From Hysterangium stoloniferum (Eukaryota; Basidiomycota; Agaricomycetes; Hysterangiales; Hysterangiaceae), in assembly GCA_015178975.1 (NCBI GenBank), contig WHVD01000066.1, positions 412,053 to 476,052 on the forward strand: a stretch of DNA of 64,000 nucleotides. Reading direction: 5' to 3'. Within the stretch, counting starts at the first letter, position 1, and each line of letters begins with the position of its first letter. The notes beneath the pieces were generated by a model. The model did no database searches. It saw only the letters and a list, made by a program, of their open reading frames with translations, and was not told the DNA's origin. Positions 1 through 64,000 of this stretch are shown piece after piece. Position numbers and translations under genes: made by a program.

Positions 1-1515
1 GCTTGGGTAATTGCCGTATTGCTAGTGCCGTCAAACAGACGCAAGGAAATTGTGGGAACAGAATGGAGTTTCAGATCATGTTTTGAGGCAAAGGTGGTAT
101 CTACAAAACAGTGTGTGGAGCCAGAATCTATCAGAGCTCGGAACACTAAATTTCCAAGAAAGTCAGAAACAAGTTTTACAAATAATGAATCGGGATTAGA
201 GAGAGCGGACACGTTGAGACGGATAACCTCGGAAACATGGAGAGAGTCAACGCAAGCCTCTGTCCATGCAGATTCTGGAGGGTTGCTTACTCTTTTTCGA
301 CTCCATGGTGGGTTTTTCCTTAGACGTTGTAGTCATAGTGGAAGTTGCTGCGTGAGCCTTGGAAGAGTTAGATTTAATGGTACAGTTGGAAACCTTGTGT
401 CCGCCTTTCCCACAGAAAAGCCAGAGGTCGTTGTCCATACATCGTTGTTTCTCCTTCGGGGTGAGTTTACCGTCAGTACCCAACAAATGGGAAATGTCGG
501 GTTTGTTGGAAGTTACTGTTTTTCCTTGTTGGATTTCTTGTCTTTCTTCCGGTCGGAGTTTGATTTGCCAGTATTAGTGCCAGAGTTGCCGGTGTTATTG
601 CCTGAGTTGTTGCTGGAAGACTTGCTAGTCGACACCTTGTTATTCTGAGAACATTCCGTTGGGTTCTCTCGAGAGACCTCGGCTTTTTGTTCCCAATAAC
701 GGGCATCGGATGTTTGAGCTTTAATCCGCATGAGTTGGAGAGTTTTCGGCTTTCCATCTTTGCAGATCTCGTCTTTAAGGCGTGACAGAAGTCCCATATA
801 GAAATGGTGTCTGAGGGTGGAATCGTCCCATCCACATCATGCGGCGAGGGTATTGAACTTGATGAGATAATCGGAAACTCGTTGGTTGTCCTTCATCTTG
901 AGCGTCATTAATTCATTTTCCACTTTGCCGGATTGATTGTAAGGTCTGAAATTAGTTTCCAGTTCTTCCACAAAAGCGTCCCAGTCATTGAGCCATACGG
1001 GTGTCTCATTGGATATTCCAGATAGTCCGGGTTCAAACCAATCTTGAGTGGTATCCTTGAGATAAGAGAGCGTGAAATTGACTTTTCAACTGTCGGATTT
1101 AAATGCAGCGGGTTGATCACGGAAACTGAAACGGCATTGGAGAAGGAAATTCTTCAATTTTTTCGGATCCTTGCTAGTAAATGGTTCGGGTTCTTTGACT
1201 CCGGTGCGGGATGATTCTTTACTATCCTCAGTGGATTTCAAGTAGTCAGCGAATTTCACAATGGAGTTGATAAACAACATTTCAGTCGGTTCATTGGAAG
1301 ATTTCTTTTTCGATGTCTCCGGCTGATCTTCTGCTTCGTTGTCGGAAGTGTGGGGAATATTGGTATCCTTCATTACCTCAGTAATCTCCTCGGTAACTTT
1401 CTTCGACTGAAGCTGATGTTGTCGGCTCAATTGGGGTTTCGGGTTGAGTGGTGTAAAGTTGCAACAGGGATTGAAGTTGGGATGGTCCTTCGGCAGCTTT
1501 GCGTTTGGGACCCAT
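1..1515 (-). pseudogene. Gypsy family A gag-protease, decayed, runs off window
   Basis: This is the 5' coding part of a Ty3/gypsy chromovirus read on the minus strand. The likely start is the ATG at 1515 (MGPKRKAAEG), 34 bp inside the LTR and in the place where family B has its MPPRR or MPPRK start. The frame breaks near 1400 and continues as an open stretch 1430-1086 that ends after FSFRDQPAAFKSDS, matching a capsid segment of family B. A zinc knuckle lies near 440-395 but its first Cys is Trp (WLFCGKGGHKVSNC), so it is probably not functional. The aspartic protease motif LIDSGSTH is read near 145-120. Reverse transcriptase and integrase would lie beyond position 1. Several frameshifts make this a dead copy. 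Family assignment is firm; exact protein borders are not. Confidence 0.8.
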
Positions 1516-1536
1516 GATGAGCGAGTCGCAGAGTTG

Positions 1537-1547
1537 AGATCTGATAT
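1537..1547 (-). other. Self-priming primer-binding site of gypsy A
   Basis: Two bases inside the LTR, the minus strand reads ATATCAGATCT. Its exact complement AGATCTGATAT occurs inside the LTR at 1800-1790, about 30 bp downstream of a TATA-like TTATATTA (1838-1829). That is the expected 5' end of the transcript. An 11-nt match between mRNA 5' end and primer site is the arrangement known from Tf1/sushi-type elements, which prime from their own RNA rather than from a tRNA. Confidence 0.65.
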
Positions 1548-1549
1548 AC

Positions 1550-2093
1550 TGTTAAGTGCCGTGTCAAGAACTTATTCCAGAACTATTGGAAGGTCACCGG
1601 GAAGTCAGGAACTATCAGATAGGGTCAGGACGTCGGCTTCAGCTTATGTGCTGCGCCTCTACGCAAATGCTCAAAGTCCATAATTTCAGAAGTAAGGCTT
1701 ACGATGGAAGATACGGATATTCAGAGTTCCAAAGAGTTCCGAATATCGAGCGTACAGAAAGACGGGAGGAGGAATAAGAAACTAAGTCAATATCAGATCT
1801 AAAGTAAAGTACAAATTCGCGGAAACTAATATAAGTCTACTCGTTATTGCACTACAAACTAAGACCATAATAAGACGGAAATGGAAGTGTTCTTAAAATG
1901 GAAATACAATAAGACATATTAGGGAGACAATATTCCGAAATGGGAATATAACAAACAAACAAGTGAATACTTGTCAACAGACAAATTACCAAATGCAGAA
2001 CAAGGGAAGAATGCAGATGATACGGTAACTATGATGTTCTGTAGTCGGAGATCGGAAGTCGGATATTGAAACATCCAGGAATGGGTCGTAACA
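1550..2093 (-). repeat. 5' LTR of gypsy family A (544 bp)
   Basis: The repeat begins and ends with TGTTA/TAACA and is the same length as, and nearly identical to, the solo copy at 37316-37859. It flanks the gag of family A on the correct side for a minus-strand 5' LTR. The element sits inside an older family B LTR piece, whose sequence resumes at 2094. The other TSD lies outside the window. Confidence 0.85.
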
Positions 2094-2480
2094 GCGGAGT
2101 CCAAAATGTGACAGGTCATTTGACCATAATGGGAATGGGGCTTGGTTAGAGAGCTGACAGGTTTTCTGGGGAGTGTCTGGTGACTGATTTGTGGGACACA
2201 GGGATGACATGTGTGGGTCCTGGGTGGGGTATTCCAGTGACTGGTACATGAGACAACAAAGGTCAGACATGGACAGGTTTGACATCTGGGTCCTGGCAGG
2301 TATTCCAGTTAATTGATAACTGGTGTGTAAAGGGTGCAGGTGCATATAGGGTAGTGCCCAGATTCTGGTGGGTTTTCTGGTCGTAACATCTGGAGTCTGG
2401 TGGCTAGTTCATGCAATATAGAAAGTCAGATATCTATAGGATGGGTTCTGGGACCTGGCAGGTTTCCTGGTCCTAACAAA
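2094..2480 (-). repeat. Family B LTR remnants, minus
   Basis: The sequence matches the U3 part of family B LTRs: the stretches around GTGACAGGTCATTTGACC and the terminal CTGGTCGTAACA. A first end is seen near 2389 and a second similar end (GGTCCTAACA) near 2480, so two partial LTRs are abutted. The family A element inserted into the first. Confidence 0.65.
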
Positions 2481-4077
2481 ATGTGTATTGACTATCTAAT
2501 GCAATACTAGTTTCTAGGGAGAAGAGTAATTGGACTACTGTTGGTAATATAACTGTAGTGTAAATGGAAAATAGCTAAGAGAGACTCAAACCTTAATTCT
2601 TTTATTCCACAATAGATCAAGTTACAAGTGTTCAGGTAAGAATTACTTAAATGTTGTAAGTAGTGGAATGAGATGTGGACAGAGTTCACATCAATTGAGA
2701 GGTTTGAGTTCAGGGGTAAAGGTCTCTGTCATTCTAGTGTTAGTGCACCCACAAGTATAGATGATGCCTTGAGCTAATGGTAAGTTAAGGAATATCTTAA
2801 TGGAAAAACAAAAGAAAAATAAAGGAAGAAATAAGGGAAAAAATAGAAGATAGACTATATCAGGTTACTAGAGTAAAAATTATAATAGAAATGATTATAT
2901 CATCCCTCTTACAGAGTATGATATTACAGTTCTATGTGTTCAGTTATGTTCTATAATGTTCCCTGGGTTTTTCTAATATTTTTGGTATTTTCCTAGCACT
3001 GTAGGTGCAGTAGTTAGTTAAATAGCTGGATAATTAGCTAGCCTTATTTGCATGTATTTGGGCTGGTAAACAAGTGCCCATGGTACAACTTGTTAGAATT
3101 TTATGATTTACTTGGCTTGAGTTGGGTACATGGGAACTTGTTGCAAATGTATATTGAGTGTAGTACAAGTAAGCTAAATTATATACCTACCAGTAATACC
3201 ATAGCTGGTTACCCCTCAATCACATGCAACATTGTTCACAAATCCAAAGATCTAATACAACTATGCCTGTGAATGTGTGAGAAAGTAACCTAGAGCTGAC
3301 TTTCATGTCACTCTCCACAGTCTATCTGAACCTTGTGGGTGGTATTCCAGCTAGATATTTAATTGGTTTATCAACATGAGGGAGCATACAGTAGGTAGAA
3401 AGAAGCATTTGCAAGCAACAACACAATAATAATGTGACAATGATGCCATATAGTGTGTGTTGGGTTGGAAAGAGTATCTGTAAGGCTGCAAATAAAAGGG
3501 AGGGAAGCTGCATAAAGATGCATGGTAATGTCCAATAGGAAAGAAGAGAATAAATACGTGATTTGAATGAAGGAATTTCAACAAGGAAGTATGAGAAATA
3601 TTGGATGAATGGTGAAGGAATGGGATCAGATCATATTGGAGAACAGTAACCATGGGAACAAAGATAGGGAGTGAAAGCATCACATCACAAAGGTGGGTAA
3701 TAGAGTGGCAGGGGTAGTGAGTTAGGAATCACATATTAGGCCTGCTACTTCACAGGACTGAGACTTGATGTGCTTCATTCTTGTGCAATGAGAGGGAAGT
3801 GGAACAGTAGGAAACCTAGGTAACAACCCAATCATACCCCCATCTTCAAAGGATGTAGTATGAGTATGTAAAGAAGCCAACAACAGGGGATGAACATGCT
3901 CCTGAGCCATACAAGGAACCTGGGAGGCTTGTGGAGCCTGTATAATAGAATTCCCAGACCAGGTGACCCACTAGACATGTGAACTGCACTGGGTGATGAT
4001 CCAGTTCACATTTCTTCAGTGATAGATGATAATGGGTGACTAGCTGATCAAACTGATATGGGGAGATGTGGACACTC
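2481..4077. other. AT-rich interval without a recognisable gene
   Basis: No supported coding region. A diverged piece similar to LTR family D is visible at about 2735-2935: it has the shared phrase GTGCACCCACAAGTATA followed by an A-rich stretch and a final CTCTTACA. The rest looks like decayed repeat DNA. Confidence 0.4.
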
Positions 4078-5900
4078 TGTAATGTATTCAGGGGTTTCTC
4101 TTAGATAGCTCAATATATGCTATAGTGCCACAGAGCTTCAACAATAAAACAAGCAAAGGTCCAGTAATTTAAATACTGATAGATTAATGAGCTGTGCTAT
4201 TAAGCTTAAACAACTCAAATCAATGTTTATTTTGATTATCGAAAGGTTCAATAGACAATATATGACTCTTTTAGCAAATAAAAGAACTATTCCTTGAGAA
4301 TAGGGGCTAAAAGCTGAGTATATGCGCAGTACCTTAGCAGAGACTTGATATAAAGCTTCGGATTCTTGTATCCTTATTTTTAGCTATTAATAGATATTTA
4401 ACAAGGTGTTAAATAATTTATTAATAGAGAAAATAATTTGTGTTGGATTATTTGAGTGCTTGTACTTGATTAATTCAATAAACTTAGGGCTGGGCCTTGA
4501 ATAATCTAGTATTGGCAGGGATTTCAGTAAGGATACTTATTTTAGGTTTACTATGTATTTAGTAAGCCTAAGGGTAGCTGTGAGGCTGGGGGAAACTTAG
4601 ATGATTAGCTAAGTTCAAAAGTGCTGACAAAGATTCAAGATTCTGCAAGTGTAGGTGCTTGCAGTTAGTGTATCAGACTAAGGCTATTATTGTCCTTAGG
4701 ATGATTAGATAAGCTTCTGAGCTGTGCAGTAAAATATGTGAGATATATGATGATTTTATTGGAAACTTGGCCCTCCTTATATACATTTTGATAACTAAAT
4801 ATTTAACTAAATATTTATTTTATGAGGTGATAGTTAGGTCATAATGACCTCATATTCTACTTATTTTTTACCCTTTATTTATCATATGATTCCCCTCTCT
4901 GAGACAAGGTTCCAACCTTTGGCTTGAACACAAAGGTTCAAGGCCGCAGTCCCAGGACAGAAGCAAATGCTGAGTCAGTGGAATCAAATAATGACTTGAG
5001 TAAGTCATTACAGTCACATTTGTGACTGAATGATATCCCGAGGTTGGAGGCTTATCTAATAGGTCACATGACTCCAAATTTTTATTTATTTATTTATTTT
5101 GATATATTTGTATCCTGCTTCAAGCAACAATGGCTAACTGCGGCTAGGGGGGTGAAAAGGGCCCCAGAGAAACTATGCTACAGTGGTACAAAGTCCTGAG
5201 TGAGCTATGTGTGTGGAAGGGATTTTAGTAAGCAAAGGGGGGCATGTAGATATATACATGGTATAGAGCTGAGGCCTTGAGGCCTTGGGCTGAAGCCCCA
5301 AGAAAAGCCCGAGATCCTGCTAGCAGGCATTGACAAGGGCTGCAGGCACACTGAAGTCTTGCATTGCTAGTGCATAGGTAAATGCTGGAGTCAGGGGTGG
5401 GTAGGAAGGGTAGACTACTGCCAGGCAGCAGTCATGGTTGGTAGGTGCCAGTGACGTTCCGCAGATGACACTGGTGCACGGCTGAAGGCTGCCGACTTTG
5501 ACAGAGCAGTGAATTCAGAGGCCCCCAAACCTGTTCACTGTCATCCATCTCTCTGCCCCTCACCATGAGCACTGGGGGCCCCAACCCCAGAGGCAGGTGG
5601 TGGTCACGGAACAAGAGAGCCTTGTCACATGACTCCAAAAATGTGCACTGGAGCAAGCAATGTGCTGAAAAGCAATAACTAAGTAAATAAGATATAAATA
5701 ATTAGTTAAAAATTATAATAAATTAACTAAGATATAATAGCATTATATGAGTTCATATATGCTATTATTATGCAAAGTTAAAAGGAACCAGGCCTTATAT
5801 TTCACAATAGAATATAATAAAAATACAATAAATTCGAGAAAATATTAAATAATTCAAAGAAAATTAAGAGAACCTTATGAGATAATGCTGATACCTCCCA
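4078..5900 (-). repeat. LTR family F copy with a nested insertion
   Basis: This is the reverse complement of the repeat at 39125-40402 over its full length (for example the end TGTAATGTATTCAGGGG). It differs mainly by a 545-bp insertion at 5079-5623. Read on the minus strand it starts TGGGAGGTATC and ends ATTACA. No clean TSD is left. No coding region belongs to it. Confidence 0.7.
5079..5623 (-). mobile_element. SINE- or LINE-like non-LTR insertion
   Basis: The insert is bounded by a perfect 16-bp duplication GTCACATGACTCCAAA (5063-5078 and 5624-5639). Its left end is a TTTATTTATTTATTTA run, i.e. an A-rich 3' tail on the minus strand. The empty site is preserved in the other family F copy (near 39400). 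A long TSD plus A-rich tail is typical of target-primed reverse transcription. I see no reverse-transcriptase ORF, so a SINE or a 5'-truncated LINE both fit. Confidence 0.7.
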
Positions 5901-6258
5901 TGCACTGGGATGTAGATGATAATGCCATGAGAATATTTAATTCTAATTTGACAGAGGCTGTGAATATACATCTCCTCATATTTTGATAAGTTTTTTCTTG
6001 GGAACAAGTATTGCTGGTGATGAGGAAGGGGATTGGAATGCCATGGGCCTGAGGTTGCAAGGGAGATGTTGATAAGGGGAGGGAACTGAATGGGATTTGA
6101 CTGACAGTGATTTGGATGATGAGGCAATCCCAGACATGCCATAGATGTTAGACAAATGATTAATGAAATTGAATAGGTTGCATGATTAATGAGTCTGTCA
6201 TCAGTGCCAAAGTACATATGCTGTATGTAAGATAGTGGGGACATGACCACAATTGTGA
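5901..6258. other. Interval with no recognised feature
   Basis: Flank of the gypsy B1 insertion. No supported ORF, RNA or repeat was seen. Confidence 0.3.
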
Positions 6259-6263
6259 CTTGG

Positions 6264-7163
6264 TGTTACGACTGGACAATCCTGCCAGACTCCGGACAAT
6301 CCCGCCAGACTCCAGACAATCCCGCCAGACTCCGGACAATCCCGCCAGACTCCGGGCACTAACCCGTACACCCCCATGCACTACAAGCACCAATTGTCTG
6401 TTTATAGGATTTCCTGCCCGGACTCTGTTACATCAAGACTTGTTACATTTGACCTCATTACGACACATATCAGTCACTGGACTTCCCCTGGACTCCGTCT
6501 CTGTCTATGTCCATCTTCGTCCCACGCATCAGTCACTGGACCCCACTCAGAATCCCGTCACCACTCTAATCGAGCCCCATTCCTGTTTTAGTCAAATGAC
6601 CTGTCACGATTTAGGACTCTGCTCCCACTCCATTTCCCATTATGGGTTATGCTTTGTCACGATTCTGATTCCGCTCTGTTCTGTCCCGTTCCTAACACCA
6701 ATTTGGTGTTTACTATTCCCGTTTTATGTTTTGTTAGTTTCATTTCGTCATTACTGGATTTGGTATGTCATTCACTCCATGGTCTATATAAACTGGCAGA
6801 TGTTGTACATACAATCCAGTCAGAAAATTAGCTTAGATTCCCCCCAGTAATCTAATAACATTTTCTGCTCTAAAACCTTACTTGATTCACATCACTTTCA
6901 CTAGTCGGAGCCCACAGGCTCTGGCGCATCTATCTCCCTCAACTATCTCGACTCATGACCCACGACCTCCAACTTACAACCCACAACCCCCAACTTACAA
7001 CCTATGACCCACGAACCCCACCCAGACTCCCTGGGATCCCCATCCGCCTGTTTGAAATTGGACAACACAATCTAGCAAGGGCGCAGCCTATAAGCTGAAG
7101 CCAAGTCCTACCGGATATCCTGCGGGTTTCTCCAGAAACCCGCCCTGTGTGTGTATCCTAACA
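6264..7163 (+). repeat. 5' LTR of gypsy B1
   Basis: Runs from TGTTACGACTGG to CCTAACA. It is longer than other family B LTRs because a 23-bp unit containing ACAATCCCGCCAGACTCC is repeated in tandem near 6280-6358. The same family is represented at 13688, 16318, 19143, 38542 (minus) and 55628 (minus). Confidence 0.92.
6785..6828 (+). promoter_or_regulatory. B1 LTR core promoter and inferred RNA start
   Basis: TATATAAA at 6785-6792 is followed 33 bp later by AGTCAGAAAAT (6818-6828), the exact complement of the primer-binding site at 7166-7176. The pairing predicts that transcription starts at about 6818. The same box and start block recur in every well-preserved family B LTR here. Confidence 0.65.
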
Positions 7164-7165
7164 GT

Positions 7166-7176
7166 ATTTTCTGACT
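7166..7176 (+). other. Self-priming primer-binding site of gypsy B1
   Basis: ATTTTCTGACT begins two bases after the LTR and is fully complementary to the presumed mRNA 5' end at 6818-6828. Spacing and 11-nt length are the same as in family A and in B2 (55615-55625, minus). This is the Tf1-type self-priming layout. Confidence 0.7.
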
Positions 7177-7198
7177 AACACTCGCAGATTGTTTTCAT

Positions 7199-8480
7199 TA
7201 TGCCACCAAGAAGAAGTACACGCGCACAGTCATCATTACCTGGACCGTCGACTCTTCATTCCCCGTTAGCTCTGTATACCAGTCAGACGCTTGTGAACCA
7301 GTCGTAAACCATGGAAGAAGCCCGTATCGAAGAAGTCCCAGAAAACCAGGACGAATCCGAGCACGAGGATGAGTCTGTGGCCCCCAACAAGGGCAAAGGT
7401 GTCGAAAATCCTCTGTCTGTTCAACGACCACACTTGGGGGATCCTACTTCTGAGTTTTTAGCAGGCACTATAGATAAATTCATGATGCACCTGCTTGAAG
7501 AACGAAAGAAAAAGGAACAAGAACCTCCACGGTCAAAAGTCAATCCTCCAGAACCCTTCACGGGTTCCAACCCAAACAAACTCTCTACTTTCCTCATGCA
7601 ATGTCACTTCAATTTCCATGATCATGCCACTGCATTCTCCACAGACTCCTGAAAAGTCAACTACACACTTTCATATTTGTCGGGATCCACGTTGAAATGG
7701 TTCGAACCGGCTTTTAGTGGGATTTCCGAGGAAGAGCCGCTCTGGCTTGACAATTGGGAGGCTTTTGTTGAGGAGCTTGAAACCAACTTCGGCCCGTATG
7801 ACCTGACAGGAGAAGCCGAGAATAGTCTCACAAATCTTCATATGAAGGACACGCAGCACATCACGGACTACATCATCCAATTCAATAATCTTGCAGCTCG
7901 CTGTCAGTGGGGCGATCCCGCTCTCTGCCATCAATTCTATGCCAGTCTGCCGTCCTGCCTTAAAGATGAAGTCTCGAAAGGAGAAGATGGCAAGCCAAAA
8001 ACATTGTCCCGTATGCGCCTCAAAGCTCAAAATGCGGACGCACGTTATTGGGAACGTTGTGCGGAAGTTGCCCGCGAGACCTCCACGGACAAAGTGAACA
8101 AGTCCACGGCCAATAAAAACAACAACAATAATTCATCAACCAGCAACCAGAACTCCACGCAATCCAACAAGAAGAACGACTAAAAGTCTTCAAACAACAA
8201 CAACAACAAGGACAATAAGGACAATAACAAGGGTCAACAGTCTGGCAAGCAAGCCGGAAAACCTGACCTCTCAGGCAAACTCGGACCCGATGGCAAATTG
8301 ACCCCACATGAAAGACAATGTCGTATGGACAACAACCTCTGTCTCTTGTGTGGGAAACCTGGTCATCAAGTCCCGGAATGTCCGCTGGCAAAAGCAAACT
8401 CTTCGAAGGGTCGAACAGCCAAGGCCTCCACGGAAATCCCATCGAAGGACAAACCGGCTTCCAACTCAAAAAAAGAGTAA
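7199..8480 (+). pseudogene. Gag of gypsy B1, interrupted
   Basis: Starts at ATG 7199 (MPPRRSTRAQ), the same start as the intact B2 gag. An in-frame TAA ends the first 35 codons. The frame resumes at 7311 (MEEARIEEVPENQ), and there are further stops near 7650 and 8181. The capsid-like core SGSTLKWFEPAFSGISEEEP lies at 7680-7740. The zinc knuckle CLLCGKPGHQVPEC is near 8340-8385 and is intact (Cx2Cx4Hx4C). Gag would coat the genomic RNA in the cytoplasmic particle. The Asn/Gln-rich linker (8110-8230) is low complexity. Confidence 0.85.
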
Positions 8481-8499
8481 GCAACCCCGCGGACTCTGT

Positions 8500-9925
8500 G
8501 CGGGTTAGGGGTTGCGTTGCCTCTCCGTGCATTCAAGAGTTTACTTGTCTCAACGCATCCGCTCTTTCACATTCTGATTCATTTTTCATTAAACTTATGT
8601 CTAATATGATTCCGAAATTCGTTTTTTCAGCTCTCATAGATTCCGGCTCGACTCATTGTTTTTTAGATACAAAATTCACGCAAAAAAATTCTTTGTCAAC
8701 TTATTCGATAAATCCCATCAGTCTCCGCCTCTTTGATGGCACAAGTAATTCGGTTGTTACCCAAGCTTGTGATTTACCCATCAGTTTCCCTTGTGGAACA
8801 TCTCAATTGGTCACTTTCTATGTGACCCAGTTAGACTCAAGTTGCTCGGTGGTCCTAGGACATAACTGGCTTACCCGCTACAATCCGTTGATTTATTGGA
8901 TAGCTAACAGTATAACATTCCGGACTCCCACAGCAGCCGAGGAAACTGCACCTGTCTCGGCCTCCACGGCACCCATGACCTTCCTGGCACCTGCAGTCTC
9001 GAGGACTCCTGTGATTCCTACGGCACTAATAGCTTCCCCGGAACCCATGGCACCTCCGTCCATTTCTCTGATTAATGCTGCAGCTTTTATTAGGGCTTCA
9101 AAAATGGATGGGTCCCAGGCGTTCACTATCAGCTTGAAAATTGATGAAGCAACTGGACGTTTTTCAACCCCCCGGTATCTGAATCTGAGCAAGCCGCTGA
9201 CCTAGAAGGTGTCCCGGAGAAATATCATGACTTTGCAGATGTTTTTAGCAAGCGAAAAGCTGACTGGCTTCCACCTCACAGAGAATACAACTTAAAAATC
9301 GATCTTGAAGATGGCGCCCAGCCACCCCTAGGACATATTTACCCGCTCTCGTCCACGGAACTTTCTGCAATCCGTGATTTCCTGGATGAACATTTGTCCA
9401 TAGGTTTTATCTGACCCTCAAAGTCTCCTTTTGGAGCACCTGTTCTGTTTGTCAGAAAAAAGGATGGATCCCTTTGACTATGTGTTGATTTTAGAGGACT
9501 CAATGCTGTCACCAAGAAGGATAAATATCCACTCCCACTTATATCTGACCTGCTTGATGCTCCGTGGAATGCCCGGATTTACACCAAAATAGATCTCAAA
9601 CATGCCTATCATTTGGTCCATATTGCCACGGGCAACGAATGGAAAACCACTTTAGAACCCGCTATGGGGCCTTTGAGTGGTTGGTGATGCCCTTTGGACT
9701 CACCAATGCTCTGTCTGTTTTTCAGCATTTTATCAATGACATTTTCTCCAACATGCTCGATGTATGCGTCATTGTTTACTTGGATGACATTCTTATCTAC
9801 TCCGAGAATCCCATGGAACACGACAAACAAGTCCGTGAAGTTCTCCGGAGACTCAGACAATATGGTGTATTCATGAATGGTAAAAAATGTACTTTTGACA
9901 CGGACTCCGTGGAATACCGGGTTTC
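8500..9925 (+). pseudogene. Protease and N-terminal reverse transcriptase of B1
   Basis: The aspartic protease motif FSALIDSGSTHCFLDTKF is read near 8620-8680. After a Pro/Ala-rich linker comes the reverse-transcriptase N-terminus (DFLDEHLSIGF, FGAPVLFVRKKDGSL, then LCVDFRGLNAVTKKDKYPLP). The catalytic YLDD box (VIVYLDDILIYSE) is at about 9773-9805. Frame changes occur near 9200, 9650 and 9915, and stops at two Arg positions can be explained by CGA-to-TGA changes. One of these (GSL-stop-LCVDF) is shared with element B2. Not functional as it stands. Confidence 0.85.
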
Positions 9926-12145
9926 ATGATGGGACCCGATGGACTCCGCATGGACGAAACTAAAGTGCAAGTCATCAAAGATTGGCCTGAACCCCGAAAA
10001 GTTAAAGATGTACAATCCTTCCTCGGCTTTGTTAATTTTTACAGATGGTTTATCTGTGGATATTCCAACATCACGGTACCCCTTACCCATCTTACATGTA
10101 AGGATACTCCATGGAATTTTAACGATAAGTGTCAAAAAGCTTTCAATCTTTTAAAAAATTCTTTTTCTTCAGCTCCTATTCTGTCACATTGGAAACCGGA
10201 CTTCCCACTCATCGTTGAAACGGATGCCTCGGACTATGCACTTGGAGCCATTCTGTCTATCCAGGACTCCGACGGAGAAGTCCACCCCATGACTTTTCTG
10301 TCCCGGACTTTCACCAGAGCAGACCTCAACTATGATGTTCATGATAAGGAACTCCTGGCAATCTTTTCAGCTTTCAAAGTGTGGCGACACTATTTGGAAG
10401 GCTCAGAAACTCTTATTGACATTGTAACAGATCACAAAAACCTGGAATACTTTTCTACCACAAAACTTTTGACCCATTGGCAGGCCCGCTGGTCTGAATA
10501 TCTATCTGCCTTCAACATGATTATCCGTTTTCGACCCGGCCGTCTCGGCGGCAAGTCCGACGCTTTAACTAGACGATGGGACGTCTATCCCAAAGAGGGG
10601 AGCAATGACTATGCAATGGTAAATCCGCACAACCTGAAACCTATTTTCACGAATCAACAACTTACCACATCGGTCCGCACAACCTTCCTCGTCAATCCCA
10701 TTGTCCGTGGAATTATCATTATGGATATTGAGAAGTTACATCAAGATATTCTATCAGCAATTCCGCTAGATCCAATTACTAAATCTCACCTTGACAATCC
10801 CGTGGACCCCGGTCAACCCCGGTGGTCTCTTGATCAACATGGTTTCATTAGACTTGACGATCGCATCTATGTACCAGACTCCGACGGCCTCCACCTTAGG
10901 ATCCTTCAATACAAACATGATCATCCACTCTCAGGGCATTTCAGGTACAACAAAACTCTATCATTAATAAGAAGAGAATACACTTGGCCCGGACTCTGTG
11001 GATTCATTAAGCACTATTGTAAATCTTACACTACTTGTCCCCACTCGAAATCTCAGCGACACAAGCCATACGGCCTTTTGAAACAACTCCCGGTACCGGA
11101 ACACCCGTGGAATTCTATCTCTATGGATTTCATTGAACACCTACCGGATTCCAAAGGCTTTTCTGCTATTCTAGTCGTTGTTGACAGATTCTCAAAACAA
11201 GGTATATTCATCCCTACATATGACACAATTACGTCCGTGCAGTTAGCGGAACTTTTCATTATCCACGTATTTTCTAAGCACGGAGTTCCATCCCACGTGA
11301 CTTCCAATCGAGGATCAGAGTTCGTGTCTCACTTCTTTAGATCCCTCAGAAAATCCTTGGACATGACATTACATTTCACGTCCGGACATCACCCGGAAGG
11401 TGACAGACAAACTGAATACGTCAACCAGACATTGGAACAATACCTCCACGTATATTGCAACTATCAACAGGACAATTGGAAATCCTTGTTACCACTTGCA
11501 GAGTTTGCTTACAACAATGCACCCTTGGCCACTACTGGTGTTTTCCCATTCTTTGCAAATAAAGGATATAATCCAAATATTACAGTACATCCAGAACAAA
11601 ATCTCGCCTCTGTTCATGCTCAAGAGTTCACCACAGACCTCCACAAGCTCCATGAGGAACTCCGGACTGCAATATTGTCCACCCAAGAGCAATACCAACA
11701 TTCAGTGGACAAACACCGGATCCCGCCACCAAACTTCAAGATTGGCGACCATGTTTGTGTCAAAGCTCAATTCTTCTGGACTACCAGTCCATCAAAGAAG
11801 CTTGCTGAAAAATATTTAGGTCCATTTGAAATTATCGCACAAGTAGGTTCAGTCTCTTGGACTCTACGGCTTCCGGATAGCATGTGCGCGGTACACCCGG
11901 TATTTCATGTTTCTATGCTAGAACCTTGTACTGCTAACACTATCCCAGATCGCGTGCAATCTCCGCCTCCTCCTGTCATTATTGATGGAGAACCTGAGTT
12001 TGAAATCTCACAGATTTTAGATTCAAAAATTGACAAGCGTCGACACACTTGTAAACTGCTTTACTTGGTCAAGTGGGTGGGTTACGAGGGCACCAATGAA
12101 GAAACCTCATGGATTTTGGCCACGGAACTCAGTAATGCCACGTAA
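9926..12145 (+). CDS. B1 pol: RT thumb, RNase H, integrase, chromodomain
   Basis: A 739-residue open stretch continues the polyprotein. In order it holds the RT connection (RKVKDVQSFLGFVNFYRWF), RNase H (VETDASDYALGAIL, later VTDHKNLEYFS), the integrase HHCC zinc finger (H-x-H around HDHPLSGHF, then CKSYTTCPHSK), the catalytic core (SMDFIEHLP, VTSNRGSEF, DRQTEYVNQTLEQY), the GPFEII/WTLRLP module and a C-terminal chromodomain (LLYLVKWVGYEGTNEETSW). The second catalytic Asp is Asn (VTSN, compare VTSD in element C), and Gly-to-Arg and Arg-to-Tyr changes lie by the Glu motif, so integration is probably dead. The chromodomain would direct insertion to marked chromatin. Confidence 0.9.
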   Translation: MMGPDGLRMDETKVQVIKDWPEPRKVKDVQSFLGFVNFYRWFICGYSNITVPLTHLTCKDTPWNFNDKCQKAFNLLKNSFSSAPILSHWKPDFPLIVETDASDYALGAILSIQDSDGEVHPMTFLSRTFTRADLNYDVHDKELLAIFSAFKVWRHYLEGSETLIDIVTDHKNLEYFSTTKLLTHWQARWSEYLSAFNMIIRFRPGRLGGKSDALTRRWDVYPKEGSNDYAMVNPHNLKPIFTNQQLTTSVRTTFLVNPIVRGIIIMDIEKLHQDILSAIPLDPITKSHLDNPVDPGQPRWSLDQHGFIRLDDRIYVPDSDGLHLRILQYKHDHPLSGHFRYNKTLSLIRREYTWPGLCGFIKHYCKSYTTCPHSKSQRHKPYGLLKQLPVPEHPWNSISMDFIEHLPDSKGFSAILVVVDRFSKQGIFIPTYDTITSVQLAELFIIHVFSKHGVPSHVTSNRGSEFVSHFFRSLRKSLDMTLHFTSGHHPEGDRQTEYVNQTLEQYLHVYCNYQQDNWKSLLPLAEFAYNNAPLATTGVFPFFANKGYNPNITVHPEQNLASVHAQEFTTDLHKLHEELRTAILSTQEQYQHSVDKHRIPPPNFKIGDHVCVKAQFFWTTSPSKKLAEKYLGPFEIIAQVGSVSWTLRLPDSMCAVHPVFHVSMLEPCTANTIPDRVQSPPPPVIIDGEPEFEISQILDSKIDKRRHTCKLLYLVKWVGYEGTNEETSWILATELSNAT

Positions 12146-12403
12146 ATTGTTACTGACTTTCATACAGCTTACCCGCTCAAACCTGGACCATTATCTTCTC
12201 TATGACCGCACTCCGCAGACCCCGTGTTACGTTTGGACTCATTTTCATTATTCCCTGTCGCCCTATGGTCTCTCTTTGCTTTTACAGGTTCTGACATGTC
12301 TTGTCAAGTCCTTAAGTGGACTCTCCACGGACTTTGGCTTTGACTTTTATTCTTATGTTTTTCACGCTTTACTTTTATGTTCAAATTATTATCAATTCTA
12401 TTT
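12146..12403. other. Spacer between pol and antisense gene of B1
   Basis: Lies between the two converging stop codons. The first codons still resemble the polyprotein tail seen in element C (TAYPLKPGPLSSL), so the stop at 12143-12145 is an early one. Confidence 0.5.
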
Positions 12404-13478
12404 TTATTCTTCATCTACATTGATGGGGCTATCTTTTTTCCCCGCCTCTTTTTCCACCTCAGCCTTTCCCACCTCATTCATCTCCTCAGGTAGCTCCGCG
12501 ACCTCCACGGGCACCTCCTCCTCATCTGAACCGGCCTCCTTGGAACTCCTGTCCTCTGGCTTGTCATATACAAAGCCGGCATACTCCATCAGGAATTTGA
12601 AGTGGTCCCCACGGATTGCATGGAGATCATTCACCATAATGACGCTGACTTTGTTGCTCTTCTGGAGCAACTCGTTTTGGGCTTCAATGCCCTTGGTGAT
12701 CTGTCCCAAGGCTTCCTCCAGACCGGAGTACTCATCCGACCCGCCATTCTCCCGTGAACCGGACCCCACGGCCTGCTCATGAACGAGTGAGCACCTCGCC
12801 TTGAGGTGCGCGCACTGGTAACACCCCGGGCCCCGGCTGGACTTCCAATTGCACTCAGTGTTCTGGTCATTACAACCGGAACACCACAGGTCATTCCAAG
12901 CCGGTAGGCAGGCTGGTGCCGCCTTCCTTGCTTTCTGTTGATACAGTTAGCTCCACGGTATACCCATGGACCCGAGACTCACCTTGTTGGGGCTTTCTGG
13001 CTCCCCCTCGGACTCAGACTCGACTTCCGCCACCTTGCGCTGAAAATGCCAAGTCAAAAAAAAAGCGACAAGTTGATCTATGGGACTTACCTTTCCTGCA
13101 ACAACCCCAGCTCTGTCCATGGCCACCCAGGCTTTCTCTGCTGCCACCCAGGCTTTCTCTGCTGCCACCCAGGCTTTCTGCTGCCACCCAGGCTTTCTCT
13201 GCTGCCACCCTGGCCTTCTCTGCAGCCACCCGTGCAGCCTCCTCCTCCTCCCTCTGCTTCTGCCTCACAGCCTCTTCCTCTGCAGCCACGGCTGCCTGGT
13301 ATTCCCTATTCAGGGCCTTCTTGACCTCCCGGGCTTCTCGCTCCACCTCTTCTCACTGTCGATGTTGCTCATCCCGCTGCACCAAGATTTGGGCAGCAGA
13401 CAGCGGTGCCCAGTACTGACTGCCCATCGAGGGCCTGGCGGTTGGCATAGGCTTGCACGGCATGGGCTTTAGTCCCAT
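12404..13478 (-). pseudogene. Antisense accessory gene of B1: coiled coil plus Zn2Cys6 cluster (recently broken)
   Basis: Read on the minus strand, against gag-pol. Inferred exons are 13478-13091, 13039-12983 and 12934-12404, with GT-AG introns of 51 and 48 nt (GTAAGT...CAG, GTGAGT...CAG), all phase 0. Exon 1 begins MGLKPMPCKP and becomes a charged Ala/Glu/Lys coiled coil with 7-residue VAAEKAW repeats. Exon 2 is short and acidic (RKVAEVESESEGEPESPNK). Exon 3 carries six cysteines spaced Cx2Cx6Cx9Cx2Cx6C (12883-12791), the spacing of fungal Zn(II)2Cys6 clusters, then a helical and acidic tail ending INVDEE. Two lesions are visible: TGA at 13355-13353 and a 2-nt loss in the repeat near 13180. 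With those undone the frame is open throughout. A homologue is in element C (60260-61238). A DNA- or nucleic-acid-binding role is an inference only. Confidence 0.75.
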
Positions 13479-13528
13479 GTTATCAATGATGGGGGTAATA
13501 AAGAAGAAGATATTTCTATTTTTTCAAA

Positions 13529-13538
13529 TTTATATATA
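13529..13538 (-). promoter_or_regulatory. TATA box of the B1 antisense gene
   Basis: The minus strand reads TATATATAAA about 50-60 bp before the inferred ATG at 13478. The element C homologue has TATAAAAG at a matching distance. Confidence 0.5.
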
Positions 13539-13673
13539 GGCTCGTCGCATTTGAACCTTACCTTCCAGATCACATGACTCTTTGACACATACGTGTAACC
13601 GACATGACTTTGACACATGCGCGTAGCCGACAAGAACCTTATCTAGGTCTAGAGCCTCTTTGGGACTTCGGTA

Positions 13674-13687
13674 TAAAGGGAGGGTAC
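13674..13687 (+). other. Polypurine tract of B1
   Basis: AAAGGGAGGG followed by TAC directly precedes the 3' LTR. It is the expected primer site for plus-strand DNA synthesis. Confidence 0.7.
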
Positions 13688-14776
13688 TGTTATGACTGGA
13701 CAATCCTGCTGGACTCTGGGCACTAACCCGTACGCCCCCACACACTACAAGCACCAATTGTCTGTTTATAGGATTTCCCGCCCAGACTCCGTTATGTCAA
13801 GACTTGTTACATTCAACCTCATTATGACACATATCAGTCACCAGACTTCCCCTGGACTCCGTCTCTGTCCATGTCCATCTTCGTCCCATGCATCAGTCAC
13901 TGGACCCCACTCTAATTGAGCCCCATTCCCATTTTAGTCAAATGACCTGTCACAATTTAGGACTCCACTCCCGCTCCATTTCCCGTTATGGGTTATGCTT
14001 TGTCACGATTCGGACTCCGCCCCATTCCTAACACCAATTTGGTGTTTACTATTCCCGTTTTATGTTTTGTTAGTTTCGTTTCATCATTACTGGATTTGGT
14101 ATGTCATTCACTCCATGGTCTATATAAACTGGCAGATGTTGTACATACAATCCAGTCAGAAAATTAGCTTAGATTCCCCCCAGTAATCTAATAACATTTT
14201 CCGCTCTAAAACCTTACTTGATTCACATCACTTTCACTAGTCAGAGCCCACGGGCTCCGGTGCATCTATCTCTCTCAACTATCTCGACTCACGACCCACG
14301 ACCTATTAAAAATAGTATGAGTTGACTCTATTGCAATACACAATATACAAGGGTTTAATAAGCTTGTAATAAAAGTACTTTGTGTCTCAATATCTTGTGT
14401 CAGTTAGTGTAGCACCTCCTGACAATATAGGTTGGATGCTCTGGGAGGTGTATAGTGGTTCTGACACACATTAACCTCCAAATGCATGGTCCACAATTAG
14501 CATCTTCATATGAAAAGTTGCAATAATTGGTGGACTCCCCCTATAAAAAGGTGTGTTTCATCATCAAATTTAACACGACCTCCAACTTACAACCCACGAC
14601 CCCCGACTTACGACCTATGACCCACGAACCCCACCCGGACTCCCCGGGATCCCCGTCTGCCTGTTTGAAATTGGACAACACAATCTAGCAAGGGCACAGC
14701 CTATAAGCTGAAGCCAAGTCCTACCAGATATCCTGCGGGTTTCTCCGGAAACCCACCCTGTGTGTGTATCCTAACA
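13688..14776 (+). repeat. 3' LTR of gypsy B1
   Basis: Runs from TGTTATGACTGG to CCTAACA and is flanked by the CTTGG duplication. Removing the 269-bp insertion at 14305-14573 and its target duplication leaves about 811 bp. It lacks the extra 23-bp repeats of the 5' LTR and differs from it at many C/T and G/A sites. Confidence 0.92.
14305..14573. mobile_element. 269-bp MITE-like insertion with 8-bp TSD
   Basis: Interrupts the B1 3' LTR and is absent from the 5' LTR. It is flanked by the perfect 8-bp duplication CACGACCT (14297-14304 and 14574-14581). An 8-bp duplication is typical of hAT elements, but the ends (ATTAAAAATAG and the complement of its right end, TTAAATTTGATG) are only loosely inverted, so the class is uncertain. 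No ORF. Confidence 0.6.
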
Positions 14777-14944
14777 CTTGGAGCTTGCATCTTCTTAAGT
14801 TAGTTTTGATTGAACTCTCCACACCACTTGTCTGTACAACCTGTTCCCAGAGATTTCAATATTCCAATATAATCTTGCATTCTCAGATATTCCAATATTC
14901 CAATGTATCCTCTGTCTCTGGAAACTAACTAACCTCCAGACATA

Positions 14945-15154
14945 CAGTGGGACAAAACCGTTCCAATGATTTTTTATATGTCAAGGAATGTTGAATAACT
15001 CAATGAGTACTTGACCAATTGACCTGAAATTTTTAATTTAGGTAGTCACATATGTTGGCTATATACCCTAAGAATTCTATGACATAAGCATTATTTTTCA
15101 TCAAACTATAAATCAAATACTAATGCAATCTCATTGGAACAGTTTTGTCCCTAG
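14945..15154. mobile_element. Tc1/mariner-type terminal or MITE segment with inverted ends
   Basis: Bounded by TA on both sides, with inverted ends: left CAGTGGGACAAAACCGTTCC, right (complement) CTAGGGACAAAACTGTTCC, continuing AATGA on both. It lies next to the C-terminal end of the Tc1 transposase remnant. It is either that element's terminal repeat region or a separate 210-bp MITE. Confidence 0.6.
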
Positions 15155-15186
15155 TATATACAGTAATCCAATACAAATCATCTAAT

Positions 15187-16317
15187 CTAGTACTTGGTGT
15201 AACCCCCCTTGGCATCCAAAACAGCTGCAATCCTTCTAGGCATACTCTCTATCAAATTCTGACAAACAAAAGTAGGAATCCTGTCCCATTCTATCTGGAC
15301 CCTTTCCCATAACTCCTGAATATTCCTGGGCTCCACTTCATACTCTAGTAGCCTCTTCTTGAGGTAATGCCAAAGGTGTTCAATTGGATTAAGATCAGCA
15401 GACTAAGGGGGCCATATAATGACATCAAAATCACTGCCATTGTCAGGGGACAATCTTAAGTTTTCCATTTTCTCTGACTCTCCTTAATATAGTTCATAAG
15501 TAAAGACTGAGAGGGGCACCTTGTTGTTATCACATTTTCAAACTCAGCTGCACCTTTAGTTAGTCACCCGCTAGCCGAGGATTCCTTAGACTTTTCTCTT
15601 CGGATTTCCTCTGCTAGGTAAGTAGTATTGTATTCTACATGTATGTAATTAGACAGGTATAAACTCACTTCGGATTTCCTCTGCTAGGACCCCAACTCAG
15701 TCATAGTGCGAGTCAGTGCGGTCTAGAGAGTCGCCCTTACAGCCATTAAGCCAATTGGTGGCCCTCTTGCTCTTGTGTTTGGGGATCATTATCTTGCTGA
15801 AAGACTATATCCCCAGTCTTCTTCTTGTAATGCTTGAAAGATTCTTGAAGTTCATCCTCCAAAATGCTAACATAAAGTTCAGCATCCATCTTCCCATCAA
15901 TCTTGGTGGCATATCCTGGTCCTTCCCAGAACATACAACCCCACAACATCATATTCCCCCCTCACAACTTGACAGTGCCCTCAACCAGCCTATCATTGAG
16001 CCCCTCTCCTGCTTTTTTCCACACCCACTTCCTCCCATCTGACCCCAAACAATTGATTTTAGTCTTATCTGACCAAACAACCCTCTTTCAGTCCTCCAGA
16101 GACCAGTTCTTGTGTGCCAATGCAAAGTCCAGCCTCTCCCTTCTATGCCTTTTTGTGAGTTTAAACCTTTTCCTCTTCACCACAGCCTTCATTCCAGCTT
16201 TCTTGAGTTGCCTATGAATTGTTCTTGCAGAGATAGAGTCCCCATTCATATCTTGTAGGACTTTAGAGGCCTGAGTGGCATAGTCAATCTTTTGGGAAGT
16301 GATTTGTTGGATGATGT
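15187..16317 (-). pseudogene. Tc1/mariner transposase, decayed and interrupted
   Basis: The minus strand encodes recognisable Tc1 transposase pieces: SARTIHRQLKKAG, the first catalytic region VVWSDKTKINCLGSDG, MMLWGCMFWEGPGYATKIDG, then FQQDNDP with a frame slip into KHKSKRATNWLNG. The end follows after an insertion: SADLNPIEHLWHYLKKRL and a terminal GYTKY-stop at 15187. The DD34E residues are all traceable. The N-terminal helix-turn-helix part was cut off by the LTR inserted at 16318. Several stops; not functional. Confidence 0.8.
15478..15741. mobile_element. Unclassified insertion inside the Tc1 transposase
   Basis: About 260 bp separates two parts of the transposase (…NWLNG and DNGSDFDVIIWPP). 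It holds a direct repeat TTCGGATTTCCTCTGCTAGG at about 15599 and 15669, 70 bp apart. It is more CpG-rich than its surroundings, suggesting a later arrival. Borders are approximate. Confidence 0.4.
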
Positions 16318-16502
16318 TGTTATGACTGGAAAACCCACCAGACTCCAGGCACTAACTTATATGCACCCGCACCCTACATGCACCAATTATCAGTTTACTG
16401 GAATACTCACCAGACCCCGGACATCAGACCTGTCTATGCTCGACCTTCATCACTTCATGTATTAGTCACCAGAATACCCACTGGAACCCACTCCTGTCTA
16501 TC

Positions 16503-17717
16503 TGTAATGTATTATTACTATTTAGTGTACTTGTAAACTCTTTTTACTTGAGTTAAGTAGCATAGCTTGAGAAAGGAGATTCAATTTCAAATTAATCTGT
16601 ATGTAGGAGTTTTGTCAATTAAATCAGTATCCACTTTTATTCAACTACGTGCCCGTGTCCCTTTTCTGAGGAGAAAGCTCAACTCAAGGAAACAAGACGG
16701 TCAACAGATTGGTAAGGAGAGTACTCAACTTAAGCACAATGTGTGGACCTAGTAGGCAAGTGTAGCTAAATGAGCAAGTGATGTGATATTGAATGATATC
16801 CTAAATACATGATTTGAGCCTGTATTTATACTAGTCCAGGATCCTGCTTACTAAGTAATGTGACTAGGAGAATGAGTCAGTATTTCCCATACTTGACTCA
16901 TAAGTGTATTTCAGAGTCATCCAACCAGCTATGACTATGTATCTGAGTCATAGCTCTGATCATAACTCATTGCATAGTGTAAAGAGTCATGTATTCGGAC
17001 CAATCTGTATATGAAGAATATCGACTATTGCAGTGTGATATGAGAGAGTGAGTGAGAGAGAGAGCTAGATGATGAGTTCAAAGCCTGAGATATTAGTTAG
17101 CTCAGATAGTTCAGATAATGCTACTTATGTAGTAGCTGGCACGTTACCCTAATCACAGCTTGTAGTAGACCTAGTTTAGTGTCTTACGAGTGGTGGTTTC
17201 TGGGTAAAAAGGTGTGTCTCTCTATTTGGTGCTGAGTGCACCCACAAGTATACACAGCACTTCGAACTAATGAAATGGTGCAATATTCGAAGAATGTAAA
17301 GAATAGGAAAATATGAGTGAAATATGTAAAATATAAATAAAATAAAAGGAGTATTTTACTATAATAAAACCATGGCCAGGGCATATCCCTCACACATAGT
17401 CATATTGATATGACTCACCAATGAGTCATCTCCCTCAATATGTAGTCAAGGAGATGGGGTAGATTGCATACTATAAGGGCTAGAGATACCTTATTAGTAT
17501 GTAATCCATGACTCTACTGGTTTCCATGGCAGTGCCACCTAGCTACTTAGGGTTAAGATATGCTAATTCTAGGATTTAGAGCTAGCAATAAATCTTATGT
17601 TATCAGAACAATGACATCTTAAACTCTTGAGCCAAAGTTAAAGGATCCAGTCCTCTACTATTTGACTAATGTCCCTTAAAGGTTACACAAAGAAACAAAG
17701 TGATAAAATATATGACA
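16503..17717 (+). repeat. Solo LTR family G (about 793 bp net) with nested LTR-D
   Basis: Bounded by TGTAATG and ATGACA and by the perfect 5-bp duplication CTATC (16498-16502 and 17718-17722) inside the family B LTR. A family D solo LTR is nested at 16978-17394. No internal coding region, so it is a solo LTR. Confidence 0.75.
16978..17394 (+). repeat. Solo LTR family D, copy 3
   Basis: Starts TGTAAAGAGTC and ends CCCTCACA, with perfect duplication CATAG (16973-16977 and 17395-17399). It shares with the other D copies the block GTAGTAGCTGGCACGTTACC and the phrase GAGTGCACCCACAAGTATA. 417 bp. Confidence 0.85.
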
Positions 17718-18348
17718 CTATCTCCGACCCTGTCCCATGCACCAGTCACCAGACCCTGCTCAGAAAACCCAACAGCTCTCTAACTGAGCCCTGTTCTCAT
17801 TATGGTTAAATGACCTGTCACATTTCAGACTCCACTCCCACCCCATTTCTCATTATGGTCTAACGACCTGTCACATTTCGGACTCCACTCCACTCCATTC
17901 CATTCCTAACACCAAGTTTGGTGTTTACTTATATTGTTTCATATTTGCTAGTTTAGATTTCATTATTACTGGATTTGGTATGTTATACATTCCACAGTCT
18001 ATATAGTCTGGCAGATGTTGTACATACAATCCAGTCAGAAAATCAGCTTAGATTCTCCACAGTAATCTCAAGTACATTTTCCACTCTAATCTCCTCTTTG
18101 AAACACGCCGCTTTACCTTGTCAGAGTCCATGGGCTCTGACCCATCTATCACTCAACCTCTGACCTATCTATCTCGACCTCTGACTCATCTCCACCCAAC
18201 CCCTCGACTTCCATGGGATTCCCGCAGTCGACTCCCCGACCTCTCAACCCACAAACCCCTCCTGGACTCCCTGGGATTCCTGTCTGCCGATCTGAAATTG
18301 TACAACACGATCTTGTGAGGGCACAGCTTATAAGCTGAAGCCAAGTCT

Positions 18349-19137
18349 TGTTTGATTATTGTATTATTATTATTATTACCATTATGTCGTGTCACTGGAA
18401 TGATATGTGTTACATGTACTGTAAGGAAGATATATTGGTGATAAAGGGAATACATACCTGTATTTTTTAGTCCAACCAGTCTCTCAGCACTGTTTAACCA
18501 CTTAGAGTACATCATATAGCTGAATTTCATTTCAAAGCAAAACTAACTATGTACATGTAGTATTTAAATTGTTTTAAGAGGGTGGGGCAAGGAGAGGCAG
18601 GTGACTATGTGTGTTAATGCGATGAGAGGAAAGGGTTTGTTGATGGGTAGTGGTATAGGTATTATAGATGCTGTCCTTGGTTTGGAAGAAGGAAAGGGCT
18701 CTGTCAAAGAGATAAAAATGGAATGGAAGGAAAGCATCGGCACTAACACTAGTGGCATTAATGCCAGGGAATGAAATGCAGAGACGGAGAAAAAGTGGGA
18801 TGATGTTGATGAGGTTGCATCACCTTGCCCCATACCCCGAGTAACTGGCAAGAACAGATACAAAAACAGAAAAATGGGTTCTCGGAATGATCAAGAGACT
18901 GAGAGAGGACAACAATCCAGCCACAAATGACCGGGAGAGTGGGAAGGAAAATGTAGTGCCTTTGGCCATGAAGATTACAATGGGTGTTAATGGTGTGGAG
19001 AATGGGAATGAGGCAATGATGCCAATACTAGCCTTTTTTTAAGCAAGAGACCACATACTGCGCCGACAGCTATGAGGCCTATCACGGGGAGCAGTGGTAA
19101 CAACATTTATAATACCATTCTGCATAAAACATCTGGA
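18349..19137. other. Interval with no recognised gene
   Basis: A short ATT-repeat (18360-18376) and unclassified unique-looking sequence. No reading frame here matches a family known to me. Confidence 0.3.
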
Positions 19138-19142
19138 GCTGG

Positions 19143-19969
19143 TGTTATGACCAGAATTCCTGCCAGACTCCGGGTACTAACTTATATGCACCTGCACCCT
19201 ATATGCACCAATTGTCAGTTTATTGGAATTCCCGTCCGGACTCTGTATGTCAGACTTGTCCACATTCGACTTTGTTACATCGTGTATCAGTCACCGAAAT
19301 ACCCGCCGGATTCTGTCCCTGTCTTTGTCCGACCTCATCCTACACATCAGTCACCAGACCCCACTCAGAAAACCCACCATCACTCTAACTGAGCCTCATT
19401 CCCATTTTAGTCAAATGACCTGTCACAATTCGGACTCCACTCCCACTCCATTTCCCATTATGGTTTATGATTTGTCACGATTCAGACTCCACTCCATTCC
19501 GTCCCGTTCCTAACACCAATTTGGTGTTTACTATTCTTGTTTTATGTTTTGCTAGTTCCATTTCATCATTACTGGATTTGGTATGTCATTCATTCCATGG
19601 TCTATATAGTCTGGCAGATATTGTACATACAATCCAGTCAGAAAATCGGCTTAGATTCCCCCCAGTAATCTAATACATTTTCTGCTCTAAACTCCTCCTT
19701 GAATTACACCTCTCGTTAGTCGGAGCCCACGGGCTCCGACACATCTATCTCTCTTATTTATCTTGACTCCCTGACCCCTTGACCCATGACCTCCAACCTA
19801 CGACCCCTCGACCCATGAACCCCGCCCAGACTCCCCAGGTTTCCCGTCCGCCTGTCTGACCTTGGACAACACAATCTTGCGAGGGCACAGCCTATAAGCT
19901 GAAGCCAAGTCCTACCAGATATCCCATGGGTTTCTCTGGAAGCCTGCCATGTACATACATACCCTAACG
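19143..19969 (+). repeat. Solo LTR family B (827 bp)
   Basis: Complete LTR from TGTTATGACC to CCCTAACG (last base A-to-G), with exact duplication GCTGG at 19138-19142 and 19970-19974. It has the TATA box and the AGTCAGAAAAT start block found in B1. No internal region remains. Confidence 0.88.
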
Positions 19970-19974
19970 GCTGG

Positions 19975-21000
19975 GCTTTGTAGGACGCCAAGTGATTACA
20001 GTAATTAATGTTAGTGGAAACAGTTGTGTGAATGGATATGGGGTCATAGGCACATGGATGCAGGTGTCTTGGAAGAGACAGAGAGGGAGGGGAAGAAGCT
20101 TGGGAAAGTTGATAGGAGAGACAGAGTAGGGATGATAAGAAGTGGGGAGGTTGGGAGTGGTAGCAATGATGGTTGTAACTGTGATTCCCATAGGAATCTG
20201 AGAATATGTGGGGTGAGATTGAGGTGTGTGTCGAGCGCTCTTCTTGTTTTTTGTGTCTATCTCCCTAGCTGTATGCCTTTACCCACAGGTTTCTCACCTG
20301 AAGGGGAATGCAGAGGGATTGGTTTGGGATGGGAATTGTTTCATTGTGATTTTCTTTTCTCTTTCTTACACTCATTCTTTCGTATCATTGGGCTACAATG
20401 CTGATTGCTTCTCCCATCTTTCAGGATCTAGATTATGGCTACACCTCAATGGGAAAATTACCATGCTACATACATTCACTCTCATTCCCACCATCCTACA
20501 TAATCCGCTTGAATGCAAACCAACTCTGTCAGCTGGATATCAGTCCTGGGGTGAGAGATCACACAGAATGTACACTTGTTGCAGGATAAAGTGATAACTT
20601 AAATGTATGTCTCTTCTTCCCTTGCCGTAAATCCTATAATGACTAATAACTTCTACCTCAGCTTCCAAGGCTCCAATCACATTGTACTCCTCTGGACCCA
20701 CCACTGCTGCTTCCAAATCCTTCCTGGCATGCCAATTTCCAACTCCAGGGATCTCATAGTGCATCCCAAATAGGCAGCCACCATTGTCGTTGAAGGAGAA
20801 GGGACAAATGAAGGCTTTAAGGATCTCTTGGGAGGATGGGGTGAAGAATTAGTGGGAACAGCTGTCACGAGTCCTGGGGGCTTGAGTGTGAAGATAGGAA
20901 AGGGTGATGCGAGGAGGGTGTTTAGGATTATGATGGCAAGGAATAAAAGATTGTGAATTAAGTTTTCTTTTCAATTCCCTTGTCCTGCTCACTTTAAATA
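19975..21000 (+). other. Possible decayed spliced gene, unrecognised
   Basis: Several AG-preceded open segments occur on the plus strand. One follows a pyrimidine-rich stretch and CAG at 20427 (DLDYGYTSMGKLPCYIHSL, near 20430-20490), and another lies near 20780-20960 (EGFKDLLGGWGEELVGTAV). Introns of 60-90 nt would be needed to join them. I do not recognise the product and could not build one continuous frame, so this may be chance or an old gene fragment. Confidence 0.25.
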
Positions 21001-21111
21001 TAACTCTCAGTGAGTGATACACCTTCACTGTAATATGTATTTTTCTCTACCTAAATATAACTGAAGTGACAGTAAGTAAGCTACCACTGTAAAGTAAAAA
21101 AGAGATGTGTA

Positions 21112-21144
21112 CCTCTCAGTGAGTGATAAACCTTCACTGAGAGG
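21112..21144. repeat. Perfect 11-bp hairpin plus a direct copy
   Basis: CCTCTCAGTGA and TCACTGAGAGG form an 11-bp stem with an 11-nt loop. A direct copy of its left half (CTCTCAGTGAGTGATACACC) lies at about 21004. It sits 3' of the host gene ending at 21258. It may be a MITE end or an RNA 3' element. Confidence 0.5.
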
Positions 21145-21257
21145 CTACGCAGTCGGTCTCCATTCCATATAGTTCAGCAACGACCAGTGAACTATACAGT
21201 CGCTCTATACTTATTGCGTTCAAGCTTACCAAAAATAGCTTATGTAACGCTTATACT

Positions 21258-23978
21258 TCAACAATGCCCGGATAAATACTTAGATTTATCGTCGACCCAG
21301 AGCAAAGCTGCGGGGTATGTGGGAGCTTGGCCTCCATGCATCCACCTCTTGGACCACACTCTGTTGTCAGTCCCAATTTTCCGACGCCCAAAGCTCATTC
21401 CTGTCCTCACGTAACCGAAACCAAGTTCCTCCATGAAGTTCGAATTAGACATTACCGGCCCACCAGTGAAAGGTGTGGCGATTGTGCATAAGAAGGAATG
21501 AGTGGTGTGATATAAACGTTCAAAGTAGTAATTTTTGTCTGGGTCGTTAATTGAGCCGCGCATTGCGCAATGTGGAAGGAGACAACCGAGAGTAGGGATG
21601 GTATTCAGGCTGCGCACCATGGTACACGCAGGTTCAAGTTCGGGAGATGCAGCGATCAGCTTCAGAGTAAGCGCCATTATCATCTCGCCACACTCAAAGA
21701 GCAGCCAATTTGAACTCGTTTCCGTCAGAATCAGGCTGGTAAGACAGTTTCATGAGTGGATTGTAAGACGGTACTGGAAGGTGAAATATTGTAAACGTAC
21801 CGTACAACGGGCTCAGTGAACGAAGAAACCACAGTCAACTGGTTGATGTGATCGGTGAGAAGCGTGCTGTCGTTGAAGAAGGTTTGCAAGGAGTAAATAC
21901 TCCAATGCAGTGAGTGTGATGACTCCAAATCAAGATGAAGTGACAATGATGCTATATTCATGTTTATGTCGTCCACTGTGCCCTGGAATACAGCTCCAGC
22001 AATATCTTGAAACCATTTATCTTGGTGGAGGCAACAGACGAGAAGCCGTATATAATCATTATAAAAATAACATCGTCGTCGACCAGATTGTCTGTTATGG
22101 TTGTCGTCAGCAGGATGAAAAGATATGATGTCGCGACTCACGGTTGTAACAAGAATTCAAAGTAACCTCTGATCGCAGCAAGCTCCTCTATAGACAACTG
22201 ACGCACCGTGCAGATTATTTCCACGATATATGCAAGGCCGACAACGAGTGAAGGGTTTTGGCCAAAGGATGATAAATAGCCGGTGATTTGAATGACAAAT
22301 GTTGCTGCAACCTCATCCAAGTTGGTGTGTAGCGGTGATTTGATCACAATATTATAAAGCGATGACTTTATTGTAGTTGACGTATCTGACCACTCGGCGC
22401 AGCACACGAAGACGTAAGCCAAATATGCCATAAGCTGGGCACTGTACCCTCTCCTCTGTATATTCGGTGAATTCCAAGAGAACTCCTGTAAAACCATCAA
22501 CGCTCGTTCCCGAATTCGAGGCGGATATGTGGGTCTACGAAGACATGAGTGTATCTCAAGACTTAACGCTGAGTGATCCCTACCTCATTAAGTCAATGCT
22601 CTCTTGAATTAATCTGCCCAGTTTCGGCAGCGTGAGATGCTTGTGTAGAAACTTGCTAAAGGCCTTATCATCTTGATACCCACTCGCAATTCGTTTGTAT
22701 ATCCTCAACTTTGCCATCAGCGAAGCTGTCTTTACCTTGGAGATGACTTTCATCGTGATCCTCTCAAAACCGACTCCAAAATAATACCCGGGGCCAATGT
22801 CGATACTTGAAAGTGTGCCAACATGCTGTGTGAGAACCCCCCAGTCCTCACTATGACTTTGATATAGGCTGTGGTTGGAGGTGGTGTTGGTGGGTCTCCC
22901 TAGCATCCTAACAATAGTCGGTGGGTCATGGCAATTTGTCTCTCCTTGGCACTGAAAACTCGGGTTTGTAAACAGTGTACATAAAAAGGATATTTTTATT
23001 TTGCGCACCAATTCATCCACCCAAATCTCTACATGTGTCGCAGACAGTGGTATGTGCTGGTCGTCATCGCAAGCCCGGTAACACAAGCCGTGCCCGGGTT
23101 CATTACAGCTCCATCGTTCTCGAAGCTTCGCCCGGAATATTTCCCTCATGCTGAGATTCGAGGTGGTGATGGTGGGTCTCCCTAGCATCCTAACAATAGT
23201 CGGTGGGTCCTGGTAACTTGTCTCTCCTTGGCACTGAAAACATCGGGTTTGTAAACAGTGTACATGAAAAGAATATTTTTATTTTGCGCACTAATTCCTC
23301 CACCCAAATGTCTATATGCGTAGCAGACAGTGGTATGTGCTGGTCGTCATCGCAAGCCCGGTAACACAAGTCGTGCCCGGGTTCATTACAGCTCCATCGT
23401 TCTCGCAGCTTCTCCTGGAATATCTCCTTCATTCCCGTCTTAATGCTTTGTTCTGAGCTCAATGCAGCTGGGGAAACCAAGGGTGGTACCCCCTCAACGC
23501 CTTCGAGGAGGGTCTCAGCGGGTACACCGTCCGTCTTGTGACCGCTCAGAGTTGTCTCGTCGTAATTAGAATTTGGTGGGTAGCAGTTATACGCGGGCAA
23601 GAGGGCACTGTGACCGTTTTGGTGAGTTTGGAGGGTGCTTGGTGTGGTGAAGACTTTTGAACACTCATTGCAAGCGTACCCGTGATCCGGGTCATCACGT
23701 TTGGTAGCTGTCCTTGAAACGCGAGGACTATTTGAGCCTTGTATGTGTCGATAAGCCTGAAGAGCACACGGTGTGTCGCAACTGTCCTCGTGGCGGGTAT
23801 AACTACCTTGGCTGGTTCTCTTCAAATTTGGTGTCGCCCTATCAAGCTGGTGACTCTTCTCAGAATCGGCCGAGTTTGACCGGCCATCGGGGCTCCCGAA
23901 AGTGTTTGACATAAAACTCCCATTTACCATATTGTCCAATGTAATTGATGGACGTGCATAGTATGTAAACTCAAGCAT
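21258..23978 (-). CDS. Host gene: C2H2 finger plus duplicated RWSC-EPGH cysteine module, 813 aa inferred
   Basis: I infer six exons: 23978-23292, 23233-23009, 22951-22584, 22534-22142, 22091-21801 and 21735-21258. The five introns are 49-65 nt, all GT...AG, and join to exactly 814 codons with no stop. Exon 1 has one classic C2H2 zinc finger (YACNECSKVF…H-x3-H, Cx2Cx12Hx3H). It is followed by a module ERWSCNEPGHDLCYRACDD…HIPLSATHIDIW that is repeated almost exactly in exons 2-3. Similar Arg-Trp-x-Cys…His-x-Pro-Leu modules are known to me from hypothetical basidiomycete and ascomycete proteins. The C-terminal 500 residues are helical and unrecognised. The intron within the second repeat is 57 nt and could also be read through. 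Function unknown; a nuclear role is only suggested by the finger. The start is uncertain (MVNGSFMSN downstream is an alternative). Confidence 0.65.
22880..23432 (-). repeat. 282-bp tandem duplication inside the host gene
   Basis: Two copies (about 22880-23161 and 23162-23432) are highly similar and include the cysteine-module exon, the following intron (57 and 58 nt) and the next exon start. The period is 282 bp, a multiple of three, and splicing of the 58-nt intron keeps the frame open. Confidence 0.8.
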
Positions 23979-23996
23979 ACCCACTTAACCACCAAT

Positions 23997-25688
23997 TCAG
24001 CAGTCGCCAAATGACCAAAGCCTAAGGGACGTACTGCCGTCTTCCACAAATACTTCTGGGTTCACCTCATAAAGATAGCTTTCAAAACTTTGGAGAGTAT
24101 CTGTGGCCTTTAGAACAGAAAACAAGTTATCGGGGAGCGCATTGAATGCTTATAAACTCACTTTATCACTCGCATTTAAACGTATAAAGTCGTCGTCGTG
24201 AACCAATGCAAAATCGGCGTTCGATTTCTAAAGGGATGTTGACCCAATTGACTTTATGGAGGGTACCGAATTGGGAAATACCTCTAAAATGTATACCAAC
24301 ATAATATCCAAGCATGACACGCTCTGGGCAGCGAAGTGTGAGCATCGCATTACAAATGGAAACCCCATCAAATACTGACCATTCTCTGGTCCAGAACTGT
24401 CTCTTCCTCACAGGGAAATATAATATCGTCGGATAAATCGCTTGACTGGGATCGGTAGTCATCCAAATGTTTAGCAGATGTGCTAGCCGCGCTTGAGCCC
24501 ATGCTTGATCTTGATGACCCCGAGTCAAATTTAGACTTATCGTGATATCGTGGTTGGGAAAACTGCCGAGTCTCATCGCCGCCGCTGCCGCTACCATGGC
24601 CACCGCTACCGCCATCATGACCGCTACCGCCTCCACCATCATGGCCGTCACCGCCACCATGGCCGTCACCGCCACCATGGCCGTCACCGCCACCATGGCC
24701 GTCACCGCCACCATGGCCGTCACCGCCACCATGGCCATCACCGTCGCCACCGCCACCATTGTGGCCATCGTCGTCGTCATCCTTATGCTTCCGCCTAAAA
24801 TTGCAGTGATAGTAGCCATCGTAAGGTTGTTTACTCCTTCCTTTCAATCGCCCCATAAAACCTGGTCCTCTATCCCCCATCTTGTACCCGCGCACAAAGA
24901 CACATTGATCCCGGTCACCGCCTGTTCTTACACGAGCACTCAGTGGTCCGCTATTAGTGGCCTGCAGATGAGTCTCTTCTGATATCTTTCCTAAAACCGT
25001 GGCCTTTGCAATACCCGTCTGAATGTCGAGGTTAATACCGAAACGGAAGGCACTGCCACTGAAAACAGCAGCCGCCCAGGAAGATGTGCGATCATAGCCA
25101 GTAACGAATATCATATCCCAAAGAGTGAGCTCACGGCGATGGGATTTATTGGCGAATTTTAGCCACTCTTGACTGTGCTTCTGAATGGCGGAAATAAAGT
25201 AGCCAATATCGAGAGCATCAACAGAGTCAGCGTCATCTCCGAGGGTCAATATGGCACCGGTGGCCTTCGATGATTCAAAGGTAAATCCACCCCCAAATTC
25301 AATGACAGGTCTATGTTTAACATGTGTATCATATTAAATTAATGTTAATAGTAGGACGTTATATAACTTACCCAGCAGAGATGTCACCATGAATCCCGAT
25401 ACGCTTCACCTCTTTACTCATGAAGGGTGATGACTTTGAGAGTCTCGACCGCTTTATTGTTCCGGTGAAAAGTCGTTCGTGATTGGTAGGAACGCCAGGA
25501 CGAAGCACACTGTTGTAGGGGTCTTCTTTGGGCTTCGAGGCGTTGAACAACCTTATCCATGTCCCATCTCTGACATAGCCTACGTCCGCAATTTCAACAG
25601 GCAAGTCTTCGTAAGGATCTGCATTCCAAAGAGGTTGGCCACGCTTAGCATGCAGGAGACGTTCAGCGTAAATCTCTTGGGCAGTCAT
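23997..25688 (-). CDS. Agaricomycete-type hypothetical protein with LFN and HDDD motifs, possibly broken
   Basis: Exon 1 is 25688-25372 (MTAQEIYAERLL…GQPLWNADP…VGYVRDGTWIRLFNAS). A 61-nt GTAAGT…TAG intron follows (25371-25311). Exon 2 starts 25310 (PVIEFGGGFTFESS…) and holds MIFVTGYDRTSSWA and DQCVFVRGYKM, motifs I recognise from a large family of agaric proteins of unknown function. A Gly-His-Gly-Gly-Asp repeat follows. That frame stops at 24368, yet the family's C-terminal motif ADFALVHDDDF is open in another frame at 24218-24186, so at least one more intron (borders not fixed) or a frameshift lies between. After HDDD an in-frame TAA at 24152-24150 precedes an open tail to TGA at 23997. Only about 18 bp separate that stop from the next gene's ATG. 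Possibly a pseudogene. Confidence 0.6.
24590..24770 (-). repeat. 18-bp coding minisatellite (GHGGGD repeat)
   Basis: A run of 18-bp units built on CACCATGGCCGTCACCGC gives tandem Gly-His-Gly-Gly-Gly-Asp in the frame of the host protein. The unit is a multiple of three, so copy-number change keeps the frame. The open frames on the other strand here are shadows. Confidence 0.75.
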
Positions 25689-25929
25689 TGGGGAAGCTAT
25701 TGTGGTTATCTCGTTTTAGTTTCCTATTTACAGGGTTTATTGTTAACTTTTCAGAGAAAATATGAGCAAATCACGAGAGAACAAGCGCAGTGCAGTATAA
25801 GTGATTTTGGAGTTATAAACGGTCTCATACGTAACTACAGGGATTATATACTAATAACAAGAGCGATAATGAATGTGGGTATTAGCGACCCCGGTCACTA
25901 TACGACTCCAACTGCTCGCTTTACCCAAA

Positions 25930-27345
25930 AATCTAACATTTATAGGCTGTGTATGTCAAAAAAATGTAGCTATATCTAGTATCCTGTGAGCAGCGCAACA
26001 ATAGTAGCTGTGTGACAAGATTGAGCTGAACTGAGATTCGTATGAACATCAGACAATCTATGTAGAAGGTTTATGTGCGCCTAACCAATGTGCAAAACTA
26101 AAGCCAGTTGTTGGAAATCATTTATTTCTGATTCTCTACTCACAAAAGGCTGGGTTCGTTTAGCATGCAAGAAACGTTCAGCGTAAACATCGTGGATAGT
26201 CATTGGGGAAGCTATTGCGGTGGGTTGCCCATTCACAAGGTTTATAGGCTGTGTATGTCAAGAATTGTAGCTAGATCTAGTATCACGAGAGCAGCGCAAC
26301 AATAGGTAGCTGTGTGACAAGATTGGGCTGAACTGAGATTCGTATGAATATCAGACGATCTATGTAGAAGGTTTATGTGCGCCTAACCAATGTGCACAAA
26401 TAAAGCCACTTTGTTGGAAATCATTTATTTCTATTTTTTCCGATTTTCCACTCACAAAAGGCTGGCCACGCTTAAAATGCCCGCGACGTTCAGTGTAAAA
26501 TATTGGACAGTCATTGGGGATGCTAATGTGGTGGATTGCCCATTTACAAGATTTATAGAGGCTGTGTATGTCAAGAATTGTAGCTAGGTCTAGTACCATA
26601 AGAGCAGCGCAACTGTGTGACAAGATTGGGCTGGAACATCAGACGATCTATGTAGAAGGTTTATGTGCCTTTAACGAATCTGTAAACATAAAGCCAGTTG
26701 TTAGAAATCATTTATTTCTATTTTTTCCGATTTTCCACTCACAAGAGGCTGGCCACGCTTAAAATGCTCGCGACGTTCAGTGTAAAATATTGGACAGTCA
26801 TTGGGGATGCTAATGTGGTGGATTGCCCATTTACAAGGTTTATAGAGGCTGTGTATGTCAGCTAGATCTAGTACCATAAGAGCAGCGCAACTGTGTGACA
26901 AGATTGGGCTGGAACATCAGACGATCTATGTAGAAGGTTTATGTGCCTTTAACGAATCTGTAAACATAAAGCCAGTTGTTAGAAATCATTTATTTCTATT
27001 TTTTCCGATTTTCCACTCACAAGAGACTGGCCATGCTTAACATACAAGCGACGTTCAATGTAAACATCTTGGACAGTCATTGAGGAAGCTATTGCGGTTA
27101 TATCGTTTTAGTTACTTTTTACAAAGTATAGGCCATATATGTCAAGAAATTGTAGCTATATCTAGTGTTATGTGAGCAGTGCAACAAGAGTAGCTGTATG
27201 ACAAGATTATGAATTGACATTCATATGAACATCAGACAATCTATGTAGAAGGTTTATGTGCGCCTAACCAATCTGTAAAAAGAAAGCCAGTTGTTGGAAA
27301 TTATTTTTTTTCTATTTTTTTCTGATTTTCTACTCACACCATCCT
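25930..27345 (-). repeat. Tandem array of truncated first-exon copies
   Basis: Five diverged units of about 285-312 bp follow one another; the marker GGCTGTGTATGTCA occurs near 25945, 26247, 26558 and 26847, with a variant near 27130. Four carry a remnant of the start of the gene at 25688: minus-strand ATG at 26203, 26514, 26801 and 27080. For example MTIHDVYAERFLHAKRTQPF at 26203 corresponds to MTAQEIYAERLLHAKRGQPL. Where the real exon continues, the copies run into GTGAGT. They look like duplicated promoter plus exon-1 pieces with no gene body. Confidence 0.7.
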
Positions 27346-27526
27346 CCTCCTGATCATGCCTTACAGCTTTTCCGAGTATCTAAGGTGAAGTTCAAAATTA
27401 AAAAAAAAAATCCTGCTTTTGACCCACAGACAAATTGTGCCCTATCTTAAGAAAGGGACATAATTAAGACACAATAATTTGGGGTGTTTATGATAAAGTA
27501 TTATATAGATATCCATATACAGTATA

Positions 27527-27642
27527 CAGTGCCTCAAAAACCCTTCCAATGTTTGGTAGTTCAGATTTACATCCCTGATAACTCCAAGAGTAAAAATGGA
27601 AAAATATCAAAACTATTTGTGAATATGCTCTATCATCATCAA
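27527..27642 (+). mobile_element. Tc1 terminal repeat remnant
   Basis: Matches the left terminal repeat of the Tc1 element at 55701 (CCCTTCCAATGTTTGGTA, then the AAAATATCAAAA and GAATATGCTCTATCAT blocks). Only about 115 bp remain, abutting the Helitron start. Confidence 0.7.
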
Positions 27643-27839
27643 TCAATATATAGTAAAGTTGCTTGGTGGGTGGTGGGCACTTTTTGGTGCCGCTAGGCAC
27701 CCTAATTTGTGAGGGTGCACAGCACCCAAATGTTCCCATTATGGCCGGAAATCCCGATGAGGGTGCATCAGCGCCCAAATGGCCTGATAAGGCAGGCAAA
27801 AGGTACCAGAATTTAGCACTATGAATGAGTCAGCATGGG

Positions 27840-28010
27840 AGCTTTTCTCCACTCACAGGAGTATTTCATGACACCACAGGAGCTTTTCTAACAGCACAGG
27901 AGCATTTGTGATGCTGTGGGAGTATTCTGTCACATCACAGGAAGTACTTTCGTGACAGTGTAACACTGCGGGAGCTTTTTCAACACTGTGGGACCATTCC
28001 CTTTGCTGGC
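27840..28010 (+). repeat. Degenerate ~28-bp repeats near the Helitron 5' end
   Basis: Imperfect units such as CACAGGAGCATTTGTGATG and ACTGCGGGAGCTTTTTCAAC. The reverse complement of the same block occurs at about 42330-42480 and 45975-46075 in the composite satellite. Confidence 0.6.
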
Positions 28011-28514
28011 ACAGGAACACAGGATGCCCACAGTCAAGCCTCAAGGCTGCCACTCTTATCTCTCTTCCCCTCTCATCCAGCCGTCTCCTCCTCAGAGTCA
28101 CTATCTGGAATTATTTCTCAACATATTAAACCTTTATCAAGGTGTGTTAAGACTGTATTTAATCCCATTTATCTTGCTTTTCTAATTGATAATTATTTGT
28201 TATCATGTTATCATGCAGACAGAATCTGCCTCCCTTCTGGCCCTCTGCTCCCCATATTAGAGGTGTCCCTTCTCTGAAGTTTTTCTGGCCTCTTGGAACT
28301 ATATCAAAGGTGTGGTGAGTCTGTTGTTATTATTAATCATAGTTATTATTAATCAACTTTTGCTTTTTTGATTGACTTGATAATTTGTCTGCAGTCAAAT
28401 TGCCCTTTCCTGGCAGTTCTTCTTATTCATAATTTTCCTGTATACAGTCTCAAGACTCTCCTATACTTTTGAGGTGTGTTTTGGACTTCCTTATGCTGTT
28501 TTAAATTATTTATA

Positions 28515-29110
28515 CTTTATTCTTTGCATTTTTGGGCAATATTAGATCCAATTGTCTGAATTATTTTTTTCTGACACTCTTCACTGGTTTTGTAAGTGGT
28601 CCCTGTGAGTATAGGTAGCACATTGAAGGTGAGTCCTGTCCCTGGAATTAATTTCACCTTTTTTTGCTTAAAGATAATTCATACAGTTGCCATTTACCTC
28701 CATTGTGTAGCTTTTTGGCTTTATTGTTGTTTCTGCTCTCCCTGGGACATATAAAATACCTCCAGGTTAGTATTGATACACTCTATCATGTTGTTAAAAA
28801 TTATTTATACTTGATTTTTCACATTTTTGGGTTATTTTAGATCTATTTGTCTGATTTCTTTTTCCCTAGCACTCACCATTGCTTTTGTGAGTGCTCCCTG
28901 TGAGTAGTGTGGAGTATTGAGGGTAAGTCCTATCTCTATGTTTAATTTCACCTTTTTTGGCTTAGTGATTATTCATACAGTGGACATTGACTCCCATTGT
29001 GTGGCTTTTTTGCTTTGGGGCTATTTCTATTCTCCTTGGAAGATAGGAAATTCCTCAAGATTAGTATTGATACCTTCTCTCATTCTGTGAAAATTTATTT
29101 GTGCTTTATT
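28515..29110 (+). repeat. ~285-bp tandem duplication upstream of the Helitron ORF
   Basis: Two diverged copies share TGTCTGA…CTCCCTGTGAGTA…TTAATTTCACCTTTTTTTGC…CCATTGTGTAGC blocks. No reading frame. It belongs to the long 5' leader of the Helitron. Confidence 0.55.
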
Positions 29111-29282
29111 TCTTACTAATCTAAGCCTAAGTCATTTCAACTTACTCCCTCTTTTCTCTCCCTCTCTCTTTAACAGATTTTTGGTGTCTGCTGCTGCTGC
29201 TTGGTTCTAAATAAGCCATATATGTAGCTCCCTTCGTGATATTGCACTGGCATTTCTCTCTTGAGTGGATCCCTCCATTATT

Positions 29283-30890
29283 ATGGATCAAACACCTGAG
29301 CATCATCGGGAAGAGGAGTGAAGGCAGCATAGGGCACAATTGCAAATGACATCTCCATCTGACCGCTATCGACATTCAGCTGTGGTGAATTATGATGTAC
29401 CACTCCCTGCTTCACCATTCCCACATCTTCCTGTTGGTGCACATCAATCTGATGATCTATTTTTGGTTACTCCACAACCGCAGCCTGCAGGTGGCTCTGC
29501 AATAGTTGGCTCTGATGCAGTGGCTGCCTTGCATAGGCAGTATTTAGCTTTGCCACCATTATGAAAACCAATTGGACGGGGTCATGGAAGAGGAAATACA
29601 GCTGCTCAAGTGCAACAACCAATTTTGCAGTTAGCACCACATCCACAGCAGAGTCATCAACCAGCACATGTGCCTGTTCAGCCACAGGTTCCAATTGTCC
29701 AATTGGCACCAGTCCAGCATGGTCGTCCATCTGCACCACTGCACCATGGACATCCACCTCTTAATGCTATGCCACAGCTCCAGGCACAGGTACCCATTTT
29801 GCAGTTAGCCCCACCACAGCATGGCATTCCCCCTGGAAATAGAGCTTCCCAATAGCAACAACCACCTATTTTGCAGTGGGCACCACTACAGTATCATCAT
29901 CTACCTGGAAATCCAGCTCCACAACAGCAACAACCACCTATTTTGCAGTGGGCACCACCACAGCTTCATGATCCACCTCAAAATCCAGCTCAACAACAAC
30001 AGGGACCCATTTTACAGTTAGCACCACCACAGCATCAGCATCCACTTCCACCACAGCATCACTATCCACCTGGAAATCCAGCTCAGCAACAACAGGGACC
30101 TATTTTGCAGTTAGCACCACCACAGCATTACCATCCACCTCCACCACAGCATCACTATCCATCTGAAAATCCAGCTCAGCAACAACAGGGACCCATTTTA
30201 CAGTTAGCACCACCACAGCATCACTATGTACCTGGAAATCCAGCTCCACAACAGCAACAATGGCTACAGTTAGCACCACCTCCTGCTATTCCCCCACTTC
30301 CTATCTTGCTCCCACCTCCAGCCATTCTACAGCCTGCAGCCATGCCTCCACCTCCACCTCCACCTCCACCCATTCCACAATTACCCATTGGATGGCAACC
30401 AGTTGTGGAGGAGAAATTCTCAAGACATGACTTGGGACCTATGAACATACAGTGTCCAGACTGTGGAGCTTTGCACTGGCTGGATGAGCATCTGGCAAAT
30501 AGCTCTAAGACACATCCAAAATTTGGCAAGTGTTACAAGTGAGGAAAGGTGGCCTCCCCAATACTTGAGCCAGTCCCTCACACTTTAAGGTCTCTCCTGG
30601 AGGATAATATAGACAATAGCAGAGAATTTCTCAAGAATATTCATGCCTATAATAATGCATTTGCATTTACATCACTGGGTGTCAATTTGGATGAGTCTGT
30701 CTTGCAAGGTGGTGGTGGCCCATATGTCTTCAAAATTGATGGTGAATTGTATCACCAGCATGGTGCCTCAATTCCTTATGGAGAAGGTGTATCATGTAGT
30801 TATGCTCAGCTTTACATCCATGATCCCAGGAGGATGGACAGATGCAGGCATTGCGGCAGAGGCAGAATCATAGGGCAAATAGAAACCTAA
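29283..30890 (+). pseudogene. Helitron protein, N-terminal Pro/Gln-rich and cysteine region
   Basis: One frame is open from ATG 29283 (MDQTPEHHREEE) to 30890 except for four stops. All four fit a single C-to-T change (CGA to TGA three times, CAG to TAG once). Residues up to about 350 are Pro/Gln/His-rich repeats (QQQQGPILQLAPPQH, four close copies in 29.95-30.23 kb), then a polyproline run. Next comes the conserved Helitron cysteine motif CPDCGALHWLDEH (about 30457-30495), and NIHAYNNAFAFTSLGVN, IDGELYHQHG and AQLYIHDP, which typify the region before Rep. Confidence 0.8.
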
Positions 30891-32690
30891 ACAATCAAAC
30901 CTTTTCTGACCTCCAGGATATGATGGAGCAATATAATCTCTTTATAGAACTCTATCGCCAGGCACATGAATGATTGAGGACACAGGCAGAGAATCCAAGG
31001 TTGCATGTCAGGCTGAGCTACAAGGCTTTTAATGATCCCAGATGGTATAACCTTCCAACTGGTGATGAACTTGCAGTCATTCTGCCTGGAGATGGTGATA
31101 CAGGTCATGATGATCCAAGGGATATTGTTGTTCAGAGAAGGGGGGGCCAGTTCCACCATGTGCATGAAGCACAAGCCATTTATACACCCCTTCATTATGT
31201 CATGCTCTTCCCCAGGGGAGAGCATGGTTGGTCATGGGATATTCCCTATGCAAATCAAAATTGGCAGCCCCAACCTGGACAGCAGGATGAAAGTGAAGAT
31301 GAAGAAACAAAGTCAGAAAGTGACCCAATGTGAATATTATGCCTATCACCTATTTCTCAGGGCACATGAAGCCATGACCCTTTTTTATGCACAAAAGCCA
31401 TTCCAGCAGTACATTGTCAATGCCTGGGCAGTAACAGAGTAGTGCAGATTGAAATTTCTCAGGGATAATCAACCAAGGTTATGTGCATAACTCTACAACC
31501 AAGTCGTGGATGCATTTACAAATCAGGATGTCAGCACAGATGCCAATAGTATTGGCCAGAGGGTCATACTCCCTTCTACATTTACTGGCAGTTCAAGGGA
31601 TATGAGACAAAGTTTACAAAATTCATTTGCAATTGCACGCAAGTATGGCAATGCCAGCTGCTTCATCACCATGACTGCTAATCCCAAGTGGAAGGAGTTA
31701 CTGATGAATTGCTTCCTGGACAGACTCCTGCTGATCAGCCTGATTTGGTCTCCCATGTTTGCTGCCAAGAAGGCTAAGTTTCTCAAGATGATTACAGAGG
31801 ACCATATCTTTGGTAGAACAGTAGCCCATATCCATGTCATTGAATTCCAAAAGTATGGTCTTCCACACATGCACTGCCTCATATGGTTTGATGACCAGAA
31901 TAAGCCCAGGACACCAGAAGATGTCGACTCAATGGTCTCTGCCTGTTTTCCAGATCCTGAAACACATCCCAGACTATTTAATTTAGTAGGGCAATTCATG
32001 ACCCATGGCCCCTGTGGGGCTGAACATCCAAATGCTGCCTGTATGGTAGATAAGAAGTACAGTAAATACTATCCAAAGGATTGGTGTGAAGCTACCATTG
32101 TCAATGAGGAAGGCTATCCAACATGCCGTTGCCCCAACAATGGAAGGGTTTATGAAACTCCCAAGTTTACATATAACAATAGACATGTTGTCCCTTACTC
32201 CCCTATTTTGATTCTCATCTTTGAATGCCACATCAATGTTGAGTTGACCTTTACTAATAGGTCAATGAAGTACATGCATAAATACTGTTACAAGGGCCAT
32301 GATTGTACAACTATGAATTTGGAAAGACACCAGATGAGATTCAGCAGTACCTTGATGCATGTTATGTCAGTGCACATGAATCTGTCTGGCAATTAATGTG
32401 CAATGAACTCCACACCCAGGTTCCTGCAGTAATGGCACTTGGTGTCCATCTCCCTGGGGAAAACACTGTACTTTTTGATGGTGATCAAGGTCCTGCTGAG
32501 GCTTTACAAAGGGCAGAGCATTCAGGGACAACTCTCATGGCTTATTTTGAAGCTAATGCCAAGGGTCTCATTGGTTATAATGGACAGCATGCCCAGGACA
32601 CATTTTATATGGACTTTCCTGAGTATTTCTCACATATGTACCCAAGAAGAAATCATGGAAGCCATGTCAAAGTGGTTTTTCCATAGGGCA
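30860..32690 (+). pseudogene. Helitron Rep (HUH, Y2) nuclease region
   Basis: After a one-base frame change near 30870, the frame gives NLNNQTFSDLQDMMEQYN and LSYKAFNDPRWYNLP. From about 31320 another frame gives EYYAYHLFLRAHEAM and then an open stretch 31506-32396. This holds FTGSSRDMRQ, ITMTANPKW, the HUH metal motif (GLPHMHCLIWF, about 31858-31890) and the tyrosine motif YMHKYCYKGHD (about 32270-32302) with two Tyr four residues apart. The frame then slips to 32303-32686 (DEIQQYLDACYVS, VMALGVHLPGE). Rep would nick and transfer single strands in rolling-circle transposition. Confidence 0.85.
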
Positions 32691-33184
32691 CATTCATTTT
32701 GTCAATATTGCCAGTGGGGAAAGATTCCACCTCTGTACATTGCTCACTGTTGTCAAAGATGCCACCTCATTTGAACAGCTCAGGACTCTTCAGGGTGAGA
32801 CTTATCCCACATTTCAGCAAGCCTGTGGTGCACATGGTTTGCTTGAAGATGACCACCAGTGGCACATGTGCCTCACAGAAGCCAGTCACATAGAGTCTGG
32901 GTTTCAACTTTGCAGATTGTTTGCAATCATTTTGACCATGTCCTCCTCTGCACAACCCCATGAACTCTGGAATGACTTTAAAGTATTTCTTTGTGATGAT
33001 TTGAAGTTCATACTTCAGCAACAACATGTTAGATTTGGAAATACAATATCTATTAGAATGTCCAAGCTGTTATAAGTCCCTAGTTGGCATCAGTCCAGAT
33101 GTGACTGTATAAGTCCCAAGGTAGCATCAGAAGGACTTATATAGAATATGTATATATAATCCATAATATCTCACTAGACCAATA

Positions 33185-33258
33185 GGTCCAGTAGCTCAGT
33201 AATTAAGAGCACTGCTTATATAAGCCAGAGGTCCTTGGTTCAATCCCAGGCTGGGTCA
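33185..33258 (+). tRNA. tRNA-like sequence in the 5' LTR of the miniature element
   Basis: 74 nt fold into a cloverleaf: the acceptor stem is fully paired (two G-U), D stem GCTC/GAGC, T stem CTTGG/CCAGG with loop TTCAATC, and discriminator A. The D-loop GG is AA here, damaging the A box. The anticodon stem has one mismatch and the loop TATATAA lacks T at position 33, so a normal decoding tRNA is unlikely. If read, the anticodon would be TAT. Confidence 0.6.
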
Positions 33259-33280
33259 ATTCTTTTCTATACCTTTAACA

Positions 33281-33292
33281 GGTTATGGGCCC
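33281..33292 (+). other. Half-tRNA-type primer-binding site of the TRIM
   Basis: GGTTATGGGCCC starts at the first base after the 5' LTR. It is complementary to the anticodon region of initiator tRNA-Met (…GGGCCCAUAACC), the primer type known from Drosophila copia. It marks this as copia-lineage. Confidence 0.75.
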
Positions 33293-33337
33293 CGTCAGTG
33301 CTGCTGCATATAGGGTGAATAGATTAGATATTGATTT

Positions 33338-33346
33338 CAGGGGAAG
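33338..33346 (+). other. Polypurine tract of the TRIM
   Basis: CAGGGGAAG immediately precedes the 3' LTR. Confidence 0.7.
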
Positions 33347-33504
33347 TGTTAGATTTGGAAATACAATATCTATTAGAATGTCCAAGCTGTTATAAGTCCC
33401 TAGTTGGCATCAGTCCAGATGTGACTGTATAAGTCCCAAGGTAGCATCAGAAGGACTTATATAGAATATGTATATATAATCCATAATATCTCACTAGACC
33501 AATA

Positions 33505-33578
33505 GGTCCAGTAGCTCAGTGGTTAAGAGCACTGCTTATATAAGCCAGAGGTCCTTGGTTCAATCCCAGGCTGGGTCA
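33505..33578 (+). tRNA. tRNA-like sequence in the 3' LTR, A and B boxes intact
   Basis: Same as the 5' LTR copy, but the D loop is intact. A box TAGCTCAGTGG and B box GGTTCAATCCC both fit RNA polymerase III consensus, and TTTT follows 6 bp downstream. The anticodon arm has the same defects (one C-C mismatch, A at position 33). It could act as an internal Pol III promoter rather than a working tRNA. Confidence 0.65.
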
Positions 33579-35268
33579 ATTCTTTTCTATACCTTTAACA
33601 CAACATGGCATTCTCAATCCATCACCAAACAGGATTTATGACTTTGGTCTCTATGAGATTGATAAGATCCTCTGCTATTCTGGAAAGTCTCTCTCACACT
33701 ATCCAACCATGCCAAACTGCACTGATGTTTGGGATGGGATTATTGGCAACTGTCTCATTAAGGAGCAGTCAGATTATGATATTGATATTGAGCATGCCAG
33801 TGCCCAAGCCAATCTTGAAAAGTGCAATCCTGAACAACGAGCTGCCTTTGAGACTATCATGAAGGCAGTGGATGAGGAGCAGCAGGGCAAATTGTTTTTT
33901 GTGAATGGTCCTTGTGGCACTGGCAAGTCGTTTCTATGGAATATTCTGGCACATGCATATCATGCCAAGGGCTACATTGTGCTTTGTGTGGCATCTTCTG
34001 GAATTGCATCAATGATCCTCAAGGGTGGTTGGACTTCTCACAGGACATTTTCAATCCCTGTTCCCTGTGAGAAGGATGCTCTATGTCATATCAAAAAGGG
34101 TTCAGAAAAAGCAGAGCTTATGAAGAAGGTCCAACTGATTATCTGGGATGAAGTTCCAATGCAGTCACATTTCACATGTGAGGCAGTTGACAGAACCCTG
34201 AGGGATTTATTAGACAAGGAGGATCTTCCCTTTGGATTCCTGTTGCCTGGGGAGGTGACTTTCAGCAGACTTTGCCTGTTGTACCAAAGGGTTCAACAGA
34301 ACAGATCATTGGACAATGTATCCAGAAATCAGAACTGTGGAAGCATATCAAGGTACTCTTCTTGAAAAAGAATATGCGGGTGGACCAGGATGATCCAGAC
34401 AGTCAACAGTTTGCACAGTGGCTATTAGATATAGGCCATGGAAAGGATTTACCTTTGGATCATACAATGGATCTCCCTCCTCATATGATCTGTGGTCCAG
34501 AAATGTCTAATCTAATTGCAGAGATATATCCAGACATCCATGTGGATAGAGACCAAAGAGATTGGCAAGATGAAGACTTTTTAGACCAGGCAATTCTGTG
34601 TCAAGGAATTCAAAAGTAGATGAGATTAATTCAGAACTTCTGAATAAGTTCCCTGGAGAGAGTTGTGTGTACCATAGTGCTGATACTGCAGAGGGAGACA
34701 GTGAGACAGAGATGTATCCTGTAGAGTATTCGAACAGCCTGAATTTTGGTGGAATCTCACCGAGTTGACTTGAGGTGAAGCCTGGAGTACCTTTGATGCT
34801 GTTACGGAACATAGATCCACAGAGGGGGCTTTTCAATGGGACACGATTGTGACTGGTGAAAATGGAAAATCATTTGCTTCAAGTGCGGATTCTAACTGGA
34901 CCATGTACTGGGAAACTGGCATTTCTTTCATGGATCAAAATAATTACAAATGATGATCAACTGCCATTTAAACTGCATCATATTCAGTTTCCAGTGTTGT
35001 TAGCATTTGCAATGATGATTAACAAGTCACAGGGACAGTCTTTGAAAGTCTTAGGAATAGATTTGAGAATGGCAGTGTTTGGAAATGGGAAATTATATAT
35101 GGGACTTTCAAGGGGAAGAAGTTGGAATAGGATAAAAATATTATTAAATGAGACAAAGAGAACAGCAAATATAGTGTACAAAGATGTGTATAGTCACAGG
35201 GGTCCAAAATGACAGGATCCTAATACCCAGCATCTACTTACATTTCTCTACCTACCATTAGGGCCCCC

Positions 35269-35290
35269 CAACTACTATGTACTGTAGTTG
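35269..35290. repeat. 7-bp perfect hairpin after the Helitron ORF
   Basis: CAACTAC and GTAGTTG flank an 8-nt loop about 60 bp after the helicase stop. It could be the terminal hairpin of the Helitron, but no CTRR end follows. Confidence 0.35.
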
Positions 35291-35299
35291 TACAATGTG

Positions 35300-35549
35300 G
35301 TATATAAATGTATTTTTTTAAAAGAAAACAAGGTCACATGACTATAGATAAGCACTTATAGTCATGGAGGATGGTCACACTTTATTGAATATACAAAATT
35401 TTACTGAATAATCCTCATATTTTCTAAGTGAGTCTATTCCTTCTGGCCATGACAACTTATTCTATGAGTTTATATTTAATCACCTGAAATTTCATCTTTA
35501 AAATATGCATGCCTTTTTAAAATACACACAAATGACATAGTTACACAAG
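35300..35549. other. AT-rich flank, no recognised feature
   Basis: No gene or known repeat seen. Confidence 0.3.
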
Positions 35550-35636
35550 ATTATTTGGGTTAACCTAGATTATTTGGGTTAACCTAGATTATTTGGGTTA
35601 ACCTAGATTATCTGGGTTAACCTAGATTATTTGGGT
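35550..35636. repeat. 19-bp minisatellite with a palindromic core
   Basis: About 4.5 copies of ATTATTTGGGTTAACCTAG; the core GGTTAACC is its own reverse complement. Confidence 0.8.
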
Positions 35637-35971
35637 TATGACTTAATCTTTGGGTTATGATGTATTCTCTTGTATACAAGCAAACTTTCAAATATATTTC
35701 ATATAATTTAAATTTAGTTGGTTTAGAGAGTTAACCAGAACTATCTGGGGTACCAATCCCCATTGTGCAATTTATTCCAAAAGAATAATCTACAGATGAT
35801 TGTTTGACTAAATTTTGTCAGATATAAGATAAATATTAATATTTTTGCATTCTTCAGAGTGATACCTAATCAACTGAATTTGATTAAATATTAATTTTAC
35901 AACAAACAATATAAATATATATACTTTAGTGGATAAATAATTTTTAAACTTTTGGGTTATCCTCCCATGAA

Positions 35972-36082
35972 GGCTGCCAGCAAAAAACCCTCTCAATGAG
36001 TCTCCTGTATATAAATATTTGTAGTATTTCCATATTTGAAGCTTATGTAATGGCACTGTATCTCCACACTCTAGATATAACA
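35972..36082 (-). mobile_element. Tc1 terminal repeat remnant
   Basis: Matches the right terminal region of the Tc1 element (ATGAGTCTCCTGTATATAAA, TTTGTAGTATTTCC, GCTTATGTAATGGCA). No transposase nearby. Confidence 0.65.
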
Positions 36083-37310
36083 AGGCTGTGACCCATGGGG
36101 GGCAAGCCCCACCATGCTACCACCCCACAACTTTATTTGGTCGCTTCATGACCTGGTAGATCGATAATAATGTCTTTAAATACTACAGTGGCAGTCTTAT
36201 CTATCTTGGAATAGCATTTTTAAATACTTGATCACATAACTTTCATATTACCTTCTGTGACCATGTCATATTGAGGACTTCTGTACATTCCAGCTTCCTA
36301 TTTATTCTCATTCAGAGACTTATTTTAAAGTGATTAAATTTTACATTATTCAGAATTATATACATTATATACATTTGTAAACTCACTGAACCTAAAAAAC
36401 ATAAATCAGTCTCCTTTTGGAACCTTGCTGAATACTTACTTATGGATCAATAATAACATCCTTAAACACTACATATTTGGCTTGGAATAGTATTTTCATT
36501 CTTCCTCAATTTGTTTCTCTTGAAGTGTCAGATGTTTTGTTCCACATTGGACTTCCAACTTCTCATATAGCTGTGATTGCCCTTCCCATGTCATATTGGG
36601 GACTTCTGCAAATTCTAGCTCCCCATTTATTCTTTTTCATACTCATACCCCACTTTCCTTCCATTCCACTCATCTGTCTGTCATTGAATCTTTTAGAATA
36701 AATTATTATCTTGTATTCTACTAATCTCCAGTTCAAACATTGATTTAGAACCTTTCTGTTAAGTACCACATTGTTCAGGCCCCTGTATTTTCAACCTACA
36801 GTGCATATGTATACTGTCCTCTGGTATTGTGATACCCAAGAACACATCACTTAATCATTTCCTTTTCCAGCCACTCTATCTCAGTTCTGTTCTAAGGACA
36901 TTCCATTATTCCTTGCATCACTTCACCATATCATTTGCCACCTCAGAATATTTATCTTTTTTCTGTTGTCTTGTATTCCTTTTCTTAATATCCTGTTCTG
37001 TTTCCCAATTTCCTTTGTTCTGCTAATATCAAATCTCCACTTTCAGCTCTGTGCTTCCATTTACTTCAGTATAAAACCCCATCATGTACACTACTATCTT
37101 TCAGTTTGAATATTGACTTAGAATACTCATTTAGAGCCCCCTCTCATGTTTAGAAGTGTATACAATTATACCTTCATTTACCTTTTAAGTATTGTTCATA
37201 CTGCTTAATCCTTTTGCTAGTGTCTGGCCAGACTGAGACTTATGACCCTTTTTGACCTTAGCCTCTGGACCCTCATTTAAGGCTAAGTGCCATAATCCAT
37301 CCTGTAATAT
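36083..37310. other. Long interval without recognised gene
   Basis: AT-rich DNA. A block near 37075-37145 (CATGTACACTAC…TATTGACTTAGA) recurs at about 48950-49010, so at least part is repeat-derived. No supported ORF. Confidence 0.35.
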
Positions 37311-37315
37311 ACTGT

Positions 37316-37859
37316 TGTTAAGTGCCGTGTCAGGAACTTATTCCGGAACTATCGGAAAGTCACCGGGAAGTCGGAAACTAGTGGATAGGGTCAGGACGTT
37401 GGCTTCAGCTTATGTGCTGCACCTCTACGCAAACGCTCAAAGTCCTTAATTTCAGAAGTAAGGCTTACGATGGAAGATACAGATATTCAGAGTTCCAAAG
37501 AGTTCCAAATATTGAGCGTACAGAAAGACGGGAGGAGGAATAAGAAACTAAGTCGATATCAGATCTAAGGTAAAGTACAAATTCGCGGAAACTAATATAA
37601 GTCTACTCGTTATTGTACTACAAACTAAGACCATAATAAGACGGAAACGGAAATGTTCTTAAAACGGAAATACAATAAGACATATTAGGGAGACAATATT
37701 CTGAAACAGGAATACAACAAACAAACGAGTGAATACTTGTCAATGGACAAATTACCAAATGCGGAACAAGGGAAGAATGCGGATGATACAGTAACTATGA
37801 TGTTCCGTAGTCGGAGATCGGAAGTCGGATATTGAAACATCCGGGAATGGGTCGTAACA
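37316..37859 (-). repeat. Solo LTR family A (544 bp)
   Basis: Same length and ends as the family A 5' LTR at 1550-2093. Exact 5-bp duplication ACTGT at 37311-37315 and 37860-37864. Orientation taken from the element at 1-2093. Confidence 0.9.
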
Positions 37860-38359
37860 ACTGTCTTGCTTGTTTCAAAGTATCAGAGCATCTGACAGTT
37901 TTGTGTGAGGGCACAACACATGTTAAAGCCAAGCTCCATTTGTTTTTAGAAATAGAGTTGCTGGTTAAGTATATAATGATCTTTTGGTCTCCCATTTTCC
38001 CCTTTTCCATGTTGTCCCACTCTTAACACTTACCTTTTGGTATAACCTTTTGTCATTCAGTTGTTTCATTCTGTATTGCTCTTCTATTCCTTCCACATGA
38101 GTCTTTTTATATGGTCACATCACATTGATAGCTCAGAATGACTTAATACTTTGTAACCTAGTACTGTGTAACTCTGAGTATATGTAGCTGCCAGTAACAA
38201 AGGAAAATCTTATATTTTGGTCTCTACATATTTAATCCCAATCTTTGAACTAAGGAAGCACTTGAACTTTTTATTTTCATTTATTTTATTTTATTTTTAT
38301 TTTTCTGATTTTCTTTTATTTTGAAGCATTTTTACTTTCATTTACTGTATTTTATTTTG

Positions 38360-38541
38360 ATTCAAAAAAGCAGTGGGAGCAGGATGGAGAGAGAGGGAAA
38401 GGGTACATGCACTTCCTGGAGAAAAGAGAGAGGAGCCTGACAGAGCAGGATGGGGAGAGAAGGAACAGGTACATGCACTGCTGTCTGGAGAAAAGAGGAG
38501 GCTGATCAAAGTAGGATGAAGAGAGAAGGAAAAGGGACATG
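38360..38541. repeat. GA-rich array, left part, split by LTR-B
   Basis: Units around GGAGAGAGAAGGAAAGGGTA and GCACTTCCTGGAG. It continues at 40617 after the inserted LTR. Confidence 0.7.
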
Positions 38542-40616
38542 TGTTAAGTTGTGTACATGGAGAGTTTCGGGAGAAACCTGTGGGAAAGCCAGTAGGACTT
38601 GGCTTCAGCTTATAGGCTGCATCCTCGCGAGATTGTCTTGTCCAATTTCAAATGGGCGGATGGGAATCCTGGGGAGTCTGGGCAGGGTTTATGGGTTGAG
38701 AGGTTGGGAGTCGAGATAGATAAGTTGGAGGTTGAGTGATAGATGGGTCGGAGCCCAGTAAGAGTGGTGTATTTCAAAGAGGAGTTTAGAGTGGAAAATA
38801 TACTAAGATTACTGGGGAGAATATAAGCTGATTTTCTGATTGGATTGTATATACAACATCTGCCAGACTATATAGACTGTGGAATGAATAACATACCAAA
38901 TCCAGTAATAATGAAAACTAAACTAGCAAACATAAAATGAGATAAATAAACACAAAACTTGGTGTTAGGAATGGAATGGAACGGAGCAGAGTCCAAATCG
39001 TGACAGGTCATAAAACCATAATGGGAATGGGTGGGAGCAGAGTCTGAATCATGAAGGTCATTTAACCATAATGGGAATGGGGCTCAGTTAGAGAGCTGTC
39101 AGGTTTTTTGAGTGGGGTCCAGTGTGTGAAGTATCAACTTCATCTCATAATATTCTCTTAATTTGCTGTGGATTATTTAATATTTTTTTGAATTTATTGT
39201 ATTTTTATTATATTTTTATTGTGAAATATAAGGCCTTATTCCTTTTTTAACTTCACATAATAATAGCATATATGAGCTCATATAATGCTATTATATCTTA
39301 TTTATTTTATTATAATTTTTAACTAATTATTTATATTTTATTTACTTAGTTATTGCTTTTCAGCACCTTGCTGCAGCCTTGTCTGTGCATTTTTGGAGTC
39401 ACATGATGTATTAGATAAGCCTCCGGTGTCGGGATATCACACAAGTCACAAATGTGACTATAATGACTTACTTGAGTCATAATTTGATTCCGCCAACTCA
39501 TCAAATGCTTCTGTCCTGGCCTTGAACCTTCATGTTCAAGCCAAAGGTTGGAACCCTTGTCTCAGAGAGGGGAATCACATGGTAAATAAAGGGTAAAGAA
39601 TAAGTAGAATATGAGGTCATTATGACCTAACTAATGACCTCATAAAATAAATAAATGGTTAAATATTTAGTTATCAAAATGTATATAAGGAGGGCCAAGT
39701 TTCCAATAAAATCATCTTATCACACACATATTCATATTTTACTGCACAGCTCAGAAGCTTATCTAATCGTCCTAAGGACAATAATAGCCTTAGTCTGATA
39801 CACTAACTGCAAGCACTTACACTTGCAGAATCTTGAATCTTTGTCAGCAACTCTTGAACTTAGCTAATCATCTAAGTTCCCCAAGCCTCACAGCTACCCT
39901 TTAGGCTTATTAATTACATGATAAACCTAATAAGTATCTAAGTATCCTTACTGAAATTCCCTGCCGATACTAGATTATTCAAGGCCCAGCCCTAAGTTTA
40001 TTGAATTAATCAAGTACAAGCACTCAGATAATCCAACACACATTATTTTCTCTATTAATAAATTATTTAACACCTTGTTAAATAACTATTAATAGTTACA
40101 AATAAGCATACAAGAATCCGAAGCTTTATATCAAGTCTCTGCTAAGTTACTGTGCATATATTCAGCTTCTAGCCCCTATTCTCAAGGAATAGTTCTTTTA
40201 TTTGCTAAAAGAGTGATATATTGTTGTATTGAACATTTCAATAATCAAAATAAGCATTGATTTGAGTTGTTTAAGCTTCATAGCGCAGCTCATTAATCTA
40301 TCAGTATTTCAATTAATGGACCTTTGCTTGTTTTATTGTTGAAGCTCTGTGACACTATAGCATATATTGAGCTATCTAAGAGAAACCCCTGAATGCATTA
40401 CACGGTGACTGGTACATGGGACAGGGTCGGAGATAGACAGGGGCAGAGTCTGGTGGGTATTCTGGTGACTGATACATGAAGTAATGAACGTCGAATGTGG
40501 ACAGGTCTGATGTATGGAGTCCAGTGGGATTTCCGGTAAACTGATAATTGGTGTGTATAGGGTGTGGGTGCATATAGGTTAGTGCCCAGAGTCCGGTGGG
40601 ATTTCTGGTCATAACA
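38542..40616 (-). repeat. Solo LTR family B with nested LTR-F
   Basis: TGTTAAGTTGTG to GGTCATAACA, i.e. a minus-strand family B LTR. Exact duplication ACATG at 38537-38541 and 40617-40621. Split by LTR-F at 39125-40402. Confidence 0.85.
39125..40402 (+). repeat. Solo LTR family F (1278 bp)
   Basis: TGTGAAGTATC to GCATTACA, flanked by CAGTG (39120-39124) and CGGTG (40403-40407), one mismatch. A TATATAAGG box near 39682 fits an LTR promoter on the plus strand. Second copy at 4078-5900 (minus). Confidence 0.8.
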
Positions 40617-40860
40617 ACATGCACCTCCTGGAGGAAAGAGAGGGGCCAGATGAGAGGAGGATGGAGAGGGAAGAAAACAGTACACACACTGACTGGAGGA
40701 ATAGAGAAGGAAACAGTAGATACAGTCACTGGATGAAAGAGAGAGGAGGCTGATCAGAGGAGGACAGAGGAAGAAAGAAACACAACATGCACTCACTGGA
40801 GGAAAGAGAGATTGAGAAATAATAAACAAACTGGTGACAGGCACAACATCTGCATGACCA
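40617..40860. repeat. GA-rich array, right part
   Basis: Same units as 38360-38541, for example CTGGAGGAAAGAGAGGGGCC and GAGGAGGATGGAGAGGGAAG. Confidence 0.7.
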
Positions 40861-40954
40861 TAATGTGGGAAAGCTAGGACACGAGTGAGAGGGTGCGTAA
40901 GTGTGTATTTGTGATGTAATGTGCCCGGTCATGCAATGTGAGTGAGGCAGCACA

Positions 40955-41290
40955 ATGTGGATGTGGTAACGTGATGTGAGTGAGGTGGCACAATGTAAGT
41001 GAGGTAGTGTGATGTGAGTGAGATGGTGTGATGTGAGTGAGATGGTGTGATGTGAGTGAGATGGTGTGATGTGAGTGAGATGGTGTGATGTGAGTGAGAT
41101 GGTGTGAGTGAGATGGTGTGATGTGAGTGAGATGGTGTGATGTGAGTGAGATGGTGTGATGTGAGTGAGATGGTGTGATGTGAGTGAGATGGTGAGATGT
41201 GAGTGAGATGGTGAGATGTGAGTGAGATGGTGTGATGTGAGTGAGATGGCGTGACATGAGTGAGATAGTGCGATGTGGGTGAGGCAGCAC
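40955..41290. repeat. 19-bp minisatellite
   Basis: About 16 copies of GATGGTGTGATGTGAGTGA with small variants. Long open frames over it on the minus strand (Ser/His/Thr/Ile repeats) are artefacts of the repeat. Confidence 0.85.
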
Positions 41291-41699
41291 GACATGAGTG
41301 AAATGGTGTCACATGAGTGAAGTGGTGCATCTTGCAAATTTTGTGATGAAGTGCATGAACAGTGCATCACACGACCAAGTGTATTACATCACAAATGCAA
41401 TGGAGTGTCATGTGGGAGTGCACATGACAGTAACCAGGGTGCCATTGTGGGCATGGGAAGGCTAAGGCTTGCGTCACTTGTGGATACAGACTGTGGGAAA
41501 CAGGCTGCTCACTTCACTCACAGGTGCTTCTATTTTATGACTCAGCAACAATGCCCACAGACCCACTACTGCAAATTAACTTATATGACAAGCTTAGGAA
41601 CCCTTGCTACACTGTGGGGCAGTCGTGAAACAATAGTTACAAAGGAAACAACCATTCCAATGGTTGAATTGACTGTCAACTGCAAGTGAACTGTGCTCA

Positions 41700-42130
41700 C
41701 CTGATTTATTTATTTTGATTTAATGTATTTCATTTTGATTTACTGTATTTTATTTTGGTTTATATTGGTTTATTTTGAGTTAGTGTATTTTATTTTGATA
41801 TATTGTATTTTATTTTGAGTTAGTGTATTTATTTTGATATATTGTATTTTATTTTCCTTTATTGTATTTTATTTTGATTTATTGTATTTTATTTTGATTT
41901 ATTGTCTTTTATTTTGATTTGTTGTCTTTTATTTTGATTTATTGTATTTTATTTTGATTTATTGTATTTTATTTTGATTTATTGTATTTTATTTTGATTT
42001 TATTTTGATTTATTTTATTTATTGTTTTTACTTCTTGATTTCTCATATTTTATTTCAATTTATTTTATTTTATTTTATTTTCAAACATTTTATTTTCATT
42101 TATTGTATTTTATTTGAATTATTCTAATTT
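41700..42130. repeat. TTTTATTTTGATTTATTGTA array
   Basis: AT-rich minisatellite with ~20-bp period. Related stretches at 38265-38360, 44315-44495 and 46630-46880. Confidence 0.8.
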
Positions 42131-42648
42131 TATTGAGATTTTCCCAGAAATGCTTATAGACCCCTCCCCAGGGATATGTGACCCTTCCTTGGAGAACTGG
42201 TGTCAAAATGCCTCCATTGAAGGGCATGGGAAATGCTTCCATAAAGAGCATGGGAAATACTTACAGAAGGTGCAGGGAGTGTCATGGGAAATATGTCTTT
42301 TAGGTGCATGTGAAATGGTTCCCATTTGAGAAATACTCCTGTGGCCTCAGAAAATACTCCCACATGTCAAAATACTTTTGCGCATATTACAAATGCTCCC
42401 ATGGTGCTAAAGAATACTCCTGCAAGTGCCGAAAAGCTCCCACAGCCTTAAAAATACCCCTACAAGTGCAAAAATGCTTCCAGATTTGCTTCTGTGCTGA
42501 CATAACAATGAAAGCTGAGTCACTAATGGTACCTTTTATTTTTCTGGCATCTTTTTTCGCCCAGTCAGGATTTTCGTGTATTTTCACGCCCACAACCCAC
42601 TGAGCAAAATTCATTTATATGGATGATGATGATGATGACAAGCCTGGG

Positions 42649-43279
42649 TGTGAGAGGTATGGCGAAATACACTCAGGAAATATAGTCGGATGAGCTCTTG
42701 CTATATTTCCTTTATTATTTCTATTTTCTCTCTTTTATTATATCTATAATTAGTTCGACGACCTATGTATGCAGTACATCGACTCTTGTGGGTGCACACA
42801 CACCAGACTTATGTATTCTAGTGCCCGTAGTTTAGAACTCAGACACTTTTTACACCGCAACCACGACTTACCCAGACACCCGTTAGTGTCCTGTAAGTTG
42901 TGATTGGTGTATTGTCTCGACCGTCACAGATGGGCTTTAGCTACTCATTCAAACTGAGTTTCAAACTGTATCAGTCGAAACTCAATCCTTATCTCAACTC
43001 GCGTGGACTACATCCACGCTACTCTATTATTCGACTCTCTAACTACTCTACTTGCACTCGAGCAGTTGTCCAGAATCGCACTTAACCAGTCGATTCTGCT
43101 TATTCGTTCTAGCTATCTACCTTACTTTAGATAGCTACTTCTCTCTACCGTATTGAACTAAGTAGTCAATATGCGTTCGGTCCGTATTAGACTTAGACAG
43201 TCAATACATCGTGGTATCGTACTTCAACGGTCGATATTCTTCGTATATAGAACGGTTAGAACTTCTACCACTCTTCACA
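42649..43279 (-). repeat. Solo LTR family D, copy 2 (631 bp)
   Basis: The minus strand reads TGTGAAGAGTGG to CCTCTCACA, with exact duplication CTGGG at 42644-42648 and 43280-43284. It interrupts the satellite core phrase, which resumes as AACCCTTGCTACGCTG. Confidence 0.88.
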
Positions 43280-43554
43280 CTGGGAACCCTTGCTACGCTG
43301 TGGGACAGTCACTTTGCAACCTGTCCCACAATTTCACTGCAGGCTCCAGCTTGTTGGGGGCTTTGTCCCCAAACCCCCCCCGTATCAACAGCTCTTAAGT
43401 ATTTCTGAGACTCATTGTCATAAAACATGGAAAGTGTCACCAAACACAAAGTGTCACCAAACAGAAAGTCTCTTAGAATGTACACCCCTTTAAAGAAGAA
43501 AGTAAACAATGGGAAGTGTTATTACAAAAGGAAACAATGCACACAGAAGAAAAC

Positions 43555-44095
43555 CACAGTTACAAAGGAAACAATGGTTACAAAGGAAGCAATGGTTACA
43601 AAGGAAACAATGGTTACAAAGGAAGCAATGGTTACAAAGGAAACAATGGTTACAAAGGAAGCAATGGTTACAAAGGAAACAATGGTTACAAAGGAAGCAA
43701 TGGTTACAAAGGAAACAATGGTTACAAAGGAAACAATGGTTACAAAGGAAACAATGGTTACAAAGGAAACAATGGTTACAAAGGAAACAATGGTTACAAA
43801 GGAAACAATGGTTACAAAGGAAACAATGGTTACAAAGGAAACAATGGTTACAAAGGAAACAATGGTTACAAAGGAAACAATGGTTACAAAGGAAACAATG
43901 GTTACAAAGGAAACAATGGTTACAAAGGAAACAATGGTTACAAAGGAAACAATGGTTACAAAGGAAACAATGGTTACAAAGGAAACAATGGTTACAAAGG
44001 AAACAATGGTTACAAAGGAAACAATGGTTACAAAGGAAACAATGGTTACAAAGGAAACAATGGTTACAAAGGAAACAATGGTTACAAAGTAAACA
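43555..44095. repeat. 18-bp minisatellite GGTTACAAAGGAAACAAT
   Basis: About 30 tandem copies. In the first ~160 bp units with GAAGCAAT alternate with GAAACAAT, giving a 36-bp higher-order period; the rest is homogeneous. Because 18 is a multiple of three, all frames stay open (for example MVTKET repeats). I do not regard these as genes. Confidence 0.92.
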
Positions 44096-44117
44096 ACAGT
44101 TATACAGGAACAGTTAC

Positions 44118-44262
44118 AAAAGGAACAATGGTCACAAACAGAATAATGGTCACAAACAGAATAATGGTCACAAACAGAATAATGGTCACAAACAGAATAA
44201 TGGTCACAAACAGAATAATGGTCACAAACAGAATAATGGTCACAAACAGAACAATGGTTACC
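44118..44262. repeat. 18-bp minisatellite GGTCACAAACAGAATAAT
   Basis: Eight copies directly after the previous array, from which it seems derived. Confidence 0.88.
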
Positions 44263-44314
44263 AAAGGAAGAACAGTTCCAATGGTTGAATTCACTGTCAA
44301 CTGCAAGTAATTAC

Positions 44315-44495
44315 TGTGGTCACCTGATTTATTTATTTTGATTTACTTTATTTCATTTTGATTCATTGTATTTTAATTCTTGTATTTTATTCTGATTTAC
44401 TGTATTTTATTTTGATTTAATAGATTTTATTTTGATTTATTATATTGTTTTTGGATTTATTGAATTTCAGTTTATTTTATTTTATTTTATTTTTA
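44315..44495. repeat. AT-rich array (TTTTATTTTGATTTA type)
   Basis: Same unit as 41700-42130. Confidence 0.75.
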
Positions 44496-45040
44496 ATTGC
44501 ACACTCACTGGAGGAAAGAGAGGAGGCTGATCAGAAGAGGATGGAGAGAGAAGGAAAGGGTTTACATACTTCCTGGAGGAAAGAGAGAGGAGCTCAATTG
44601 GAGCAGGATGGAGACAGAAGCAAACGGTAAATGAACTTCCTGCAGAAGAGACACAGGGGCCCACTCAGAGCAGGACAGACAGAGGAGGAAAGGCTACACA
44701 CACTGGCTAGAGGAAAGAGCCAGGGGCCCGATCAGAGGGATGGAGAGAGAAGGAAAGGGTACACACACTTTCTGGAGGAAAGAGAGAGCAGTCTGATGAG
44801 AGCAGGACAGAGAGAGAAGGAAATGGTACATGCACTGGCTGGATGAAAGAGAGAGGGGGCCGATCAGGGCAGGACAAAGAGAGAAGGAAAGGTTACACAC
44901 ACCATCTGGAGGAAAGACAGGGGTGACGAGAGAGGGAAAGAGGCCACACATCCTGGAGGAAAGAGAGGAGGTTGATCAGAGGAGGATGAAGAGAGAAGGA
45001 AAGGGGACACACACCAACTGGAGGGGCCAATCAGAGCAGG
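44495..45040. repeat. GA-rich ~70-bp array
   Basis: Units such as CACTGGCTGGAGGAAAGAGA and GGAGAGAGAAGGAAAGGGTA. Open frames on both strands are repeat artefacts. Confidence 0.75.
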
Positions 45041-45249
45041 GTGCATACCCAATGGGGCACAGTGTGCTGCGAAGAGGCATGGCGTGTGCATGCATTGGCA
45101 AACACAATGCATGCCCAATCAGGCACAGCATGTTGCGTGCATGTTGGAAAATGCAACATGCTGTGCCCATTTGTGCCCAAGTGGGTGTGTGCATGTTGGC
45201 AAATGACACGGCATGCCCATTTGTGTCCGAGTGGGTGGGCAGGCATGTT

Positions 45250-45385
45250 CCAGTGGATGGGAGTGGTGTGCCGTGGATAGGAGTAGGTGCACCTTGGATG
45301 GGAGTAGGTGTGCCATGGATGGGAGTGGGTGCGCTGTGGATGAGAGTGGGTGTGCCATGGATGGGAGTGGGTGCACCATGCCTGT
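45250..45385. repeat. 21-bp minisatellite
   Basis: Six copies of a GTGCCATGGATGGGAGTGGG-type unit, homologous to the array at 48056-48630. Confidence 0.85.
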
Positions 45386-45459
45386 TCATGCTGACACGCA
45401 AAGCGCTGTGCCCATTTGGCCTGAGTGGTGTGCACATGTTGAGGAGGCATGCACCTCTT

Positions 45460-45955
45460 GGAGGAAACACTGAGCAGGCTGATTAGAGGATGGAGAGAGA
45501 AGGAAATGGTACACACACTGGCTGGAGGAAAGAGAGGAGGTTGAAGAGAGAAGGAAAGGGGACACACATGACCTGGAGGAAAGAGAGGAGGATGATCAGA
45601 GGAGGACAAAGAAAGAGGAAATGGTACATGCACAGAATGGTACACACACTTGCTGGAGGAAAGAGAGAGGAGGCTGATCAGTGCAGGATGGAGGGAGAAG
45701 GAAAGAGTACATGCATTACCTGGGGGAAAGAGAGAGGAAGCTGATCAGAGCAGGATGAAGAGAGAAGGAAATGGTACATGCACCAGCTACAGGAAAGAGA
45801 AGAGGAGGGCGAAGAGAGAAGGAAACAGTACATGCATCGGCTGGAGGAAAAAGAGAGAGGATGATCAGTGCAGGATGAAGAGAGAAGGAAATGATACACA
45901 CATGCAGCAGCTGGAGGAAAGAGAGAGGCAGGTGGATGAAGAGCACACACCGGCA
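45460..45955. repeat. GA-rich ~70-bp array
   Basis: Same type as 44495-45040. Confidence 0.75.
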
Positions 45956-46439
45956 CCTTCCCATTAATGAAGAAAAAGCCCTGCAGCATTGAAAAAGCTC
46001 ACAAAAGCTCCCACAGCATCAAAAAGGTTCCAAAATGCTCCCGCAGTGGCCAAAATGCTCCTGTGCTGAGTAATAGAAGTACACTGACTAATAGGAGTCT
46101 GAATGGGGCAGTTTCAGTGCCTAAAAGTGCCCACCACCCACCAAGCAACTTTACTATATATTGACAAGCTTAGGAACCCTTGCTACACTGCGGGGTCCAG
46201 CTTGTTGGGGGGCAAAGCCTCCCAAACCCCTCCACATCGACAACTTTTAAGTATTTCTGAGACTCATTGTTTGAACAGAAAGTGTTCAGAGAATGGAAAG
46301 TGTTCAGTGAAGGAAAAACATATACAAAAGGAAACAACATTCACAACAGTTACATACAAAGGAAACAATGGTCACAAAAGGAACAATGGTTACAAAAGGA
46401 AGAACAGTTACAAAAGAAAGAACAGTTACAAAAGGAGGA

Positions 46440-46605
46440 AAGCTTTCAAAAGAAGCAACGGTTTCAAAGAAGCAACGGTTTCAAAGAAGCAACGGTTTCA
46501 AAGAAGCAACGGTTTCAAAGAAGCAACGGTTTCAAAGAAGCAACGGTTTCAAAGAAGCAACGGTTTCAAAGAAGCAACGGTTTCAAAGAAGCAACCTTTT
46601 TAAAA
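46440..46605. repeat. 17-bp minisatellite GGTTTCAAAGAAGCAAC
   Basis: About nine copies in the unit position that holds the 18-bp array in the neighbouring unit. Confidence 0.88.
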
Positions 46606-46629
46606 GGAGTAATTATTTCAAGCAATCAA

Positions 46630-46880
46630 TTCATATATTGTATTCTATTTTAATTTATTGTAATTTATTTCAGTGTATTATGTATATTTTAATTTTATTT
46701 ATTGTATTTTATTTGGATTCATTGTACCTTATGCTGATTTAGTGTATTCTATTTTGATTTAATATATTTTACTTTGGTTTATTTTATTTTATTTGGATTT
46801 ATTATTATTTTCTTTTTAAGTATTTTCTTTTTATTAATTGTATTTTATTTAATTATTCCCAGATTTTATTCAGATTTTCC
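46630..46880. repeat. AT-rich array (TATTTTATTTGGATTTA type)
   Basis: Equivalent to 41700-42130 and 44315-44495, more diverged. Confidence 0.65.
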
Positions 46881-47109
46881 CAGAAATCTGTGTAGAACTC
46901 CTCCTGGGATTTGCCATCCTTCTCCACCTCCATGAGGGGCACAAGAAATTCTTGCATGAAGGGCACAGGATTCAGGATTGCTCTCAGTGAATGGCCTCCA
47001 ATCCTGAGAAAAGCAATACCTTATATTGGCAGCATTGTGTTAGTTATAGGCAGGAAGCAAACCCATCAAGAATATATCATGAAATGGCTGTGAAGAGATG
47101 AGATTGAGT

Positions 47110-47910
47110 TATGGTGTACAGAAACACAAAGGACACACATACTAAATGGAGGAAAGATAGAGGAGGTTCATTAGAGGAAGAAGAAGAGAAAAAGACAGGG
47201 TACATGCACCACCTGGAGGAAAGAGACAGGAAGCCGATCAAAGGGGGATGGAGAGAGAAGGAAATGGTACACACACCACCTGGAGGAAAGAAAGGAGGCC
47301 AATCAGAAGAGGACAAAGGAAGAAGGAAAGAATACACACACTGGCTGGAGGAAAGAGAGAAGAGGCCAATGAGAGGAAGACAAAGAGAGAAGGGAATGGC
47401 ACACACACCACATGGAGGAAAGAGAGAGGGCAGATCAGAGCAGGATGGAGAGAGAAGGACACACCACCTGGAGGAAAGAAAGAGGGCAGATCAGAGCAGG
47501 CCAGAGGGATGCACTGGTTGAAGGAAAGAGAAGAGGCCAATCAGAGGAGGACAAAGAGAGAAGGACACAGTACATGCACTACCTGGAGGAAAGAGAGAGG
47601 GCAGGAAAGAGAGAGAAGGATGCACCACTTGGAGGAAAGAGAGGAGGCTGATTAGAGCAGGATGGAGAGAAGGACACACCACCTGGAGGAAAGAAAGGAG
47701 GCTGATCAGAGGAGGACAAAGAGAGAAGGAAATGGTGCACACACTGGCTGGAGGAAAGAGAGGAGGACAAAGAGAGAAGGGAAGGGAACACATACCATCT
47801 GGGGGCAAGACAGGGTGGCAAAAAGAGAAGAAAAGGGGACACACACATCCCTAGAGGAAAGAGAGGAAGATGAAGAGAGAAGAAAAGGGGACACGCATTA
47901 ACTGGAGGGG
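47110..47910. repeat. GA-rich ~70-bp array
   Basis: Largest of the GA-rich blocks; all ORFs on it are repeat artefacts. Confidence 0.75.
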
Positions 47911-48055
47911 CCAATCAGAGCAGGGTGCATGCCCAATCGGGCACAAACGGGCACAGCATGTTGTGAACAGGCACGGCGTGTGCGTGCATTGGCAAATGGA
48001 ATGTGCTTTGCCAGTTTGTGTCCGAGTGAGTGGGCAGGAATGTGCCTGTGGGTGC

Positions 48056-48630
48056 GTGGTGGATGGGAATGGGTGTGCAGTGCATGGGAGTGGGTGTGCA
48101 GTGCATGGGAGTGGGTGTGCAGTGCATGGGAGTGGGTGTGTGGTGCATGGGAGTGGGTGTGTGGTGCATGGGAGTGGGTGTGTGGTGCATGGGAGTGGGT
48201 GTGTGGTGCATGGGAGTGGGTGTGTGGTGCATGGGAGTGGGTGTGTGGTGCATGGGAGTGGGTGTGTGGTGCATGGGAGTGGGTGTGTGGTGCATGGGAG
48301 TGGGTGTGTGGTGCATGGGAGTGGGTGTGTGGTGCATGGGAGTGGGTGTGTGGTGCATGGGAGTGGGTGTGTGGTGCATGGGAGTGGGTGTGTGGTGCAT
48401 GGGAGTGGGTGTGTGGTGCATGGGAGTGGGTGTGTGGTGCATGGGAGTGGGTGTGTGGTGCATGGGAGTGGGTGTGTGGTGCATGGGAGTGGGTGTGTGG
48501 TGCATGGGAGTGGGTGTGTGGTGCATGGGAGTGGGTGTGTGGTGCATGGGAGTGGGTGTGTGGTGCATGGGAGTGGGTGTGTGGTGCATGGGAGTGGGTG
48601 TGTGGTGCATGGGTGCATGGTGGATGGGTG
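48056..48630. repeat. 21-bp minisatellite GTGTGTGGTGCATGGGAGTGG
   Basis: About 26 nearly identical copies; the first three have GTGCAG. A 21-bp unit keeps frames open in all directions (Cys/Val/His/Gly and Pro/Thr/His repeats), so the long ORFs across it are not evidence of genes. Confidence 0.92.
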
Positions 48631-48639
48631 TGCAGTGGA

Positions 48640-49059
48640 TGGGCGGTTTCTCATTAGAACACCATCCTCTTCTCATTATTGGAACCTCCACTCATGTCAT
48701 TACCCTTTTGTGGCAACCCCAATACTTGTTCATAGTGTATTCCCATTCCATTCCATCTCTCCTCCACCTGTCCCTCCATTTCCATCTCCATGTATACTCT
48801 TATTTGTCACCTAGTATTGTTTCTTAGTACCATACATTAGTTCTATATCTCCCCACCTCATAATCACTTCCCCATGCTCCATCCTACACTTCACTTCTTT
48901 GATTGGGGCCTTCTGATCACCCATCTTGATGTAGTATAAAGCTCTCTTCATGTACACTACAGTTCTTCAGTTCAAATATTGACTTAGATTAGCCTCTCTT
49001 AGTCTTGTGCCTTTTCCTCAATACCTACCCCACAAGAGTGGTCTTCAGCAAGCCATGAC
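48640..49059. other. Interval with no recognised gene
   Basis: Contains a copy of the block also found near 37075-37145. No supported ORF. Confidence 0.3.
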
Positions 49060-49188
49060 CCTCTATCTCTCGACCTTCATTACTTCATGTATCAGTCACT
49101 GGAATACCTGCTGGACTCTGCTCCTGTCTATCTCTGACCCTGTCCCACACACCAGTCACTGGACCCCACTCGGAAAACTTGACAGATG
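49060..49188 (+). repeat. Family B LTR fragment
   Basis: Matches the U3 part around TATCAGTCACTGGAATACC and CTGACCCTGTCCCACAC; both ends missing. Confidence 0.65.
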
Positions 49189-50020
49189 AAAAATCTCCAA
49201 TGGTATCTCACATATTTTACTAGGAAATAACTACAGTTTAGCTCTTAAAAAACAAAGTACCAACAAAAGTACTAGCAAGTACATATTTACATAACTTGGA
49301 AAACCATATACAATAGGTTCTATTAATTGACTCTGAATTGTATAGGATGTAATTTGGAAAATTATTTCTCATGGTTGGTGATTAACAATATAATAGTCTC
49401 AGAATAGATGCCACTATTGAAAGATGAAATTTTGTAGCAATAGTTGCTTTTATTAATAAACATTTGATATTATAATGATTACAGACAACCTCTGAAGTCC
49501 AGGGAATCATGGCCAATAATGGAACTATGTAGATTGTTATGTATTTTTAGGTTTTTTCCATTTTTTAAACCAATCTCCTCTAACAAATTGTGAAAAAGAA
49601 AGTTTAAATGTATTTATATCATGATGATAAAATTGTACAATATTGTCTTGATCTATCTTGAATTTATGCAATTTATTTTGTATTTCTATCTTATAAATTG
49701 AGCAAGTTATCGAATTTCTACCTTTTATTTTTTTTTGATTAATATGCTAGCAACTCAGCGCTTATGCACAATGTGCGAAGAGATCACGTGATATTCACAT
49801 GACATTTCAAACTCCGATAAGGACAAAATCTAATGTGAAATAATCACGCATTATCAAGGCAAAATATATATTTATATATTATTATAATAAAATATTATTA
49901 TATTTATAATTAACTAAAGGTAAATATAATAATTATATAATAATATAAAATTGGCCACCTGGTGTTTATTACACGGAATGCAGGAAAATTGTCACAACGA
50001 GTGACAGCCATCACAACAGG
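49189..50020. other. AT-rich interval
   Basis: No gene seen. 49860-49955 is nearly pure A/T. Confidence 0.35.
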
Positions 50021-50028
50021 TGACAGTT

Positions 50029-50310
50029 GTCACAAAGGCGTGCAACGGTTGCAAAGGCACGTGACGGTCACAAAGGCGCGCAATGGTTGCAAAGGTGTGC
50101 AATGGTTGCAAAGGCATGCAATGGTTGCAAAGGTGTGCAATGGTTGCAAAGGTGTGCAATGGTTGTAAAGGTGTGCAATGGTCGCAAAGGCGTGCAATGG
50201 TCGCAAAGGCGTGCAATGGTCGCAAAGGCGTGTGATGGTCACAAAGGCATGCAATGGTCGCAAAGGCGCACGACGGTCACAAAGGTGCATGACGGTCACA
50301 AAGGTGTGTG
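50029..50310. repeat. 19-bp minisatellite GCAATGGTTGCAAAGGTGT
   Basis: About 15 copies with variants (GGTCGCAAAGGCGT). It shares the GGTTNCAAAGG core with the 17- and 18-bp arrays at 43.6 and 46.5 kb. Confidence 0.85.
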
Positions 50311-50432
50311 ACAGTCACAACACATGACAGTCACAACACATGACAGTCACAACACATGACAGTCACAACACATGACAGTCACAACACATGACAGTCACAA
50401 CACATGACAGTCACAACACATGACAGTCACAA
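50311..50432. repeat. 16-bp minisatellite GACAGTCACAACACAT
   Basis: About eight near-perfect copies, grading out of the previous array. Confidence 0.88.
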
Positions 50433-50510
50433 GACACGAAGGTGTTATACATGCACAGGTGTGAGAGCATTATGTCATCATGTATGCTACTACAGCAAAA
50501 ACTGGAAACT

Positions 50511-50756
50511 CCTGGAATATTCCAGTGGCTTCCAAAGGAACAGTAGATAATAGATACAAATAGTAGATAGAATATAGTAGAATATTCTATAAAATTCTAG
50601 AATGTTCTATTATGCCAAGAATATTCTATAGTGTCTTAGAAGTAGTTAGAACCTTCCACAATACTCTAGAAAATTCTAGAAACTTTTAAATGACATCATT
50701 CAATCTTCTAGAATCTTCTAAATGTCTCAGACTAAAATGTGTATAAGGAGCTCAGC
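50511..50756 (+). promoter_or_regulatory. Promoter with a cluster of heat-shock elements
   Basis: Perfect alternating GAA/TTC blocks occur at 50515-50522, 50580-50587, 50595-50607 (TTC-GAA-TTC), 50619-50626, 50649-50656, 50669-50681 (GAA-TTC-GAA) and 50706-50718 (TTC-GAA-TTC), each with 2-nt spacing. TATAAGG at 50742-50747 follows. Alternating nGAAn blocks are the binding sites of heat-shock factor. The region probably belongs to the LTR or leader of gypsy E just downstream. Binding is not shown by sequence alone. Confidence 0.55.
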
Positions 50757-50933
50757 TCCAGCCTTGAAGTCATATCATCTTTACTACATTTTATCAGCCA
50801 TATCAGTGTGCCACTGCAGCAAGCAGTTTATTCCACTCCTAGTTGGGCTGTTGGACAAATAAATACAAATACTTAGTCACCTCTAGTTGAGCTGCTGCTT
50901 ATCAAGAATAGAGGAGGAGTGTATCCTTAATCC

Positions 50934-51768
50934 TTGATCTTCTGGACAGCCCCCAGAGCAGGAACCTGCACATGATTTCGATCCAGCAGGCCCTAGAATG
51001 TCAGAGGTTGCCACCACGGAAACATTTCGTGTGGAGGACCTGCATAAACTGGTTAATTTAGGACCTGACATTCCTACTGATGTCTCCTCCCACTTGGAGT
51101 CGGTATTGACTAAGAACATCCAAGCTTTTGGAGTAGATGGGCGTTTAGGACAAGTAGACGTCAAAGTCAATGTGAAGAGTCGATAGATTCTGACCGTTCG
51201 ATATACGAAGAATTGAGTAGAAAGGAAGGATATTGACCTATTCGGTGCAATATAAGAGAAAGTGAGAGAAAGAGCATGAGATGACGAAGGAGTCAACGAG
51301 TGCGATGGTTCGAGTGGAGGCCTCGACTATTACAGTTCGAGGCCAGAAGTGTTTAGTAGTTCAGATATTGCTACTTATGTAGTAGCTGACACGTTACCCT
51401 GATCACCGCTCGTAGTAGACCTAGTTTGTGTCTTACGAGTGGTGGTTCTTGGGTTAAAGTGTGTCTGAGTTCTAATTGGTGCTGAGTGCACCCACAAGTA
51501 TACACAATGCTTCGAACTAATGAAGTATGCAATATTCAAAGAATATGAAAGATAGAAAAATATGAATAAAATATGTAAAATATAAATGAAATAAAAGGAG
51601 TGTTTTACCACAATGATACTGTGGTAAAAGCATACTCCTCACAGTCAATGTCCTGTTGAAAGAAGGTGCACAACCTATTTCAATGCCAATGTTTCCAACC
51701 TCCCTAGCTAATAGGAAAGTCATTGATGAACAAATGGATACTTGAGGCTCCAGAGCTGCAAGTGCAGG
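50934..51768 (+). pseudogene. Gypsy family E polyprotein fragment, split by LTR-D
   Basis: From 50934 the frame reads SGQPPEQEPAHDFDPAGPR, then LVNLGPDIPTDVSSHLESV and IQAFGVDGRLGQVDVKVN up to 51170. After LTR-D and its duplication the same frame continues VLLKEGAQPISMPMFP and NRKVIDEQMDT, then stops. This is the segment just before reverse transcriptase in gypsy elements of agarics. Gag, RT and integrase are absent. Different from families A, B and C. Confidence 0.7.
51171..51643 (+). repeat. Solo LTR family D, copy 1 (473 bp)
   Basis: TGTGAAGAGTCG to CTCCTCACA with exact duplication GTCAA at 51166-51170 and 51644-51648, inside the gypsy E coding fragment. Confidence 0.9.
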
Positions 51769-52099
51769 TCCTGGAGTGATGTAAGCAATGCCTTGGCCCA
51801 GAACATCCAGATACACTCTGGGTTAAAACTTGGCACACAAATTGTGGAGTTGACATAAACTGGAGTTTTCTCAATAAAGTTGAATATTAATCAAACAATA
51901 TTCTATCAAATTAAGTATGGAAGCCTCATTTGAAAAAGTATTAATTCATCCTGTCAATAAAGCATGAGGCAATTATAGGACACATAAGCTTATAAATAAT
52001 TATGTTGAAGAGATGTCACATTGAAGCCAAATTAGTAATACAATAATAAGGATGCAGGTTGTGGTGCAGATTTTCTGACTAACTTCCCTCACTCCTACA
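51769..52099. other. Interval with no recognised feature
   Basis: Short unique-looking sequence between gypsy E and the truncated end of gypsy B2. Confidence 0.3.
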
Positions 52100-53380
52100 G
52101 TATTGCAGTCTGGAGTTCTTCGTGGAGCTCGTGGAGGTCCATGGTGAACTCTTGAGTGCGAGCAGAGGCAAGATTTCATTCTGGATGTACTGTAATATTT
52201 GGATTATATCCTTTATTTGCAAAGAATGGGGAAATGCCAGTCATTGCTCCCCTCTTTAGGATAGACCTCCCATCGTCTAGTTAAAGCGTTGGGTTTGCTG
52301 CCGAGATGGCCGGGTCGAAAGTGGATAATCATGTTGAAGGCAGATAGATATTCAGACCAGCGGGCCTGCCAATGGGTCAAAAGTTTTGTGGTAGAAAAGT
52401 ATTCCAGGTTTTTGTGATCTGTTACAATGTCAATAGGAGTTCCCGAGCCTTCCAAATAGTGTCGCCACACTTTGAAAGCTGAAAAGATTGCCAGGAGTTC
52501 CTTATCATGAACATCATAGTTGAGCTCTGCTCCGGTGAAAGTCCGGGACAGAAAAGCCATGGGGTGGACTTCTCCGTCGGAGTCCTGGATAGACAGAATG
52601 GCTCCAAGTGCATAGTCCGAGGCATCCGTTTCAACGATGAGTGGGAAGTCCAGTTTCCAATGTGACAGAATAGGAGCTGAAGAAAAAGAATTTTTTAAAA
52701 GATTGAAAGCTTTTTGACACTTATTGTTAAAATTCCATGGAGTATCCTTACGTGTAAGATGGGTAAGGGGTACCGTGATGTCGGAATATCCACGGATAAA
52801 CCGTCTGTAAAAATTAACAAAGCCGAGGAAGGATTGTACATCTTTAACTTTTCGGGGTTCAGGCCAATCTTTGGTGACTTGCACTTTAGTTTCGTCCATG
52901 CGGAGTCCATCGGGTCCCATCATGAAACCCAGGTATTCCACGGAGTCCGTGTCAAAAGTACATTTTTTACCATTCATGAATACACCATATTGTCTGAGTC
53001 TCCGGAGAACTTCACGGACTTGTTTGTCATGTTCCGTGGGATTCTCGGAGTAGATAAGAATGTCGTCCAAGTAAACAATGACGCATACATCGAGCATGTT
53101 GGAGAAAATGTCGTTGATAAAATGCTGAAAAACAGACAGAGCATTGGTGAGTCCAAAGGGCATCACCAACCACTCAAAGGCCCCATAGCGGGTTCTAAAA
53201 GTGGTTTTCCATTCGTCGCCCATGGCAATATGGACCAAATGATAGGCATGTTTGAGATCTATTTTGGTGTAAATCTGGGCATTCCACGGAGCATCGAGCA
53301 GATCAGATATGAGTGGGAGTGGATATTTATCCTTTTTGGTGACAGCATTGAGTCCTCTAAAATCAACACATAGTCAAAGG
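52100..53380 (-). pseudogene. B2 pol: RT, RNase H and a stump of integrase
   Basis: The frame 53238-52213 holds RT with VIVYLDDILIYSE, the connection domain and RNase H (VETDASDYALGAIL, VTDHKNLEYFS). After RRWEVYPKEGSND an internal deletion shifts into WHFPILCK-stop. Read in the other frame, the joined DNA is the C-terminal integrase part (SPF-type FPFFANKGYNPNITVHPE, then QEFTMDLHELHEEL). The HHCC finger and the DDE core are gone. An in-frame TGA (GSL-stop-LCVDF) near 53375 separates it from upstream RT codons and is shared with B1. Confidence 0.85.
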
Positions 53381-54250
53381 GAGCCATCCCTTTTTCTGAC
53401 AAACAGAACAGGTGCTCCAAAAGGAGACTTTGAGGGTCTGATAAAACCTATGGACAAATGTTCATCCAGGAAGTCGTGGATTGCGGAAAGTTCCGTGGAT
53501 GAGAGTGGGTAAATATGTCCTAGGGGTGGCTGGGCGCCGTCTTCGAGATCAATTTTTAAGTCGTATTCTCTGTGAGGTGGAAGCCGGTCAGCTTTCCACT
53601 TGGTAAAAACATCCGTGAAGTCATGATATTTCTCCGGGATGCCTTCTAGGTCAGCGGCTTGCTCAGATTCAGATACTGGGGTTGAAAAATGTCCAGTTGC
53701 TTCATCAATTTTTAAGTTGATAGTGAATGCCTGGGACCCGTCCATTTTTGAAGCCCTAATAAAAGCTGCAGCATTAATCAGAGAAATAGATGGAGGTGCC
53801 GTGGGTTCCGGGGAAGCCATGGGTGCCATAGGGATCACAGGAGTCCTCGAAACTGCAGGTGCTGGGAAGGCCATGGGTGCCGTGGAGGCCATGTCAGGCG
53901 CAGTTTCCTTGGCTGCCGTGGGAGTCCGGAATGTTATACTGTTAGCTATCCAATCAATCAACGGATTGTAGTGGGTAAGCCAGTTGTGTCCTAGGACCAC
54001 CAAGCAACTTGAGTCTAACTGGGTCACATAGAAAGTGACCAATTGAGATGTTCCACAGGAAACAGATGGGTAAATCACAAGCTTGGGTAACAACCAAATT
54101 ACTTGTGCCATCAAAGAGGTGGAGACCGATGGGATTTATCGAATAAGTTGACAAAGAATCTTTTTGCATGAATTTTGTATCTAAAAAACAATGAGTTGAG
54201 CCTGAATCTATAAGAGCTGAAAAAACGAATTTCGGGATCATATTAGACAT
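53374..54250 (-). pseudogene. B2 protease and RT N-terminus
   Basis: The frame from 54250 has the aspartic protease (FSALIDSGSTHCFLDTKF). A frame change near 54060 follows, then the frame 54114-53374 has QLVTFYVTQLDSSCLVVLGHNWL, a Pro/Ala linker and the RT entry DFLDEHLSIGFIRPSKSPF and PVLFVRKRDGSL. The sequence differs from B1 mainly at transition sites. Confidence 0.82.
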
Positions 54251-54366
54251 AGGTTTAACGAAAAATGAATCAGAATGTGAAAGAGCAGATGCATTGAGAC
54301 AGGTAAACTCTTGAATGCGCAGAGAGGCAATGCAACCCCCAACCCGCGTGGAGTCTGTGGGGTTGC

Positions 54367-55590
54367 TTACTCTTTTTTCAAGTTGGAAGCCAGTTTGTCC
54401 TTCAACGGGGTTTCCATGGAGGCCTTGGCTGTTTGACCCTTAGAAGAGTTTGCTTTTGCCAGCGGACATTCTGGGATTCGATGACCAGGTTTCCCACAAA
54501 AGAGACAGAGGTTATTGTCCATGCGACGTTGTCTTTCCTGTGGGGTCAATTTGCCATCGGGTCCGAGTTTGCCTGAGAGGTCGGGTTTTCTGGCTTGCTT
54601 GCCAGACTGTTGACCCTTGTTATTGTCCTTGTTGTTATTGTTGTTGTTGTTGTTAGAAGACTTTTTATTGTTCTTCTTGTTGGATTGCGTGGAGTTTTGG
54701 TTGCTGGTTGACGAGTTGTTGTTGTTGGTTTTATTGGCCATGGACTTGTTCACTTTGTCTGTGGAGGTCTCGTGGGCAACTTCCATGCGACATTCCCAAT
54801 AGCGTGTGTCTGCATTTTGAGCTTTGAGGCGCATACGGGACAGGGTTTTTGGCTTGCCATCTTCTCCTTTCGAGAGTTCGTCTTTAAGGCGGGACGGCAG
54901 ACCAGCATAGAATTGGTGGCGGAGAGTGGGATCACCCCACTGACAATGAGCTGCAAGATTATTGAATTGGACGATATAGTCCGTGATGCACTGTGTGTCC
55001 TTCATACGAAGATTTGTGAGACTATTCTCGGCTTCTCCTGTCAGGTCATATGGGCCAAAGTTGGTTTCAAGCTCCTCAACAAAAGCATCCCAATTTTCGA
55101 GCCAAAGCGGCTCTTCCTCGGAGATTCCGCTAAAAGCCGGTTCGAACCATTTCAACACAGCGGATCGATCGTGGAAATTGAAGCAACATTGCATGAGGAA
55201 AGTAGAGAGCTTGTTTGGGTTGGAACCCATGAAGGGTTCCGGAGCATTGACTTTCCACCATGGAGGTTCTTGTTCCTTTTTCTTTCTTTCTTCGAGCAGG
55301 TGCATCATAAATTTATCTATAGTACCTGCTAAAAACTCAGAAGTAGGATCCCCCAAGTGCAGTCGTTGACTAGGCAGAGGATTTTTGACACCTTTGCCCT
55401 TGTTGGGGGCCATGGATTCGTCCTTGTGCTTGGATTCAGCCTGGTTTTCCAGGACTTCTTCGATATGGGCTTCTTCCATGGGTTCCAACTGGTTCACAAG
55501 CGTCTGACTGGTATACAAAGTTAATGGGGAATGAAGAGTCGACGGTCCAGGTAATGATGCCTGTGCGTTCACTTTCTTTCTTGGTGGCAT
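54367..55590 (-). CDS. B2 gag, open reading frame intact
   Basis: ATG at 55590 (MPPRKKVNAQASLPGPSTLH), 407 residues, no stop. N-terminal acidic region, capsid core (LKWFEPAFSGISEEEP, NWDAFVEELETNFGPYDL, QFNNLAAHCQWGD, FYAGLPSRLKDEL), Asn-rich linker and one intact zinc knuckle (CLFCGKPGHRIPEC, Cx2Cx4Hx4C). Compared with B1 about 20 residues are missing in frame between FNFHD and LKWFEP, so the capsid may still be altered. The start is preferred over the upstream MFFN codon because B1 and A begin at the same point. Confidence 0.88.
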   Translation of the reverse strand: MPPRKKVNAQASLPGPSTLHSPLTLYTSQTLVNQLEPMEEAHIEEVLENQAESKHKDESMAPNKGKGVKNPLPSQRLHLGDPTSEFLAGTIDKFMMHLLEERKKKEQEPPWWKVNAPEPFMGSNPNKLSTFLMQCCFNFHDRSAVLKWFEPAFSGISEEEPLWLENWDAFVEELETNFGPYDLTGEAENSLTNLRMKDTQCITDYIVQFNNLAAHCQWGDPTLRHQFYAGLPSRLKDELSKGEDGKPKTLSRMRLKAQNADTRYWECRMEVAHETSTDKVNKSMANKTNNNNSSTSNQNSTQSNKKNNKKSSNNNNNNNNKDNNKGQQSGKQARKPDLSGKLGPDGKLTPQERQRRMDNNLCLFCGKPGHRIPECPLAKANSSKGQTAKASMETPLKDKLASNLKKE

Positions 55591-55614
55591 ATTGAAAAAC
55601 AATCTGCGAGTCTT

Positions 55615-55625
55615 AGTCAGAAAAT
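55615..55625 (-). other. Self-priming primer-binding site of gypsy B2
   Basis: The minus strand reads ATTTTCTGACT two bases inside the LTR. The complement AGTCAGAAAAT is in its LTR near 57535-57545 (minus), after a TATA-like box. Confidence 0.7.
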
Positions 55626-56080
55626 ACTGTTAGGATACGTACAGGGCAGGTTTATGGAGAAACCCGCAGAATATCCGGTAGGACTTGGCTTCAGCTTATA
55701 CAGTGACTCAAAAAACCCTTCCAATGTTTGGTACTTCAGATGTATATCCTTGATAACTCAGAGGATAAAAATGCAAAAATATCAAAAATATTTGTGAGCA
55801 TGCTCTATCATATATAGATTGTGGAAATACAATTTCATTACATAAGCTCCAAATATGGAAATACTACAAATATATATATACAGGAGACTCATTGGAAGGG
55901 TTTTTTGGCTGGCAGCCTTGATGACTATAAATGCTTATAGTCATGTGACCTTGTTGATTGTTCACCTCCAACTGGGTCCTATCAACAAAATCACATGATG
56001 TCACATGATGTCACATGACCACATTGTGCTGGAGTATAAATACATGGCCTTTAGCAACTAGCAATGTCCCAATTCCCAAA

Positions 56081-57075
56081 ATGTGCACTTTGTCTCTTGC
56101 CAGCCAGAATCATATCCTCTCACTGCTTGATGCTGGCCATACAGCTAGCCACATTTCAGCTCTTACTGGTTATGGCATTGGCACAGTTGTTAGACTTTAC
56201 TCCAAGCATTGTTGTCATCTCTCTAAGTCTATTGGTGGTCACCCCTCCAAGCTTTCCCCTACCAATATTCACTATGCACAGCATCTTATCAGCTCTGGGA
56301 AGGCTGACACTGCTTTTGATGTGGCCAAAGCTCTTAAGAATGTCACCAACCAGTCCATCTGTACCCAAACTGTGTGCAATAGTCTCAATATGGTTGGTGC
56401 CTCAATAACCCTTCCAATGTTTGGTACTTCAGATTTACATCCCTGATAACTCAGAGAATAAAAATGCAAAAATATCAAAGATATTTGTGAATATGCTCTA
56501 TCATATCTACATTATGGAAATACAGTGCGATTACATAAGCTCCAAATATGGAAATACTACAAATATTTATATATAGGAGACTCATTGGAAGGGACTTTTT
56601 GTGAGGTTTGGAGATGGATTTGTGATATTATGGGACTACATGCTGTGGGAAGGACCTAGGTATTCTTTCAAGATAGATGAGAGAATGGATGGGTACCTTT
56701 ATCTCAAGATTATGGAGGAGAATCTTCAAACCAGCCTCAGCTATTATGGAAAATATGTGGGTAATGTCATCTTTCAGCAAGATCATGACCCTGAATACAC
56801 CTGCAAGAAGGCCCAGACTTTGTTTCAAGATAATGATTTTAATGTCCTCCCATGGCCAGCACAGTTTCCAGACCTCAACCCCATTGAATACTTGTGGGAT
56901 TATAAAAAGAGGAGGCTAAGGGAGACTGGAGTTGTGGGAGAGGGTGGAGGAGGAGTGGAACAAGATTGATGTAGGGGTGTGTCAGAATTTGATTAAGAGT
57001 ATGCCTAGAAGGGTTGCAGATATGTTGAAGGCAAAGGACAGCCATACTAAGTACTTAATATTAGTAGTTTTGTGG
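56081..57075 (+). pseudogene. Tc1 (DD34E) transposase, two halves
   Basis: N-terminal half from ATG 56081 (MCTLSLASQNHILSLLDAG…) has the helix-turn-helix part SHISALTGYGIGTVVRLYSK and continues to NVTNQSICTQTVCNSLNMVG. About 200 bp of terminal-repeat-like DNA then replaces the region with the first catalytic Asp. The C-terminal half resumes LWDYMLWEGPRYSFKID, with the second Asp in FQQDHDPEYT and the Glu in PDLNPIEYLW (34 residues between). After a frame slip near 56930 it gives WERVEEEWNKIDVGVCQNL and ends MLKAKDSHTKY. Inactive. Confidence 0.85.
56396..56598 (+). repeat. Terminal-repeat-like block inside the transposase
   Basis: Matches the Tc1 left repeat over its whole length (CCCTTCCAATGTTTGGTACT…GAGACTCATTGGAAGGGA). 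Either a solo terminal repeat/MITE inserted and deleted coding DNA, or recombination copied it in. Confidence 0.75.
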
Positions 57076-58022
57076 GTCAGAGTTGTCAGCCAAAAAACCC
57101 TTCCAATGAGCCTCCTGTATATATATATTTGTAGTATTTCCTTATTTGGAGCTTATGTAATGGCATTGTATTTCAACAATCTAGATATGATAGAGCATAT
57201 TCACAAATATTTTTGATATTTTTGCAATTTTCTCCTCTGAGTTATCAAGGATATACATCTGAAGTACCAAACATTGGAAGGGTTTTTTGAGTCACTGTAG
57301 GCTGCGCCCTCACTAGATCGTGTCGTCCAATTTCAGACAGGCAGATGGGAATCCTGGGGAGTCCAGGTGGGGGTCATGGGTTGGGGGGTTGTAGGTTGGA
57401 GGTCGTAGGTCGTGAGTCGATATTGGTGAGAGATAGATGTGCCAGAGCCCGTGGGCTCCGACTAGTGCGAGTGGTGTGAATCAAGTAGGGTTTTAGAGCA
57501 GAAAATGTATTAGATTACTGGGGGGAATCTAAGCCGATTTTCTGACTGGATTGTATGTACAACATCTGCCAGTTTAAATAGACTGTGGAGTGAATGTCAT
57601 ACCGAATCCAGTAATAATGAAACGAAACGAGCAAAACATAAAACGGGAATAGTAAACACCAATTTGGTGTTAGGAACGGGACGGAACAGAGCGGAGTTTG
57701 AATAGTGACAAATCATAAACCATAATGGGAAATGGAGCGGGAGTGGAGTCCAAATTGTGACAGGTCATTTGACTAAAATGGGAACGGGGCTCAGTTAGAG
57801 GGATGACAGGTATCCTGAGTGGGGTCCGGTGACTGACACACAGGACGAGGTCGGATATAGACAGAGATGGAGTTCGGTGAGTATTCCGGTGACTGAAACA
57901 CAATGTAACGAAGATGAATGTAGATGAGTCTGACATATGGAGTCCGGTGGGAATTCCGGTGAACTGATAATGGGTGTGTATAAGTTAGTGCCCAGAGTCC
58001 GGCGGGATTTCCAGTCGTAACA

Positions 58023-58865
58023 CTATATTCCAGATGCCACAGTACAGTTAATTTTAATCCATTGCCTTACAAAGGATTCAAATGTTATTGCACATTTTGA
58101 CGATACCTCCTGTTGGCTTAGTAGCAAATCATCTGGTGCAACTATCACTTGGGGTAACCTACTTCCACAAAAAAGTCTTTACTCCTTGAATATCTATTCC
58201 ACCCATGCTGAACATGTTCTCGTCATGCAACGTGCACCCATGCTTGAAACTTGGCATCACCACCTTGGACATGCAAATTATCAATCTATCCATGACATGT
58301 TCAATAGTGGGCTTCTCAAAGGTGCAACACCAACCTCTTCCTCACCTCATTCTAAATGTGACTCCTGCATTCTTGGGAAACAGAGTAAAACACCTGTTCC
58401 AAAGAAGCAGGAGGAGGGAATGGGTCATAGAGCAACAAGGAAGTTGGAAAAGGTGTGGGTAGATTTATCAGGACCTAATCATGTCACTTCACATGCTGGA
58501 TTCAACTATGCCATGAACATTGTAGATGACTACTCTAGTTTCACTTGGACAATCCTACTTAAACTAAAACGTGACACCTTTACCCAGCTTCAAATTTGGG
58601 AACAGGCTCAAGAAGTTGAGACTGGATTAAAGGTTGGTATTTATAGAACAGACAATGGTGAACTCAAAAGCCATGATATGATGAATTGGTTAGCCTCATG
58701 AGGAACAGTCCACCAATATACCATTCCATACACATCAGTGCACATTGGGCATATGGAAAGACTCCATCACACCTCAATGTCAAAAGCAAGAACCATGTGT
58801 ATCTATGCCAGTTTGCCTGCATATCTATGGGACAAATTCTACCTCACTGCTGCTCACCTAGATGT
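58023..58865 (+). pseudogene. Ty1/copia polyprotein fragment (GAG-pre-integrase and integrase)
   Basis: Reads SGATITWGNLLPQKSLYS, then the zinc-binding pre-integrase region (TWHHHLGHANYQSIHDMFNS … CDSCILGKQ) and integrase (VWVDLSGPNHVTS, MNIVDDYSSFTWTILLK, GIYRTDNGE). An in-frame TGA at 58699 (in place of Arg) is followed in the same frame by GTVHQYTIPYTSVHIGHMER and LPAYLWDKFY. Gag, protease and RT are lost. The left border is the B2 LTR and the right border is the gypsy C LTR. Confidence 0.85.
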
Positions 58866-59367
58866 TGTTACGACCGTGTCGCAACCCTATCGGTCCCGAG
58901 GTTATCGCCACTTGTCAACATTTCAAGTCATCCTCTCGGAAACCATCGGCCCCGAAGCTGATGAATGTTTTCGCGAAGATCAAACTCCGTTTACACCCAT
59001 GTCAAAACAACTCGTATTGTCTGGTCAAACTTTGATACATCCCTTTATTATGTTGATCCGTTCAATCTTATGTTTCGCATATGTCTATCTATATTTGTAG
59101 TCCTTGAACTATTTCCTTTTATCGTAATCCCGCTCTCGGTTATCATCGGCCTCCGAACTAATCATAAACTTCCCGTTCCTAGTCAAGCTTATTGTTAATA
59201 CCGTGTTCCGCCCTTCTCCCCATTAGTAATTTCCAGACGCCTGTTACTTGTATATGAACCCGCTGTAGTTGTAGTTACTAGGCAATCAGAATATCGACTC
59301 AGAATACCCTCATACGCCTGTATCAGTCTCATACTAAGAATCCCCCCATCCACCTTCGCGTGCGCTC
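58866..59367 (+). repeat. Family C LTR, plus orientation, truncated by insertion
   Basis: Begins TGTTACGACCGTGTCGC inside the copia fragment and matches the inverted LTR next to it for 502 bp. It stops at GTGCGCTC where the minus-strand C element starts. The remainder should lie beyond the window on the other side of that element. Confidence 0.8.
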
Positions 59368-60087
59368 TGTTAAGAACTGTAAACTGACTAATGTCGGTGG
59401 CCGACAGGGACCGATCGGAAGGACTTGGCTTCAGCTTATGGGCTGCGCCCTCGCAAATATCCGCAGGATGTCCTTAAATTTCGGGTGGGCGAAGACTAGT
59501 CCTAGTGAGTACCTTTCGGCGTGATACCGATCGGAATCGAAGGACAAGTCGGGCGTCGGGCCAAGGGGTCGGGGCCGGGAGTGGGCGAGCGCACGCGAAG
59601 GCGGATGGGGGAAGTCTTAGTATGAGACTGATACAGGTGTATGAGGGTATTCTGAGTCGATATTCTGATTGTCTTGTAACTACAATTACAGCGGGTTCAT
59701 ATACAAGTAACAGGCGTCTGGAAAATACTAATGGGGAGAAGGGCGGAACACGGTATTAACAATAAGCTTGACTAGGAACGGGAAGTTTATGATTAGTTCG
59801 GAGGCCGATGATAACTGAGAGCGGGATTACGGTAAAAGGAAATGGTTCGAGGACTACAAATATAGATAGACATATGCGAAACATAAGATTGAACGGATCA
59901 ACATAATAAAGGGGACGTATCAAAGTTTGACCAGACAATACGAGTTATTTGACGTGGGCGTAAATGGAGTTTGATCTTCGCGAAACATTCGTCAGCTTTG
60001 GGGCCGATGGTTTCCGAGAGGATGACTTGAAACGTTGACAAGTGGCGATAACCTCGGGGCCGATAGGGTTGCGACACGGTCGTAACA
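59368..60087 (-). repeat. 3' LTR of gypsy C (720 bp)
   Basis: Plus-strand left end TGTTAAGAACTG, right end CGGTCGTAACA. On the minus strand it is preceded by the purine tract AAAAGGGGAGA (about 60102-60092). Confidence 0.85.
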
Positions 60088-60202
60088 GTATCTCCCCTTT
60101 TGGCCGAAATCCCAAGGAGGCCGAAAATCTAGATCCCGTACGTAAAAACTTGTCGGGTACGGCTGGGTGTGTCAAACATCATGTGACTCGGCAAAAGTTG
60201 CA

Positions 60203-60210
60203 TATAAAAG
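60203..60210 (+). promoter_or_regulatory. TATA box of the gypsy C antisense gene
   Basis: TATAAAAG 50 bp before the ATG at 60260, between the LTR and the gene. Confidence 0.55.
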
Positions 60211-60259
60211 TTTGAGAGTTCCTGGCGCTTGAAATTCCACTTCCCTTCCTTTAACCACC

Positions 60260-61238
60260 ATGACCATAGGCTCGGGGTCAAAGCCCTTCCCGGTTAGGTT
60301 AACAGTTGCGCCCATGTCGGCGCCGAGTGGTACGGCGAACGTGAAAGAGCGTCGGCGTATACTCGAGCAGAAGAAAAAGGCGCGTGAAGAGGAGGAGCGG
60401 AAAGAGAAGGAGGAGTTGGCGGCCATCGAGGCCGAGGAAAAGAAACAGGTGGCAGAAGAGGCCACGCGCAAGCACTGGGAAGCAGTGCTTGCAAAGAACA
60501 AGCAGCAGGAGGCCGATCGGGCGCGGGAGGAGGCGGCAAAAAAGAAGCGGGAGAGAAAAGTGAGTCGGCTCTGGTGTCTTTTGCGAACCTTACTGACAAT
60601 ATCTGTTAGCGCAAGGCTGCAACGCCTTCGGAGTCCGATGACGAAGAGGGAGAGGAGGACGAGGAGGATGCACCGGGGCCGTCGAACCCCAAGGTGGGTT
60701 CGGTTTCCTAAAGAAAAACTTCCTAAATAATTTTTTTCTATAGAAACAAAAGCAGGCCCCCAAGGCGGGGCCCGAAAATGACCCCAAGTGCAATCGGTGC
60801 ACGAAACGGGGTCGAACCTGTCATCCCCGGACCAATGGTCGGGGCCGCACTTGTCAAGAGTGCACTGATCAGAAGCTTGGGTGTGTTTTCCCGGGGGCCG
60901 ATGGCTCATTCCAGGAGCGACAGGCTGATGCTCTAGAAGAGCAAAACCGCCTCATGTGGACCTACTTCTCGGAGACGAGCCGGTACCGATATGAGATGTT
61001 GCGACAACAAGGGCTCATAACTGAGCAATTGCGACTCTTGGGCGTCGGGCTGGAGAAACAGACCAGTGTTATCGAGTCTCTCGGTGGTCAACTTGAGCAG
61101 TATTTGGAAGTCTCGAGTTGCAGTGGGCATGAAATTGGGGTTTCGGAGAAGGTCGGTGGTGTGGTATTGGTGGCTGTCGGTGCGGAGGAGGGTTCGGAGG
61201 TCGGAGAGGAGGGAGAAGTTGTAGAGGGAGAAACTTAG
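60260..61238 (+). CDS. Antisense accessory gene of gypsy C: coiled coil, Zn2Cys6 cluster, helical tail (292 aa)
   Basis: Exons 60260-60559, 60610-60693 and 60744-61238 join in phase 0 to 293 codons with no stop. The 50-nt introns have GTGAGT…TTAG and GTGGGT…ATAG ends. Exon 1 (MTIGSGSKPFPVRL…) is a highly charged coiled coil (EEERKEKEELAAIEAEEKKQ). Exon 2 is acidic (SESDDEEGEEDEEDAPG). Exon 3 has Cys at 144, 147, 154, 165, 168 and 175, i.e. Cx2Cx6Cx10Cx2Cx6C as in fungal Zn(II)2Cys6 factors, followed by a Gln/Leu-rich helix (MLRQQGLITEQLRLLG) and an acidic Val/Gly/Glu tail. It converges on pol with 97 bp between the stops. The homologue is in B1. The product's role is unknown; DNA binding, silencing control or a Gag-like RNA role are possibilities. 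Confidence 0.8.
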
Positions 61239-61335
61239 ATAGTGAAATATATCGGTTTTTCTTTTTAAAACAAACAAATCATAGCGTGAAAACATAAGGC
61301 ATAGTCGGAAAAAGGTCGGGTACCGCGTGATAGAC

Positions 61336-64000
61336 TTATAAGGAATTGAGAGGACCGGGTTTGTTCGGATAAGCTTGGTGAAACCCTAAAACGATTTCCG
61401 AGGCATTACCGAGCTCTGTAGCTAGGATCCATGAAGTTTCTTCATCTGTACCTTCATAGCCAGCCCATTTGACCAAATAAAGTAATTTGCATGAGCGTCG
61501 GCGATTGTCGATTTTTGAGTCTAGGATTTCTGATATCTCGAATTCGGGTTCCCCATCAATAATCACGGGTGGAGGTGGTGGCTGTATGCGATCCGGTATA
61601 TTGTTAGGAACACAAGGTTCTAACATAGATACATGAAATACCGGGTGCACTGCACGCATGTTGTCGGGGAGCCGAAGCGTCCATGAAAGCGTGCCGGCTT
61701 GTGCTATAACTTCAAAAGGACCTAAATATTTTTCAGAGAGCTTCTTAGAAGGTCTAGTAGTTCGGAAAAACTCGGCTTTAACGAATACTCGGTCTCCGAT
61801 CTTGAAATCAGGAGGTGGAAGGCGGTTTTTATCCGCAGACCGTTGGTATCGTTCTTGAGCCATTGCGATAGTTTTACGAAGTTCTTGATGTAGCTCGTCG
61901 AGGTTTGTAACAAAGTCTTGAGCACGGGCGGATGCGAGATCGCGTTCCGGGTGGATTGCGATGTTGGGGTTGTAGCCTTTATTTGCGAAGAAAGGCGAAA
62001 TGCCAGTAGTGGCATTCGGTGCGTTGTTGTATGCGAATTCGGCCAGCGGTAGTAGTGATTTCCAATTGTCTTGTTGATAGTTGCAATAGACACGGATGTA
62101 TTGCTCCAAGGTTTGATTCATGCGTTCGGTTTGTCCATCGCCTTCCGGGTGATAGCCCGAAGTGAAATGTAACTTCATGTCTAGTGCTTTTCCGAGTGAC
62201 CTAAAGAAGTGAGAGACAAACTCGGATCCGCGATCGGATGTGACATGTGACGGAACGCCATGCTTGGAAAATACGTGGGTAACGAATAATTCAGCTAACT
62301 GTACAGATGTTATCGTGTCATATGTTGGAATGAAAATACTTTGCTTTGAGAGCCGATCCACAACAACTAGGATTGCTGTGTGACCTTCGGATGCCGGTAG
62401 GTGCTCGATAAAATCCATAGAAATCGAGTTCCAAGGTTTTTCTGGTATCGGTAATTGTTTGAGTAGGCCATATGGTTTGTGTCGCTGTGATTTAGAGCGT
62501 AAACACGTAGTACAGGATTTACAATAGTGCTTAACAAAATCTCGGATGCCGGGCCATGTATATTCTCTTCTAATGAGTGAGAGGGTCTTATTGAGGCCGA
62601 AATGTCCTGAGATTGGGTGGTCGTGCTTATGTTGTAGGATTCGCAGCCGAAGGGTGTCGGAATCCGGTACATAAATGCGATTGTCAAGTCGAATGAAACC
62701 TTGTGAGTCTAATGACCATCGGGGCTGATCGGGGTCGGACGGGTTATCGAGGTGTGCTTTGGTGACTGGGTCTAATGGAATTGCCGATAGTATATCTTGA
62801 TGTAACTTTTCGGTATCCATAAGGATAACACTTCGCAAGACTGGATGAATGAGGTAAGTGGCTCGGATGGATGCGGACAGTTGTTCCGATGAAAACATAG
62901 GTTTGAAATTATGCGGATTAACTGTGGCGTAGTCGCTACTCCCCTCTTTAGGATAGACGTCCCATCGTCTAGTCATAGCGTCGGGTTTTCCACCAAGGCG
63001 GCCGGGACGGAAGCGAATTACCATGTTGAAAGCGGAGAGGTATTCGGACCATCGAGCTTGTCGACGGGTGAGAAGTTTTGTGGTTGAAAAGTAAACTAAA
63101 TTTTTGTGGTCTGTAATAACATCTACCGGGTGGGCCGAGCCCTCCAAATAATGTCGCCATGTCTTGAAAGCTTCAAATATTGCGAGTAATTCCTTATCGT
63201 GAACGTCGTAGTTGAGTTCGGGCGCCGAAAATGTGCGAGACAGAAAAGCTACTGGGTGTACTTCACCATCAGTGTCCAGAATGGACAATATCGCGGCAAG
63301 CGCATAGTCCAAAGCATCAGTTTCCACGATGAGTTGAACGTCGGGTTTCCAGTGCGACAAAATAGGGGCGGATGTAAACGCACTTTTCAATTCCTGGAAT
63401 GCCGATCGGCATTCGTCGGAGAAATTCCATGGGGTGTCTTTGCGAGTAAGACGAGTGAGCGGAACGGTAATTTTTGAGTAATTGTGAATGAAACGGCGAT
63501 AAAAATTGGCGAAGCCTAAAAAGGATTGAATATCTTTAACCTTTCGGGGTTCCGGCCAATCTTGAATGACTTGAATTTTAGCGTTGTCCATGCGGAGACC
63601 ATCGGGTCCCATCATGAAGCCTAAGTATTCAACCGTGTCGACATCAAAAGAACATTTTTTACCATTCGCAAAAAGACCATGTTTTCGGAGTCTTCGGAGG
63701 ACTTCACGGACGTGTTCATCATGAAGTGTAGGGTCTTCGGAGAAGATGAGGATGTCGTCTAGGTACACAATGACAAAGACGTCAAGGAGGTCGGAAAAGA
63801 CGTCGTTGATAAAACGTTGAAAGACCGACGGAGCGTTGGTGAGGCCGAAAGGCATTACTAACCATTCAAAGGAGCCATAGCGAGTGCGAAAAGCCGTTTT
63901 CCATTCGTCGCCTTCGGCGATCCGAACCAAATGATAGGCGTGTTTGAGATCTATCTTTGTATAAATTCGGGCCTTCCGAGGGGCGTCGAGTAAATCGGAG
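61336..64000 (-). CDS. Gypsy C pol: RT, RNase H, integrase, chromodomain (partial)
   Basis: One open frame runs from the window edge (SDLLDAPRKARIYTKIDLKH) to the stop at 61336. RT has VIVYLDDILIFSE; RNase H has VETDALDYALAAIL, with Leu for the usual Ser, and VTDHKNLVYFS. Integrase has HDHPISGHF…CKSCTTCLRS (HHCC) and an intact DDE set (SMDFIEHLP, VTSDRGSEF, DGQTERMNQTLEQY). Next comes the GPFEVI/WTLRLP module, the chromodomain (LLYLVKWAGYEGTDEETSW) and the tail FHQAYPNKPGPLNSL. Gag and protease lie beyond 64000. All catalytic residues visible here are kept, so the element may be recently active. Confidence 0.93.
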   Translation of the reverse strand, partial: SDLLDAPRKARIYTKIDLKHAYHLVRIAEGDEWKTAFRTRYGSFEWLVMPFGLTNAPSVFQRFINDVFSDLLDVFVIVYLDDILIFSEDPTLHDEHVREVLRRLRKHGLFANGKKCSFDVDTVEYLGFMMGPDGLRMDNAKIQVIQDWPEPRKVKDIQSFLGFANFYRRFIHNYSKITVPLTRLTRKDTPWNFSDECRSAFQELKSAFTSAPILSHWKPDVQLIVETDALDYALAAILSILDTDGEVHPVAFLSRTFSAPELNYDVHDKELLAIFEAFKTWRHYLEGSAHPVDVITDHKNLVYFSTTKLLTRRQARWSEYLSAFNMVIRFRPGRLGGKPDAMTRRWDVYPKEGSSDYATVNPHNFKPMFSSEQLSASIRATYLIHPVLRSVILMDTEKLHQDILSAIPLDPVTKAHLDNPSDPDQPRWSLDSQGFIRLDNRIYVPDSDTLRLRILQHKHDHPISGHFGLNKTLSLIRREYTWPGIRDFVKHYCKSCTTCLRSKSQRHKPYGLLKQLPIPEKPWNSISMDFIEHLPASEGHTAILVVVDRLSKQSIFIPTYDTITSVQLAELFVTHVFSKHGVPSHVTSDRGSEFVSHFFRSLGKALDMKLHFTSGYHPEGDGQTERMNQTLEQYIRVYCNYQQDNWKSLLPLAEFAYNNAPNATTGISPFFANKGYNPNIAIHPERDLASARAQDFVTNLDELHQELRKTIAMAQERYQRSADKNRLPPPDFKIGDRVFVKAEFFRTTRPSKKLSEKYLGPFEVIAQAGTLSWTLRLPDNMRAVHPVFHVSMLEPCVPNNIPDRIQPPPPPVIIDGEPEFEISEILDSKIDNRRRSCKLLYLVKWAGYEGTDEETSWILATELGNASEIVLGFHQAYPNKPGPLNSL

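Follow-up and report, generated by a model that had tools for sequence, protein, structure and literature searches.

A predicted spliced antisense gene with a zinc-cluster-like cysteine motif in chromovirus-like Ty3/gypsy elements of Hysterangium stoloniferum

A lineage of chromovirus-like Ty3/gypsy elements in Hysterangium stoloniferum, a truffle-like agaricomycete of the Phallomycetidae, carries a predicted antisense accessory gene between pol and the 3' long terminal repeat (LTR). In the copy that we describe first, the gene occupies 60260-61238 on the forward strand, opposite to pol of the element (element C), and consists of three exons with 292 codons and a stop. It is almost certainly a real gene carried by element C. 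As to what it does, we give a probability of about 0.55 to the reading that its product serves mainly as an element-encoded nuclear DNA-binding regulator of the element itself, and the evidence for this reading and for its rivals is set out below.

The window, by which we mean the whole stretch of 64,000 nucleotides that was analyzed, comes from an H. stoloniferum assembly of 111 Mb in 554 contigs. The contig ends at position 64000 of the window, and the 5' end of element C lies beyond that end. The features of element C and its antisense gene are as follows.

58860-59367, forward strand: partial LTR of the same family as that of C, inverted (95% identical) and abutting the LTR of C
59368-60087, reverse strand: 3' LTR of element C, TGTTACGA..TTAACA, 720 nt, bounded by where homology ends in the copies
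60088-60101, reverse strand: polypurine-tract-like sequence AAAAGGGGAGATAC ahead of the 3' LTR
60203-60209, forward strand: TATA box TATAAAA, between the LTR and the start codon
60260-60559, forward strand: exon 1, with the start codon and a charged K/E-rich helix that has KKKRERK at its end
60560-60609, forward strand: intron 1, 50 nt, phase 0, GTGAGT..CTGAC..TTAG
60610-60693, forward strand: exon 2, acidic SESDDEEGEEDEEDA
60694-60743, forward strand: intron 2, 50 nt, phase 0, GTGGGT..TATAG
60744-61238, forward strand: exon 3, with the cysteine cluster, amphipathic helix, acidic tail and stop
60789-60884, forward strand: cysteine cluster Cx2Cx6Cx10Cx2Cx6C, residues 144-175
60924-61112, forward strand: amphipathic helix behind the cluster, a possible dimerization helix, residues 189-251
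61336-63930, reverse strand: pol of element C, with reverse transcriptase (RT), RNase H, integrase, SH3 and a chromodomain-like end

An earlier note on this DNA had described a spliced frame antisense to the element with its own TATA box, and each of these points holds for the window copy. The gene is flanked by pol and the 3' LTR of C, its phase-0 joins are open through both GT..AG introns, and the TATA box falls within the 172 nt that separate the LTR from the start codon, outside the LTR. The sequence at the start codon is ACCACCATGA, and a second in-frame ATG of exon 1 occurs at 60314. The stop codons of the gene and pol are 97 nt apart, in a tail-to-tail arrangement. In pol itself, RT, RNase H, integrase and SH3_Tf2-1 score above their Pfam cut-offs in that order, and the Chromo match at the end scores 24.0 bits, just under the cut-off of 25.1. 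Homology of the LTR to most other close copies stops at or near 59368, and the two LTRs that meet there in inverted orientation could reflect insertion of C into another copy. Elsewhere in the window are direct-repeat arrays at 43403-44310, 47870-48814 and 40880-41370 (units of 9/18, 21 and 19 nt), several of which overlap open frames, and two tRNA-Ile genes with a TAT anticodon (33185-33258 and 33505-33578) in a 320-nt tandem duplication that is 99% alike over 254 nt.

The gene is not confined to this copy. At least 150 protein-level matches, with identity from 100% down to 68%, were scored in the genome among 449 first-look candidates for this form of the gene (type C); many of the 150 have open frames, and TGA accounts for most stops in the rest. 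Our type C set consists of 50 copies, namely the window copy (L009) and 49 others (L010-L058) with 70-99% nucleotide identity to it; loci L001-L008, which duplicate L009, L018, L031, L021, L016, L011, L014 and L017, were left out. All 50 copies have pol next to the gene in antisense, tail-to-tail orientation, including one (L056) in which the pol match is short and only 40% identical and another (L025) that has, beyond the gene, an additional short pol match pointing the opposite way. GT..AG borders are present at both introns in 46/50 copies, and the cluster spacing can be read in 46/50 when any of the three frames of exon 3 is allowed. A TATAAA or TATAAG stands upstream in 49/50, the exception being L029, in which the upstream region has been replaced. 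The description of the gene as intact applies to the window copy and does not extend to the family: internal stops are absent from 28 copies, and at least one is found in the other 22, in a count that starts reading every exon at its aligned border, so that a frame change in a copy adds to its stops.

Insertions and deletions are distributed unevenly over the gene. Intron 1 is 47-61 nt long in the copies except L053, where it is cut, and has 15 distinct indels; intron 2 is 44-60 nt long except in L052 and L053, where it is cut, and has 24 distinct indels in 49 copies. The introns accordingly hold 39 distinct indels in 100 nt, one of them a 170-nt deletion in L053 that also takes exon 2 and intron 2, compared with 3 in the 375 nt of the cluster-plus-helix core of exon 3 (49 copies). 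Exon indels come in multiples of three in 7 of 13 events in exon 1, 0 of 6 in exon 2, 1 of 3 in the exon 3 core and 4 of 7 in the tail, the frame-breaking ones being present because many copies are decaying. Length in threes, which holds only in part by this count of events, was dropped as evidence for coding, and the case for coding conservation therefore rests on indel density and on dN/dS.

Substitutions indicate that the gene is kept by purifying selection in many copies. Over five bins of rising divergence, dN/dS in the gene frame is 0.35, 0.29, 0.20, 0.23 and 0.15, calculated from pairs with more than 600 compared sites that are pooled and not independent. In every bin this is the lowest value of the six frames, and the next lowest belongs to the opposite-strand frame -2. 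The earlier note had counted, among the results that would refute it, a rate of stop accumulation equal to that of non-coding LTR DNA; that is not the pattern, and the dN/dS of the gene frame is by far the lowest. In the two bins of greatest divergence, third codon positions (0.29 and 0.40) keep pace with introns (0.24-0.29 and 0.38). Since pooled pairs are not independent, disjoint pairs were also used (L029 and L053 excluded), and pN was below pS in 15 of 15, with ratios of 0.16-0.37. When pooled over the more divergent pairs, pN/pS is 0.26 for the N-terminal part, 0.30 for exon 2, 0.21 for the cluster and 0.41 for the tail, and it is lowest, at 0.18, over 60900-61109, the helix behind the cluster. 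Divergence of the gene follows that of pol with a Spearman coefficient of 0.90 over pairs of 43 copies, the 7 of 50 without a long enough pol match having been excluded, and thus the gene descends with its element.

A homologous gene is found in a second gypsy element of the window, element A, whose features are these.

9920-12202, forward strand: 3' part of pol of element A, 78% identical in amino acids to pol C over 761 residues
12404-12934, reverse strand: exon 3 of the element A gene, cluster Cx2Cx6Cx9Cx2Cx6C
12935-12982, reverse strand: intron 2, 48 nt, GTGAGT..CTAAC..ACAG
12983-13039, reverse strand: exon 2, RKVAEVESESEGEPESPNK
13040-13090, reverse strand: intron 1, 51 nt, GTAAGT..TCAG
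13091-13478, reverse strand: exon 1, with one stop and one frame change in the window copy

Exon 2 of this type A gene starts with RK and ends with PNK, and that of the type C gene also starts with RK and ends with NPK. A tblastn search of the 64-kb window with the C protein gave no match at the element A gene, and between the types tblastn matched one of the eight loci in a small set (L095, 27% identity), with an E-value of 6e-7 that applies to those eight loci. Comparison of profiles, in which type C was represented by 15 sequences (alignment A1) and type A by 13 (alignment A2, the window copy and 12 further loci), all picked for an open exon 3, joined the two with a probability of 93.5% and an E-value of 2.4e-7; the aligned region spans the cluster and the beginning of the helix. 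The genome holds at least 150 type A protein matches among 1187 first-look candidates. In the 13 sequences, chosen as stated for an open exon 3, the six cysteines and their spacing Cx2Cx6Cx9Cx2Cx6C are invariant; a TATA box lies upstream in 12, a GT start is seen in 12 for intron 1 and in all 13 for intron 2, and every intron ends with AG. For type A exon 3, dN/dS is 0.263, and here too the other five frames have higher values. Retrieval with pol only (its SH3 domain) led to the type A gene, whole or in part, in antisense orientation at 8/8 loci, with the cluster intact at 5/8; these eight are the best of 150 scored matches from 2638 candidates. Element B (52101-55602, reverse strand) is a damaged relative of element A, with arms I1, I3, I4, I6, I7 and I9 that are 90-98% alike; residues 1-334 of its pol run straight into 640-688, so that much of the interior is lacking.

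A third, older group near the annotated protein BU17DRAFT_68499 (P0004) is decayed, with stops inside, and its cluster spacing is readable in 4 of 7 loci examined. Twenty loci found with P0004 as the query were read (L059-L078), some at places already read. In two of them, L061 and L062, there is no pol match within about 1.5 kb of the gene, and these two and L059 belong to an old, decayed subfamily. At L071 and L072 (contig C84) the end of pol shares the strand of the zinc-cluster gene, in contrast to the remaining loci with a pol match, and the arrangement there is probably inverted or nested.

Among annotated proteins of H. stoloniferum, BU17DRAFT_68404, BU17DRAFT_68499, BU17DRAFT_80596 and BU17DRAFT_86143 match the antisense gene family. 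Two of these, BU17DRAFT_68404 (P0003) and BU17DRAFT_68499, look mis-modelled, and the latter begins downstream of the cysteine cluster. Gene finders may misread such antisense genes, which is a warning for annotation. The earlier note had suggested that the product be searched against basidiomycete proteins to see whether hits sit antisense in gypsy elements. The genomic copies do, in the 50 cases described above, and the protein matches (one, two and two by query) all belong to H. stoloniferum; no homologue from elsewhere was found among 5.8 billion proteins by a search that needs shared 5-residue words and, in one of its three runs, scored the best 8000 candidates. Viral contigs gave 117 pattern matches, 0 of which were confirmed.

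The layout of the predicted protein is that of a nuclear DNA-binding protein, with a basic KKKRERKRK, an acidic exon 2, a cysteine cluster, an amphipathic helix after the cluster and, as the earlier note had it, an acidic C-terminal tail. In Zn(II)2Cys6 proteins the cysteines are spaced Cx2Cx6Cx5-12Cx2Cx6-8C, and canonical members have basic residues between Cys2 and Cys3. The cysteines of the window copy, at residues 144, 147, 154, 165, 168 and 175, have this spacing, so that in this respect the cluster was read correctly in the earlier note. Strict membership in the family did not follow: the full-length type C protein has no match to Pfam Zn_clus (PF00172) at E <= 1, and Zn_clus matches below the cut-off come from four of the 13 type A members, with a best E of 0.08, and from a single one of the 15 type C members, with E 0.61. 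The unrelated families AvrD, Calici_MSP and DUF6310 score as well or better on members, and therefore the Zn_clus E-values mean little. In NCBIfam, 14 members gave just two weak matches, both unrelated. A joint profile of types A and C retrieved four PDB sequences at E <= 5, all of them Zn2Cys6 factors (two sequences of LEU3, SPCC27B12.11c and Pho7) with weak E-values of 0.077-0.9. With the type A profile, LEU3 came at E 0.4, behind talin, and neither the single protein nor the type C profile found a Zn2Cys6 protein in PDB at E <= 1. The residues between Cys2 and Cys3 are TKRGRT in type C and NDRNTE-like in type A. Since type A is without the basic residues at this place, any contact that its protein makes with DNA may depart from the canonical mode.

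Two stretches of the protein had to be considered as helices. The coiled coil that the earlier note placed in the protein was not borne out, as the N-terminal K/E-rich stretch has a hydrophobic moment that 97% of shuffles reach and shows no heptad-like hydrophobic face; it is better described as a charged helix than as a classical coiled coil. Over residues 189-251 the hydrophobic moment is reached by 0.95% of shuffles when the stretch is taken as a whole, and by 9.8% and 9.2% for its halves, which are not significant.

An obvious question is how such a gene would act for the element. We propose that it is transcribed toward pol from its own promoter and then spliced. A sense intron is lost once genomic RNA has been spliced and reverse transcribed. 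Introns of the antisense gene would outlive retrotransposition, as the genomic RNA is the opposite strand and splice signals are not read there; the kept introns fit the antisense orientation because, from what is known of retrotransposons, splicing of the genomic RNA would pass them over. The protein would enter the nucleus by means of KKKRERKRK, its six cysteines would fold round zinc as in Zn2Cys6 proteins, and it may pair through the helix behind the cluster. It would then bind DNA of its own element, most likely the LTR or adjacent sequence, and the binding would set the level of sense transcription, in line with what has been proposed for plant antisense accessory open reading frames (ORFs) and in a layout comparable to that of retroviral HBZ. 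The earlier note had likewise spoken of an element-encoded regulator. What stands of this claim is a gene encoded by the element, with a promoter-like TATA box, under selection and present in two diverged gypsy families, and the regulatory role itself carries the probability that we gave at the outset. If this proposal is true, the antisense strand lets a retrotransposon keep introns while it encodes its own regulator.

A search for a binding word in the LTR, covering 59587-60087 (part of the LTR at 59368-60087), put TCGGCC first with 5 sites, a top count reached by 8.7% of simulations, and no enriched word was found in type A. TCGGCC, which is not significant after correction, was rejected as a binding word and is kept as a lead only.

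One alternative is that the protein, by binding its own element, works against CpG methylation or heterochromatin, in the manner of the VANC proteins, which act as anti-silencing factors for the VANDAL elements of Arabidopsis. Close copies of the family decay mainly by C to T change at CpG. In 29 copies (L009-L038 without L029), C>T (or G>A) changes at CpG make up 54 of 91 singletons, and the rate of change is 0.367 per CpG site versus 0.050 per other C/G site; most stops in the copies are TGA, as change of CGA to TGA would give. This bias suggests that the type C family is probably under CpG methylation, which makes anti-silencing a rival to be set beside LTR regulation. The gene, moreover, has a pN about 2.6-3.4 times that of pol in three bins with a pol pS of 0.02-0.35, and a gene that changes faster than pol is expected if specificity follows the element. 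Against this, pol pN exceeds gene pN in the most divergent bin (40 pairs), and no LTR word is enriched. We regard an anti-silencing function as possible but improbable. A broader conjecture, which we hold tentatively and with slightly more confidence than anti-silencing by itself, takes in both functions: the family would encode its own sequence-specific zinc-cluster regulator or anti-silencing factor, whose rapid change tracks the cis sites of each family in a contest with CpG methylation, and the antisense gene would date back at least to the split of the two families whose pols are 78% identical.

It is less probable again that the protein is an accessory of replication or integration, acting not in transcription but in nuclear import of the pre-integration complex, as a nucleic-acid chaperone or in integration targeting. 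The basic stretches and the cysteine cluster would also suit a nucleic-acid chaperone, and among the roles discussed for plant antisense ORFs is one in helping the pre-integration complex to enter the nucleus (PMC7264820). However, pol C already has a chromodomain-like terminal module, and a component of the particle would need no internal promoter apart from the LTR.

The remaining alternatives fare much worse. Proteins of the Zn2Cys6 type are typical of fungal hosts, and 42 places in the genome reach Pfam Zn_clus, so a host gene captured as a passenger without function for the element had to be considered; none of the 42 coincides with a listed copy of the gene when compared by eye, which leaves no host parent gene among them, and selection across copies and the same exon layout in two families make capture very unlikely. 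That the antisense RNA alone matters, by forming double-stranded RNA with pol while the protein frame is incidental, has in its favor that the tail-to-tail layout would make the transcripts overlap, but it is contradicted by selection at the amino acid level and by the few indels in the exon 3 core, and we consider it barely credible. Least likely of all is an env-like ORF on the sense strand as the real product, since its 245-residue frame (60172-60909) is open in the window copy but only 8 of 50 copies have an open sense stretch of at least 230 residues (the median being 173), and in each bin dN/dS is higher for all sense frames than for the gene frame.

Antisense accessory genes as such are already known, from plants and from Boty. 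The earlier note referred to plant gypsy lineages, which is correct for plants, and the prior art is wider and includes a fungus. The brtn gene of Boty-like gypsy elements of Botrytis cinerea was reportedly treated by Zhao et al. in 2011. As Boty is described, this antisense gene lies between pol and the 3' LTR of an element whose gag-pol includes a chromodomain (PMC7264820, PMC8365987, PMC4227169, PMC5987419). The H. stoloniferum gene resembles it in being an extra antisense gene at the same site of a fungal gypsy element whose pol has, in H. stoloniferum, a chromodomain-like end; B. cinerea differs in being an ascomycete, and the likeness is one of position and orientation as given in the descriptions of brtn.

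The plant antisense accessory ORFs (aORF-3R) include Grande gene23, RIRE2, Retand ORF4/TRP28 and PvRetro13, and are similar in position, orientation and presence in most copies (PMC7264820, PMC11963269). The H. stoloniferum gene has the attributes by which aORF-3R are recognized, in that it is antisense between pol and the 3' LTR (50 type C copies), is present, whole or in part, at the eight loci retrieved through pol (type A) and has a conserved coding sequence in both types. Grande gene23 is described as a nuclear protein with its own promoter and TRP28 as a predicted DNA-binding protein (PMC7264820, PMC11963269). The TATA box in 49 of 50 copies and the basic stretch are candidate counterparts of the Grande promoter and nuclear protein. 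The plant genes differ in their domains (TRP28, SMC), and Retand belongs to a non-chromovirus lineage. The word "intron" is absent from the main text of a 2020 review of antisense ORFs (PMC7264820), and the word "antisense" is not used in passages of a survey of fungal LTR elements (PMC3248453). Among the matches listed from the open-access literature, there is no spliced zinc-cluster antisense gene in a fungal retrotransposon, none in Basidiomycota and no selection test on a fungal one. As far as we have searched, the zinc cluster, the conserved introns, the occurrence in Basidiomycota and the measured selection are new.

Two further comparisons concern the protein. HBZ is a bZIP protein and is spliced. 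Like HBZ, the H. stoloniferum protein would be an antisense nuclear factor of an LTR element; HBZ differs in being a bZIP protein rather than one with a cysteine cluster, in belonging to an infectious animal retrovirus and in having its promoter inside the LTR. In HTLV-1, HBZ is reported as an antisense nuclear factor (PMC11963269), and the antisense promoter of HTLV is placed in the 3' LTR (PMC7264820). LEU3 and Pho7 share with our protein the six-cysteine spacing and a weak profile similarity, but our protein does not reach the Pfam cut-off, and its gene belongs to a retrotransposon.

What antisense accessory genes do for LTR retrotransposons is described as still unknown (PMC7264820). A fungal case with a cysteine cluster, many copies, measured selection and conserved introns makes this question testable, in terms of which DNA is bound, whether transcription of the element is raised or lowered and whether methylation is undone. 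A small antisense gene with introns for a probable zinc-cluster nuclear protein, maintained by selection, suggests that these genomic parasites make their own regulator.
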